A stretch of DNA of 64,000 nt. It comes from Perkinsus marinus ATCC 50983 (Eukaryota > Perkinsozoa > Perkinsida > Perkinsidae). A program made the position numbers and the translations under genes. The DNA is taken from positions 166,856-230,855 of the forward strand of contig NW_003211646.1 in assembly GCF_000006405.1 (NCBI RefSeq), in the 5' to 3' direction. The notes under the pieces were generated by a model that saw nothing but the letters and a program-made list of their open reading frames with translations, had not been told where the DNA came from and made no database searches. Position 1 is the first letter of the stretch. The number at the start of each line of letters is the position of its first letter. Below, in pieces: positions 1-64,000 of the stretch.

Positions 1-688
1 GTCCCCACACCACTCGTACCCCTCCCTGGTTAATGAGTATGATGATGGTTATCATTATTGCTGATGAATCATCCACGACAGGCGAGCATGTACTACTAGG
101 CCTTCGTGACGAAGTGGCGGAGCTCGATTAGCCCGCATCTTTTGATTGTGATGTTGGGAAATAATGATCGTTTTGGAGATGTGATGATCAGAAGTGATTT
201 TCAATTGCGCTCGTCATGGTCATTTGGTAGTCATAGATCTCGAATCGCGCACCAAACTCTATCCTGGAGTTAGTCCCCGGGTTGGACATTTTCCGCCAAA
301 ACTTGTTTTCGCACAAGTTTTTTGAAGCTAGAATGATGGATGTAAGAATATAGTATTTCTCGCGCTCGGAGACCAGAACCATAGAAAGGACATCTGGCGC
401 GGATAGATAGCATCAGCCGCTTTCCCTTTTACTACTTACATACTTCACCAAGTGGCATACTACACAGACTCAGCTCCATAGCTTAACCTTACCGTCCCAC
501 CCAGCTGCTGCAGTGTAGTCCACTATGCCCTTCCTAGTTGGTAAGCAGTAGACTCTCCAACTGTACTCCATAATGATCTCACTGAAGGCAGTGATGACTC
601 GTTAAGCTGAAAAGAATATCTCGATATTGCTACATTCAGGAGGAAAACTCAAACTCGACAATAGAGGAGTAGACGGTAAGGTCAATGA
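1..688. other. Left-edge region without recognised gene
   Basis: I see no convincing coding exon here. Short open frames on both strands have no recognisable motif and no coherent splice-linked continuation. It may hold the 3' flank of the minus-strand coiled-coil gene that ends at 689. Confidence 0.4.
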
Positions 689-1686
689 TCACTGAGTAGG
701 GCATGCATTAGGAACAGCCCCAGCATCGGTATTCTTCACACGCCGTCGACGAGGCTCTCTGCTCACCGGCCCTAGTGAGAACTTCGGTCTGCCATTTGGC
801 ATTCCAGGGTTAGTACTACAATTGCTCGAATCGTGCGAGTCCATATCTGCTGATCTATTGGATGCGCGAGAAGAAGCAGCTTCGCTAACGCATCCTGGGG
901 AGGACCTCAAGTCAAGTACACCACTATCTTCAAGACCACTCCTCCTTGACCTCAATGAGCTCCTCGGCTCCGTTTGCAGTATCGATCTCACAGGTGTAGT
1001 ACACTTACGCATAGTGGAAGAACACTCACTCGTGTCGTAGGTCTCAAAGTAGTCCATAATTTCACTCGGAGCCCAACCAAGGTCCACATCCAATGTTGTC
1101 GAGGAGGTAGATGCTTTGACATCAGTACTACTAGGTGCCTGCTCCAGTACCGCACCGGCTTCATCGTTCTCTAATGCCCATGATATGGCACTATGAAGGG
1201 CTTGCTGGAGATGTCGTATGGTGTTCTCTCTGTCAACAACAAGAAGTGCGCCATCGCGAATTCTATCTTCCAGTTCTCGTTTGAGTCGGGCATTTTCGAC
1301 GCGCAACTTGTCCAGTTCGCTGCGGGACCTTTCCGCTTCACATACCGCCCCTCGTTCCCCCGCACGAGACACCTCAAGATCAGTTGATGCAGAAGCCAAT
1401 TCGCGCTGCCGTTCACGGAGGCTGTCGGCTGCCTGAAAAAGGATTGCTTGGACGCACTGAAATTAGCGTTTGTTACTTCTGCTAGTTGGCTTTTAAGGGC
1501 AGCCCTCTCCCGCTCAAGCTGATCGATTTCATCAGCCATTCTGGTCTCGGTGAGCTTCCGTCGATGTAGCTCTTTGAGGAGACGACTACACTCCTCTGAA
1601 GAGCCCACCTTAGAGCCTGGAGGAGTGGCGATGCTGAAGTTCTGACTGTGTGCATTGTTATCAGCATCCCATTGGATGTAGGACAT
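689..1686 (-). CDS. Two-exon coiled-coil protein, function unknown
   Basis: Two exons, 1477-1686 and 689-1432, joined by a 44-nt GT-AG intron (1433-1476, ends TTTTTCAG, phase 0), give about 317 residues. Residues 30-70 and about 71-135 form one continuous heptad-rich coiled coil rich in Glu, Arg, Lys and Leu (for example ECSRLLKELHRRKL, then SELDKLRVENARLKRELEDR). That continuity across the junction supports the splice. The C-terminal half is Ser-rich and low complexity with basic patches, including a PRRRR run near the end, and is probably disordered. I do not recognise a family. A structural or cytoskeletal role is only a guess. The start is the first in-frame ATG of exon 1. Confidence 0.65.
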
Positions 1687-2894
1687 ACTGGAGTAGAGAT
1701 GGCAAGGCCTCTATCCACACAACTCGACAGGATGGCCAAACTCTCAGACGGCCACACTATGAGGATCTCTCTCGAACGCTAGGCGGGATTGCATTAACGA
1801 AGCTGAAGATGCCACACTAGGAGTTGATCGAATATCGAGCTCTCAGTACAGTCCGATTAAGTTTCACCCCTCGACCTAGCCACTAACGTTCAACGATGCC
1901 CCTTAGTCGTTCTAATTATTATCAATTTCATCGATACGATGCACGAAAACACACAACGCTAGCGCTAGACTACTAGTAGTACCCCTACAAGTAGCGTTCT
2001 CCACTAAGTAGCTACACACGAAAGAATACAGTCTCATATAAAAGAGGTGTGTTTGATACGACGCGTTGTTAGGATCTGATATGAATTACAAGGGCAGTAG
2101 TGAACGCGAACTAGGAGATGATGATGCCAGGGATCACTAGGGTTCTAGGAACATCCACTGAGGGGGGATTAGAAGGCCAGTTCATGAACTGAGACGATCA
2201 TACCTTATATCGCACTTGCAGCGGTTCGTATCCTACGAGGAGCTCATATGTGCGTGTTGTCAGGCTGATGTGGGGAAACTAATCTATTTGCTAACAATAA
2301 ATGCAAATAAGGCAGTTGTATTTCTCTCCGCTGTATCGTACCATAATGGCTATCGTAGCTAATGAGAATGAGAGTAAGGGTTCACAGAATAAGATGATCG
2401 TATACAGGAGATAGAGTTGTACTAGATTGTCCTAAAGTTTAAATCCAAAGACAACACGACGATTATAGGTGCGTAAAAAAGTCGTGAAACGATTAATCGA
2501 ATCGGATTTTTTCGCATGTTTTAAAACGGTCTTTGTGCATCAGCGGGCTTAGATCTTGAGCTTCGCATTCCCTGTCTTAGAAGTGCTTTCTGACATCATC
2601 CGCGATTCTGCCAAGTCTTTTAGAGGGATCTCCTGGGTGTCGAGAGCATCGAAATCCAAATTGATATCAAGCTCGAAAATATTTCGAGTTCTATTGACCT
2701 TTCTTCCCTAACAGCATGTAGTCCATGCTTATCGTCATCGGGTCGACCTTGTGATGGCCAGTGCCCTCGGTAGACTCTTGTTCCTGTGAACTATGGCGTA
2801 ATAGTATACGCTAACACCATCTCGTAGTGTATCCATTACTATCGCTTATCGGAGTACAAGTAAATGAATTGAAAGATCATTCGAGTAGGGCATA
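1687..2894. other. Intergenic region with one possible minus-strand terminal exon
   Basis: Mostly without coherent coding. On the minus strand about 2549-2707 there is a 52-codon open stretch ending in TAA, with an acidic hydrophobic pattern (FELDINLDFDALDTQEIPL). It begins right after an AG and could be a last exon, but I found no partner exon. It remains a weak candidate. Confidence 0.25.
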
Positions 2895-2966
2895 GTGGTC
2901 GTGTCAGTCAGTGTGAGTCACATCGTCGTTAGGAACTTCATCATAAGCAGTTCGATTGGCTTCACA

Positions 2967-4112
2967 ATGGCTTTGAATGATGATTTGTCATTAACATCAT
3001 GGGATAAGACAGAGGACCCGACTGTTGTCTTGGACCTCCCCTTCGACACCCCTACTACCCTACCACAGCCCCCATCGTCCCAAGGCCCGGGACTAGAGCT
3101 GCCTACCTCCCCTAGTGGGACTCTATCGACTTGTTCGTCAAGTGATGTTGCCTATGGTATGTCCTCACCTCCTTTTAGTGCCGTTCCCCCACTAAGTGCT
3201 CTAGAGGCCCCGAATGCTGCTCTTACTTCTACTCCTCAGCAAAGTGCCTCGGGCTTCCTAGGTGCTGGTCTCCCCTCTACGGGTTTGTCTACCGCGTTCG
3301 TCAACTCCCCGTCCGATAGCGTATTATCAACGATCGGCCAGGAGCCCGGACTCGATGCCTTGAGCCGTATAATAGCTGCCAGGTGTGTTGACCCACTCAC
3401 TCTGCCGCAGGCCGCTGTACAGGACTACAATGATGATGACCACAAACAACAGCAGCCGGCTCCAAAGAGGGCTAGAGCTGCGGAATCTCAGCAGTATGAT
3501 GGTGATGCTCTGTGGGGAAGTGGACTGACTGCTCCTAGTGCTGGTGGTAGCTTGCCTCCTCCTCCGACACAGCGTCCTACCTTACAGCAGAGTGGTGGTC
3601 TTAGCCCCTATATGATGCTGAATTCCATGCGTAAAAAGGAGTATGCTGCGCCCCCTGGGGTCTGGAAGAATTCAGGTGGGTACATCTCGACTGTATACGT
3701 GAATAAAAGGCGTGTTTATGGGCCTTTGCGGAAGACTTTGGCGGAGTCAGTTCGTGATAGGGAGGAAATGCTGATAGCCAAAGAGAACCATGCATCGGAA
3801 GAGGAGATACGAGAGTTGGTGGCAGCACTGAAGGGAATCAACGGTGGGGGAAGCTCACGGGCCTCTAGCAAGGGTCGAAAGCATCGTAAGCCTCGGAAGT
3901 CTAGTAAGACTAAAACCAATAGTACTACCACTACAACAACAACGAGTACTACTACCAGTAGTACAGGTAGCGAGGAAGGGCTGTTCCCCACTATTCCGGA
4001 GACCGATGCCGCCGGGCCGGCTATGGAGTTACCGTCCTTAGCGACTCGATTTCAGAATGAGAACTACTTTGGTGGTTTCTCACCAGATGCATTCGGATTC
4101 GCCCAATATTAG
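2967..4112 (+). CDS. AP2-like DNA-binding protein
   Basis: Single-exon gene of 381 residues from the ATG at 2967. An upstream in-frame ATG at 2895 would add 24 hydrophobic, atypical residues, so I prefer the later start. The N-terminal 200 residues are Pro/Ser/Thr-rich and resemble an activation region, followed by a Q-rich and basic stretch (HKQQQPAPKRARA). A compact domain follows, about residues 230-300: GVWKNSGGYISTVYVNKRRV, then a helix with REEMLIAKENHASEEE. The three-strand plus helix layout, with Trp and basic residues in the strands, resembles the AP2 domain of alveolate ApiAP2 factors. A Lys-rich linker and a poly-Thr run encoded by (ACT)n follow. Nuclear regulator is an inference. 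The AP2 call is a fold-level resemblance, not proven. Confidence 0.6.
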   Translation: MALNDDLSLTSWDKTEDPTVVLDLPFDTPTTLPQPPSSQGPGLELPTSPSGTLSTCSSSDVAYGMSSPPFSAVPPLSALEAPNAALTSTPQQSASGFLGAGLPSTGLSTAFVNSPSDSVLSTIGQEPGLDALSRIIAARCVDPLTLPQAAVQDYNDDDHKQQQPAPKRARAAESQQYDGDALWGSGLTAPSAGGSLPPPPTQRPTLQQSGGLSPYMMLNSMRKKEYAAPPGVWKNSGGYISTVYVNKRRVYGPLRKTLAESVRDREEMLIAKENHASEEEIRELVAALKGINGGGSSRASSKGRKHRKPRKSSKTKTNSTTTTTTTSTTTSSTGSEEGLFPTIPETDAAGPAMELPSLATRFQNENYFGGFSPDAFGFAQY

Positions 4113-5517
4113 TCTTTATATGGTACTGTTGTGCCACTAGCAGTAGTAGCAGACAACACTCTTGTGTAATGCAAGCATTTTTCTGAATTTTTCTCGTCAC
4201 TACACTTTGCTGCTATCACAACCTGCTAAGCCTTCCTCCTCCTCCTGTTTAACACAGTGTGGTATCACTCGTATATCAGACCATTCAGCGAGTTATGGTA
4301 TGATTGAATATTCGTAATATATCTATCCCTTCGTTTTTTGAGCTACTGAGGGCATTAATAGTCCTCGTACTGCTACTACTATTACTATGGTGTCGCCTTT
4401 CTTAACACTACACTGAGAGAAGCCCCAATACTGCTAGCCTAAGAATCAAGGCTATAGCCCTCTCCCCTCCATTACAAGCGTCGGTTGTGCGGAATCGCAA
4501 CACCGTTGCAGTATCGTTCGCCGTTTTTAGTATTGGTTTTAGTGCTCTTTACTACTACTACCACTCTTATTGTACAGCCGGCTAGGGTGGAGCGGATTAT
4601 CGCTTCGTTCCTTGTTCCGATGATATGTTTCCTGTTGTATTATCATACAATGACTATCAGCAAGCAGTTGTTGTGTAGTGTTCACAGTTATTATTAACAA
4701 CAACAGCAGCAACGCAGAGTGTTGTCGTCCTTCGACTCGATGCGCTTCTCACAGGTCTCCAAGGAGGAGTATGCCCGGTTAGTAGATCACCCATATTCAC
4801 AGTGATGGTGTTTGTATCTTCCTCATCCTCAGGAGGTACTTCCATCTAGAATCACTGGAATCAGGTCCTCGCTGACTACCAGAGTGATTTTCCTGCACTT
4901 GTTATGGGTATTATCCATAGGAATGTTGCATGGTGTATTCTAATAGGGCACGTGAGGTAGTGTGGTCCCGATTGGGTGGCAACCCTTGAATTGCTCACCG
5001 CCGAGTTTGACGAGGAGTGTTTATAATGTTGGAGTTTCACTCGTTTTACGGTGAGGTGTAATACCCCATGTAAAATATAAGATGTATGTGTTTCCGCGAA
5101 CACCGATAACACAATTGTTTTTCGCAAAGTGAACTGTGAAGTAAGTTTTTCACTAGTGTTTTTCATATCACAGGTGAAACTTTATCAGGTATTCTCCAAT
5201 TGATAGTAATAACAATATGAACTATTGAGGTGAGATATTACTGACGATTCATTTTACAATTAGACATATAAATAGACACCAATATACAGATGATACTACG
5301 TATGGCATTTTGATGAGATATCTATTATAGACTTCACCCTCTTTGGACAGTATTGCTTGGGGGTATACTTCTCGCATGGACTAGGTCCTAAGTCTCGATC
5401 TCGGCTATCTTCATCATACGTGAAGCATGTAACAAGATGTATGTGTAGTGATGTTCTACCCGCTATTCCGTTGCCATCCATATAGTGTTGTGCTGGTGAT
5501 TTATCTCACTGGGGGGA
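4113..5517. other. Intergenic region without recognised gene
   Basis: No exon I can support. Short frames such as 4485-4697 are hydrophobic, but lack partners and family features. The region lies between the AP2-like gene and the microsatellite. Confidence 0.35.
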
Positions 5518-5527
5518 TTAGTAGTAA

Positions 5528-5607
<80 letters not shown>

Positions 5608-5608
5608 A

Positions 5609-5659
<51 letters not shown>
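5518..5659. repeat. (TAG)n trinucleotide microsatellite, about 47 units
   Basis: Nearly uninterrupted TAG/CTA repeat of about 142 bp with two single-base interruptions (TAA at about 5526 and about 5608). It creates artificial poly-Ser (plus) and poly-Tyr (minus) frames. I treat these as non-coding because both frames are pure repeat with no flanking gene signal. Confidence 0.97.
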
Positions 5660-5760
5660 CTATGTTGCCCTCCGAGTGTGTTACAACAGAGTGGATACCA
5701 GCGTGCCTTGATCATGTATTGCGTAGATTTTCATTGTCATTCTCTGACCTCAAGAGGTCC

Positions 5761-6350
5761 ATGCTAGCATGGCTAGTCTTCCTCGCATTGATCTCTTTGC
5801 TCCCTCTAGCAGCACTTCTGGTACTAGCGATAGTTGCCTCCGACTTGCTACCTCCTTCCTGCTTCTCAGGTAAGAGTGCAGTTGTCATTCCGACTAGGCT
5901 GGGGTCATCAGAGTGGTCGAGGGTTCTCATCTAACCCACCCAACTGGCATAACTCCGACATACGAATAACGGTAGTCGCAGTCGTATGAACAGACTCCAT
6001 GGGCGGCCTCATTCCTCAGAACTTCTTTTCGTATTCAAATGTGAAGGGTAAACAATCTGACGAAATGTGAGCCGATTCCCGCATCCTGATGGTTTCAAGT
6101 CTAGGCGCCTTTTCAGGCTCTGTGCCATATGTTTGGAAGATTTTCGTGCTGAAGATGCCATTGCTGAACTAGGCTGCAGTCACGTCTTCCACGAGGCTTG
6201 CTTCCGAAAGTACTATATCCTCATCGTCCCTCCCCCATCCTTTTCAGGTGGATGCGCTATGGTCCTTCCCCCCGCAGCTGTCCGTCGTGTCGTCGTGATG
6301 TAATGCTGTCTGATCTCATCCTATGTGATGGTACCGGCATGCGCTTTTAG
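5761..6350 (+). CDS. Membrane RING-H2 protein, first of three tandem copies
   Basis: Exon with a strongly hydrophobic helix from ATG 5761 (MLAWLVFLALISLLPLAALL). A downstream exon carries a RING-H2 N-half: CAICLEDF, then CSHVFHEACFRK. A 38-nt intron (6210-6247, phase 2) splits the Lys and Trp codons, and the RING closes in the next exon with W...CPSCRR. The frame then runs to TAG 6348-6350. Exons between the membrane helix and the RING are ambiguous (several GT/AG options between about 5820 and 6110), so I give only a span. RING-H2 domains recruit E2 enzymes. A membrane-bound ubiquitin ligase is the likely role, from domain knowledge only. Copies 2 and 3 follow directly. Confidence 0.6.
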
Positions 6351-6509
6351 TTACATGCTCGAGCTTGTGCGGTGTAGTATTGTCTTCATCCTTTACCAAG
6401 GTCGTCGTCATCGGTTACATTCCCCCTTGCCAGAGTGAGTGCGGCGCCTATTTTACGACCACTTTAAGTGATCTAATCTTGTCTTCCTAGATTGTCGCGT
6501 TTTCCCACA

Positions 6510-7418
6510 ATGGGCCAATCGTCTTCCCTCATCATCAGTATGTATGCATAGTGCCTTCATCCTTCCCTACATGGTTCAAGCCTGTCTCCTTAGTGGCTCC
6601 TTTATCGCCGATACCACGCCAGAGGAGGCAGAGGAGAGTATGGCGCGAATCCTTATCTTATTAGCCGTACTATTGATTCTCTCTGTTACTTGTTTCATCA
6701 CCCTAGTAAGCATAGTTATCGAGTAAAGCCCTCAGTGGAGACCACAGCTCAGGTGTATGTCGCCCATTTATGCCTCACATATGACGATGTCGAGTACGCT
6801 GAGCTCTCTACAGGACCCTATGACGATGGGCATGTGGAACACTACAGTCAGCAGCACTCTAGTGGCCTTGGGCTTAGGGCACGCCTCGTAGCATACCGAG
6901 CGATCAGGATCTTCCGTCACGGGCCCGGATGGGTCGGCGGCCCTCGCCAGGTGAATATGATGAACTCCTCCTTGCTGAGCTTGATCTCCCTTGTAGGCTC
7001 GGCGACGACTCCGATGTTCATCCGTGTTGTTGAAGGACTTGGCTAGAGGTAGGATGAGGCGGCTGCTGTAGCCCAGTAAGCAGCGGCCCTTAGGTTCACT
7101 CTATGATGCCCAACACGACTGCCCTATATGTCTATCACAGTATGAGGACATCGATACAGTCACCGAGCTCCCCTGCCATCATCTATTCCATCTAGAGTGC
7201 CTCGAGAAGTAGTCTTCCTGTTACCTTGTCTATTGCACTATCTCATCTTTAGATGGGTCAATCGTGCTGCTGCTCACAGACATCCATCTTGTCCACTCTG
7301 CCGTCAATGTCTGCCTTCTACTCTTGAGGTAGGGATCACCCTGCCGTGTTTTCCTCCCATGTACGCCCTCTAGGTACAGTTGAATAGCTCCCATGGGGGT
7401 ATCGTTACCGTACTTTAA
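6510..7418 (+). CDS. Membrane RING-H2 ubiquitin-ligase-like protein, copy 2
   Basis: Seven exons: 6510-6541, 6594-6705, 6753-6950, 6997-7048, 7094-7208, 7253-7328, 7374-7418. They sum to 630 nt, or 209 residues, with introns of 44-52 nt, all GT-AG. The N terminus MGQSSSLI fits an N-myristoylation pattern (Gly2, Ser6). Residues about 30-48 form one membrane helix ([21 protein letters not shown]). Then comes a basic linker and the RING-H2: [21 protein letters not shown], split by a phase-2 intron at Lys|Trp, then W...CPLCR. Probably a membrane-anchored E3 ubiquitin ligase facing the cytosol; substrate unknown. It lies 160 bp after copy 1 and 147 bp before copy 3, same strand. The first two exons are the least certain part. 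Confidence 0.72.
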
Positions 7419-7564
7419 CATCTCATCAGCGGACTTGTTCTTTATCTAATCAAGTATTACCTTTTTTGCCCCCACCTTAGTACGTTTGATTTCCTACTAC
7501 TCCTTGGCTTTAGCTCAGTTGTCAATTTTTTTGCGGGGGGTAGTCAGTCGTCATTGCACTACGA

Positions 7565-8359
7565 ATGTCAGAGCTCGTTAGTGGTGGTGATATAAGGATC
7601 GAATACGACGCTGACATGGACGCTATTATTATGTTCGGGAGCCTATGCATGGCCCTAGCCACAATGGGCTTCGTTATTTATGTAATCATTACACCTCAGC
7701 ATCTGTCCTGGTGCCAACCAGGTGCACCTGACGAAAGAGCAAGCCCACTCTATGTATGATGATCTACCGATTGATGCAAGCACTCCATCATCCCATCACG
7801 ACAACAGCAGGGCCGGCATGCTTCTGGAAAGCTCATCATCTAGAATGTCGTTTAGACACTGGTTGACCGCCTCCGTAGACCCCACCAAAGGTATCGTTAT
7901 TGGATATACTCCTTTTAGGTTGATGCCACTCCAGCATGCATCACACCGGAGGAGGCTAGTAGTCTCACTGAAGGGGTCTGTAATAGTGAGTAGTACCTCT
8001 ACTGTTACGTGATGACGAACCCCCTCCCTCACCTTAGTGATGCCACATGATGACCGCTCCTCCTCCTCATGTTGCTGTTGCTCTGTGTGTCTCTCGTCAT
8101 ACACTACTGATGATGTTGTTACGGTACTCAAGTGTGGCCATCTATTCCACGAAGAGTGTGTACGCAAGTAAGCACGTGTACAGGCCCCAGGCCCTCCCTC
8201 GTTAGCCTTTTTCTTTCCTTAGATGGATCGCCATGGCTCACGTCCCGGCATGTCCCTTGTGTCGATCCCGTCTGCTGGTAGGGTTGCTGCTATCATAGTC
8301 TGTCTTCTGTTTGTCTTCAGCCGTCGTTACCCCCGATGCCACGGAATCTACCCATGTGA
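7565..8359 (+). CDS. Membrane RING-H2 ubiquitin-ligase-like protein, copy 3
   Basis: Six exons: 7565-7681, 7722-7890, 7935-7985, 8038-8167, 8223-8277, 8321-8359. They total 561 nt, or 186 residues, with introns of 40-55 nt. A membrane helix lies at residues about 20-40 (IIMFGSLCMALATMGFVIYV), followed directly by a phase-0 intron as in copy 2. The RING-H2 has CCSVCLSSY, KCGHLFHEECVRK, the same phase-2 Lys|Trp intron (8168-8222), then W...CPLCR. An intron also follows the RING in both copies, so the gene architecture is conserved while sequence outside the ring has diverged. Start ATG 7565 gives a short acidic N terminus before the helix. Likely a membrane E3 ligase. Confidence 0.75.
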
Positions 8360-10010
8360 TTGAACTACTTTGAAGCCGACCTCGTTGTCGTCGTCGTCTC
8401 CGTCGTGTGTGTGTATGATCCTGATAATTATACCTCTTCTTCTTCTCCTCCTCTTTATCCTGCAGGCATACCATGCAGCCTGTATTGGTTACGTCGCAGT
8501 GACTGCTTTTTTCTTGTACACTTGAGTGAGTTAGTAGTCAATCTCCTGCTGTTCATGACTGTTCTCAGCTAGCATCCATCACCCATTTCCCTAATGACAG
8601 TTGTAGAAATGTCATGACTTTGATATGTACCAAATTGTATGCTTCTTGAAGAGGTTTAATGATAGTTGACCGGGTCACCGTGACCCACGTCGACCGACAG
8701 CGACTCGCTAGTGACTCCTTCGAGTCGCTATCGTCTAGTGGTTAGTACAATTGAATACACACTCGAAATGGGTATCATGGCAATGGTCAGGGATCACGTC
8801 GTGGCTGGAACCACCTCAGCAATTGTGTACGGTGACAGCGACTCTTTCACTTCGCCCAGTGGTGGTCGACTCCTATCGTGACTGAGGAGGGTCATGTGAT
8901 GCGTTACGACTGTCTCAACTGACCATCCGTCTCGATGTTTATCTTCGTGATAGTATATCGAGTAGTGTTCGTCGTTAGCACCGCAGGTACCTAGTTGAAC
9001 TCTATAACTTATCACACTTCATCCGACTTGATTCTGCTGTGGAGAGTTCGCTCGTATCTGATGATCAGGTTCTGATCATTTTCTAACCGATCCACTCGCT
9101 GGTCAGTCAGCTCATGGTGTTCTCGGACAGTCTGAGTACTTTCCCAGGGAGCTGGAAATCTGCCATGCTGTTATAGAGAAATTTCAGTTTCCACATGGAG
9201 GGATCATCTGATCATATCATCGGTTCCTCCGCTACGGTCATTCTCACAGTGTAATTGAGTTCTCTCATTATCTCACTCATCTCGCATTCGTCTTATATAA
9301 AGTCAGTCCGTTGGACAGTGATGTCTGTGGAAGGGGATGGCCGCCAGATTCAGCGTTCGATTCCGCAATTCCTCACAGTAGATAGTTGTGATTGAGGAAC
9401 CCATGGCCATCATGTTTGGAAAGCAACAAGTTATCTCTTTGTTATTATTATAATATCGGTACGATGGCCATGTAAGCTGTATTTCTTACTCTTTATAATT
9501 GACTTTCGAATTTGATGGACAGCGTTGTGTTACGATACAGCGAGAACTGCCTGTCCGATACTTAGCATCCATTACCCGTGCGTTCTCAACTCATGATACT
9601 CCGTGTCGTTTCTAAATAGTCAGGGATGGAGAGCACGTATGTCCTGCAGTGTGAGCGCTATCCAAATCGGTGCACTATAGGTATAGTTTCCACTGTTGAC
9701 TCCAGTGAGATCACGTGTGTAAAGTGGCTGTACATACATCACATATGATATATGGACATATTCCAAAGGGGAACTTTCCACACACTTATCTCTCGGAGAT
9801 TCGAGATCGAAGCAGTAGAACCCCGCTGATTCACATTTGGAAACCCCCTTCGTACGATGAGGCTTTGAAGCCAACTCATTTTCATTATCGTGGCGATAGG
9901 AAACTCAATTTCCCGAACGGCATGTTGAATATCGCAGTCGTTCGTTTTCTTCCACTCCGACTACTGTATTACTAACAACGCAAGACGTACAGATTTTGGT
10001 AAGGAGTAAT
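8360..10010. other. Intergenic region, no gene supported
   Basis: Contains short simple CGT-rich sequence near 8390-8420 and several small inverted repeats (for example around 8680-8730). Frames at 9620-9874 (minus) and 9715-9975 (plus) overlap each other and neither shows a family motif, so I leave both out. It probably contains the 3' side of the RING array and the end of the PPAN gene. Confidence 0.35.
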
Positions 10011-12297
10011 TTACGTTCGTATAGTGATCAACTTAGTCGAGTTATTTCTGTTGCGATCTGTGGAACTTCTCGAGAACCTAACACAGAAGACTTCCGACGA
10101 CGGACTTTTGCACAATGTTCTTATCACCCCCATCCGCTTTCCTTTCCCTTTTCCTCCTTTTCCTCCTTTCCCTCCTTTACCCCCTTTGCCGCCCTTGCCG
10201 CCCTTGCCTCCCTTCCCCTTACCAGAACCTGCCCAAGCCTGTTGACCCCATCCCAGTAAGGCGCCATTAATCTCGCCTACCTCGATGTCTCTTATAAGCT
10301 GAGCCGTCATCATCGCCGAACTCCACCACGCCACTGGAGGCACCTGAGGATATAGTCCCTCAGCATCTCCCCTCCTACACCCAGGCCGTACCCTGCTCCA
10401 TGCTTCGCTTCTGGCCCCTAGCAAAGGCCTCAGTCTCGTCATCTTCATCATCCGAGCCGGCCTCCTTGCGATACTTCTCAACCAACTCTTGGGTCTTATG
10501 CTGAGAGAATGTAGGCATCTTCCAATGTTAGATATTCATCCCTCAAGTCTTCACCTCCGCTCGCTCATGCTTCTTCTTTTCCTCCTCCTGCCGCTTCTGG
10601 CGGAGCTGCTCTGCTTCCTTCAGACGCTTCTCTCGGAGGGCCCTACCGTTAGCGTTATCCCATCCGATGACCCTGTAGGCTATCTTACGCCTTCATCTTG
10701 GCATCCCTATTGAGCTTATCCTGCTCCTCAGCTGATTTGGTAACATCACGATGGTAAATCACTTCCGCCTGATTGGGCAGTCCAGCCTCAGCCTTCACCT
10801 GCATGCCAACAACTCAATCCACTTGCTTGTGATCTCCCCCTTACCAGTTGAAGAGTAAGACGAGGGCCGAGCTCAGCAAGGCCAACACTAACCTCGTTCG
10901 TGTCTTGGCGTCCTAATAGAAATCCATAACAACGCTCATGTGTAGTCCACCCGAACGCTGTTGTACAGAGACTAAGCCAACGCGGCCTTCCCTACTTACT
11001 CTTCCTATAGTGGCTTCCAGGCTCTCGGGCTCGACCCGGGAGAGGCCCGACGGTGTCACCGTCCTCGAACTCGCTGTCGGACACCCCATCCAAGTGACAC
11101 GAACTATCCAATACATCTCCTGAATCATCGATCTCAGGCACGCTTAGCCACAGAGAGGAGGAACTCACCAGCCGCCGCCAGTTTGGCCAGATTCGGTGAG
11201 GTCTTCCTGCTGGACTTCGATACGATCTTCCTCACATTCCCTAACAAGCATGCCATAATCGAGATAAGCATTGAGCTGATGCCTCACTCGAGATAGAGGC
11301 ATTCTTGAGTTTGATTTGGTAGTGTCTCATCTTGATAGTGTTAGACTCCTCGTCGTAGTTAAAGAGGACCACTCGACGGCAACTTTGTAACTGCAAGAGG
11401 ATCTGCCGAGTGCCCCTCCTCCATGTAGCGATACTTACATCAACAGTCTTCGGGTCAATGCTAGGGAACAGTGACTTCAGCATGGTACCACACAGCTCTA
11501 GATGAGGGGACTTCTTCGCAGCCGCCCCTGGCATTCAAATGGATGGCGAAGAGGGTCGTTAAGGAGGTATTACCGAAGCCGTTGAGAACCACCATCGGGG
11601 CTTGAGCATAATCCCGCATAGAGCCAACCTTGGGCCTCCTCTGGGAGCGACGCACATCCGTCTGCAGGGAGGCTTCCATCAATTGGAACGTAAGAGTTGG
11701 ACCCTGCAAGACAATAGCGTATCTCTTGACGAAGTCACTGAGTGTTGATAGAATAATGTGCGCTAGTTGCAGAAAATACGTTAATGATTTTACTGATTCC
11801 CTCATCCCTAGGCACAGTACATGAGATCTCTCTCACTAGCGTGCTTAGAAGAGCCGAGTGGGAAGAGCAATAGGGAGCCTGCTTACCTGGGCCATTCGAG
11901 TGATCCTAAGGTAAGGGGATACGTCCGTCTGGGTGAGCTGGAGCAGATGGGACACTCCAAACATCCCCGACACCGCCACAAAGTCCTGCATCTTGTTCTT
12001 TCGAGACTCCCTAACAACAGCCTCTACCGCCGAGCCTGCCTGTACAGCGGGGATCTCACCTGAGTTTACTGGCCACGTTGGGGCTCATGACCTGCCTCAA
12101 GTCGGTGACCAAGTCCTGGACTGCTTGGACCACCTGCCCTCTTCGAATGATAATACATCTAGGGGTGTTACGACGAGCTTCTTCCGACTACCAACAACAC
12201 TGATGAGACCAGGAGGAAGCAGTGACACCAATGATACCTCTTCAATGTTCTTCTGCTGGACTCTGGCCTTACGTCTACGATTGCCTACACGTGGCAT
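10011..12297 (-). CDS. PPAN: Peter Pan/Ssf1 Brix-domain ribosome assembly factor
   Basis: Fourteen exons, in coding order 12238-12297, 12060-12187, 11887-12010, 11574-11703, 11439-11527, 11288-11390, 11169-11240, 11000-11119, 10845-10912, 10689-10798, 10555-10642, 10392-10500, 10281-10343, 10011-10228. They sum to 1482 nt, or 493 residues; human PPAN is about 473. Brix landmarks: IIRRGQVVQAVQDLVTDLRQ, FVAVSGMFGVSHLL, GPTLTFQLMEAS, PMVVLNGFG, LFPSIDPKTVDLQS, MRHYQIKLKNASISR, and the late AELGPRLTLQL. A charged coiled helix and a (GGK)n tail follow. PPAN acts in the nucleolus on pre-60S particles with Rrp5S-type partners of the Brix family. Introns are 42-54 nt except two (183 and 87). The exact C terminus after the GK tail is uncertain. 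Confidence 0.92.
10130..10228. repeat. Gly-Lys coding minisatellite in PPAN tail
   Basis: Polypyrimidine tract on plus (CCTTTCCC/GCCCTTGCC units) that reads as an in-frame (Gly-Gly-Lys)n tail on minus. Internal units vary at third positions (GGC/GGT/GGA; AAG/AAA), which suggests translation rather than a fresh slippage product. Confidence 0.75.
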
Positions 12298-12465
12298 AGA
12301 GAGGAAGAAAAAGACGAGGAGAACAAGAAGAAGGACAAACTAGAGGCCACATGGGATGAGGATGAATACACTCAACAGCAGAGAGAGGCTTCAGAAACTA
12401 TCACAGGTATGGTTAGTCCTAGTAGTATATGGTAGAAAATGCGGGGTGGAGGGATCGAACCCGGA

Positions 12466-13632
12466 TCAAAGGTAATACTGAGCTTCAGAATCCACCACTA
12501 CAGGAGCATCTTCTCCCTCCTCCACTCCAACGACTTCAGCGCAGCTCTCTCCAAATCTATTCTCACATAATTTCTTTAAATATCCCGCTCTCTTTGCTAG
12601 TGCTGGGCGCGCGCTACCGTTCTCCACGATTCGTCGAAAATGATGCACTACGAAACTACTACTACCATCGTCCAACAGTAGCATATCATCAGGCATCTGC
12701 TGGAGCTGATTGAATAGCACCCTGTATAGGGAGTTGAAGAGGTCCTCATTACCATCCATGGCTCCTTCACTTTCCGCGAACAGGCCCACAAGGGCCTTCC
12801 ACTGCTCGAAGGCTTCATAACTCTGTCCCAACATGAACACCACAAAGGCCGCCTGCAGTTCCCCCAGAAGGTCCTTCGGCTGACGAAGAGTCCCTAGTAT
12901 CTCCTCAAGGACCTCAGACCTGTCCATCGCCGCTGCCGTAAGCTCCGACCCTGTATGCCGTGTCGACGTGAATCGAGGTATGTCCGTCCAGAAGACCACT
13001 GGAGTCTCCCCCTCAACAGAAGCCTTCTCAGCCCCTGGTGCCTCAGACGATTTTATCAGTCGGCCCGCGTTAACAGGTTGCAACTTCGAGATCACTTCCG
13101 GAGTAATAAATAGTGTATTCTCTTTCCATTGAGCCCAGCCCTCTCTCGGATAGGGACCGAGCTGGTCCGCGAACATCCTCTGATTTTCGAACATGAACGC
13201 GTACTTGCTAGTCTCTTGGGGGCCCACCGCCAGCAACTCTACCGTCTCAGGGCTCCATCGTCGGACTTGTATACGCGGCCGATTGGGCCCGAAGACCTAA
13301 CACAGGCGTGAACAGAACACACATTCTCGAGCGGATACTCACCACGAAGAATCCCGTCCGAGGGGACATCTCTTCCTCTGAGTAGAAGACATAGTGAACA
13401 CCGTAGGGGATAAGATGGACGCCCATAAAGCGCGGACCAACCTGATAACAGACGTCAGTGAGGAGGAGGAGGAGGAGGAGGCCTGGTTACACAGTCTTCC
13501 TACCTGCCACACGTGTTTATCAATCCCAAAGTAGGAGCCCACAGGGAACTCTAACACTAGAAGGACTCCACCATTCTTCACCAACCACTCTTGAGAGGGG
13601 TTCGACGGGACCTCTTCGGGATCCGAGGACAT
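12466..13632 (-). CDS. AAR2: AAR2 splicing-factor homologue (U5 snRNP assembly)
   Basis: Three exons: 13504-13632, 13343-13441, 12466-13296 (introns 62 and 46 nt), giving 352 residues; human AAR2 is 384. N-terminal signature: LVLEFPVGSYFGIDKHVWQV, then GPRFMGVHLIPYGVHYVFYS and an R-R-W-S-P motif. C-terminal signature: GELQAAFVVFMLGQSYEAFE, then QWKALVGLFAESE and NQLQQMPDDM, ending with the acidic APVVV motif. AAR2 binds Prp8 and prevents early Brr2 docking during U5 snRNP maturation (established for yeast and human). Prp8 itself is not in the window. Start ATG 13632 is the first in frame. The gene lies 169 bp downstream of the PPAN start boundary, same strand. Confidence 0.93.
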
Positions 13633-13822
13633 ACCAAGCGGATACCTTCTACCGGCATGAAGACGTCTTCATGCCCTCCCCCTCCAACACAAGACTCCAC
13701 CAGTTGAGTAATGCTTGTTGATTGATCATGGAGTGTCGTTAGCCATAATTGGTGCCTCTGAAGCGACGCCTTTCTTCCTTTGACGGTAACTGCCAGATGG
13801 ACTCCGAATCGAGCCTGGACTC

Positions 13823-15678
13823 TCAGACTAAGAAGAATCCGAGGCTCCAGTGTGGAAGATACAAGTCAGGTCCACTTCTCGCCACCATTACCTCCACTGA
13901 GCGTTCCCCTTGTTGCTCGTCCTCAGGCCCAGTCCAGAGCTGCTTGATCTCAGGCTGGTCCCGCGTGGACTCCTGTCGCTGAGCCTCGCAACGCGGGATG
14001 AACCTCTCGGTGAGCCAATCACAAAAGGCCTGAGTCCTCTGAGGGCCAACCAGCTCCTCGGGCATGTTGCGGAGGGCTGCTGATATCATCGAATGGGCCG
14101 ACTCTGTGGCATCGTCATATTCCTTGAATACCAGTGTACAGCCGGGGAGGGAAGAGGACGACAAGAACACTTCCCTATGAGGAAAATGAAATAGGAAGGA
14201 ATCAACACGCAGCAGCTCCCTGGGTGGACTACAGATGAGGCAGCTGATACCCACACACCGATCACAGCCTATCTCGAGCGGCTGTAGGCCCAGTAGTACC
14301 GTTGGCTCTCCATTATACATTTATCAACTTCCCTTTGAAAGGTCTTATCCCCCTGCTCAAATGCCATGTTAAAAGCCCTCAGAGCTGCAGGGTTCGGCAC
14401 CCATTCCTCACCCCCACGCCACCCTATGAGATCACTCCTATAGAATATCTAACAATCGTCCTAGAAAGCCAGCAAAGAAGGAAGAGGCGATGGTACCTTC
14501 TTGACAAAGGCAAGGACCAATACCGCATAGTCCCGACCAGGCTGCCAAGTGGGGAAGGCCAGAGAGATATCCTACACAGTGCGATCACGAGAAGGACATT
14601 GACGAGGCTGCTCCCACCAACATGCCAGAGGCCTCCTCGACTAGAGGGTGATAGACGCGGGTGATGAATTGGACCGTCGGGGCCGAGTCAGGATAGTCTT
14701 CCGAAATCCGCAATATAAACTTCAGAATGGCTCCTTTATAATGGCCCTATTACCATCACCACTCCCCTATGCTCGACTACCGCTACCTACTTGCCGTAGT
14801 ATGAGCACACAGTGCCAGATGAGGAGGTCCTGGGCATCCGGACAGACATAGAGGCCCCTTGGGGCATTGTCCTACCCAAACATCGCCTACTCCTCCTAGT
14901 GAACTCAGCAACCTACCCACTTGGAGATGTCTGTACTCCATGAGGAGGCTACATGTCCTGGGATCAGGGCCCAAGGGGGTCTGCTGATCCATCTGGCTTT
15001 CAAAGCAGTCCGCCTCCTCTTCTTCTTCCTCCTCTTCGCCACCACCCTTACCAAAGACTCCACCGATAGAAACTACAACGAGGCATACTATAGGGCATTC
15101 TGCTACTATACGTACACTTGCCGTCATTCGACCCTAGGATATCCTCTGCATCCTGGACGTGGGAGAACTCACTATACCCAGGGGAGGCTGTGTAAGAAGC
15201 TACAGGAAATATGCATCACCAACCTAGTTCAGGGAACAGACCCGACCCATACCACTCTCACTCGAAAATCTATTTAATAGAACATCGAGTCACTCAACTG
15301 ACGGTATTAACCGGCAAGTAGTGTAAGTGACTAAGCTATCCTCAGACCCGACCTACAGGAGACCTCATCATCATCGACATAATATGGCATCCTCCTTCTA
15401 GTGGATGGCCCCTGCCTCCTCTTCTGCCCTCCCAAAGTCGTCTTGAGGAAGCCCATGAAGCCCTCCACGCCGTGCTTCTGTGACCGGGCCGACCCCGACC
15501 GAGAGGACTCCCCCAAGCGACCCGAGCTACGACTCGAATCCCCATCAGGAGACACGGATTGCCCACCAAGACTCAGCCTACTACTAGGCGTGTCATAAGA
15601 TGAAACCCCATTTCCTGGCGCGTGACGGTGGCTCCTACTCTTACCATTACTGGAGCCCTTCAGGAAACGCTTTAGCAT
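13823..15678 (-). CDS. AKTIP/FTS-type ubiquitin E2 variant without catalytic Cys
   Basis: Multi-exon gene starting at ATG 15678 with a Ser/Arg-rich, low-complexity N terminus ending in an acidic run. The E2-like core is spread over exons. Its pieces are CSLLMEYRHLQ, then APRGLYVCPDAQDLLIWHCV, HYKGAILKFILRISEDYPDS, and QFITRVYHPLVEEASGML. This is the FTS/AKTIP layout: HPL replaces the HPN of active E2s and no Cys follows. The helix VPNPAALRAFNMAFEQGDK matches the AKTIP C-terminal helix. A 50-nt phase-1 intron then leads to a C-terminal extension with C-x2-C-x4-C-x2-C (CDRCVGISCLIC), not usual for the family. AKTIP forms the FTS-Hook-FHIP complex linking cargo to dynein and to HOPS. Exact end uncertain; middle exons 14.9-15.3 kb only approximate. 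Confidence 0.72.
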
Positions 15679-15801
15679 ATTGGATGCTAAAACCACATGC
15701 AAGAGTCCAATGTGAAACACTCAAACTCAAGTAAAGCCTCAAGTACAGAAACACATGCGACGTATGAGAAACACCATTCGTAAAGATCTGCTTCGCTCCG
15801 C

Positions 15802-18800
15802 TCATTTACCCTTCCCCACGGCCTCCTCCTCGTTGATCATTTCCTTCACTCTCGCCTGCATCTCCCCTTGTGTATTAGGCTGAGTAATAAGCCTCTGCCA
15901 TTCTGCATCGGACCTCAGCCAGATCGTTCGATAACCGACTGTCTTTAATAGACGCTCGAACAGGACCGCCTGAGAGAGAAGGCGAATCACGGCACTTACA
16001 ACAACAGTCCTTGTCCTAGGCTCATACCCTTCAGCAGTACCTTTCCACTGAGGCGTTGATCACTGCTATCCGCCCAGCATAGCAAGTCCTCATCAGTAGC
16101 TGCTTGTATGACTACATTGTGAGAGCGTAGAGTTAGATGAGGGGAGAAGGGCGTCCCCGGTACGGTCTGCACATAGACGTAACCCCTCACGATATGCCGT
16201 CCTCCCACCGTGGACATCTGTGCGACCATCCCTAGGTCACTAAGGGTGGCGGCAATCATTGGTATGAGCATCCTCTCAGCCTCCCGCATGCCCTCCCCCT
16301 CCGTCAGCTCTGTGAAGGCCTCTTCCTCTTCCTCAGGGTCTGGTGTTATCTACCACACCGATGCCAAGAAGGACCCTCCCTAGCCCCACTACCATTGACG
16401 TGATGGCCTCAGTCATTTCTGGATACCTCCGATGGACCGCCGTGAATACGGTAGCCGGGGTCGTGTGACTCAGGGCACACCACCACGCCGTCACGCGCCA
16501 CCTGAGCGCACTAATCCATACCACTCTCCATCGAACTTCTCACAGATGGGCCTTATTGGCTGGGTTGTGCAGTGCCCCGACTTTGAAGGCTCTATCCACC
16601 AAATCTGCTACTCGTGACCAGACGTCTATAGGCAGACCTCTACCATCGTTACCTGACCAGGGAAAGGCCTACAACCCAGGGTCTCTACTAATACAGCAAT
16701 CGTGTTACGGCTCAGACATTTGTAACCTCTCGATGTTTTCTCATCATAGGTACCCTCACAAAGGCTCCTACAGAGGCCTTCTAGCATATCATCATAGCCA
16801 TATCATTCTTTAACTCATCCTGCTACTACTACTACCTGATGTGAAGTGGAGTACGGCAGTAGAGTATGCCAACATAGCGACCTCTGGGAAGGACCCCACA
16901 GGGGAACGTAAAGGCCCTGTAGGAGACCTGTCAGTAGCCACCCTATGCACCTCGTCCATCAGTTTGCATAGTATCTACCACCCATCCATCGCCCCATCGC
17001 TTCCCCAACCCCCTCACCTTGTCGCCCCTTCCCGAAGGAGAGGTCGCCGCCATCTCCTTCAGATGCAAGCACCCTACCCCACTGATAAGGTCGAGGCCCT
17101 TGGTGCCGAGGACATCAGGGATCAGTGCCTCCTCCAACGTAGTCAATACTGATAGGATAGACAACATCCCTACCTAGACAGACAACTATCCCACCTGTGT
17201 CTCTATCAGGCAATGCCGTTGTAGACCGGGACCAGATATCAATCATCACCGCGCACTTTGGAGGCTCCTTCCGTATCTCCTCGATCCGCCCATTGAGCTC
17301 TACCAATGCCATAGACTTCAAGTCCACTGACAAAGGCCCATCACCACCACACAAGGCGAGCTGACTACCTTCGGCTTCCCCAACAGCCAGAGGTGCATCG
17401 TCATCAGACCTATTGCCCCCATGCAGGGCTAGTCGGATGAGTCGATTGATAGGGACATCCTACACAAGACACAGCTATTAATGAGCTCATGACACAGGCA
17501 CCTCACAGCGCGATTTCAATAAAGTGCGGTATTCAGATTTACATAGAAATTCAGTCAACCGAAGTCTGCTTCAATTCGACTCGATCAGCACAATAAAAGC
17601 CGCCACCAACCATTCCAGGTGTCCCGACCTAGAAGCTCATACCGTAATATCCTCTGCCACTAGGCTGTAGTCCTATACTACTCAACTATAGCTACTCACT
17701 ATCTACTTATGGAATCGGCTCCATTACACAGTAATTTATATCCGTATCGACTTACTACTACCTTCATCATGCCCTGCATCCTTTCCAGACACCTCCCTCT
17801 GTACCCCTCCGAGAAGGTCGCTAGATAGGTTAGGGAGTTCATAGACACTTGGCTGAACCGATGCTCATCAGTAACGATACCCTCCACCGCCTCATCCAAC
17901 GCCTCTGGACTAGTACCGGGTTGGTATTTCTCAATAGCTCTCTTGAAAGCTATGATGTAGTCATCCCAGCCATTCATGCCAGAGGGGAACAATCGACCAC
18001 CTCCATGATGCCCCTCCTCTACACTTGCCTCCTCTTGCTCTTCCTCAACGCTTCCTTCATCCTCTGCTGGCTTCCCCTCACCAACATCCTCAGCTTCACC
18101 AGTATCTTCCTCCTGCATCGCTCCGCTCACCACCGTTTTTTGATTCGCTAATTCTAACGCACGTGTCGTTAGCGCCTCTATGTAACTAGGCCTATAATGG
18201 CCCAACTCTCCCAATACAGTGGCTGCCTCCAATAAATGATGCGGATTCGTGAAGGCCTCGGCACCCCTCAACGTAAGCCCTTCGACAAGCTCCTCTACCC
18301 TTCCTAAAGCACATAACCCTCTACGCTTCCCTCATACCCCCCACCTTACTGCCAAGACCCGTGTGCTTCTCTAGGAGTCTAAGGTGAGCCACCTTCTGGA
18401 GCACCTTCAATAGGCCAGGAGCCGGGAACTCTTCCTGTCTGGCCTGTAGAGCAGCTGACAGAGAAGGCTATAAGTCGGCCCCTAGGAGTCTCCATTACTG
18501 AGCATATCCCTCATGAGGCCCCAGTTCCACACTAGGGGGTCTACGTTGAGGCATAGCTGGAGGAGTTCAGCACTTCCCAACTGTCTTCGCATCTTCGAGC
18601 GCCTAGCCGACTTGAACAACTCTTGACAGTTCTCTATCATCGTCAACTTGGCCTCTGGCGGCATCTCACCAAAGTGATGATAAAACCGTAGTGCTCGGAT
18701 GGCTTCAATAGCTAAGACAGTAAGCAGCAATACAGCAATAGTAGACAAGAGCCATATACCCACCCAATAGGGGGTGCCTCTGAACCCACTCATTCGCTAT

Positions 18801-20106
18801 CTGTGATCTAACACCAAAACTAAGCCTACGACACGCCCCTAACGCCGTCAACTTATCCGTATCGATCTCTGATATCAACCTAATAGATGACGGTAGGAAG
18901 GACCCCCATCCCCATCATGCCCGATCACTTAGAGTTGTCCAGAAAGGGCTGTTCCAATGCTTTAACGACTGCATGATCATCCCCAAGGCAACGATAGGCC
19001 GATATCAGACTGCTAGCCAGCTCACCAGGAGTTGCCTCCTCCGACTCACAATGCTGCACCACTCGTCTCGTCAACACTGACAACATACCAGGTACTTTAC
19101 ATTGCCACGACTCTCGAGGCTTACATGCTAGTAGGCGCTTAGTCCTAACATCGAGATCACCTGTGGTGATACGATGCCCATATATAAGTGGCAACCTCTG
19201 TAGCAAGGACAGAGCTCCCTCCACTGTAACACGCTCTTGGCTTTGCAACGGTCGCCTCTTTCGACTACTATTCTCATCATCTGCTATATGACTATTCTCC
19301 TTCCGTAGTAGCTGAGGCCTCAAAGCATGCTGTACGAAGTTACCCCCCGGCCACTACCTTTATCAACCGTTGCTCAATCATCTCAACTAGGTCCATCGGA
19401 ATAGGCGAGAAGCCGTTTAATGCCTTTAGAATCTATCACACACCAGCCAATGAGGACGATACCCCCAGCTGTGCTATTATTACTGATAACAGCTGAGGTT
19501 GGTACATACTGGGTATACTCTGTAGCATTGCTGACCGCACCTCTTCCGACTCTGCCGCTCTATGAAGGCCCAGTACCTTGAGATGCCCTAGACAAGGCGA
19601 AGGACTAGTAATACCTCCCTAATACCATAAGCCTATTTATGAGCAATGACAAATGAGACATATTGAGGAGAGGGGCGTTCTGCCGGACGCCTTCCTCTAT
19701 ACTACTCCAGCCTGCATGAGCCTGCATTCGTCGAGCCAAGGCATCTCTCTGATACATAACATTTCTATACAACATAGTCTCAGCATTCCCCGACCTTCTT
19801 TCTCTCGATAGGGGGATTGAATGCTAGCATCCTCATAACGTAGACCGTCTCCGGCCCATTCAAAGGTGCTTCGTACTGCTGTATCGTATCAAGGACATTC
19901 TCATATGAGCCTCTCTGAGATAACACCATCTCCCTCCCCCCCAGTGAGAGCTCTACTACCGAGCCTATCTTTATGGCTGCCAACTGCTGGCCGAGATCGG
20001 TACTAGGTGGTGGCATTAGATCTCCAGCAATACTCCGACTCCGTTGTCGGACAGTTTCCATCGCCTTTTGACTCAGCCGACTAGTCGCCGCCGCTGCCGT
20101 TGTCAT
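15802..20106 (-). CDS. Helical-repeat protein with RAP-like C terminus
   Basis: Long multi-exon gene from ATG 20106 (MTTAAAATSRLSQKAMETVR) to a stop at 15802. Exon pieces carry repeated helix pairs typical of FASTK/OPR proteins. Examples are LQSIPSMYQPQLLSVIIAQL, LLEAATVLGELGHYRPSYIE, EAIRALRFYHHFGEMPPEAK, and WWCALSHTTPATVFTAVHRR. The last exons resemble a RAP domain: LTLRSHNVVIQAATDEDLLC, then RLLKTVGYRTIWLRSDAEW, where RAP domains have a Leu-Gly-Tyr...W motif. RAP proteins act on organelle RNA, usually mitochondrial. Junctions are short GT-AG introns, but several around 16.6-17.0, 17.5-17.7 and 18.3-19.8 kb are unresolved, so this could be two genes. It lies 102 bp from the end of the UQCC1-like gene. 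Confidence 0.55.
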
Positions 20107-20207
20107 TGAGTGACCAGCCTTTAAAAACTATCACAAAGCACTGTGATGAGGTACGACAACGAAACTACTATAGAGATGTCAGAAACGTACATACACTTAT
20201 TCCGAAT

Positions 20208-21446
20208 TCACCTCCGCTGTATAGATGGCATGCGAGTCGGACGACTTCGGTCAATGAGGGCTCCTCTATTGGGAAGAGGACGGGCTGGGTACGATGGTAA
20301 GGGGAAATCAGCCCATACAAAATTAGCGAATATGAAATCATCATGTGGCACCCGTAGGATGTACGATAGCTGCCTAACATGACTCAATGCCTGTCACCTG
20401 TCAGACCCATTGAGGGCTACCTCACGGTGTACTTTGTCAATAGAAGCAGTCGCTTATCGTCCTTCTGTATCTCCCCACTGTGGATATTAGCATGAAGTTG
20501 CTGATAAGGACAACAATAAGGTGGGTATGTAGCTCAAGGTCGACTACCTCCTGCAGTCTAGCAGCAAGGATGTCCCCTCTCCGTAACGCCCTGTCGAGAG
20601 CAACACACCCACCATAGCTGTACCTGAGGAGGAGCCGTCACCGAGGATCGAACCCTGGACCATCTACTACTCCATCGTGTTCCTGAGTTCCGAGCTGAAA
20701 CGATAGTCGGGGACTCTCTTAATGAGCAACCACGTCTTGGGCAGCACCCATATATGTTCGAAAAAGTAGTAGTCCATTCGGTCGTCACCTATTTGCAGCT
20801 GAGAATAATGTCTTTACTCCTCCAAGAAGCATATCTATTATACGCTACCATTTTCTGATGGAATATCCAAGCATGTAGAGTAAGCCAATACAACTGATGG
20901 TTGAATCCCATAGTGATGCCAAAGGCCTCCATCAGAGGCTTATTCTCCAACCTCTCCAATACCAACCTAAACAGCTTCTCAGTCGTCTTGGCTCGGCCTG
21001 ACCTCCACCAAAGCCAGTCCCCTATGGGCTGACAACAACATGAACATCGGATATGAATATCCCTCACCATCTCACTTTGGGTAGCCAATCCATAAGGAGC
21101 CTCGCGGGGGGTTTGGTAGGAATTAGAAAATCCTTAACCTAAGCATGGCACGGAGCCAATACGGTCTACCCCTCAATGCCAGGACAAGACCACCTCCTTC
21201 TCGCCGACATCACAAATAGGGTCGGACACGATAATGGCTGACTGGTACTGTAGTTTAGTCAGTTCTTCCTGTGTGATGACGTCCTCTGTCTGAATACCAG
21301 CCTACGACAACCGCTACGTGACCTGATATTACCTCGGTGATCGTCTGCCCTTTACGCATGAGGGCTGTCCGGCGCTGTAAAGGCCTACCTAGGCCTATGC
21401 TGGCCATGGGACCGCTACGGATGCGAGCGATGATACGAAGAGCCAT
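20208..21446 (-). CDS. UQCC1: UQCC1/Cbp3-type complex III assembly chaperone
   Basis: Starts at ATG 21446 with an Arg-rich amphipathic presequence (MALRIIARIRSGPMASIGLG), consistent with mitochondrial import. Exons continue with LLMDWLPK, GDWLWWRSGRAKTTEKLFRL, LMEAFGITMGFNHQLYWLTL, HAWIFHQKM, LQIGDDRMDYYFFEHIWVL, and then YSYGGCVALDRALRRGDILA. This last is the family motif (human ...QYSFGACVSYDHAL). It ends with HVRQLSYILRVPHDDFIFAN. Cbp3/UQCC1 binds newly made cytochrome b at the mitoribosome and aids bc1 assembly; partner UQCC2 is not seen. The key junction 3' of HQKM is a phase-0 intron. The last exon and stop near 20208 are less certain. Divergent from the gene at 21562, only about 115 bp away. 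Confidence 0.72.
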
Positions 21447-21561
21447 CGCATTTAATGTACCTCAGATAGAACTCGAATATTAAAAAAATAGCGCTACCGG
21501 GGATCGAACCCGAGTCATAGGAGAAGTCCAGAATCGAAAGAGTTGATCTTCAACAACGATT

Positions 21562-22757
21562 ATGACAATTCTGCCTTGGTTTCAGATGTTCTTCCGATCC
21601 TCGTTATGTCGGGGTACACAAGGTGTCTTACGACGCAGTCGGTGGCTACTAGATCTGACCCACAACTTCCCTGCCAGTGATACACAACGCTTTTGGGGGA
21701 ATACATGGCAAGGGAAGGCCGAGTGGCTCCAACAGAACTGGAAGAACCTCTTCATTTGCATAGGCAGTGTCGCTCTTTTCTTGGGAGGCTTCTTGGCCGT
21801 CCGAGTCGTACCTGGTACCGTCTGACTGAGGCTGCTGATTCAATCCTAGTAACTTCTCAGGTCAGCACGTAGCCCTTGTCGTGGACCGGCTCGGAAATGT
21901 CAAGCCCTATGTGTATGATTCCAGTCAGGTAGGAGGGGATCCTTCTCTCAAGAATACATCTGAAGGGTGTTCACGACGCGATTTCAAGTGTTTTGGCATC
22001 AACAACGCTAAAAGTATTTCGTAACACTGCCGAGTGTCCTGACGAATTCAGTGACTTCATTCCTATTGCTCGTGGCTAGGCGACCCGTCTTTGAATTTCC
22101 CATGTATGTCACTAGTAGGGCCCTCACACGACCCATCGTCGCGGTCAACAGGGTCTGCAAACGGCTCTAGCGGCATAGGCCTCAGTAGGGCGTTCACACC
22201 TGTTTCTATATTGTAGGCGGTATTGATAATACCGTACTGGCAGCGACTAGTATCTATGAGGGAAATACCTGCTAAGAAACGATTCATAAAGGAGTTCGTA
22301 ACGAAGGACGGCCGCAACGTTGAGATAAGAATGCTCTGCTCGATATCAGCTAAGGTTCATTGGATGCCAGAGATCTATTATAAGTGATCATTTTAATGCC
22401 ACCCTCGAAGCACTAGCATGGTCTATAGATTCGGTAAGGACTTCGGTCGAGGGTTCCTCGAACGGGAAGCCACGATTGACGTTGAAGAGGTTTTAAAGAA
22501 GTATACTTTGGAGGAGCTGTTGGAGGATGGTAGGAGCGGTTAATATCTTTGCTTGACCTACGATGAATCTTAGGCGAACCTCTAGAGAAGGCCATTGCTG
22601 AGATAAAGCTTAGACTGGATGACGCAGCAGCGTATGGTGCGCTGAGCATGTACCATCCTATATAGTCGACATCAGATACCATAAAGTGTCCTTCGACCAT
22701 GCCGAGACCACCATCGTATTTGTTGACCCCGAGGTTGACGATGAGGATGAGTACTAG
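21562..22757 (+). CDS. Putative mitochondrial single-span membrane protein
   Basis: Reads from ATG 21562 (or 21586, MFFRSSLCRG, which looks like a presequence). A membrane helix follows (NLFICIGSVALFLGGFLAV). Later exons: HVALVVDRLGNVKPYVYDSS, VYRFGKDFGRGFLEREATID, VEEVLKKYTLEELLEDG, EPLEKAIAEIKLRLDD, then HVPSYIVDIRYHKVSFDHAE and a last acidic tail VFVDPEVDDEDEY with TAG 22755-22757. Short introns separate these pieces; not all boundaries are fixed. The order (presequence, one helix, soluble domain ending in an acidic tail) loosely resembles TIM21, but the match is too weak to name it. Its head-to-head partner is the UQCC1-like gene, which fits a shared promoter for two mitochondrial proteins. 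Confidence 0.5.
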
Positions 22758-23185
22758 ACAATATAAGCTAGCGACTGTTGCGACGTATTGGCATGAGCCA
22801 CGGTTTCTGATACAAAAAAGTTTTGTTCTAGCAGTTACTGGGTGATAGCTTCTTGCGTAGTGATTGAACTACAACACGGATCCATCCATTTTGCGACAAA
22901 GTTCTGAATGTCGCATTCGGAAATTATCCATAACCGGCCGCGAGCAGGACCATTGCAAAGTGCGAACTGCACTAAGATCAACTTGGTCTGAATCAAAGTT
23001 GTGAGTGTTAAGGATTGTGGACAGTGTTTGTATCACTCTGTCACAGTAGCTCCTGTACCTAATGCCGCCTTGATCGGTGTGCAATCAATCAATCGTTACA
23101 AGTCGTGACGTTTCCTCGTTGGAAGCGCCTATTATGGCATGTCTAGTATGTACCTTCAGCGCGTACTTGCATCCTCCCTTCTACT
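22758..23185. other. Spacer between two plus-strand genes
   Basis: No exon supported. It probably carries the promoter of the downstream hydrolase. Short frames on minus (22869-23084) have no family features. Confidence 0.35.
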
Positions 23186-24892
23186 ATGTTGTACTTACCA
23201 CTGTGGTTGGCTATAGCAGCGATAGCCATCGCCGACGCCAGACCTGTCGTGAGGGCAGCAGCAATCCAATACGCCTCGAAAGCCGTCATCACTGATCCTC
23301 CTCCTGCCAACTTGGCACGTGATCTGATCGGTCTCAGCAAGCTAGTCAATAACACGGCGAAAACAAGGCCTGATATAGTGGTGAGAATCTAGTCAGTTCG
23401 ATCATGGGCCGCCAAAAATACACCGCCTCGTTGTGGAATAGCTGGGGGCTTCTTCTCCACTTCATTGTATCAGGTCCTACCTGAGGCCTCACTGTGGGGT
23501 TGGATACTGGGCTACTACAATGGCACCGATGCAGGCGACCGAGCTGCCCGCCGTGCCGGGACCTTCATAGCCCATCACGGAGATATTCCCATCAACTGGA
23601 GTGAGCCTAGCTGTAGCTGGTCAAAACTCGATTGCCTAGAGTCTTCGCAGTGCGAGGATCCTCTGCCGTATCTCAGCTGTCTAGCTCGCCTTACTAACGT
23701 CACCCTAGTTGCTAACATCCTTCATAGGCCTACATCTGATGAGCAGTACAATACTGAAGTTGCATTCGGTCCTGATGGTGCCGTACTAGAATACTATCAT
23801 AAGTGGCATCTCTTCGGAGAGGCCCCTGCCTTAGACCAACCCGTAGCGAAGAAGCTCGGCGTGTTCGCGCTACCACAGAACCCTGCTGTAAAGGTTGGCT
23901 TGGTCGTATGCTACGACTTATTGTTCGTATCGAACCTCCTCGAGATGGTCAGAAGGCATGGTGTGTCCTTGATCGTATTCTCGACTTCATGGGCTTCGGC
24001 TTATCCATCGTATAATGTCGTTATGGAGCAACAGGCCATGGCCCGCTTCCTTGGAGTTGGTATGATCGCTGCTAACAACGCAGCAGCTTACAGCAACGGT
24101 GGTGGGCTATATGACGGTACTGGGCAGCCGATAGCAGTCTATATGGATCCTCGATCTTCTCGAGATGTCGTTCTCACCGGAGCTATCACTATCTTGCCGA
24201 GTGTCACACGCTCGACAGCTCCGCCTAGCGAGCTGAATCTATCAAACCCCCCTTCTCGAGTCCTTCGGCGGCCTATACGGTGTTCGCTAGGTACTCCTGA
24301 AATCACTGCCAAGTACAGCCTGGATGAATTCGACGGTGGATGCGACATAGCCGAGTTGAAGGCTGGTCGCCATCAGCTTCATGCCGTCAGTCCGAACAAG
24401 GCCATTGAGTGCAGAGCAACCTTCACTGTTACGAATCAGATTGGTGATGGTCATCACCTCAGCCGCGTGGCTCTCGTCGCCTTCGATCAAGGCTGGGTGT
24501 TCCCTCGAACGCCTGATGGTTGGAATGCCCGAGGATGCGCCCTGGTCAGCTGTCATCCTGGTAAGGCCGAGCCATGCAAGTACAGTATGCGAGCGGTGGG
24601 GCCCGACTTCACTATCAAGACTGGTCTCGAGCTGCATTCTGTCATCCACTCCTCAAGATGCTATCATGCGCCATTGGCGATGGTGGGCTACGGTACAGGA
24701 GGCGCCCAGTTGTTACAGACCGAGGAGATCGACGTTAGCAAAGGTGTCACTGGTGCGTCGTGGATGAGGATCAAACGATCACTCGTTGAACTATATAGTG
24801 TAGTTTTGTATGCTATACAGGAGAACAACGATCCTATCGAGGATCTGGTAGAAGCTGATGCTGAATTGATTGCCTATCCTATGTTATATTAA
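23186..24892 (+). CDS. Secreted carbon-nitrogen hydrolase, vanin/biotinidase type
   Basis: Two exons, 23186-23380 and 23474-24892, with a phase-0 intron of 93 nt; 537 residues, the usual size for vanin and biotinidase. A signal peptide covers residues 1-19 (MLYLPLWLAIAAIAIADA). Catalytic triad of the nitrilase superfamily: Glu in IVVLPEASLWG (at the exon junction), Lys in YYHKWHLFGE, Cys in GLVVCYDLLFVS. The domain continues with FSTSWASAYPSYNVVMEQQA and NNAAAYSNGGGLY. A C-terminal beta-rich domain follows, with several cysteines as in vanins. These enzymes cleave amides such as pantetheine or biocytin; the substrate here is unknown. Secretion or the secretory pathway is inferred from the signal peptide. 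Stop TAA 24890-24892. Confidence 0.9.
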
Positions 24893-25313
24893 TGATGATT
24901 GTTTCCCCTCCCGTTTGCATTAGCGTTTATCGAGTTGGATCACTCCCCGAATTCAACAATCATCAGCGTGGAAAAATTGAGTTAGGTTTGTTTGAGCAAT
25001 GATGGAACGTAAGGTAGAGTTGTCTCGCTAATGAGGTTCTGAAGACCTGGACCAAGCCAGAAATAAAATAATATAGATAGTTTGACTATGGTGTATTGTC
25101 CCGTCATGGATCATACAAGATCACAGTCGAGGACAAATAACACCACATCATAGAATAAACCACGTTCCTCGTATACGATCAACCCCGATATAAACTTTTG
25201 CACGGTTGGCAGGTGTCTTTACTTCATAAGGATCGCTGTAGTAATAGTAGACTTGATAGTAACTGTTGTGTTGGTGGATATCTTGGGAGTTGATGTAGTA
25301 GATCTGCAACGGA
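24893..25313. other. Spacer, converging gene ends
   Basis: Lies between the ends of the hydrolase (plus) and the Thr/Pro-rich gene (minus). No gene seen. Confidence 0.4.
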
Positions 25314-25813
25314 TCATCTTTCAGTAGTAGTTGCAGTAGTAGGTTTATTAGTAGTAGTCGCAGTAGTAGAATTATTAGTCGTAGTGGCTGTAGTAGGCCT
25401 ATTAGTAGTAGTGGGCGTAGTAGGTTTTTTAGTAGTAGTAGTGGCTGTAGTAGGCTTATTAGTAGTAGTGGCTGTAGTAGGTTTATTAGTAGTAGTTGGT
25501 GTAGCTGTTTTAGTAGTTGGGCCACCACTAGTTGTCGTAGCAGAGCCAGTAGTAGCTGTTGTAGTAGGGCCACCTGGAGTTCTCGTCGTGGATGTTGTCG
25601 AACCGGTTGGAGTGGTTGAACTTGGTTGCTGAGTCGGAGAACCTGAGGAGATCTATACCGTAACTCCTACGGGAAGTGTGCGGAGTAATCCTATCTTCCA
25701 GGAAACTAACCTGTGAAGGGCCGAATAGTAGGTGCTGAGCCGCATGCACTCATCCACAGTGAGACCGCCATCAACAAAATGGATACCAGGAAGATGCGAA
25801 TGTTGAAAACCAT
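25314..25813 (-). CDS. Secreted Thr/Pro-rich mucin-like protein
   Basis: Two exons, 25711-25813 and 25314-25642 (68-nt intron, phase 1), 143 residues. A signal peptide at residues 1-24 (MVFNIRIFLVSILLMAVSLW) is followed by SACGSAPTIRP. The mature part is a Thr/Pro/Ser repeat, with units like TTTNKPTTA recurring about six times. Such runs are typical of heavily O-glycosylated mucin-type surface or secreted proteins in protists. The repeat is encoded by an (ACT)-based minisatellite that, on plus, appears as imperfect GTAGTA repeats. No globular domain. Function is not evident. Repeat purity suggests fast length change. Confidence 0.72.
25320..25530. repeat. Imperfect (ACT/AGT)n minisatellite coding for the Thr repeat
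   Basis: Tandem 27-30 bp units built from GTAGTAG(G)TTTATTAGTAGTAGT on plus. The unit length is a multiple of three on the minus strand, which keeps the Thr/Pro frame open. Confidence 0.8.
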
Positions 25814-26118
25814 TTTGAGGAGCGTAACGGTCAATCTGCAATACGAGCCGTGAAGCAATGCCATCATACTCGACACGTCAGACTCAGAAAATCTCATCAT
25901 GAATCGACACAATCGCGACACACCGCATCCGAGATAGAGGACTGGAGAATATCAGCGGAAATGCTCGCGGGGAGGGGCACTTCCTCATTCAGAGTACAAA
26001 CGTTCCGAATGCTGACAGCGACCATAAAAGAATGCGAGTCCCACTCTGGCTATCAGGACACGGAGCTGCAAAGGTCAATGACAAAAAATCGCAGTTCGAT
26101 GCGGATTTCCAAGGTAAA

Positions 26119-26625
26119 CTATGATTCGAGACTGTGAAGGCGGGGAAATAGAATTTGATGCATGCCCTCGCGATGATGGAGGTCTTGAAAACGCCGATGA
26201 ACAGATTCGTTCAAAGGGGCGGAAACAAGGAGGCAGTCGGAACGACAATACACTATGCTGCATACCAGAAAACTCGGTGAACCGAGATAACATAATTTCA
26301 TATCAGTCCCTCTCCCCCCGTCAGTGGAAATAGTAGTAGATGACGATGGGCTATTGTTAATCGAAGTAGGTGGTGAAAGCCCAGTAGTCGACGTATTCGA
26401 TGTGGGTGTGGCAGTGTTATCAACGCAGTTGCAAGTCAACCGAGGTTCATTTTGGCAGGTGAGGCTTGACTCCCACCTGCAGTAAGTCCACACATCTCTC
26501 AACACGTCAAGGCAGAATTGATCTCCTATAGGACAGACCCGGGCTGGTTCGTAGAGCGCCAGGGTTGTGTACTGCCCACTCTCGTTACCGCTATTCCTTC
26601 GACCTGAAACAAGGCATTCATACAA
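26119..26625 (-). CDS. Cysteine-rich, Ser/Thr-tailed hypothetical secreted protein, partial model
   Basis: Open frame with a small Cys-rich segment (ARVCPIGDQFCLDVLRDVW, then CRWESSLTCQN and CNCVD, six or more Cys). A Ser/Thr/Pro-rich stretch follows (TATPTSNTSTTGLSPPTS), then a different composition that may be intron or non-coding. The arrangement Cys-rich module plus Ser/Thr-rich linker, just upstream of a secreted Thr/Pro-rich gene on the same strand, suggests a related secreted protein. No signal peptide exon was identified, and both ends are unresolved. Confidence 0.4.
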   Translation of the reverse strand: MYECLVSGRRNSGNESGQYTTLALYEPARVCPIGDQFCLDVLRDVWTYCRWESSLTCQNEPRLTCNCVDNTATPTSNTSTTGLSPPTSINNSPSSSTTISTDGGRGTDMKLCYLGSPSFLVCSIVYCRSDCLLVSAPLNESVHRRFQDLHHREGMHQILFPRLHSLES

Positions 26626-26808
26626 CGATAATAGCTACCATAAGAATCGAACCTGCCACGCCTGGCCCCATAGGAGGAACACGATCACAATGTAACAGTG
26701 ATGAACGCCTCACGACCATTGGTAGATTCCTCATGAGACACTACGCATCAATTTGTTGCAGGTGCTGGACCTACAGGATTCTGTGACGTAGTAGGAGACA
26801 CGTTGATA

Positions 26809-26850
26809 GTGCGCCCCATGAGCGCATGCGTGCAGCCTTATGGGGCGCAC
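26809..26850. repeat. Hairpin with 11-bp perfect arms
   Basis: GTGCGCCCCAT at 26809-26819 and its exact complement ATGGGGCGCAC at 26840-26850, loop 20 nt containing GCATGC. It could be a transposon terminus or a structured 3' element. Confidence 0.7.
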
Positions 26851-27215
26851 AAACTTGCCATAGTTTGGCATAATGCATAGTACCAACTGTACTGATCCCT
26901 CAGTATAGTTGGTGTAGGACCCGCCAACACCTTGAGAGCGTTCTCAAGCAACAGACGAGGCGTGTGCTTAAGGCGAGTGAAACTGATATTTCGAAATTGG
27001 GTTACGCTTGCCTTGGGACCTCGAGCGCACCCTATTGTTGTGAGTGTTGCCTCGTTCCCGAAGCAGCAGCAGCGAGGCGACGGTAGTAGAGTACACTAGT
27101 GAAAGAATGGAATGAGCTCCTATAAATCCTGTAGGAGCCTCCTAAGAAAACGCAAGGGCATGGGAATGTTAAATTGACCTAAATGCAAGAAGTGCACGTA
27201 AACGGCTAAGAGAAG

Positions 27216-27309
27216 GGGCCTGTTTCATAGGAGCAAATTGCGCCTTAAACTTAAGTAACGCCTTAAGTATACCTCAAGTAACTCCTTAAGTTGCTTGTGA
27301 AACAGGCCC
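27216..27309. mobile_element. 94-bp MITE-like element with 12-bp terminal inverted repeats
   Basis: Perfect terminal inverted repeats GGGCCTGTTTCA (27216-27227) and TGAAACAGGCCC (27298-27309). The interior has repeated CTTAAG and CTCAAG motifs that are themselves palindromic, so the element can fold back along most of its length. No coding capacity. I could not define a target-site duplication. Short, non-coding, TIR-bounded structure fits a miniature inverted-repeat element. Confidence 0.65.
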
Positions 27310-27552
27310 ACAGTCAGTCAATTCCTCAGGCGCATGTAAGGTTTCTTGCGCCGCTAGTAGTGCGTCGAAGACTATTCGAGTTATTGAGTTGCATGGCCCC
27401 TTTGGCTAAGTCATAATTGATAATTATTTCTTACAAAATCTCCAGTTATCATTAAATCTTCAAGAATAGCTCGAACCATGCCAGAATCCGCTCAAATAGT
27501 TCGCCTGTCTCGAGCTTGCCACTCGTTAGCTCCGCTGAATTCATAATAATAC

Positions 27553-27637
27553 CTCAGGAGCGGGCTGGAGCCTCCTGAGACTAGAGCTCCCAGGAGTGTG
27601 CGAAAGTTTCAATTGAGCACTTTCGAAAGCACTCCTG
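27553..27637. repeat. Two nested inverted repeats around CTCCTGAG
   Basis: CTCAGGAG...CTCCTGAG at 27553-27579, then CAGGAGTG...CACTCCTG at 27591-27637 with inner GAAAG/CTTTC pairing. They are adjacent hairpins sharing the same core, maybe remnants of a mobile element. Confidence 0.5.
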
Positions 27638-27889
27638 AGATCAGTATTCAACTAGAAATTTCTTCGATGGGAAACGGTTGGGTTTATTGCTTCCACAGAA
27701 TGGCAGTCGGCTATTGTACGCATTGGTGTTACAGAACGCTTCCAAGCTCTACGACTATTAATATGCGTAACATATTCATCCGGTTTCGTCGGCCCCAGCC
27801 ACTTGTGTTAGTATAGTGACTGTTGCCCAGAGCCCTCAACAAGCCGCGTTTGCGGGGTATTGCAGTGAACTGCTAACTGACCTCTTCCC

Positions 27890-30800
27890 ATGCATCCTCT
27901 TACCTTGGATGTATCTTATGTTATCACAAAGGAACTGAAGGCGGTAGAGGATGAGTATGGTAGAGTAAAGAGGATGCTAGGTGATAGAGGATCAACTCTC
28001 CCTGGTGCCCCGTTCGCATGCCAATTAAGACTTTGTTCTCTTCGCGTAGTCGTGTAGGTCTCATTAGTTGCAATCTACAATAGTCTGCTCTATTCCGAAC
28101 TCCTAAACGTTTACCGCATCTATTTTGGGCCTTCTGGTCGCCCTTGTCGTATCTCCACACGGGAGGAAGATAGGCTGAATGTTCAGATGCTGACGAGATA
28201 TGGTCCCCCAAGGGGGCAGAGGCGTTGGGCACCTGGCATTCCCTCTCGGTCTTCGTCGATCCCACCGACTGGCACAGAGAGCCTAAGCTACTAGCATCTG
28301 TGAAAAGCGTGCAGTCCCTTAATAGACTCAATGAAGTAGAATCGCTCTGTCTAACGCCTCATATACTGTATAGACCTTGACTAGGCTTTGGAGAGGCGTA
28401 TCAGCACTTTGGCAGCGATCCTCAATGCTGCGAGATACGGTTATTATAGGGAGCTAGCGTACGGCAACTGAGGGGGCTTTAACACTACTATACATGTCGA
28501 CAGCAGATACCTGCGTCGATGCCTCGACGATGCCAAGCTGGCTCTTCAGGAACTTTCAGCTCACCTCGGATACAGCCATCCCCCCTACATGTAGTCCCCT
28601 ACAGTACTGATCCAGCAGCAGCAGGGTTTCTTGCCTCAGTGTATCCGTCAAGTCTTCCAAGGAGTTCGCAGGTAGTAGAGTCCAAGTCGGGGTCTCCGCC
28701 TTCCTTGTTGAACTGAGAGCATCCAGGTGACCCTACAGAGGACGGAGAGGCTGTTACGGTCGGTTCCATTAAACTGCCAGTTAGTGGATGGACAGTTGAT
28801 GAGGTCTTCAAGAGGCTCGACAACACTGAGGTTTACTTCTACGATGTAGCTACGTCTCAGTGCACTCCTCATTGAGAGGTCCAAGTCCAGATCCTCGGTG
28901 TGTTGGAGCCCCCCACTCGAGACCTGGTGAGGGAGGCTATTGCTAGGGCCACAGAACGACTGTTAATGGTCATATCGCAGTTGAGGGCTCAGCTACAGGA
29001 GGTACCCTAGTCAGTGCAATGAGTGTCGAGGGCCAGCCTTCTATCAGGAAGGGACGGTGACACCGAAGACACCAGAGGAGATAGCCGCCAGCTGTCTCCG
29101 TGAACTCGTATCGGAGCACCTTGTGAAGTGGAATGTTATTGTAGGACAAAACATGGCAGGCATGCTCAGCCATCATCAGGCGTAGGTCAATACCATGCTG
29201 CAATTGTTGCCTCCTGGCGAGTTAGAAGCCTTGACCGAGAGGCTCAACGTGAAACAGCAGCATCTAGCTGGAGTAGTGATAGGGATAGTTTTGGCGGGGC
29301 CTGGTCGTCGACCTTATTGGTATCTAATGCTTTCAACCACTATATGCTGTCCTGTCCTCTTACCTTGCTGATGGACTGTCGCAGAGTTATCAGCCTGCGT
29401 CCGCGGCTCGATCCCTTATCTGCATTCATGATGCCCTCTCAGCCCGTGAGTCCAGCGGTAGTAGATGAGGAAGCTTCCGCACGGTTACAGCAGCAAGTGG
29501 CAGATCTCGAGGGTAAGCTCAAGGAGGCAGAATCTAAACTACATAATCAAGAAAGGGAGTTCGAACGGCAACTAGCCAAATGGGTCCGATCATGTTACTG
29601 CCTCACCTGGTGTAGCACTTGAAGACTATCAGGACACAGAGAAAGCCGCCTTGCGAGCATCCTTGGCCGCGTCCAGATCATCAGAGTCGGCAGCTGGACA
29701 ACACGCGTCTTTGGAAATGGCGACGTTGCGGGAAGACCTAGAGAAGAGTATGTCGAATTGGAACTATCTAGATGGTCTGTGGGGTCGGCCTCAGGTCAGG
29801 AGGAGGCAGCGACCCTCAGAGCTCAACTAGCTGCTGCTCGAAAGAGTCAGGTGCAGCGTGAGCAGCATGACGAGAACATCATTAGGGCCAAGGCCTTAGA
29901 GGAGCACACTGCTAGACTGGAGGAGGAACGTGAGGCGCTACGTTGTGAGTATGAGGGGCGGATTAGGGAGCTAGAGGAGGCATTCGAAGCTAGAGTAGTA
30001 GGGGGAGAGGGTGGTCCGACAGAGTCCCTATGAACAGATCAAAAGACTTGATGAAGACCGTGAAGCCTTACAGAGGGAATTGTCCACGTATCATCAAGTA
30101 GTAGGGCCGACTCTTAGCTCGAGTCATTCGGCTGTTGCAGCAACAGCAACGGGTAGAGGAGGAGAAGCCAGCGAGGGTGAGGAGGGATAAAAGCAGTCAA
30201 TGTCCAGCATGCGGTGGTAAGGAGGTAGCCACTTATTCCTAATTGAGGTATCGTTTAGCACAAGAGCTGACTGAGGGAGAGAAGGAGGAGCTCAGCATGT
30301 ACCGCCACCGATATGGGGTTGAGTGTGCTGGTAGGCTCTAGCCTTCCCTTATGAGGCCTCTGATCGGCATAAGGTGCTACTGTTGGAGAAGTAGACGCTC
30401 TGAGGCACTTCATCATCAGCCGTAGTGGGTCGATAAGGAAGGCTCTCACTGAGAGGACATCAGTAGTCACTAGGGATGGTGGGTTCATAATCATTGAGAT
30501 AGACCCGCTGGAGGATCGGCCCTCTTAGCCTTGGCGCGGTATCTAGCGTTCAGCTCCAACCAGAGTGGTCTACCTGACTTCCTGGACTACTTTAGCGGTC
30601 GCATCCTTGGGCTCGTCAGTGGCAGCGATGATGGGCAGGAGGCCAGCATTGACGAACTGCTCAGCTATCTACATGTCCGTCTAGTATCTCTCGTCTCTGT
30701 GATAGGGACCTTAGGTGGAGGAGGTCGTCCTCGAGGAAAGGATCCAGCCGACGGGAGAGGAAGAGCGGAGCATATCGAGCCCCGTGCCCGAGATGCGAGA

Positions 30801-31858
30801 TGGAGTCTCGCAGACTGAGAAGAGAAGTGAGGTGGTCCGGGAGAAGCCTCGAGGGCATGGCAAGGATAGGGACGAACCCGATGAGGCCAAGGGTGACCTG
30901 CTGCGTGCTTACACCTCATAGGATGGTGAACTCAGAGTCCCGATTCGATATGCGGACAGCCTTCCGTGATCGGACGAGAAGGGAGCTAGTGAGGCCATTT
31001 AAGGAGGAAATCTTCCTGCTAAGGAAGGACAACGAGGAGGTGCCGCCGACGCTTCAGCCATAGTGGAGCTAGTCTTCTATCAGAAAGCCCTCCGTATGGC
31101 GGTCCTCCAGAAGAAGCTGGAGAGTGTACAAGCACAGTTGGCTGACTTGGTCAAGTCTGAGGACCATAACCTTACTCAACAGCAGAAGAATACGGTCGCT
31201 CGTCTGCTCAAGGCTAGTGATTTCACTAGCCAAGGCGACGATGACGACGACCTGCAAAACCTCTTGGATGGCGTGGACGTTCCGTGAGCTCTCATAACAC
31301 AGCGGGGAATTCCCTGTTCTTCTTGGGTAAGGTATCGGGTTCTAGCCGAGGCGGCGGTACACAAATCGAGGCGTCATATGCTCTATTTCGACTCCAAGAT
31401 CCGGCAAGCACGAGAGTCCGCCCGCAATGCAGCTAAGGCGAAGTGGTCAGGTGAGTTTCCATAGACTCGATCGGGTTTACTACTCTCTATAGGAGGAGAG
31501 CTCGCAGAAGTACATGACTCTCCTCGGGTGAGTTTATATCATCATGATGTGGAAAGGCGATAAAGTTCTCCCAGGAAAAGGCGATATTATCTGCGTCGCC
31601 CGTGAACCTGTCTTTCTCCCCACCCTCTGGATATCTCTGCAGCGTTGAGGAGTTGGAATCGTCTGCTACCGAGATTGATGCTCCGGTGATACGTCTGGAG
31701 TGTCTGAGGCTCTTGTGTCACGCTGTTCAAGTCAGCCCTACTCCTCATCGAGCTCCAGCGATGATCTCGAGGGCTCATCAGTCTTTGCTCGAGATGAATT
31801 AAAGAGGAGGAAGAGCCGTCTCAAGAAGGGTAGTGGGATTCTCTTGACTGGATGCTGA
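27890..31858 (+). CDS. Long coiled-coil protein, multi-exon
   Basis: Likely start at ATG 27890 (MHPLTLDVSYVITKELKAVE) with a short first exon. Later exons are dominated by coiled coil: ASARLQQQVADLEGKLKEAE, AATLRAQLAAARKSQVQREQ, HTARLEEEREALRCEYEGR, VLQKKLESVQAQLADLVKSE. Between them is a possible zinc pair (SSQCPACGG) near 30205. The frame ends with an acidic Ser run and a basic tail (DELKRRKSRLKKGSG), stop TGA 31856-31858. Many junctions between 28.0 and 29.4 kb and 30.0 and 31.0 kb are unresolved, so the span may contain more than one gene. No family recognised; scaffold or tether proteins have this look. Confidence 0.5.
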
Positions 31859-31943
31859 ACCGCGCTCTCTCCAACCTCTCTGTTCTCATCTTTGTTGCAT
31901 CATCCTTCCGTCCAACCTCTTGCTATGATGTATATCAGGGTCA

Positions 31944-32821
31944 TTGACCCCGTGCAAGCATTCAGCTCTGGTCACGTTGAAGAGCCCTCGTCGACGTGGT
32001 CGTAAGCATCGACGCCATATGGAGCAGAAAGTCCGTCAGCTGAGGCGCCTTCTAGTCGACGTCGAACGTGGTGTAGCGTGCCTTTCCAGTGACACAGAGG
32101 ATAATGATGATAATGATAATGACAATGCTCGACCAATCCTCCCACCCGTATTACCACTACAACACTTCCTCTCCTCATATCGACCTACTCAGCCCCTGCC
32201 AGCCCACTCCCCTGGCTCATCATGGACTGTATGGAAGCGGCTCGGCAACGACTCATCGAGGGACACTTCCCCGCGCTGGATGATGGCCTCACCTCGACGG
32301 GTGTGTTACTCCTCAATGGCAGTCTCCCATGGAATCTGTCAGGACCCTTCTCCCCACGGCTCCCCTTTACAGCGCCGGTCGAAGATTCCAGAGCCTCCGA
32401 GCTCGAATGAGCTAATGAAGAGGTAGATGCCCTTGAAGGCCTATCGCAGTCACTCTGGTCAGATTGGCCTCGGTGCCCAAAGCACCTGCTTACCCCCTCC
32501 GCGTGAGGGAGCGTCGTAAGCAGCCCAAGGTGCTACTACAAGGCCGATCTAGGTCCTCTATCGGGTAGGAGCTTCTATACAGACTGTAGCTCGATGGCCC
32601 CTATCAGTCGTACTCACCCTGTGCTATGGGTTGCTCCCAACGACTGCCCTTCTATCTTGAGGACGGCCAAGAGGGGGTCTACGGGAGGTGGTGTAGTGAG
32701 TCGACCCGCCACGACAAATCTGAGATGGGGGGCGGCCCCGGGCCGTAGAGCCCGGCTGTTGTTCAACAACACTTCCCCTAGTGGTTTCCTCCCGAGACCA
32801 TTCGCCCCGAGATCCCCTTAG
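31944..32821 (+). CDS. Basic hypothetical protein, possibly nuclear
   Basis: Frame with a strongly basic segment (SPRRRGRKHRRHMEQKVRQL), an acidic Asp/Asn run (TEDNDDNDNDN) and Ser/Pro-rich regions. Further exon-like pieces are YPLRVRERRKQPKVLLQGRS and APNDCPSILRTAKRGSTGGG, ending ...FLPRPFAPRSP at 32821. Frame changes imply two or more introns that I did not fix. No family recognised. It lies directly upstream of VPS18 on the same strand. Confidence 0.4.
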
Positions 32822-32941
32822 GACTCCCCTGTAGCATGCCCTCCACGGCCTGTGTCGTTTTCCTCATTCGATCGATTACTGTTGCTTTTATTCGTCGGCT
32901 GATCGTCATACTCACTTCAGCGTTTTTGAAGCCTTGCCCTC

Positions 32942-35900
32942 ATGGAGTCATCCGAGCGACGGCCCAAGGCGAGCGCCCTATTCCCATCTCTAGAGTCAGC
33001 CCTGTCTCAGGCATGCAATGGTAAGTATATCTCAGCATGGACAGACAGCTCATTACCCTCCTATGCTTCCTCAGGTCATGGGAGCCCCTGCCTCACCGTC
33101 AAGCTGTTGCGCTCCGACAGCCTCCTGCAGACCACAGCTTCTACTGCTATTGTTACAGCAGCTGTTGCTAACAGATGTGTCTACTATGCTACGGGGACTC
33201 ACAGGAGTACTCTAGACCGGCCTACCGCCTAGCCTCCTCATGGTCCTGTGTTAGGTTCTGTATATAGATGGTATCCCGATGACAACCAAGTGGAGCAGAT
33301 CCAACTCCCCTCTGCAGCAGCAGCCGGGCAGGCTCGAGGTAGGCTTTCCGTAAGGCTGCCATGGGCCCCCATCTGGCTCCCTCAGGCTCCACCTCGGCAT
33401 CGTTCGCTAACGTGTGCGCGCTCTTCCTCGACCCTGTATCGGCTTTCCACTGCATCATAGCTACGGCTAACAACATTAACTATTACGTTAGCTTCGACAG
33501 CCCCTCCGCTGTTGAGCTGACCAAGTAGGTGACCCCTCCCCCCTCTCCTGTCGTAGTCTTGTGGTCCCCTTAGGCTCCGTGGTCATCAGATCGAATGCGT
33601 CGAGTGGCCCGAGGCTTGTGTCACTGGTGATGGAGCGTTGACACAGACAAGTAGGCCTAGCAGCCACTGTGGTCGTGATGCTAGGAGGTTCTGCAGGTAC
33701 CGGCGATGTCGTAGTAGGCACACGAGCTGGAGTGTTCTTCCTTTTGAGAGTAGCCAACGGTCGAGAGGTCAACTTCAGGCAGCTCATGGGTAGCCTCGGG
33801 CTTGGAGGCCCTCATCAGCCCTTCACCTCAGAACTGCCCCCATGGTCCCCGAACCAGTCCGCTATCACCGCCATTCGCATCTTCCAACCCCGCGCGGGCC
33901 CACCGCATTCATTATGCTGCCTCATCCAGCAGGCTCATCTACTGTACCCAATAGTCCCGTGCTCAACACTTCTCCTCACAGAACTCTCCTCAGCTTTGGC
34001 TTCACTGGTGGTCCCAATGTCGAGCACCTCTTTGCCGGAGTTGGCTCCGGTACCGTCGTCAAGAGGGACCATGTAGGCTCCACCTCCTGCTACTCGCGGC
34101 CCCCACTAGTTATGAAGGCGCTATTGCCGCCTTGAATAGCATCGGCGTTCATAGTAGATCGTCTAGAGCGCCACGTAGCGTAACGTTGTTGGGAAGTATC
34201 ATTGTTCTCTAGTTACTCTATGAGACGCCCCGTGTAGCAAGGCCGGCCCTGGAAGGGTTCACTCTCCATGTAAGTTGCTTGGCATTGGATTGTGCCTTAC
34301 GACTTAGCAGGTTCGAGCCACCGAGGGCCGAGTCATCTGGGCCAGCCCCTCATGCATGGTAGAGTTTGACCTCCCGCAAGCCACCTCCCAAAGCCGTCAG
34401 CCCGTCGTCGACTCCAAAGCAGCCATCGTAAGGCAGCCCCCGGCTTCCTCACATCCACCAACACCTGTCCCAATGTCAGATACCATACCCTACCCTCAAC
34501 GTGCTGCCCAGCAAGCACAATGCCACGACTAGCACCAGCTCAGAGTATCCTAGGGCGTGCGCTCCTACCAAGTACAACCCATGAGTGGTCCTAGCCCACC
34601 AGTGAGTGGTCGCCTCTGTTAGGTATCACATAGTACTCCTGTACTCCTCCCGCATAGTAGCAGTATCCCGAATTGCTCCCTATGACATGGTGTGTTCCCT
34701 CAACCTACCGAGTGCCCAATATGGCAATGTAATGCGCGTCGCCTTAGGGATGGTTTCATCCCTGAGCCCTCAGGTACGGTCACTATTGGTCCAGCCACAC
34801 GACTGTGCGGAGGTTGCCTTGTACAGCGATAGAAGAGTCTACGAGCTCCATTTCAATAACGAGCAAGATCAGGTGGGCCCACAGCGTCGTCGCTGGTCGT
34901 CCGAGATCCCTCACTGCAGGTATGGCGACAGTTGATTACCCGCAAGAGCTTCTCTGAGGCGTTGAAAGTGGCACCGAACGCAGAGGACAAGGCGTTGGTC
35001 GTGGCAGCGGAAGGGGAGGTGGGTTCCCTTGGGCGGCAGTAGCTGGGGAGACGCTCGATGCATCAGGAGCTCTTTCGATCGAACGACTTCATCGCAGCAG
35101 CCGACAAGTTGGCACAAGCCGGCACCACCGCCGTATCCTTTGAGGAGGTCTGTCTGGCCTTCATCTCACAAGATCAGCACAGGGCTCTGGTCAGTTGGGG
35201 GGTCTTTGCTCGCTACAGTTGAAGGTGTTGACTTCAGTTGAACTACGTCACCAAGCTGACTCGTAGTCTAGTCTATGGTGGAGCTCGACGGAAAGGAGTA
35301 CAAGTCCCGGTCATGTTCCTGTGGGCAGGCCAGATGTGAGCCCCCGATACTAACTCAGCATTGCTCTCACGCCTGCTGTAGATACACCCTGTTGCTGAGC
35401 CGGGCATTTGCTGAGGATCCGAGGGATGACCACGATCAGGCCGCAGACCTCCAGCGTGATCTCATTGACCTAGTTCGGCTTTGTCGACCGCATCTGGACG
35501 AGGCGTGCATCCAGGCGGTATAAAGCATGTAGCTACTCAAGCCTCATGAGCATTTCCGTTGTGCTAGTTATATAAACTTCTAGAGAGCAGTGGACTCTAC
35601 GACTCGACAGTGCTCGTAGCTGAGTCCCTTGGCGACATACGAAAGGCGGTTGACACGATGGTTACACGAGCACAGACTGAGCGAGTGAGCCATGCCTGGA
35701 ATCAGCTCTATTAATGATCCCATCGAGTAGGCGTTGGAGCAGCTGTATCGGTATGATGCCACCAAAGAAAGGGACGATCTGATCTACGAGTAGGCATGTT
35801 GTATTCTGAGGGCTCACGCCTTCGCCCACGGAGTAATGGTGTGCTTTGTGCCACTAGGTTCTCTCCGGTACTCTTCCGTGCGCATCCTGAGCAGTTCATC

Positions 35901-37492
35901 ACCTACCTGATAGCCGTGCCGAGGTCGGGGGTGGGGTCTTGGCAGACTGTGGACCCTCGTCGGCTCCTGCCAGCCCTCAGAGTAGCCCTAGCCTCTGGTC
36001 CGAACTCGGAAGTAGCAGGATGTCCCAGCAGGATGGCCGCGATAGCACACTGTCAGATACGCCGTTCGTCTGCTACCAAGTACCTCACTCACTGTTGCTG
36101 CTCTCCTGGAGGAAACCGTATAGTTCTTGGGCTGGCACCATACTTTCGAATAGACCCTGTTAGGTTTGTCTCGCACTATGCAGCTCATTGGGGGTGAGCC
36201 CTCGTCCTGGACTGCTCTGATGGACCTGCTGACCCAGCTGAAGGCGATGGAGCCCGATGAGGATGGGGAGGAGCAGGAACTCTGCCGGTAGGTTGCCCCT
36301 GATAGGATCCTCTATGATCTATTCTATTAGGTACATCAGGACTCAAGGCGAGATGCCGCACTTTGACGTCACCTCCGCGTTGAGGGTTTGCTACAGCATG
36401 GGGAAGACTAGAGCTCTCACTGTTGCGTACGGCGCCTTGCAACAGGACGGCGCTGTCATATGGCCTCGTTCAGGTACGGTCTTGTAGGGCAGTACAAGCT
36501 CGCAGTTGATGTAGCCTTGGAGCATGACGATCTCGATTTGGCCATCCACAATGCACAGAGGTGAGCACTAGGAGCTCTGCTAGTGACGCTTCATTCGAGC
36601 TGGTAGATGCCGGTCGAGCAAATCGGAGAAGAGGAAGATATGGTTGACTATCCTGAACTATGAGGCTAAGAAGGGCGATATGAATGCTCTGTTGAAGTTC
36701 TATCAGGAATCAGATGACGTAGGAGATTCGATCCCATGCCCAGTGGTATGTCCTTTTAGGTTCTCACCATCGCAGACGTGCTCAGTTCGATACCTGTGAA
36801 CAGTAGCAATGGCGCTACGTTGGGTATGTTTAGGTCGGAGATTGAGAAGAGCCTGGATCAGTAGGGCACGATATACTCCTCAAACTGTCCATCGAAGTGT
36901 CCTCTATGGGTAGGTATGAGACTGACATACATCTCTTGAATATGGAGCTCGAACAGCATAAGAAGACTATGGATGTAATCGAATCCTACACGAGTCAGCG
37001 AGTAGGACTATCCGTTGTATGATTCAGGCTGTCGAGCGAGACTTCGGCGGTGGGCCGAGTGATGGCAGCAATGTTGAGGGTGGTCTTGGAAGATGTGTGA
37101 TATTGTCGCAGACCCAGAGGTGAGCTGGTGATCTTGCCTGGACCCTGCTTCCGATATGTTGGTTTTTGACGCTTATCCTCGTGCAGGTGCGATCTTTGTC
37201 GTCAAATCATCTACTCTCGTGGGTTCTATGCATTCCTTTGTGGACACACCATGCATAAGGACTGTCTTGAGGAAGCAATCGCCTTGATGCCACCTGCGGT
37301 GAGTTATCTGCCCGGAGCTGTGGGAGAGTACGGTGTTGTCCTGTTCAGAGTGGTACGGACAGTCCCAAGGACCCAGCAGCTGACTGCTACATATGTGGTT
37401 CTAATTTGATGGACTCGTTGTTTATGCCGTTCATTGATCCCAACTACGATCGCAATGAGATGCGAGATTGGGAAGTCGGTATTGGACGTTGA
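32942..37492 (+). CDS. VPS18: VPS18/Pep3, HOPS and CORVET core subunit
   Basis: Starts at ATG 32942. First exons: 32942-33020, 33075-33206, 33255-33338, 33386-33524, 33574-33626, 33688 onward, with introns of 47-61 nt in matching phases. N-terminal propeller pieces are VYRWYPDDNQVEQIQLPS, ANVCALFLDPVSAFHCIIAT, LRGHQIECVEWPEA, and VVVGTRAGVFFLLRVANG. The middle solenoid has VWRQLITRKSFSEALKVAPN, then QELFRSNDFIAAADKLAQAG and AVSFEEVCLAFISQDQ. Later comes LTIADVLSSIPVNSSNGATL, a coiled coil, and the RING at about 37190-37300 (CDLCRQIIYSRGFYAFLCGH). A final exon has DCYICGSNLMDSLFMPFIDP, stop TGA 37490-37492. VPS18 tethers late endosomes and vacuoles. Middle exon boundaries (34.1-36.7 kb) are approximate. 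Confidence 0.9.
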
Positions 37493-38791
37493 CGTTTCCA
37501 AAAACGGTTTTTTGTGTTCGAATGAGTGTACATACGTGGCGGCCACGCTCGCACACATGAGTAATTATCAACTACTTTCCGAAGCACATTCTTGACATAT
37601 CATCATACTGAATAATTCTAGTAGATGGCCACAGGAAACCACTCAGTGATTCAATCAGGAAAGGCATGGGCAAGCACAAGTATCAAGAAGCATTCATCAT
37701 CTATCTCTGAAGTGACATGCCTCGTGTTCGAATGAGAATCCTTCGGTTTTTCCTCTACGATGGGATCGGTCTTCAGCAACACGAGTCTGCCACCAGGAAG
37801 GGAGCTTAGGGAAGTTGAACATCGCAGCTGCTCCTCCTTTACGATACGTCATATCTACACTCACACCAGAGCGGTACGTCGAACAACATGCTGGTACGGG
37901 CTTGCAGTGCTTCAGAGGTTGCCGCTTCAACAGCACGGCGACGAGCAAGGTTCCAAGGAGGTATTTTTGTCCTCTCTCCCTCCACTCGATGTGTTCCTGC
38001 CGGCACCTGCTGGATCACCCCCTCGAGGTCAATGCATTGTGGATCATACATCGGCTCTGAAGGGGAGCACTGCTCGAGAGTGCTGTAGCTGTACGAACCC
38101 TCCATCGCCATCAATTTGCCACGGGCATCAAAACTTCTATCATCTGTGGAGGTAACAAAGGCGGCAACTTTTCTTGCGATACTAAAAAGAGTGTATAGCC
38201 ATGATCCCACACTATGCCCACGTACATCAATGCGGGATCATCTCGACGTTTGAGCCATGGTAGTGCGCTCGGCTCGAGTAAGCGAGGTGCCATCTACACA
38301 CATCACCACTCTGAGGGCTTCGGCTCCTCTAGAAGTGGTACATGAGAATCATGCCGTTGCATCTTTTGCCGGCGAGTCCCATTGGGCGGAGCGAAGCCCG
38401 GGATCGGTCCTTGTGGATCCCTTGGAGTATCAATCGTGAGAGTGTGAACCTACACTCATTGTAGACAGCTAGACGCTATGCAACTATGGATGCTAGGGTG
38501 CTCACTCAAACAGGCGACTCGAGAGTGCTTTAACCGATGAGAAATTGGCGTAGTAGACGATGTCCGAGCGGAGGGAGCCTTGGGCCTACCCGAAAGCTGT
38601 TTGTGTTGGCATCCGTTGAGGGTTTGAGATCAACACCACGTCGTTTCTTGTGTGTCCGGCTCGACATTGAAGGGGAAGTGAGACTGCATGATGGCTTTTC
38701 TATGCATTCGAGTAAATACTCCCGTCCTTGCTCCGACTAGAAGCTCAACACCATGTGGTTGGAGAACTATGATGATTCCGCATGCATTGGT
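37493..38791. other. Region with unresolved short exons
   Basis: On minus, about 37840-38290, frames such as KRRDDPALMYVGIVWDHGY and LMAMEGSYSYSTLEQCSPSE look coding-like and may belong to one small gene. I could not join them in frame. On plus, 38570-38740 has a possible short exon. Neither is supported well enough to call. Confidence 0.3.
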
Positions 38792-41700
38792 CTAGAGATA
38801 GAGGATTCTTGAGGCTCTACCGCGCTTAGCAGTACTCCTAGGCGTCGCCTTCTTTGCTGAAGCAGCTCGCTTCTTACTGCTGGCATTGGGCTTCGTCCCT
38901 AATCACCCAGAGGCCCTCGGCATGAACGGCTACCTCCATCTATGCCACATTACCTCGATCGTCGCCTTCATTCTCGCCTTCGCCGTCTTCCATAATTACA
39001 TCTTCAGTAGCAGCTTTCTTTGTACTGTTTTGGGGGTCAACAAAGTACAACTTCTTCACTCGCAAGCCCCTGATCAAACCATCTATTCGACGACCACTCG
39101 ACCGCCGGCATTAAACCCAGCGGTGACCTCATTCTCACTTGAAAAAGCGGCTGGGGTCTTGGCCCTTCATCAGCGAACCCCGACTAGGGGGTTGGATCAC
39201 ACCGAGGAACTCCAACGTACAAAGGCACATTCCGAACCGAACCTGGTCAGGAGCAGTTGGTCAGCGCACGGTGGAGAGCATAGACCTTCATATCCTCCGA
39301 GCTCGGGGCGGGATCCTCGACGTCTTTCACCTTCTCACAGAAGCTGGTCCAAAGGTCTTCCAGGTCAATCGTCCGTGCATGCTGCAAATACTGGCGGTAT
39401 CTACCAACGGACCCTCATGCAAGTGAGGACGAATCTCTCGACCTACACTATGGTGAGGTCGCTTAGCTTCTCGCTATACCCAGGGGGGAGTTTTCCACTC
39501 GAGCTGAGAGGCATCAATGACGATCCGGAGAAAGCGCTCATTTACTCTCGAGGGACCTCCGAGATGGACCTCTCCCGATCCTCTCCATCCACAATGGCGT
39601 CCGCTTCCCCCAAAGCGTCAAAGAACACATCCACATCTAGCACGTTCAGGCATGCACTGACCGGAGGACTGCGATGAGGCTACCAAACTAAAGCCTCACT
39701 CAGAGAGTTCTCCCGACTTGTCCCATTCGCACGCTGCAGCTCGCAGAGGGAGCAAACTGATAAGAAGAAAGACCATTCTCCATAGCGACTCAGCAATCCA
39801 AGCAGTTGCTCACTCCGTTGATATCACCGCTGCTCCCAGCGTTTGTCGAATAAAAGTGACGAGGTCGCTGACATGCTTTGTTAGTACTGATAACATATTG
39901 GCAATAAGAGGTCATTCATACCCCTATCCCCACCTACCTGTGGAAGCCTGTGGGAAGGCACTGCCATGGGGGGCCTGAGAGTATAGCAAGATGGACAGCA
40001 TCATCATCACCACCTCGAGAGACCCACCACTTTATTCTGCAGGCTCTTGAGGAACATGATGATATCTCCCAACTCGGTCCCATGATGACCATCGAGACAC
40101 TCAGGAGGCAAGATCCGTGAGGACTTCTCCAACCTGATACGAACATGAGTACGATGGGGGGAAGGAGTGGTACCACGAGGCCGTCCTCTCGACACAACTC
40201 TTGAACGTCACTGTGCTCATACCAGATAGCTTCTCAACGGCAATGCACATCCGCTCGATGTCGTTACGCAAGCCGACTTCATCTTCAGGGAACAGGTAGG
40301 GCTCGAGCCGAGCAGACCTACACACACGAGAGGGGTCCGTCTGGGCTAGTCCCCACAGCACCCCACTTGTCGGTATGCTTCTTCGCAGTGGTCCGTGCCA
40401 GGGCATCCCAGAACAAAGCCAAGGCAGCCACCTTACTCCTCTGCCTACAACATGATGCTCAACGAGAGCACGGGTTGCTGCTCACCCCAAGAGGGTTCCG
40501 AGATGCTTGCTAGCCTTGGCCTCGTCGAGGCAACCATCTGCTTTGGTGTAGCCTCTACAGCCTTCCTTTTTCAAATGGACCGCCAGGGCCTCTCTCGCCA
40601 TCTTACTCAGTCCCGCTAGCCTCGACGCAAATGCAGATGATAGTTTCTTGGCTGAATACTCGACGCCATCACTACTGAGGTGAACTCAAAGACTCACCAT
40701 CACCAGCAGCCCTAGTGACCACTAGAGGGTCGCAGAGCACAGACCACGGGTTGCAGTCGAAGTAATCCCGCACGATGAAGCAGATGGCTCGCATAACGTC
40801 CTGAGGGAAGTTGCCCAAGCTGGAGGGAGCGGAAGGAGAGTAGGTCACCTCGTTGCACATCCTGGAGTTCATGAACATATCTCGTAGTATTGCCACTGTC
40901 TGCTTAGATGCTATCAGAGGGAAGCCTAGGGCTGGCATCTGAATTTCTATAACGTCCATGAAGCCTTCGAACACTGCTGTACCTGAGGAGCTACAGTTAA
41001 TGACAGTTCAAGTACCCCATCTCCTTCTTGTTGTTGATGATGAGGGAGGCATCCTACTGTCAAGCAAGAGGATCTCATCCACGAGCAACACTTCATCCAT
41101 CTGCCTGACGAGGTCCATTACCCCACCGTCCGATGCACTCACACCCGAGACCCCCAGGATGACAGTGACGGGGAAGGCAGAAAAGCAACCAGGCATTCCA
41201 TCGTACTCGCCCCTGACCTGGCTTGACACTAGGGTGACCAGTCCAAAATGCAGAAAGGCTCACTAGGTTGACCAGGAGCTCCATGAGGACCTCTATGGTA
41301 GCGAGGTTGGAAGCATCGGCATCCTCCATCATTATGACGATGGGAGGGTTGTCTTGTCTGAGGAGGAGTTGCTGCTAGAGGACGTCTCCGCACCTTAGTA
41401 CACGTGCACTGTAGATCGATACCATTCCCTCAGTACACTGAGGTCGTTGAAGCCTTTCGATAGCAGGCCCAGCACAGCCTCGCTCACTGTCATCGTCAGG
41501 GGTACACCGCCTCCTTGGCCCTTCCCAGTGTACCTGCCCAGTTGAGTAGTGGAAACCAACACGACTGCCTCTGGTACCGAGCTGGCCTCGACCCGTCATC
41601 ATCGTCCGAGTCGTCGCTATAATCAACATTGTTCTCTCGTCGAACAGTAGTATCTACCCCGATAGCCGATTTCGATGTACCCACGGCCGAGTCGGTCCTA

Positions 41701-42505
41701 CTAGGAGTCCTGGCGTGGGATGCAGCTGGCTTGATAGGCGTGGCGGTAGCTCCAGCAGCGTATGCCGCGGTCCCTAGCGTCCCTTGGCTACCACTGGATG
41801 GAACCGGTGAGCTGTCACTAGATAGTAGACGACTGAGGATCCTCTTGATCTGACAAGACGTGTGCAGTCGGCCCAATAAGAACAGTAAACCTACGGCAAC
41901 CTCGATGCTCTGAAGGTCCGATCGATTGAGCAAGACTTGGTAAGGCGTGACCTCTTTAGTGCTCAAGGCCTATAAGTCTGATACCACTCCTTGCTCCAAT
42001 CGTTGGTCCTACATCTCCAAGTTGTTGAAATACGTATGTCCTATCAGCCGAGGAAGCCCCAGCAGTGCCCACGATAGTCTTAATCTTATTACTACATCCC
42101 AACAAGTGCGCGGTGTCGTCCACAGTCAGTGAGCTGAGATTTCATAGGCATACACGAGAGGCTGCCCAATGGTAGTACTCAATGACGTCCCTCCGTCCCG
42201 GCCTTGTATGCTTCCGCATAATCTCTGAGAACCTCTCCGACATCCACTCCCACAGTCGAGTCAGGGCTATTTGTCGGTCCTGATATCAACCATGGCGTTC
42301 TATTTAAAGGGATAGCAAGCCTCACTTTGTCGAAGTAAGCATCTCCTATTGCCGATGGAGTCACTACAGGGTGTAGCCTATGGGATCCCCAGTGCGAGGA
42401 GGCAGACAAGCTAGCCTCCTCAGCACCAGGCAAGCCGGATTGAGGACAAGACCTCCCTTGGGCTACTGGACCAGTCGACATGGCTGTAGCCTGAGGAGTG
42501 TACAA
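38792..42505 (-). CDS. ORC3: Origin recognition complex subunit 3-like
   Basis: Starts at ATG 42505 or 42481. Several pieces match ORC3. The AAA-type core has PPIVIMMEDADASNLATIEV, then VTVILGVSGVSASDGGVMDL. A linker VFEGFMDVIEIQMPALGFPL is followed by DVMRAICFIVRDYFDCNPWS. The C-terminal winged helix has DLEDLWTSFCEKVKDVEDPA, then HRALTNCS and CLCTLEFLGVIQPPSRGS. A basic tail (ASSKKRAASAKKATPRS) ends at the stop 38792-38794. ORC3 pairs with ORC2 and lacks active ATPase motifs in other eukaryotes. An inserted Ser/Pro/Asp-rich, low-complexity part (41.5-41.9 kb) is a lineage feature. About ten short introns are implied, and many boundaries are not fixed. Confidence 0.72.
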
Positions 42506-42996
42506 TACACTGCTTACTTTAATACGTGCTTTTTGCGAACCGCATGAGATGTCGATACTAGGGAGGAATATTCATCGATAACTAGCATTCCATATCAAGA
42601 TGGAAAATATGCACATGGTCAGCTGCGTATGTTCGTAACAATGTGAGAATTCTCAGGAACTTGTCGGGAAATGATGGCCGTCCATTTCTACCCCGATTCA
42701 CATATAAACTTGTATGATTAGTGCGGAAGCTCAGCTATATATTCCTCCAACACTGCTCCCCGTGGGATCCCTACCCTTCTATCAGTCTTGCATGCTCTTA
42801 TCGACCAACCTTGATGAGGCTGGTAGATCTCCCCTGGCTTGGGCCTAGGCATTGGAAGTGATACTCAATTCACTACCATCCCCCACAGCGACCCATTCCA
42901 TTAACAAACACTCTCCTCAAAGTACTACTAGGAACGTGGGCAAGTCGGCAGGTATGTATTCAGCAACAACGAAACGATGTAGGAAGAGACTACCGA
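42506..42996. other. Intergenic spacer
   Basis: Between the ORC3 start and the guanylate kinase stop, both minus. Likely holds the ORC3 promoter. No gene seen. Confidence 0.4.
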
Positions 42997-44001
<1,005 letters not shown>

Positions 44002-44168
44002 TAACCCTCTTCGTAAAACCTCGGAAAGGCCGGAGACCATCACAATCAGCTGCAAGACTCGTTTTTGAGAAAAAGAATTGTCCCCACTGCGAACACTGCA
44101 CCAAGACAACGTCGTTCTATGATGAGAATAGTACAGGTTGAGAAAAATAGAAACTAGACATTCAGTGT

Positions 44169-45023
44169 TTAGCGGCAGACAGTATCAACGAGCTTCTGTC
44201 TGTCCATTTCCGCATCCTTCTTCGTGGCATTTTCCATGGTGTACCTATATGAACCTGCCAGTGGCCGTGACGATGAGGTGAAGGCCTTACATGTGAGCTA
44301 GGGAGTTGAAGCCTCTCCGGTCACCGTTGCCTGACAGAGTGTACCGAGTAAAGACACTGTTTGTTACTGTTATTACGAAGGAGATTGCCCGCATCACAGT
44401 TGAGTGGACTGTCAGCATTTGGTTCGGCTAGTAAGGAGAGAATCGCCATACAAACGTATGTTAATGTCCACGCCGGTGACCATCCCTGAACGAGGTAGAG
44501 TATTGATCATAGGCCCCACTCATTGAAATTCCCTACATCTCTTTTGAGAATGTCCAAGCATATTTCACCAGTGTTGTAATTGACATTAGGGTGGAATATC
44601 TTCGTAATCATAGTAACCTTGGGAGGCTCTATGGGATACATCGAACCACATTGTAGATGCAACACGAAGTTGCCACCTGACAATAGGAAAGGTCAGGATT
44701 CCTCAAGCAAAGAGTTCGCAAGGATGGCTTCTACTCCATTCGACTTGATTCGAGGAGAAACAACAGCAGAATGAGCCTACAACTCTTCTTGTTATGGCCA
44801 ATCCTTGTTGATATTTCATTTATCACTGACTACACGAATTGGTATACAGAATGTATTGATAAGCAACACAATTGTTGATACCTCCATAAGCCCGGTCCGT
44901 CTTGGGCGGGCGAATGACTGCCACCCAATGCTCAAAGGACCCTCCAATAATCTCAAGATCGATATCCGGGTTAGGATGCTGACTAGCTTCCTTCAGCTCT
45001 TTCACGAGTCGTACTCTCGACAT
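44169..45023 (-). CDS. PEX4: PEX4, peroxisomal ubiquitin-conjugating enzyme
   Basis: Five exons: 44882-45023, 44537-44676, 44377-44485, 44291-44330, 44169-44244. They total 507 nt, or 168 residues; Arabidopsis PEX4 has 157. E2 fold: MSRVRLVKELKEASQHPNPD, GSFEHWVAVIRPPKTDRAYG, then PPKVTMITKIFHPNVNYNTG with the HPN motif. The catalytic Cys sits in GEICLDILKRD. WSPAWTLTYVCMAILSLLAE and PNADSPLNCDAGNLLRNGDR follow, the last being the hallmark of PEX4 over other E2s, then RGFNSLAHMYT. PEX4 monoubiquitinates PEX5 on a conserved Cys for receptor recycling. PEX22 (its membrane anchor) is not seen in the window. The first intron is 205 nt, the others 46-51 nt. Divergent from PEX11 at 45944. Confidence 0.92.
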
Positions 45024-45943
45024 GGTTAAGGTGAGAGAAAACACTAAAGCACGGCGATAAACCCCAAGTTAGAAGTGATGATGTACCTAGTTGTGCAACT
45101 TGCATATATAAAACTAATACGGAAATGGATATTGACGAATCCAAGTGCATGTCTGTAAATGCCTTGGGCGCGCGCCGCAGAATTATGGTCGCATGATGCG
45201 ATCATACTCCCGTCGTGCCGATCGGAGGAGTACGGAGTGATTTACGAATACTGAACAGCACGGAATGATGATAGCTGACGAGAAAGATTGGAATGCCATC
45301 CTGGGATGGATGACGGTTTCGCGTTGTCTAGTGACTAAGCCAGGAGGTCTATACCGAGATACAGAGGAGTGCGGACGGGTGTGCAAGGATGAACGCTAGC
45401 GGTTGGTGAATTGTGAATCTACTATGCTTGTATCCGGTAAGGATGCGGAGAAGTTTCGAGCTCTCATAAAAAGTGACACTGCTAGTTTGTGGTGGCGTGC
45501 ACGATAGCACGCAGGCGCAGTAGAAGACAGTGTGGCAATATAGTTGCTACTACACTGAAGTGCACCCTCCCGTAGCACACGGATCCAATAGGATGCAATG
45601 GGGAAGGCGTTAGCGTCATTGCACCACTCAGATGATGCTTCTTGAGGCATCTGAGCTTCAGTAAAATTTCTGCACATCGTGGGGGGTGTTGGGACTTCGC
45701 GGCGACGTGAATAGGCAATATTCCGGGAAGAAAATCTCAGGGTGATACCAATGGAGATGGTGAGCGTAAAATTAACAACGGTCAGTGTATAGAGTACCGT
45801 TGGGACGGATCTCTACCGGACAGCCTTCTGGCGCCACCCTGTAAGTTGTCGTTCCCTGAACCGTCGTATTATATGAGTCGTAGAGGATGCATGCTTAGCC
45901 TGATCCACTAGTCTGCAGGCGTTCGGGGATTCACCCTATCATA
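45024..45943. promoter_or_regulatory. Divergent intergenic region between PEX4 and PEX11
   Basis: The 920-bp gap between two head-to-head peroxisome genes probably contains both promoters. I see a GGCGCGCGCC palindrome near 45167-45176. No TATA-like element or known peroxisome-responsive motif is clear enough to name. Confidence 0.35.
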
Positions 45944-46869
45944 ATGGCTGCACCCTTCACTTCTCTTGTTCCGCATTTGAGCGTAGACCAGTTCTTAGTG
46001 CTATTGGATAAAACTGACTTTAAGGATAAGTCCTTCAAGATCCTGGGGGGTTTGAGCAAGCTCCAGGCGTTGGCGGGTCACCCTGCTGAGAAGGATCTTA
46101 TGGCCTTCGCTCGAGTGCTTTCTATGGCGAGGAAGTACATCAAGTTTGGTAAATCTCTGCAGAGTTACCGCCAGTTGGATGCCGAAGTTAAACCTGTCGG
46201 TGATCTTCCTGCGAGTTACGTTAAGTTCGAGGAGTGGGTCGACTTCGTACAGTTGCTTGTTGAAGACCTCAACACCCTACACAAGGGGAGGTTCTTGAAA
46301 GCTTTGGGTATCCCCAACATACCCAGATTAGATCGGCTCGAGGACCAAGCATGGTGGCTATGGAGCGGAGTAAGTTCCTGCCTGTTCGATTCCTCGACAT
46401 TTGAAGCATTTCTGGCGTCAAACATATCTATTGAGCATTTCAGCCATGAAACTCTGTTTTGGGAATTAATGCATTATCAAATCTCTATGATGGGTCTCCC
46501 TCAGTATCGCGATATCTCCTACCTAGATACATGTGTGTTCAGGTGGCTTGGGTTCTCTACTATGCGAAGTTCAAGGTGGCCCGTGAGAAGTGGTTGAAAG
46601 CGAAGTTGGACAGCTCGGATCCTAACGACGACGTTAAAGTGAAAGCCGCCTATGTTGCAATGATTATGCAGCTCTCGGCCCTGGTGAAGATCTCGTGCGA
46701 GTTCACCGAGTCAACGTTAGCGTTGGGGTATGTACCGATGTATCTCAAGATGAACTATCCGAAGGCTTTGAAAGTCCTTCAAGTACTGTGTTCATTGATG
46801 AGTGCGACAAGCTCCATGCATAAGCTGCTCATCAATCAACAAAAGCTCATGAGTAGTCGAAGCAAGTAA
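45944..46869 (+). CDS. PEX11: PEX11-family peroxisome elongation protein
   Basis: Two exons, 45944-46369 and 46543-46869 (phase-0 intron 173 nt with a strong GTAAGT donor), giving 250 residues, as for PEX11 (about 235-260). N-terminal features: QFLVLLDKTDFKDKSFKILG, matching the family's L-x-K-T-D-x-K-D-K region, then FARVLSMARKYIKFGKSLQS, the conserved amphipathic Arg/Lys helix that bends membranes. Middle: WWLWSG | VAWVLYYAKFKVAREKWLKA. C terminus: VLQVLCSLMSATSSMHKLLI, the glycine/serine-type hydrophobic end. PEX11 inserts in the peroxisomal membrane and drives elongation before fission. It lies head to head with PEX4. No peroxisomal N-terminal PTS2 is expected or seen. Confidence 0.85.
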
Positions 46870-48503
46870 TCCAGTGAACAACTAGATATTACACGATAAA
46901 TAGATCTAGATATAACTATCATATTTTGTGTAGGAATGTTTTCATCATGACATCTGTTGGGGTTGCGCTGCTTCTGGGTGTGAGTGGGAGGCCGAGTGAG
47001 TAGGAAATAAACGAAACCAGTGGTAGCACGGGAATAACTCAACGATAATGATAATCGAGGTATTATTAAGAGAACGAGACCATCGCCGAATGCTAGCGCT
47101 CATGTGTCTTGAAATCATATTTTCTCGACATATCCCGCTAAGAGTGTGTGAGGCACCGTCATTATTGCGAAGTGGAATGCCGTCGTGTTGCTCTGAGATA
47201 GAGCTATTTCGACCCGCCCAGATCAGTTGGGATCTGCCTGATAACAGTAGTGAGACTCATAGTGCGGACTCTCACAATGGGGAACTGACAATGCAACACT
47301 GCCGTTAGACTATTTGAACTCGTAAAGCAGATTTGGATATAGCCCATAGGATGGTTTCATCGCAGTCTCACCAGACGGCTACTCGCACAACTTGGAGGTC
47401 CGACTGGATAGAGTCTTGCCATATGAGATACTCACAACGACTACCTCAACTGAGGATGGTCGTTCGCTGCAACGATAGCTTTCCTATATACTCGGTCCCC
47501 TCACTGTGTGGTTCACCTCATCGACTTCGGAATCGCTCTTAGCCCGAGCACTCCAATGGGTCTAGCCTCTCCCGGAACCTTTATAATCGAAGCCATAGTT
47601 TGCGTGTCTTATGAAGGTGGTCAACACTTGAGCATATGCCGGCTACGCCTTAGACCATCCGCAGCGAGCAATGTGAAGATCATGTGTGTAGGATTATCCT
47701 ACGTGAACTTATAATGTTCCCGTCAACTTGACCGGCTTTCCAGCTTGTCTCAGGCTAGCAATGTGCGTGAAAATGATTAACCTCGCTCAAATGCCATTTC
47801 CGTCACAGTTTCCGAACTTTGTTCTGAGAATTCCTCTCTTATCATTGGGTCGGGAGCGTCGACTAGCAAACGGTATTTTGGCAACTTCCGGTGTAGGATC
47901 TCTAATCCTCTACTTCGGACGTTCGTGCGCCGTGACGCTATTCGATGTACCAACATTACTTTCGGATTGTGGACATGAAAACCACCGATCGCCAGTGTGA
48001 CTGGGCGGATATGATATTCTATGTTTCAGCTAACCTATTGTTCCGCCAAGAGAGTCCAACTAGTGACTATCCCTTGGCGGAGAGAGTGACGCTCCGGCTA
48101 GTGCTTACGAAAACTTGAGCGTGACTTGAGGGCGACTGGTGAGTAGCTCACTCAGCGACCAGACGGATCGCGCTCGAGACGCGCTCAGCATCGTTTCTCT
48201 ATTGCAACGCATACCTTCCATCTAATGAGCGGGGCTCATTCTCCACTAATCGCGGGGGATTGCCTTGCGATAACTTATGGTTGACTCAGAGGGAGTCCAG
48301 CATGCTGTCTTACTTATTGTGTGCTCGCGTGCAGTCGCTGTGAGGCATCGGTAACATCTCATATTCGCTTCCTTGGGACGGTCGTACGCGCTAATTATAG
48401 CATCTGCAACGGTTGTCTTGCTTTTGGGGATGATTTGATTCTCTCAAGGTTTCGCATTCTGGAAGTGGCATCAGGTTTGCCTTCAAAAATTCACAGTTTC
48501 GCT
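46870..48503. other. Intergenic region without recognised gene
   Basis: Nothing coherent on either strand. Plus frames between 47048 and 48000 are short with frequent stops and no linked splice sites. The start of the next gene may lie upstream of 48504 in an unseen exon. Confidence 0.35.
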
Positions 48504-51183
48504 ATGAACGAGCCGGCCAGGCTATCCCACATAGACGAGAGGCTTTTTCCATCTCTGAAACCCCTCTCAGGGAACGCCTTGGTTGGTGTCCTGATTCAGA
48601 GGAAGCGATCCACAACTAATGAGCTGACAACCCGTAGGGTTAGTCCTCGGTTTCAAATGAAAATTGGGGAGGTCATCCACCACTATGAAGATAGTGACCT
48701 TCTCATCGTCCAATACCGAGACGGCTCGCGGGAGGTGAGTCTGATGCATCCAACAACTTCACCCATGTTACGTCTCCTCTGCCTTCTCATTGCTTCCACC
48801 GGCTTCTCTACCAACCTTGAGCATGCTCGGGGGTGGCTTTGTCTCTCACTACTATCCCCTCGGTATCAGGTTCTCACTGAGCACGAGGTGAAGGAGTTCG
48901 CACTCCCTGGTAACGCCTACGTGATGATGGGGTATGACAAGCCCTCGCTCCGCACAAAACGAGGGAGCTCGTCGTCTACCGAAGCATCTGGCAAGCCGTC
49001 TGACGAGTCCCCATCTAAAGCAGTGTGAGTATCTCTTCATCGGGAGTTGACGTTGAAGCTAGACACATCGCATGTGCTGCGATGATTTTTACTTGACCGT
49101 ATAGGCGTTCCTCACGGGGGTCCGCCAGGCTGGCTTCTTCCTTACATTGACACTCTTTGATTCCTTCGTCCATGTCTCAGGATCGCTACCCCAGGGAATC
49201 CGAGGGTCGATAGCAAAGATAGAACACCACCCAACGTGGCGATGACTCCCAAGCCCTTGACGAGCTCAGCAACTGCGAGAGCATCTAGGCCGTCTAAGAA
49301 AAGAAAAACTTCAAGTCTCCCAACAGCACTTCTGGAGAGTGAGTATTATGAATCAATTGCTGTCCTCCTGGCCCTTGTGATTGGTCCTTGCCTGGAGGAT
49401 GTCCTTTCAGCGCCGGCTCGTAAGTCGTCTCCCTCGTCCTCTACGGGTCGTTCGGCAAGTCCACCGATCTTCTCGCCTGACTACAGCGGTTCGCCTGGGA
49501 CGGACATGCATGCTAATGACGAAGTGCAGATTCTCTCGCCTGCCGACGATGCAGAAATCGTCACACTGGAGGACGGCGATCCCGCGTTGTCTCGCGCAGG
49601 TGGGTTCAACCCTCACATGTTGCCCGTTGCCATATATCCGTTCCATAGGTGCCTTGAATTGTTACTACAATCCTCTGTTTGTGAAGCACATAGGTGTTGG
49701 TCCAGACACGGCTGGTCAATGGCTGAGGCACTCTATCTTGGCCTTGCGTCCCTCGATAAATACTGGTCGTGTGAGACTCATCACCAAACCGTCCGCTAGG
49801 GTCTCAATCAAGGACATTGCTGCCGTTGGTGTGCACTCTGAAGCATACCTGCAAGGCCTTGGTGCTGTTGACAAATGGCTCAAGGGGAAGTCTCATGAGC
49901 TGAAGAGAGAAGTCGTCCTCGACCTTTGTAGCGATGCTTGTCGAGACATAATGAAGCAGGCCACTGGCCGGAAATTGGGGCTTGCCCTCAGTCCCCGTGA
50001 GTGCATCATGGACCGCCACACTCTGGACGTCGGTCTCCTCTCATGCGGTATGATGAGAGACGCTCTTATCGAACTTCTCGGAAGACGTGACTGTTATGAT
50101 GGTGGTCGGTCAGAGCGTGCGCCGAAGTCGACACTTGTGCTCACCAGGACAACCGGTCATCAAGTTCCCGTCTTCCTGGGGCCTGAGGACGAGCGGGTTA
50201 TCTCTGAACACCTACGTTGTGAGTCGTGTGACCGATCAACAGATGAGAGCAAGATGCTCGTGTGTGACAATGATGCATGTCAGAGAGGCTATCATATTGG
50301 GTGCCTTTCTCCCCCTCTATCATCGGATGTTCTGAAGGACCCCAATTTCAGTGAGCAGCAGTGGTTTTGCCCTCACTGTGAAGGAAACATATTGCACGCT
50401 GACGAGGAGGAGTCGGACAGTGAGAGTGAGGCCGAAAATGAGCTACTTGCTTTGGACCTCGATCTCAACAAGCACGGTGGTCCAATGAACGTGAAGCCAG
50501 GGGACGAGGTCGCCTGTGGTGGACATTTCATCAACTCGGTTGCTTTTGCGATCAAGAGCGTTCGTGCATCCCGTAGGGTATCAAGGGTCGCGATCCTAGA
50601 CTTTGGTCTGTACCACGGCTGTGGCAACGAATGGTTGTTTTACCGAGATCCGAGTGTACTTACTATGTCCCTCCATCGTTATGGTAGAAATAGACGGGGA
50701 GAGACTATACTACCCGGTACGGGCTCCCACAAGAGACTCGGCGAGAAGTGTGCTCTCGGCAAGAATATCAATTTGGAGGTTCCCGCAGGCTGGGGTGATT
50801 TTGAGTACGTTTCCAGTGTCCGCGAGATTTTGATTCCAATTCTGCAGCAATATCGACCAGAAGCGATAGTTTTGGTGACAACCTTTGATACGTTGGATTC
50901 CAGCAATACTCAGCGTTGCTATTTGAGCAGAGATGCTGATTTGAAGCTCACGCCTGGTTTTTTCGAGTGGCTCCCATGGGCAATTAGAACTTCCTTGCCG
51001 GAAGCATCAGTCCTGGCCTCAGTGGAGGGTGGATATGATCCCTTGCGGATGGGTGAAGTTATGAGGTGTTTCTCGGCTGGTCTTGCGGGACCCACGGGGG
51101 GCAAAGGAGCACCCGTCGAGTTCGAGAAAGCGACCGAGGAAGCCCAAACTACTAGAGTAAGATTAATTCGTACAATGCGATAG
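48504..51183 (+). CDS. PHD-interrupted histone-deacetylase-fold protein, zinc ligands altered
   Basis: Three exons 48504-49024, 49181-49599, 49649-51183 (introns 156 and 49 nt, both in phase), 824 residues. The N-terminal part (1-173) is unrecognised. A Ser/Lys-rich linker then leads into a class II-like HDAC fold. Its landmarks are VGVHSEAYLQGLGAVDKWL, RTTGHQ (in place of RPPGHH), and a PHD finger at about 504-557 (CESC...CDNDACQRGYHIGC...CPHC). The fold resumes with GHFINSVAFAIKSV, then ILDFGLYHGCG at about 629-639, normally D-x-D-x-H-H-G. The Asp and His zinc ligands are Gly633 and Tyr635. The third ligand is Asp727 in TTFD; VEGGYDP follows. Likely an inactive reader or scaffold. An extra terminal exon is possible at about 51229-51345. 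Confidence 0.78.
50218..50382 (+). other. PHD finger inserted in the deacetylase fold
   Basis: Cys4-His-Cys3 spacing: CESCDRSTDESKMLVCDNDA, CQRGYHIGCLSPPL, then WFCPHC. The aromatic position before the last Cys pair (W-F-C) is kept. PHD fingers bind the histone H3 tail; lysine state cannot be told from sequence. It sits between the GHQ motif and the GHFINS segment of the deacetylase domain, not at an end. An acidic linker (DEEESDSESEAENE) follows. Confidence 0.88.
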
Positions 51184-53315
51184 TTTGTCATGGTTCGTAT
51201 GTTCTTAGGCCGATTGGGAGGCTCATGTGTCCCCTCAAGTACGGTTATATCGCTCAGCTGGATGGAAACTGGAGAGTCCATCTGCCAGCGGCGAAGGACG
51301 GAATTGACTTTCGTTCTCTTGCCTTCGATAGCCTAGCAGTGAAGTAGATATATGGGACAGTGCTCATAAGGCACCGTCTCCCTCTTTACCATTATATAAT
51401 ATTTTCCCGACGGATTTCACCCGTCATCAGACGTTACTTCTAAATCAAATGCCTAACCTCTTGCCTTCATCATCAACACACTGTCGACAATCTCTGTACT
51501 GTCTGACGTATAATATTTTGTTCAATACCAGCAAATGGATAATGTATGTGCCGACGCTCAAGCTAGACGCCAGCTCGAGTTTATAGTAGGTCAATTGTTG
51601 AGTCTGTTCGGCTAGATTTGTCTGATGGCTATACGCCGCGACAGGAGCATGGTTGGTGAATCTCCGCTGTTGAGTACAATGCACTATTCGCGAATCTATC
51701 TTTATACTCGCATTGACACTTGCATACGATATTCACCCATGATTGACACTTGCATATGATATTAACACGCTCACCTTACCGAGTCATCGGTATGAAACTG
51801 CCGTCGCCCATTGTTCAAACTATATCGTTTGGGTTTCCGGACCAACCTATCATTTAGCCAGTGGAGCACCAACTAGTTCGAGCATCCTCGTCAGGCGAAC
51901 CTGGAATTCCCATGATACACACCGCAAGAGGCGCTGGTACTGTCGCATGCTCTCTATCACCAACGCTGATTCATCATGCCGGGTGTATTCAACATAGTAG
52001 TCAACTGAGAAAACGCTGAAAATACGTCTGAAAACGGGCTCATCGATAAAGACCTGGGTTGATAGCACATTCATGGTGTGGCAAATTGTGCTGCCTTTAA
52101 AAGCATGCATATCTTGTAATTCGAGATCATCAGTCCCTCAAGTCAGGTCAGAGGTGCCGTGAACTGTTCTGAATGTGCTAATTACCCTTTGAGGAGGCAC
52201 TTTAGTGAAATGACTGTATCTTTTATTACGCCAAGTCTCACCCACCAGTGATGTAACATCACTGATGCTGTCACATAAAAGAGAAGTACAAAGTGATATA
52301 ACATTCTTCTTCGAACCACTCTTTCAGACTGGTTGCCCAGAAGGTCTTAGACTGCATAGAGTCGAGTCACAATCACCCCATTCATCAAGTTTAACGAATA
52401 ACGCAACAGACTATATCTTTGTAACCGTTGATGACTTATGAAAGAGACAGCAATGTTAGTAGCATAAAATGCCACCCCATACTTCAGCGTACACAATATC
52501 CAACGAAGACACGCCTTATACTCCGCAAAGCCACGGTTCAAGCAGCGAACAGAGAGAGACGACTAAGAAAATACTGGAATTGATGTCGATTATACTCCAG
52601 AGACATTTTCGTCAACCGATCAATGCGAGCGAGTCAGGCAAAACACCAAAATAGCATCAACATTACCGTGACCGCTACGCAAACCTATCCCAGTGCTTCT
52701 TCATCGAAGTAGCTACTCATAAGTTGCTTTCGTAGTAATAACTACCAGATGTTGGTAACACACGAGAGGATAACGCGGACTACAATATTATGGACGGATA
52801 GACCTCTTCAGAATCATCATCTTGACTCAGATCGAAACAAGAAATTATCGCGGCAAATATTATCGATACTCAAACACCATACAGTCCTGCCGATCATTTC
52901 GACTCAATAACCCTCGCACAATGAGATGATAAACGACGTCATTAGCGGCAGCAACAGTTGTCGATTTTGCATAGTAACGACAACAGACGTTCACGAAGAT
53001 GGGAGATAGAACACACTCATGATGACTGCTTAAGCTGGCAAACTGCCACGGTTCCTCAACAACACATATCATATCATCTACTAAGTTATAAAGGAGGAGT
53101 ATCTGATTGTTTTCAGTTACCCACTAGGAATCGCGTGTTGAACCTTAATAGCAGCAGCATTAGCAGCAGTACTGATAGCTTCATGGTCATCATAGAAATA
53201 CCACCAACGCGATCTCTCTAGAAGAAATACTACACTACAAGACCAGTGGAGTTGTATCATCATAGGTCCAATTGGCAACTGAGCTGCTGCAAATAGACCT
53301 TCATACAGAGGAATG
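51184..53315. other. Large intergenic region with one possible terminal exon
   Basis: About 51229-51345 an open stretch (KYGYIAQLDGNWRVHLPAAK, ending SLAVK plus stop) reads like a real exon and could be an alternative end of the deacetylase gene, but I found no donor in the needed phase. The rest (51.4-53.3 kb) is AT-rich with many stops and no gene. Confidence 0.35.
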
Positions 53316-54747
53316 CTACTGGAGCCAATCCAGTAGCTCCAAAGAGACAACCAATTCGTCGAACTTTATCGCTTGCACTACACCACTGTCTTTAGAGGCG
53401 TCACCTTTGTCTGTGTTGAGCTTGGCCGCATCGAAGTCGACATAGAACGCATTACCCATGAGGACCTTTGTACCACTACACAGGTCACCAATACTGATAC
53501 GGAACTTCATACGAGCTCCTTGAGGACAGTCCAGCTCTACAGCAACACACCCAGGAGCCGATTTGCCGTTGATGCCGAACGGGAAGAACTTGAACTTCAT
53601 CGGAGGACCAGGTGTGAAGTCATCGAGGGGCAGTCGAAAGGTTGCACTAACCAAGCCTCCACCAGGGGCTACGGTCTTCAACTGATCACGGACGGCTCCC
53701 AAGTTCCAACTAACTTTACGAAGTTGCGCGTTGACACGTACTCCTTGTTGGAGATGGGCATTTCTGAAGAGCTGCTCGATACTGCTGGTGTTAGAGCCGA
53801 AGGACTTGGACTGGATCGAAGATTGGGGAGACTTCTGCTCTTGCTTATTATGCGGTACGAATGGTGGCGCAGTAGCAGACAGCGAAGAATGGCGAGGTAC
53901 GAAGGCGGGGGCGTTAGCGGACAACGGAGTAGTGGGATGACGAGAATTGTCGTTAGACGAATGCCTAAAAACAGAGATTGAGACAAAGACAAGGAAGTCA
54001 AACTTACTTGGCCGACTTATCACTGCTCTCGCTATTAGAGGGTTGATGGGTGAGCATGCCACCATCACTGGTGGTGGCTGCCTCCATCTGAGCTTGGGCG
54101 TGAGCGAGGAGACTGGTGAGAGCGATTTTCTGTTGTTGCTTCGTTGAAGCATCTTCAGGCTTCTTAGGACTGCCGATGTGTAGCTGCTTCTTGATCAAGG
54201 CAGTAGCGTCGACAGCAGGTGCTGCTCCGGTTGTTGGGATGGAGGGGGAAGCCATTACTAAGCGGGCGTCCATGGTCTCAATAGAATTGAACTTGCCATG
54301 CTCATCTTTAATTTCCCATCTAAATCCAGAATCAGACTCGTTCACACGTTTCACGCACCGAGCCACGACAGATAAGTTACCACCTTCAGCCGAGCTCTCG
54401 TCTAGTGAGCCCACCACCCAGCCAGCCAACCCCTTCCCAGGAGGTTCAGGGCCCCCTAGTTCCGGGTGACCTTCGCCATAACACATGATTCTCTTGGGCC
54501 CGTCGGAGTTTCCCACAGCGATTTTTGTATAGCAGAATTGCCACTTCTTGTCGAGGTTGTCCTCACCGGAGGGTTGAAGCACATATCCTCCATTGACATC
54601 ATCAGCGTGAGGACCAGTAGCACCAGTTAGCTGAACATGGCTCGGGAAGGGCACACCAGCGTTACCGGGGAGGTGGGCGGTGGTAACGGCAGCTCCAGCA
54701 GGCTTACCAGTAGAGTTATGAGTAGTACTCGCAGCGACTAGAGGCAT
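53316..54747 (-). CDS. Two-exon hypothetical protein with beta-rich domains
   Basis: Exons 54008-54747 and 53316-53964 with a 43-nt intron (phase 2, ends TTTTTAG), 462 residues. N-terminal domain: DNLDKKWQFCYTKIAVGNSD, GWVVGSLDESSAEGGNLS, FRWEIKDEHGKF; mostly beta and polar. A long Ser/Thr/Gln-rich linker joins to a C-terminal beta domain: SWNLGAVRDQLKTVAPGGGL, FTPGPPMKFKFFPFGINGKS, GCVAVELDCPQGARMKFRIS, YVDFDAAK. The last pattern loosely recalls MATH/TRAF beta sandwiches, but lacks a clear motif, so I do not name it. No signal or membrane segment; probably cytosolic or nuclear. The linker across the splice is compositionally continuous, supporting the junction. Confidence 0.7.
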
Positions 54748-55272
54748 GTGATTTGCTCGATAGGCTTTATCACATCAACTAGAGCAACACACGGTCCCTG
54801 TATCGAGAGAAGCCAAACCGAACACGCGACACAAGCTAGTAGACAACGCAGGATCAATCCGAGGGGAATGTGAGAAAAACGAAGTTGTCACGTCTATACA
54901 TAATGAAACCTACAGTCCAATGATTCAAGGAAAGCGGAGATGAACGAGAGCTAGGACTAGTACCCTATGGTAATGGGTGAGGTGATCGATTATCACATTG
55001 ACCCAAAAGAAATCCCAAGATTGTCCCAACGAACATGGTCAACAACTTCTGATGTATCCAACCCTCCAGGGGCCGTATAAGTACGTCTCGACTACCTGCT
55101 TGAGGGGCCGCACTCAGTAGTTGAACCCGAGTATCCAAGGAAACAGCCAATCGCGGCGAGCGAGACACTCTCACAGCGGAGCGAAGTTCAAATCTGCGGT
55201 TCACTATTTTCTGTCACTTCGAGGCTCGGATTCTTGGACCGTCTAACGTGCCTTTTTTGAGTTCCTTGACTA
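54748..55272. promoter_or_regulatory. Divergent spacer between two genes
   Basis: 525 bp between the minus gene at 54747 and the plus gene at 55273. Likely a shared promoter region. No motif I can name. Confidence 0.35.
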
Positions 55273-56458
55273 ATGGCATCTCTCGAAACTGTGAATCCTC
55301 ACTCCTCCAGCTTTGTGCCGAAGGTGTACGAAGCACCAGAAGGAGCTTCACCGAAGGAACAGTCCCTTGCAAAATGGAAGTACTACGGCGAGCCGTTTAT
55401 CTCGTCAGGCCGAGCGTGGTCAGTGCGTGTCCAGCAGCCATTGGTTAGGTCGGCAGTCGGGTGTCCTATTTATGAAGATGCGAAGCCTCGCCTGACGTTC
55501 GAGTTCAACTATCACGATTTCGTATTGGCGGATGTTCGACTCATGCGCCTGCAGGACAGTGAGGATGGTGTCCGTCTTGAACTCTTCTATGATGGAGAGA
55601 TCGCTGATGTTGGTAGGCCGCGAGTTCAATTCTCTGCTCCTGCATTCCGGATTAGGCACCGACCTTGTGGGATTCGTCAACGCCATTCAAGCATCAGTTT
55701 CAAAGGGTTTGCAGGAACGGAAAATGCAGAGGTTCCGACACATGCTCGAACGAAAGAATGCTGGTCATGTCGAGGAGTGGCAGAAGTATATGAAAGAGGT
55801 AAAGCCGAGTTCAACTGTGGGTACTGGTAGTGAAGTGTCGCTTGTTTGTAGACTAATGAAAAGGGCGATGTCGAGATTAAGTTGGATATTGATCTCAATG
55901 GAGCCACTTCGGCAGAGGATGATAATTCTCCTTTCCGAGAGGCTGGCTGCGTGCTCTCATTCGTGGTACTACTTCCGTTTGTCATACATTGGGACCACCA
56001 ACACTGCTTTGTAGGCGGTATCAGTGACAGCGTCGCCCGGCACGGCAGACCTTTTGGGGGAGATATGTTTTCCTGAGTGAGCCGAGGTCGTTTTATGCCA
56101 TCTCGATGTTCTGTGTGGTTGAGGTACTTTCTGGATAAGGACTGCTCTGAGCGCAAGGCTTTCATGGACAAGCAAGATGAGGCAACATTCCCACGCTGGC
56201 TTTATCTCTTCTTAATTCCAATTGTAATACTGGCGAGTTCCCGTCCTATCTCACCGTTGGTCGCTCCTTTGTGACGTGATAGAATAGAATTCGCCTTCAA
56301 ATGTCTCTTTCCCTTTTCAGGCCATCTGCTTTGTCGCCGTCGTTTTTGCCTGGAGTAGGATTGCGCAGGTGTTGTATGACAAGTACTTCATCGCCAACGG
56401 GGACTTGCCTGACATGGGCACTTCTTCGGCTGCCTTGAACTTCACGACTGAGCTATGA
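55273..56458 (+). CDS. Single-span membrane protein of unknown function
   Basis: Six exons, 55273-55612, 55656-55798, 55852-55965, 56015-56076, 56124-56223, 56321-56458; 897 nt, or 298 residues. Introns are 43, 53, 49, 47 and 97 nt, all GT-AG and in phase. N-terminal soluble part: WSVRVQQPLVRSAVGCPIYE, RLTFEFNYHDFVLADVRLMR, LQDSEDGVRLELFYDGEIAD; a basic helix QERKMQRFRHMLERKNAGH; and acidic VEIKLDIDLNGATSAEDDN. One membrane helix near the end (WLYLFLIPIAICFVAVVFAW, formed across an exon junction), then about 38 lumenal or cytosolic residues. No family recognised. The helix spanning the splice junction is good evidence for that junction. Confidence 0.75.
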
Positions 56459-56850
56459 TGGTTTCTCTGTTCCTGCTGGCCTGCACTCAATACCACTTGT
56501 AATTTCGTAGCTTGTAAAGCCTAGCATACATCACCGCTGTTCAGTTGCACCGTTTCGTGTACTGAGTCTTGTCTCGAGTTGTGTCGTAGTCAGAGGTGTG
56601 GTATTCGGGAGGCTCGAGATAAGAATGTGGATGCTCGGCCCAGCTTGCTTATGCTCATGTGGCGATCTCCATGCCCTACGCTGAGATGCCACTTGGGAGT
56701 GTCCCCCTATTTACGAATATCGACGCGTCAATATGGCTATGTCGAACCAAAAGATCCGACGCAGTTGGCGGGTAATGACTATGGGAGACCTCAAGGCACG
56801 AGGCTATGACGCTTAGGTCTTTCGGGCCCTTATGTGGCCCCACGCACCAA
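56459..56850. other. Spacer, start of next gene unresolved
   Basis: The first exon of the RAP gene downstream may begin in this stretch (a possible frame from 56579), but no start is clear. Confidence 0.3.
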
Positions 56851-58683
56851 CATGACTCAACAGTCGGTCCTTGATACGATGCTGCCGAAAGAGCTTAAGA
56901 AAATGGACTTGACTCGGTAGCCTCGATTTAGCGTTGAGAAACTATTAGTGGCATGCAGGATCTACCAGATGATACCTCCTGGCGGTATGTCTGAGTTCTT
57001 TCTTAAACGTCTCCATAAGGCGATGCGGAAAGGGGGCAATCCAGCCAGAGTAGGCTAGCAGAAGTTTTGGTCGTGGATCATACCTATAGGTACTTGGGCT
57101 CTACAAACAATACCAAAGACGAGAAGATTACCCCTCGATGGAGTTCCTAGTCCGGTACTAACGGCAGCAGCGGTCTACTGATCGTAAAGCAGAGGATGAC
57201 GACTGTATTCTGTAGGTGTATGATATGCCTTGGTTATTGCTTTGATTGGCACTCCTTCTGGTCGGTTCGGGACCGACAAGTCCTCACGTCTACGAAAATG
57301 TTCCGTTTTTTAGCCTCCGACCTGGTCAGTGGAGCTGATAAGGTACTACTGTGCCTTGGGATGGCGACCAGGTTGAAGTTGGTGTATGACCGGCTCAGAT
57401 ACGCCCCCGCGACCATCTGGGTCTGCTGTATGCCCTGGCGTGTCTTCACTATCGGCCGCCAGCTCTGGTTCCTATTATACTACAGGGGATCGAGAGTGAG
57501 CTCGTCGAGTATCGTCTACGCTAGTTTTAATTGGTATCAGGTAATATATCCCAGTACCGTCTAGAGGCTCTGGCCAATGCTGCACATAGCATGGCAGTGC
57601 TCGGTCTTGGTGACAAACAGGGCGAAAATAGGTTCAATTCTTTCCGGGGAGGGGACGGCAAAAGACGTAGTGCTATGGAGAGGTTGCAGAACGGTTGAAT
57701 GTTGGGATTTAGACTCTAAGGAGCTGATGGTGGTCTACGAGTGTTACAACAAGGATTTCAGCGGCCTCTTGGAGCGAGTTGTGAGTGAGGCATTTGTACG
57801 TTATGGCAGTATACCGGAGGCTGGATCCATCAACGACTGGGCGCAGTTGGCTTATGCTATGACTTTGCACGGAATGTAGACCGGTTCACATTATCGGCCT
57901 AACGTAAGGGCTATCGGCCAGGTACGATCTCCAAGGTCCTTCGGGTGAGTTCATACTGCCTGCTTTCTTGGCTAACGCTTGCAGTGGGATAACGAGTGAG
58001 AAAATTGCAGACGGCATGGGTAGGATGGCGCTGATGAGTAAGTTTGATGTTCGTTGGGTAGGTTGGGCCGGATACCATTTGTATTTGACCTTGTACTCAT
58101 TGGACGTCGAGAAGCCTGAGGTGGAAATCCCAGCGAAGAAGGCTGTGCCGATGGAAGTTCAGTTGAAACTGCACACAACGTGGCTCCGGAATGTAAGGAG
58201 CCGGACAAATGGTATCGGGAATGAGATTAGCAGATATTGCTACCGGCCCAACCGCAAGGCTCAGAGAAGCTACAGCTGGACGTTGACGCAGCTTTCAAGC
58301 GCACCAACACTCAAGCTCTCATCAACTGTAGTGTTGGACGTCCAGGTGCAATCGAGCCGCCGCTCGGTTCCTTTGTATTTTCCATTTCGCAGACGATGAG
58401 CAGCATACCATATTCGCTGGCCACAAACTTAATCCTGGAATAGCATTCGAGTACGACTATCTGCACCCAGTTGCGCCTGATACGCCTAAAGTGAGATGTG
58501 TCACGATGAGTGTGCATTCATTGATAGTCGTCTTGTTAGGTTTCTGGGATAGTAGCGCATAAGCTACGGCTTATGCGACACTTCGGTATCTACTCTGTTG
58601 TGGTGCATGACTGCTTCTGGAGCAAACTCACGGATGACCAGAAAGATGAACAAGTTGTAGTGTTACGAACAAAATTAGGGTGA
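56850..58683 (+). CDS. RAP-domain helical-repeat protein, second in window
   Basis: Exon pieces: SVLDTMLPKELKKMDL, FSVEKLLVACRIYQMIPPGG, then MSEFFLKRLHKAMRKGGN. These are followed by LLYALACLHYRPPALVPIIL, EALANAAHSMAVLGLGDKQG, LERVVSEAFVRYGSIPEAG and INDWAQLAYAMTLHG. Then come VGWAGYHLYLTLYSLDVEKP and the RAP domain: KLNPGIAFEYDYLHPVAP, then LRHFGIYSVVVHDCFWSKLT. Helix pairs of the LLxALAxLxYRPPxL type and a final RAP motif with aromatic-W are typical of FASTK/OPR proteins, which process mitochondrial (or plastid-derived) RNA. Introns are short; several junctions and the start are not fixed. The frame ends at or after 58681-58683, where GGGTGAG could also be a donor. In-frame stops in naive reading fall inside introns. 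Confidence 0.58.
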
Positions 58684-59587
58684 GTGGATTCCATCGTTGG
58701 CGGAAGAGAGTAACGTTATCGAAGCTCAGTTACATTCACGATAAGGCGATGGAAGATAGTGCCGTGCGAGATCATCGCCAATCTCGGCATCGAGCGTCGC
58801 CACCCAACACGGGCTTGCCTTACTCAGGCGATATCCACCCGGTACCGGAACAGCAACGTGCTACCGCTAGGAAATGACATGTTTCCTCAAGTGCTGAGTT
58901 TCTGTAACTTCCCTTGTTTTGCGTGAAGTTACAATGCCAGATGTCTCTGACTGAGTCTTGATTATACAACAGACTGAAAGTATCCGTTTGTTATGAAAAT
59001 TTCATAATGAAATAACAGTTGATTTCATAATTCACAGTCAAAAGTTGAGTCATAAATGAGAAAGCGTTAGGTGATCGGGACCGACCAACAGGATTCTAGA
59101 TCCACTCAAGCTGCTGTAGTCTATCGGTCTCCGATAATCCCTGCGATATGCGTGTTTCGCCACTTCTCTCTGGACACAAGAATCTCACTAGTAGAGGAAA
59201 AGAGGCATCGACTCATTCATTGCGTCACGTATGGCCTCATTCCCAGTGGGATTCTCCCACCCTATGCATCCCAGTGAGATGAGTGCCTAACTCATCGGCG
59301 GCTGGGAGGTAGCTGAGCTGACGAAGGTGAGAGCAGAGCAGGAATGGATTTGGATTCGATGGGGGCTCATTCGACTCGAACAATTCGACGGTCCTCGCAG
59401 CGACCTGGCGGATTGTCAGGGTAAGATCACTTGTATAAAGTGGCACATTAGTTGTTGTTCAAAAGGATGCCTTTCGACATCCGGCTTAATGAGATTCCCG
59501 GTTATTGCCCGTAAGGGGATAGCAAAACGGGATCATTGTGTCAGAGCCGAGACCAAGATTAGTCATCTCGTTCTCGGTATGCGATAG

Positions 59588-59606
59588 GTAAATAATAATT
59601 ATTTAC
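59588..59606. repeat. 19-bp AT palindrome
   Basis: GTAAATAATAATTATTTAC, near-perfect palindrome, followed immediately by a second one, TTCAATTATTGAA. Confidence 0.75.
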
Positions 59607-59687
59607 TTCAATTATTGAAGTAGTAAACAGTGGTCACCAGTCACTGTCGGTGACGGAGACACTCTTTTGGGCACAGCGTGTCCTACC

Positions 59688-59723
59688 CAACACTGTATCT
59701 ATATGTATAGATACACAGTGTTG
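59688..59723. repeat. Hairpin CAACACTGT...ACAGTGTTG
   Basis: Nine-base perfect arms plus inner ATCTATA/TATAGAT pairing, with a 2-nt asymmetry on the right arm and a minimal loop. It can form a long stem. Confidence 0.75.
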
Positions 59724-60101
59724 AGTAAGTCGAAACTGTTTCCACACGCCTTACTATATTCGAATGCAGTTCATTGGTCTCCGTGATTTATCACTGATAA
59801 ATTATCAGAACCCGGGGAACGTGAAGCGATGTACCCTGGCTAGGATCTCTATAGTCTGCAACGCTGAGCGTGCCTACGTATTAGCGCTCAAGAGTTTCTT
59901 GAAAAGAGGTGATTGTGCTGTAACTTACCTATTCACGTTCCGTGATTGAGGGATTTGGCCCTTGCGAGAGCTGCCGTCGTCGAGACTGCCGGTTGTAGAT
60001 CACCTTCTTTGGTTACTTTGCTCGGAAAGATTTTGCCGAGATGTGACGTCTCCGTTAGATTATAGTATGACCATCATACCCAACATACTATACTCTTTCT
60101 G

Positions 60102-60136
60102 CCTTTAATATCGATCTAATAGATCGATATTAAAGG
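60102..60136. repeat. Perfect 16-bp inverted repeat with 3-nt loop
   Basis: CCTTTAATATCGATCT (60102-60117), loop AAT, AGATCGATATTAAAGG (60121-60136). Sits just before the first transposase-like remnant, so it may mark an element end or insertion hotspot. Confidence 0.9.
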
Positions 60137-60149
60137 ATAGTATCCCGTC

Positions 60150-60790
60150 CTCGGTATCGTTGTCGCAGGGAGCACTCCCTACAGAGAACTTCAAGTCTGT
60201 TTCCGGAAGATCAAGTCCCGCATCGATATCATATCGTGCAGGATGGTTGAACCATCATGGTTTCACTGTGTTCACAGACAATTTCTGTTGCGGCAGATTC
60301 TCCGACAGCACGCGATCTACTGAAGTCGATGCGTAGGGTATCCAATATCGGCTCCTGATGTGCAGCTCGTATACGTTACATCAGAACGTCCGCTTTTGAC
60401 TTCATGCTCAACGCAAAGCTCTACTTTGCCATCTGCGCGGTATTGGAGGCTCCAATTTGGAGCACTTTCCGCTCGTTCGAGCAATCATTTTATATCTCCG
60501 GAAGGGAATCAGCCTGATTCAATCAGGAGCTTTTGAGGAGGCAGAGCGCGGAAAAAGCTGAAGTCGATGGAGGCAAGGATGCCAGTCCGACGACGTCCAG
60601 AAGCGTCTTGTCGTAAGACTCTCATGACGCTCTGTGCGTCAAACGCTACCAAATGTTGAGATGCTACAAAGACCGCTCAGTGTCACGGTGCCGATAATGG
60701 CTCGGTAACCTCACTAACAGAGGACTTCTGGATCAACTACACCAGTCTCTTACGACACATTGATGGCTCTTGGTCTAGTGACGAATCTTC
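60150..60790 (+). pseudogene. Degenerate copy of DDE-transposase-like sequence (copy 1)
   Basis: Nucleotide similarity to 62020-62655 across most of the length. Matching blocks include CAAGTCCCGCATCGATATC / TCAAGTCCCGTATGGATGTC, CACAGACAATTTCTGTTGC / CACGGACAATGCATGTTGT, and the block encoding NFW..YTSLLRHID. Many stops and small indels break the frames. It ends abruptly near 60790, short of the last part seen in copy 2. Confidence 0.7.
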
Positions 60791-61319
60791 GGAAAAGGAA
60801 GGAGTCTCCACTGGGTCGATCCGCTCCGGAAGGAGCTCTTCTTCAGCAGCCGAGGCTGTCTGCTGAGGTTGGACAGCGATGTCTGCTGAGGTTGGAGCGG
60901 TTTCGCTAGAGTTGACCTGTATTCCAGAACAATACAAGACTATCACACCATGTGATTCGCCAGACCTAAGACTTAGAGTCTAAAATTCAGACGTGGTCGA
61001 GCTGGATGCTGCTGATTCTGTCTAGCGGTATGATACCGCCGGTATCCCATTTGTTTGGCGATAAGATTCAGGCATGACACGCACGTACATTCCGCATTAT
61101 CAGTAAGGATCTCCAGGGCGGATATTTTCAAAGACATTTCTACGAGTTGAGTTGAGCTATATACGTCTGCTCTGAAGCGGAATATGAACTCTTGAGCGAG
61201 CTAGTCTATGAGGCTACGGCTGTAGTACTAGTACGATAGCCTCACGATGAGCCTCCAATGGCCTGGTGAAGCATCGGCTGTATAGTGGCTGGCCGGATTC
61301 CCTCATCATCAATAAATCA

Positions 61320-61440
61320 GGGTGTCGGAAAAGGGGTTCCAAAACGGCCGAAAGTTTCAGAGGAAACTTTCCGGGAATTTTCCCGAAAGTTTCGGAAAGT
61401 TGGGCAACCCACACTGTGGGTCTCCGTCGCACGGCGCTTT
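61320..61440. repeat. Cluster of short inverted repeats upstream of transposase copy 2
   Basis: GAAAGTTTC / GGAAACTTTC / GGGAATTTTCCC / CCCACACTGTGGG occur close together, all palindromic or complementary to each other. Probably a subterminal or terminal part of the DNA element. Confidence 0.5.
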
Positions 61441-61532
61441 CAAGGATGTGGCACGCCCCAAGACCGTCGTCGGTGAGCCTGACGGTTGGCCCTCGGCTCT
61501 GATTATCCTGAGGCGGCAATGGGTGTTCAGGA

Positions 61533-62780
61533 GTGCAGACGCACTTGGTTATGCACCAGCGATCGTTTTCTGGGGACTTTGCCCAGCTACACAGCTTCGC
61601 TTCCAATTTTGTCCTATCTGGTCACGCGCAGAATGCGGTCAGTATGGGGGCTATCTTGAGAGTGAGACGAGGGGCCACTCTGCAATCTAAAGTGGATATT
61701 TTTAATGGGTTATCAAATTTCGCCTTATCCCGTCGTCGGGCCTTGTACCAAAAAACCGTCGATCACTGGCGCGAGGAGACACTCTTCCGGTATGACCCGA
61801 GTCTGAAGGAATTGCCAGATTCCGAGCTTGCCATCCTTGATCCAGGGGGCCGGATGACCTATTACCTCTTGCGTAATAGGTTTATTACCGATTATCAGAG
61901 ATGCAAACCCAGTTTGCTACAGGAACTCTCAGCTCACAAGGTTGACGGAGTCTCGAAGCTCGACCACAGCAGAGCTGCGTCGAAGAAGCTGACGATAATA
62001 CGCGCTGGGGGGCTACATATGCTGTAGTATCGACGGCAATAATGTCATACATAATATCGGTGTCACAGGAGGCATTTCCTATAAAGAGCTTGAAGTCTGC
62101 TTCCGAGAGCTCAAGTCCCGTATGGATGTCGGGGAGGATGGACTCACTGTTTTCACGGACAATGCATGTTGTGGCAGCTCCTCCAGCTTACGATCGACAA
62201 AAGTGGATGCGTGCGGTATCCCAGATCGTCTCATCCAAACCAAATCAAATTGTTTGCATTCTATTCTACGCTTAACGCGGAGTTGCAATTTGCGATCCGT
62301 GCGGTATGGCAGCTTCTCCCGCTCGCTCAAGCAGGCCTCTTTCGTATCTCCGAAGGGGGATCTGGAGATTCTGAGGAGCCAGACTGCGAAGGAAGCTGGT
62401 GTCGATGGTAACAAAGATGCCAACATCCCGCCGACGTCCAAAAGTGTCTTACGTCGTTTTGTACCAAATGCTGAGATGCTATGGAGGCGGTTAGAGCGCG
62501 TGGTGAATTGCTATGTTGCGCTCGACGAGGAGGCCGCTCAGTGTCACGACGCCAATAATGGGTCGGTCACCTTTCTGACAGAAAACTTCTGGATGAAGTA
62601 CACCAGTCTACTACGGCACATTGACAGCTCCTGTGCCAATGACGACCCTTCCTCTCAAGTTTACATCAAGGATGCGTCTGGCGCATACCGGTGTCGGAGA
62701 TCTACCTCGCACTGCGAGTCGAGGCATTCCGTGATACGCCGCTCAATGGCATCTCTGACTCGGTGCGGGCCAGCTCTATG
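61533..62780 (+). pseudogene. DDE-type transposase-like gene, frameshifted (copy 2)
   Basis: Three frames carry pieces in the right order. The first (61533-62027) has LAILDPGGRMTYYLLRNRFI and LDHSRAASKKL, a candidate first catalytic Asp. A second frame has VIHNIGVTGGISYKELEVCF, then GLTVFTDNACCGSSSS, a TDN-C-C motif and candidate second Asp, and later NFWMKYTSLLRHIDSSCAND and GAYRCRRSTSHCESRHSVIR, a candidate Glu. A third frame has AFYSTLNAELQFAIRAVW between them. The order D, TDNxCC, Y-x-C-R-x-T-S-x-x-E-x-x-H matches a class of DDE transposases common in protists and fish whose exact superfamily name I do not assign. At least two frameshifts imply a dead copy. Confidence 0.6.
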
Positions 62781-62821
62781 GGACGCTCGACTTTTCTGGG
62801 ATGTCACTATGGCGCATCGGA

Positions 62822-62878
62822 GAACCACCGGTGGTGGTTCCCAACAACTCGGTGGTAGTCCACCACCGAGTTGTTGGG
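62822..62878. repeat. Double hairpin at transposase/LINE boundary
   Basis: GAACCACCGGTGGTGGTTC (62822-62840) is immediately followed by CCCAACAACTCGGTGG (62840-62855), loop TAGTCCA, CCACCGAGTTGTTGGG (62863-62878). Arms of the second are perfect over 16 bp. It marks the border between the transposase remnant and the reverse transcriptase. Confidence 0.92.
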
Positions 62879-64000
62879 CGCGCCCGTCACTTCCATCCCT
62901 TTCATTCTCGAGGAGCTGAGTCTTACGGATGCCTCGGGCAAGCCGATGTCTTTCGTAGGGGATGGCAATAGTACTTTCGGCTCCGACTACTTGCGTGACG
63001 CAATTTGTGTCAGAGTGACAAGAAGTTGTACGACGATCTGTTCTGATGCACCTGAGACGGATGGAGATGAAGGTTGGGAATATACAGAGACAGAGGGTGA
63101 GGGACACCGGGAAGGGATGCCCACAAGGGGCCATTTTGTCGCCGTTGATCTTCGCTACAGTGGTACATAAAATCTGTGAGGAATGTTCCGAAGAATTGGA
63201 AAGAGTGCTGCCCAACTGTAGGGTGAGTATCCTCGGCTATGCTGACGATATTTACTTGTGCATTGAGCTCAAGGATCCGAGATCGTGTGAGCAGGCGGAG
63301 AGAATAATATCGGAGAGCCTAGACATTGTGGCGCGCATATCTGGGGAGTACGGCCTTCGGCTGAACCAAGCCAAAACAGCAATATGCTGCAACTTTAAAG
63401 GGTTGGAGGAACTACCGACGTATAACAAAAGCATGTAAATTCTCGGAATCACGCTCACAGCAACCCACAGCTTTACCCTGCACCTCAAGGAAAGATTACT
63501 GAAGGCCAGGCAAGTGACGAATAGGCTAATGTTTATGATTAAGGGGAGATATGGCCTGAACGTAAGGAACTGCCTAAGCATATTGGATAGAGTATTGGTA
63601 CCCATAGCCACGTATGGTCTGGAGGTATGCTCGCTCAGCTTGTGTAACATATCGTACAAGCGGCAGATTGATTCAATCTACTGTGATTACCTCAGGAAGG
63701 CACTTAGGCTTCCGTCGGAAGCCTTCCGAGATCCACCCCGCTACCCTTCATTTATTTGGTGACAAACAGGGCACCGCTGAGCAGGAAGGTATTAGATGGC
63801 GTAGTAATACGCCATCATCATACCAAACCGGCAGATGTGCTAGTGAGCAAAAGATCGAAGAAGAAGAGAGAGAAGTGGGAGAGGGAGATAGAGGAGAGAA
63901 ATATCCCAGCCGGATACGAAGGAGAGGTAGCCTGGAACTCCAAGTCGTATCTGGGGTATTCAATGGACATCCAGCTCTTTGCCGACAAGGAGAGCTCGAT
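62871..64000 (+). pseudogene. Broken LINE-type reverse transcriptase, runs off the window
   Basis: Reverse transcriptase motifs: GCPQGAILSPLIF, then GYADDIYLCIELKD with the catalytic YADD, then YGLRLNQAKTAI. An in-frame TAA at 63436 interrupts the continuation ILGITLTATHSFTLHLKERL, after which the thumb-like region goes on (VPIATYGLEVCSLSLCNISY, IDSIYCDYLRKALRLPSEAF) to a TGA near 63760. A further open frame, SKKKREKWEREIEERNIPAG, continues past 64000. The order and spacing fit a non-LTR retrotransposon of the kind with a single long ORF2. A frame change before GCPQG and the stop show that it is not intact. The 5' part is missing, replaced by the hairpin junction. Confidence 0.78.

What the first reader, a model, noticed from the sequence alone, without database searches (positions are those of the whole stretch)
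48504..51183. Deacetylase fold interrupted by a PHD finger and missing two of three zinc ligands
In class I/II deacetylases the D-x-D-x-H-H-G motif supplies two zinc ligands. Here the same place reads D-F-G-L-Y-H-G, so the Asp and His ligands are Gly633 and Tyr635, and the GHH motif reads GHQ. A complete PHD finger plus an acidic linker sits between the GHQ and GHFINS segments, inside the domain rather than at an end. The result looks like a chromatin reader built on a dead deacetylase scaffold. I know of no described family with this order.
Basis: partly seen in the sequence, partly recalled or inferred. Interest (0 to 1): 0.75.

Follow-up and report, generated by a model that had tools for sequence, protein, structure and literature searches.

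The report
Dead deacetylase with inserted PHD finger
An oyster-parasite gene encodes an enzyme-shaped protein that seems to have lost the parts needed to remove acetyl groups but keeps a histone-reading type of zinc finger inside the enzyme domain; sister proteins carry the same inserted finger with the enzyme parts intact.

Summary
One uninterrupted exon (49649-51156) encodes a class II-type deacetylase fold split by a complete C4HC3 PHD finger between the GHH and GFC motifs. DxDxHHG reads DFGLYHG and GHH reads GHQ, so two of three zinc ligands and one catalytic histidine are gone. The gene model needs correcting: six exons, 48504-51307, 779 aa (G564, Y566, Q416). Further intact members occur in P. 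olseni and in environmental sequences. Those placed in the tree form one well-supported clade. The window gene belongs to a separate Perkinsus lineage found in three species; GHQ is shared by P. chesapeaki, but zinc-ligand loss could be read in P. marinus only. Most likely it is a pseudo-deacetylase: a non-catalytic chromatin-tail reader or scaffold derived from PHD-interrupted deacetylases. Non-catalysis is inferred from sequence; histone binding is predicted, not shown. New variant of a known kind.

The parts
48504..51307 (+). whole gene, six exons 48504-48734, 48870-49024, 49181-49338, 49411-49599, 49649-51156, 51209-51307; 779 aa
   Evidence: P0002 (P. chesapeaki) supports the splicing of introns 48735-48869 and 49339-49410; all five introns GT..AG; not checked against RNA
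48654..48905 (+). Tudor-like segment, aa 51-89 (split by intron 48735-48869)
   Evidence: PTM_DIR17_Tudor E 0.043, 14.1 bits, below cut-off 27.2; relative P0013 is above cut-off (29.7)
49649..50217 (+). N-terminal half of the deacetylase fold (about aa 246-434), ending shortly after GHQ
   Evidence: alignments; AF2 model; VIA-align range from residue 1 of the model against HDAC10/HDAC6/HDAC7; Pfam does not report this half in the window protein
50149..50163 (+). TTGHQ, aa 412-416: degenerate GHH motif (Q416)
   Evidence: Q shared with P0002
50218..50379 (+). PHD finger, aa 435-488, complete C4HC3
   Evidence: PF00628 1e-8, PDB matches to ATXR5, UHRF1, PHF21A, KDM5A
50380..50472 (+). acidic linker, aa 489-519, mostly of low model confidence
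   Evidence: sequence; pLDDT 31-43 in model blocks 251-290 (aa 496-535), 74 in the block before
50521..51156 (+). C-terminal half of the deacetylase fold
   Evidence: Hist_deacetyl aa 538-717
50599..50619 (+). DFGLYHG, aa 562-568, in place of DxDxHHG: G564 and Y566 replace two zinc ligands
50878..50904 (+). TTFDTLDSS, aa 655-663: third zinc ligand D658 kept, conserved Gly before it changed to T656
51025..51042 (+). EGGYDP, aa 704-709: catalytic-type tyrosine Y707 kept
   Evidence: resembles by eye the C-termini of P0007, P0011, P0015, P0016

Best explanation
The gene encodes a pseudo-deacetylase: a diverged, non-catalytic member of a family of class II-type deacetylases in which a PHD finger is inserted between the catalytic HH and GFC motifs. 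Shown by sequence and model: the complete split fold, the complete PHD, loss of two zinc ligands and one of the paired histidines, sisters with the same insertion and intact residues, and orthologues of the N-terminal part in two other Perkinsus species. Inferred: without the Asp and His ligands no catalytic zinc is held, so the protein does not deacetylate. It keeps the fold as a body that holds the PHD finger (and probably a Tudor-like module) on chromatin, probably binding the histone H3 N-terminus, and acts as a reader or scaffold that recruits, competes with or tempers its active sister deacetylases.
Against: The zinc-ligand loss itself is seen in one species only: P0002 ends just after the PHD's first Cys and P0022 before GHQ; a search with the C-terminal 334 aa found no other orthologue. 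No expression data. Histone binding is a guess from likeness: of two UHRF1 acidic residues recalled as reading H3R2, the alignment keeps one. The Tudor match is below cut-off in this protein, and the PHD of the active C93 lineage scores below Pfam's cut-off (P0007 13 bits, P0010 16.4, cut-off 24; its eight ligands are present by eye). The database model of the C308 copy (P0014) joins HHVPYR straight to LSLGFCF, leaving the PHD exons out, while the model of C292 (P0017) has them; so PHD skipping in sisters is not excluded. The dead lineage sits on a long stem (1.22 against 0.51 and 0.66) and against P0022 the HDAC part is hardly better kept than the linker (70 of 117, 76 of 136), which also fits relaxed constraint.
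Confidence: 0.66

Rival explanations
1. A decaying pseudogene that lost its active site because nothing selects for it.
For: Long stem of the dead lineage; more change than the active C93 lineage between P. marinus and P. olseni (HDAC-N 70 of 117, P0022 being truncated and probably mis-joined at its end, against 125 of 161).
Against: Coding sequence open over 2.3 kb with GT..AG introns; PHD ligands and fold residues kept; 85 of 123 family-invariant columns kept; N-terminal orthologues in two other species; against P. chesapeaki the domains are better kept than the linker.
Confidence: 0.12
2. Still a working hydrolase with a different metal site or another chemistry.
For: D658, H415, Y707 and the fold are kept.
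Against: G564, Y566, Q416, plus F536G, C537H, N569C and G656T together alter metal site and pocket; I recall no HDAC that works without the Asp/His ligands.
Confidence: 0.06
3. The protein is a non-chromatin, perhaps cytoplasmic, acyl-substrate binder, as HDAC6/HDAC10 kin suggest.
Against: PHD finger and Tudor-like module in the family; a basic PSKKRK stretch in the linker (sequence).
Confidence: 0.12
4. Sequencing, assembly or gene-model error.
For: Each of the codons GGT, TAC and CAA is one base away from the ligand or His codon.
Against: Eight conserved motif columns changed in an open frame; Q416 shared with P. chesapeaki; HDAC halves and PHD are on one exon, so no mis-joined genes.
Confidence: 0.03

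Closest known systems
Perkinsus PHD-interrupted deacetylases (P0007 'histone deacetylase, putative' P. marinus; P0010 'PHD-type domain-containing protein' P. olseni)
   Same: Same order HDAC-N / PHD / HDAC-C, same insertion site; 35-40% identity to the window
   Different: They keep HH, DxDxH and the third D; C93 and C292 have many introns across the domain, the window copy none
Class II HDACs: HDAC6, HDAC10, HDAC4, HDAC7
   Different: No PHD inside the domain; zinc ligands present
PHD fingers of ATXR5, UHRF1, KDM5A, PHF21A
   Same: Sequence likeness (best E 4.1e-7)
   Different: There (recalled) the finger is not inside a deacetylase domain
Vertebrate class IIa HDACs (recalled: weakly active, work largely as scaffolds)
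   Same: What it may work like: deacetylase fold used for binding
   Different: Class IIa lose the Tyr and keep the zinc; the window loses two ligands and keeps the Tyr

Membership tests
Zinc-dependent histone deacetylase (PF00850), as fold and homologue | Pfam Hist_deacetyl above cut-off, arginase/deacetylase fold | tested here: met
Zinc-dependent histone deacetylase, as enzyme | Asp-x-His plus Asp zinc ligands | tested here: not met
   G564, Y566, only D658 present
Zinc-dependent histone deacetylase, as enzyme | paired catalytic histidines (GHH) | tested here: not met
   GHQ
Zinc-dependent histone deacetylase, as enzyme | catalytic Tyr of EGGY | tested here: met
   Y707
Zinc-dependent histone deacetylase, as enzyme | deacetylase activity | not testable with these tools
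   needs an assay
PHD finger (PF00628) | C4HC3 zinc ligands, score above cut-off | tested here: met
   35.5 bits against 24; ligands read in the sequence
PHD finger reader of the H3 tail | binding to histone H3 N-terminus | not testable with these tools
   sequence likeness only
PTM/DIR17 Tudor (PF21743) | score above cut-off | tested here: inconclusive
   14.1 bits against 27.2 in the window protein; 29.7 in P0013
PHD-interrupted deacetylase family (proposed here) | PHD between HH and GFC, membership of the clade | tested here: met
   insertion site; clade 99/98 with PHD columns left out

The most novel reading that the evidence does not exclude
In Perkinsus a PHD-interrupted deacetylase family has split into erasers and a dedicated non-catalytic partner: the zinc-less pocket, with a PHD set into a loop next to it, is kept as a composite binding site for acetylated or unmodified H3 tails and regulates the active sisters, a deacetylase domain turned from eraser into reader.
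Probability: 0.2. Interest if true: 0.75.

Novelty: new variant of a known kind. Interest (0 to 1): 0.52.

Why it matters
A reader module inside the catalytic domain, at a loop next to the active site, would couple reading of the histone tail to deacetylation in the intact sisters. The dead copy offers a natural comparison, since fold and reader are kept and the chemistry is lost. Nine paper searches showed no description of this architecture in the listings or in the passages I read; the library lacks most subscription journals.

Tried and rejected
Rejected: two separate genes (one open exon). Rejected: end at 51183 (the spliced last exon gives a C-terminus like the relatives'; reaching the other downstream frame needs a donor that makes a stop, a GC donor or a donor well upstream). 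Not resolved: whether the intronless exon arose by recombination with cDNA or the sisters gained introns; the window's 5' flanking intron is phase 1 and that of C93 phase 2, so they are not shown to be the same intron. Led nowhere: a protein search with the C-terminal 334 aa for other Perkinsus C-halves (43 hits among 1821 candidates; apart from P0001, the window itself, none above 39% identity). Papers on Perkinsus deacetylases, inactive HDACs and architecture: I read passages of PMC4751559 (12 of 16 places), PMC4030286 and PMC7339932 and only listings of the rest; the table passage of PMC4030286 names no PHD in its eight oomycete HDA rows. The homologue searches scored only the 7996 candidates sharing most words, so absence elsewhere is not shown. 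Alignment A3 (30 rows) holds the window exon, 5 of 6 proteins, 15 of 23 and 9 of 43; P0009 and the remaining hits were left out. The trees (28 rows) use the spliced C292 in place of P0014, P0015 and P0017, and leave out P0009. A second model, of P0007 (pLDDT 79.1, pTM 0.58, three strand-rich N-terminal stretches before the deacetylase part), was not searched against folds.

Full report

Gene model. The P. chesapeaki protein FOL47_001144 (P0002) lacks both inserts, which supports introns 48735-48869 and 49339-49410. A GT..AG intron 51157-51208 leads to ADWEAHVSPQVRLYRSAGW..., like the C-termini of P0007, P0011, P0015 and P0016 by eye. The result is six exons, 48504-51307, 779 aa. No RNA was available.

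Active site. DFGLYHG replaces DxDxHHG (G564, Y566) and GHQ replaces GHH (Q416). In 16 of 16 other HDAC rows and in 9 of 9 family rows (8 of 8 at the second His) the ligands and the His are present; the family set is P0007, P0008, P0010-P0016. Not counted are P0002, P0022, P0017 and P0018, which do not reach or garble some motifs, and P0009. D658 and Y707 are kept. Of 33 columns conserved in both sets, the window departs at 8, all within 21 motif columns, and at 0 of 12 elsewhere; Fisher p 0.03 with a motif set chosen afterwards; five of the nine family rows depart at 0, 0, 1, 1 of 33 and 0 of 27.

Sisters. Search of the own genome found HDAC-N, PHD and HDAC-C pieces in the same order at C93 and at C88, C292 and C308. 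Spliced alignment of C93 and C292 gives CHHVP, LDVDVHHGNGNE (an intron at DVD|VHHG in both), CGFDA and EGGY. C292 is 100% identical to C88 over 6108 bases and 99.9% to C308 over 6501, so these may be one gene. Contig lengths 57104 and 100455 equal those of P. marinus ATCC 50983 records P0017 and P0014, which names the organism by inference; P0007 agrees with C93 in the part aligned, although its listed contig length (130463) is not that of C93 (115198). Against the reading: the database model P0014 of the C308 copy leaves the PHD out, the model P0017 of C292 has it; and in the C93 lineage the PHD scores below Pfam's cut-off (P0007 13 bits, P0010 16.4, cut-off 24), though its eight ligands are there by eye.

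Wider family. The profile search gave 23 proteins: P. olseni (P0008, P0009, P0010, P0015, P0018, P0022), P. marinus (P0007, P0014, P0017 and the window's P0001), environmental P0011, P0012, P0013 with PHD and P0016 without, and nine more distant HDACs. The environmental hosts are unknown. Of ten proteins scanned, PTM_DIR17_Tudor is above cut-off only in P0013, weak (E 0.001 to 0.16) in P0017, P0011, P0016, the window, P0002 and P0007, and not reported in P0010, P0019 and P0020. Trees of 28 rows (6 and 5 of 25 inner branches open) put these rows in one clade (99/99; 99/98 without PHD columns) with the window, P0002 and P0022 as one lineage (100/100) beside C93 plus C292; the Perkinsus-only grouping is weaker (90/82; 81/79). 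P0016 may have lost the PHD, or its gene model may have missed it.

Constraint. Window against P. chesapeaki: 39 of 52 (aa 1-52), 42 of 53 (Tudor-like), 55 of 132 (linker), 127 of 191 (HDAC-N). Against P. olseni P0022, which is truncated: 76 of 136 (linker) and 70 of 117 (HDAC-N). The active C93 lineage between P. marinus and P. olseni P0008: 125 of 161 (HDAC-N) and 286 of 355 (the rest). So the dead lineage appears to change faster than the active one; against P. chesapeaki the domains are kept better than the linker, against P0022 hardly so.

How it most likely works. Loss of an Asp and a His ligand should abolish zinc binding and catalysis (established for HDACs, recalled). The PHD's best solved relatives are ATXR5, UHRF1, PHF21A and KDM5A fingers, recalled as readers of the H3 N-terminus. 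The insertion lies between HH and GFC, recalled to be one of the loops around the active site. Hence in the sisters the PHD would bring the tail to the pocket, and in the window protein it would serve a non-catalytic reader or scaffold. The last steps are inference.

Literature. Nine searches gave no description of a PHD-interrupted deacetylase in what I saw: passages of PMC4751559 (domain counts in dinoflagellates and Perkinsus; the 12 of 16 places shown do not mention this combination), PMC4030286 and PMC7339932, and listings of the rest.

Noticed in passing
49649-51156: The window copy has no intron across HDAC-N/PHD/HDAC-C, where the sister C93 has 14 between its two flanking ones; C93 and C292 share many positions, among them one at DVD|VHHG. 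Suggests intron loss through cDNA, or gain in the sisters.
   Followed up: partly
L001 (same contig, about 104 kb upstream of the window start): A second deacetylase with intact RPPGHH and DFDVHHG and ankyrin-like repeats upstream (ankyrin by eye, not tested).
   Followed up: no
L022, L023, L024: Three near-identical blocks (99.9-100% over more than 6 kb) on different contigs carry the same PHD-interrupted deacetylase: recent duplication or assembly redundancy.
   Followed up: partly
P0014 and P0017: Database models of two near-identical copies differ: one includes the PHD exons, one joins the two deacetylase halves without them.
   Followed up: no
P0016: Family member with intact catalytic residues but a short Gly/His-rich linker where the PHD should be.
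   Followed up: no
L027, L028: Two apparently similar class I-like deacetylase matches on different contigs (same match lengths, close scores, stops in the six-frame match); not aligned with each other.
   Followed up: no
23393-24889: Carbon-nitrogen hydrolase frame (PF00795, 3.6e-13), vanin/biotinidase-like by eye.
   Followed up: partly
45899-46869: PEX11-like frame just upstream (PF05648, 9e-5, 22.5 bits, cut-off 23.8, tested on 45899-46594); a second exon to 46869 is by eye.
   Followed up: partly
2889-4109: 407-aa frame with an AP2-like stretch (YISTVYVNKRRVYGPLRKTLAE) by eye; Pfam finds nothing at 0.1.
   Followed up: partly
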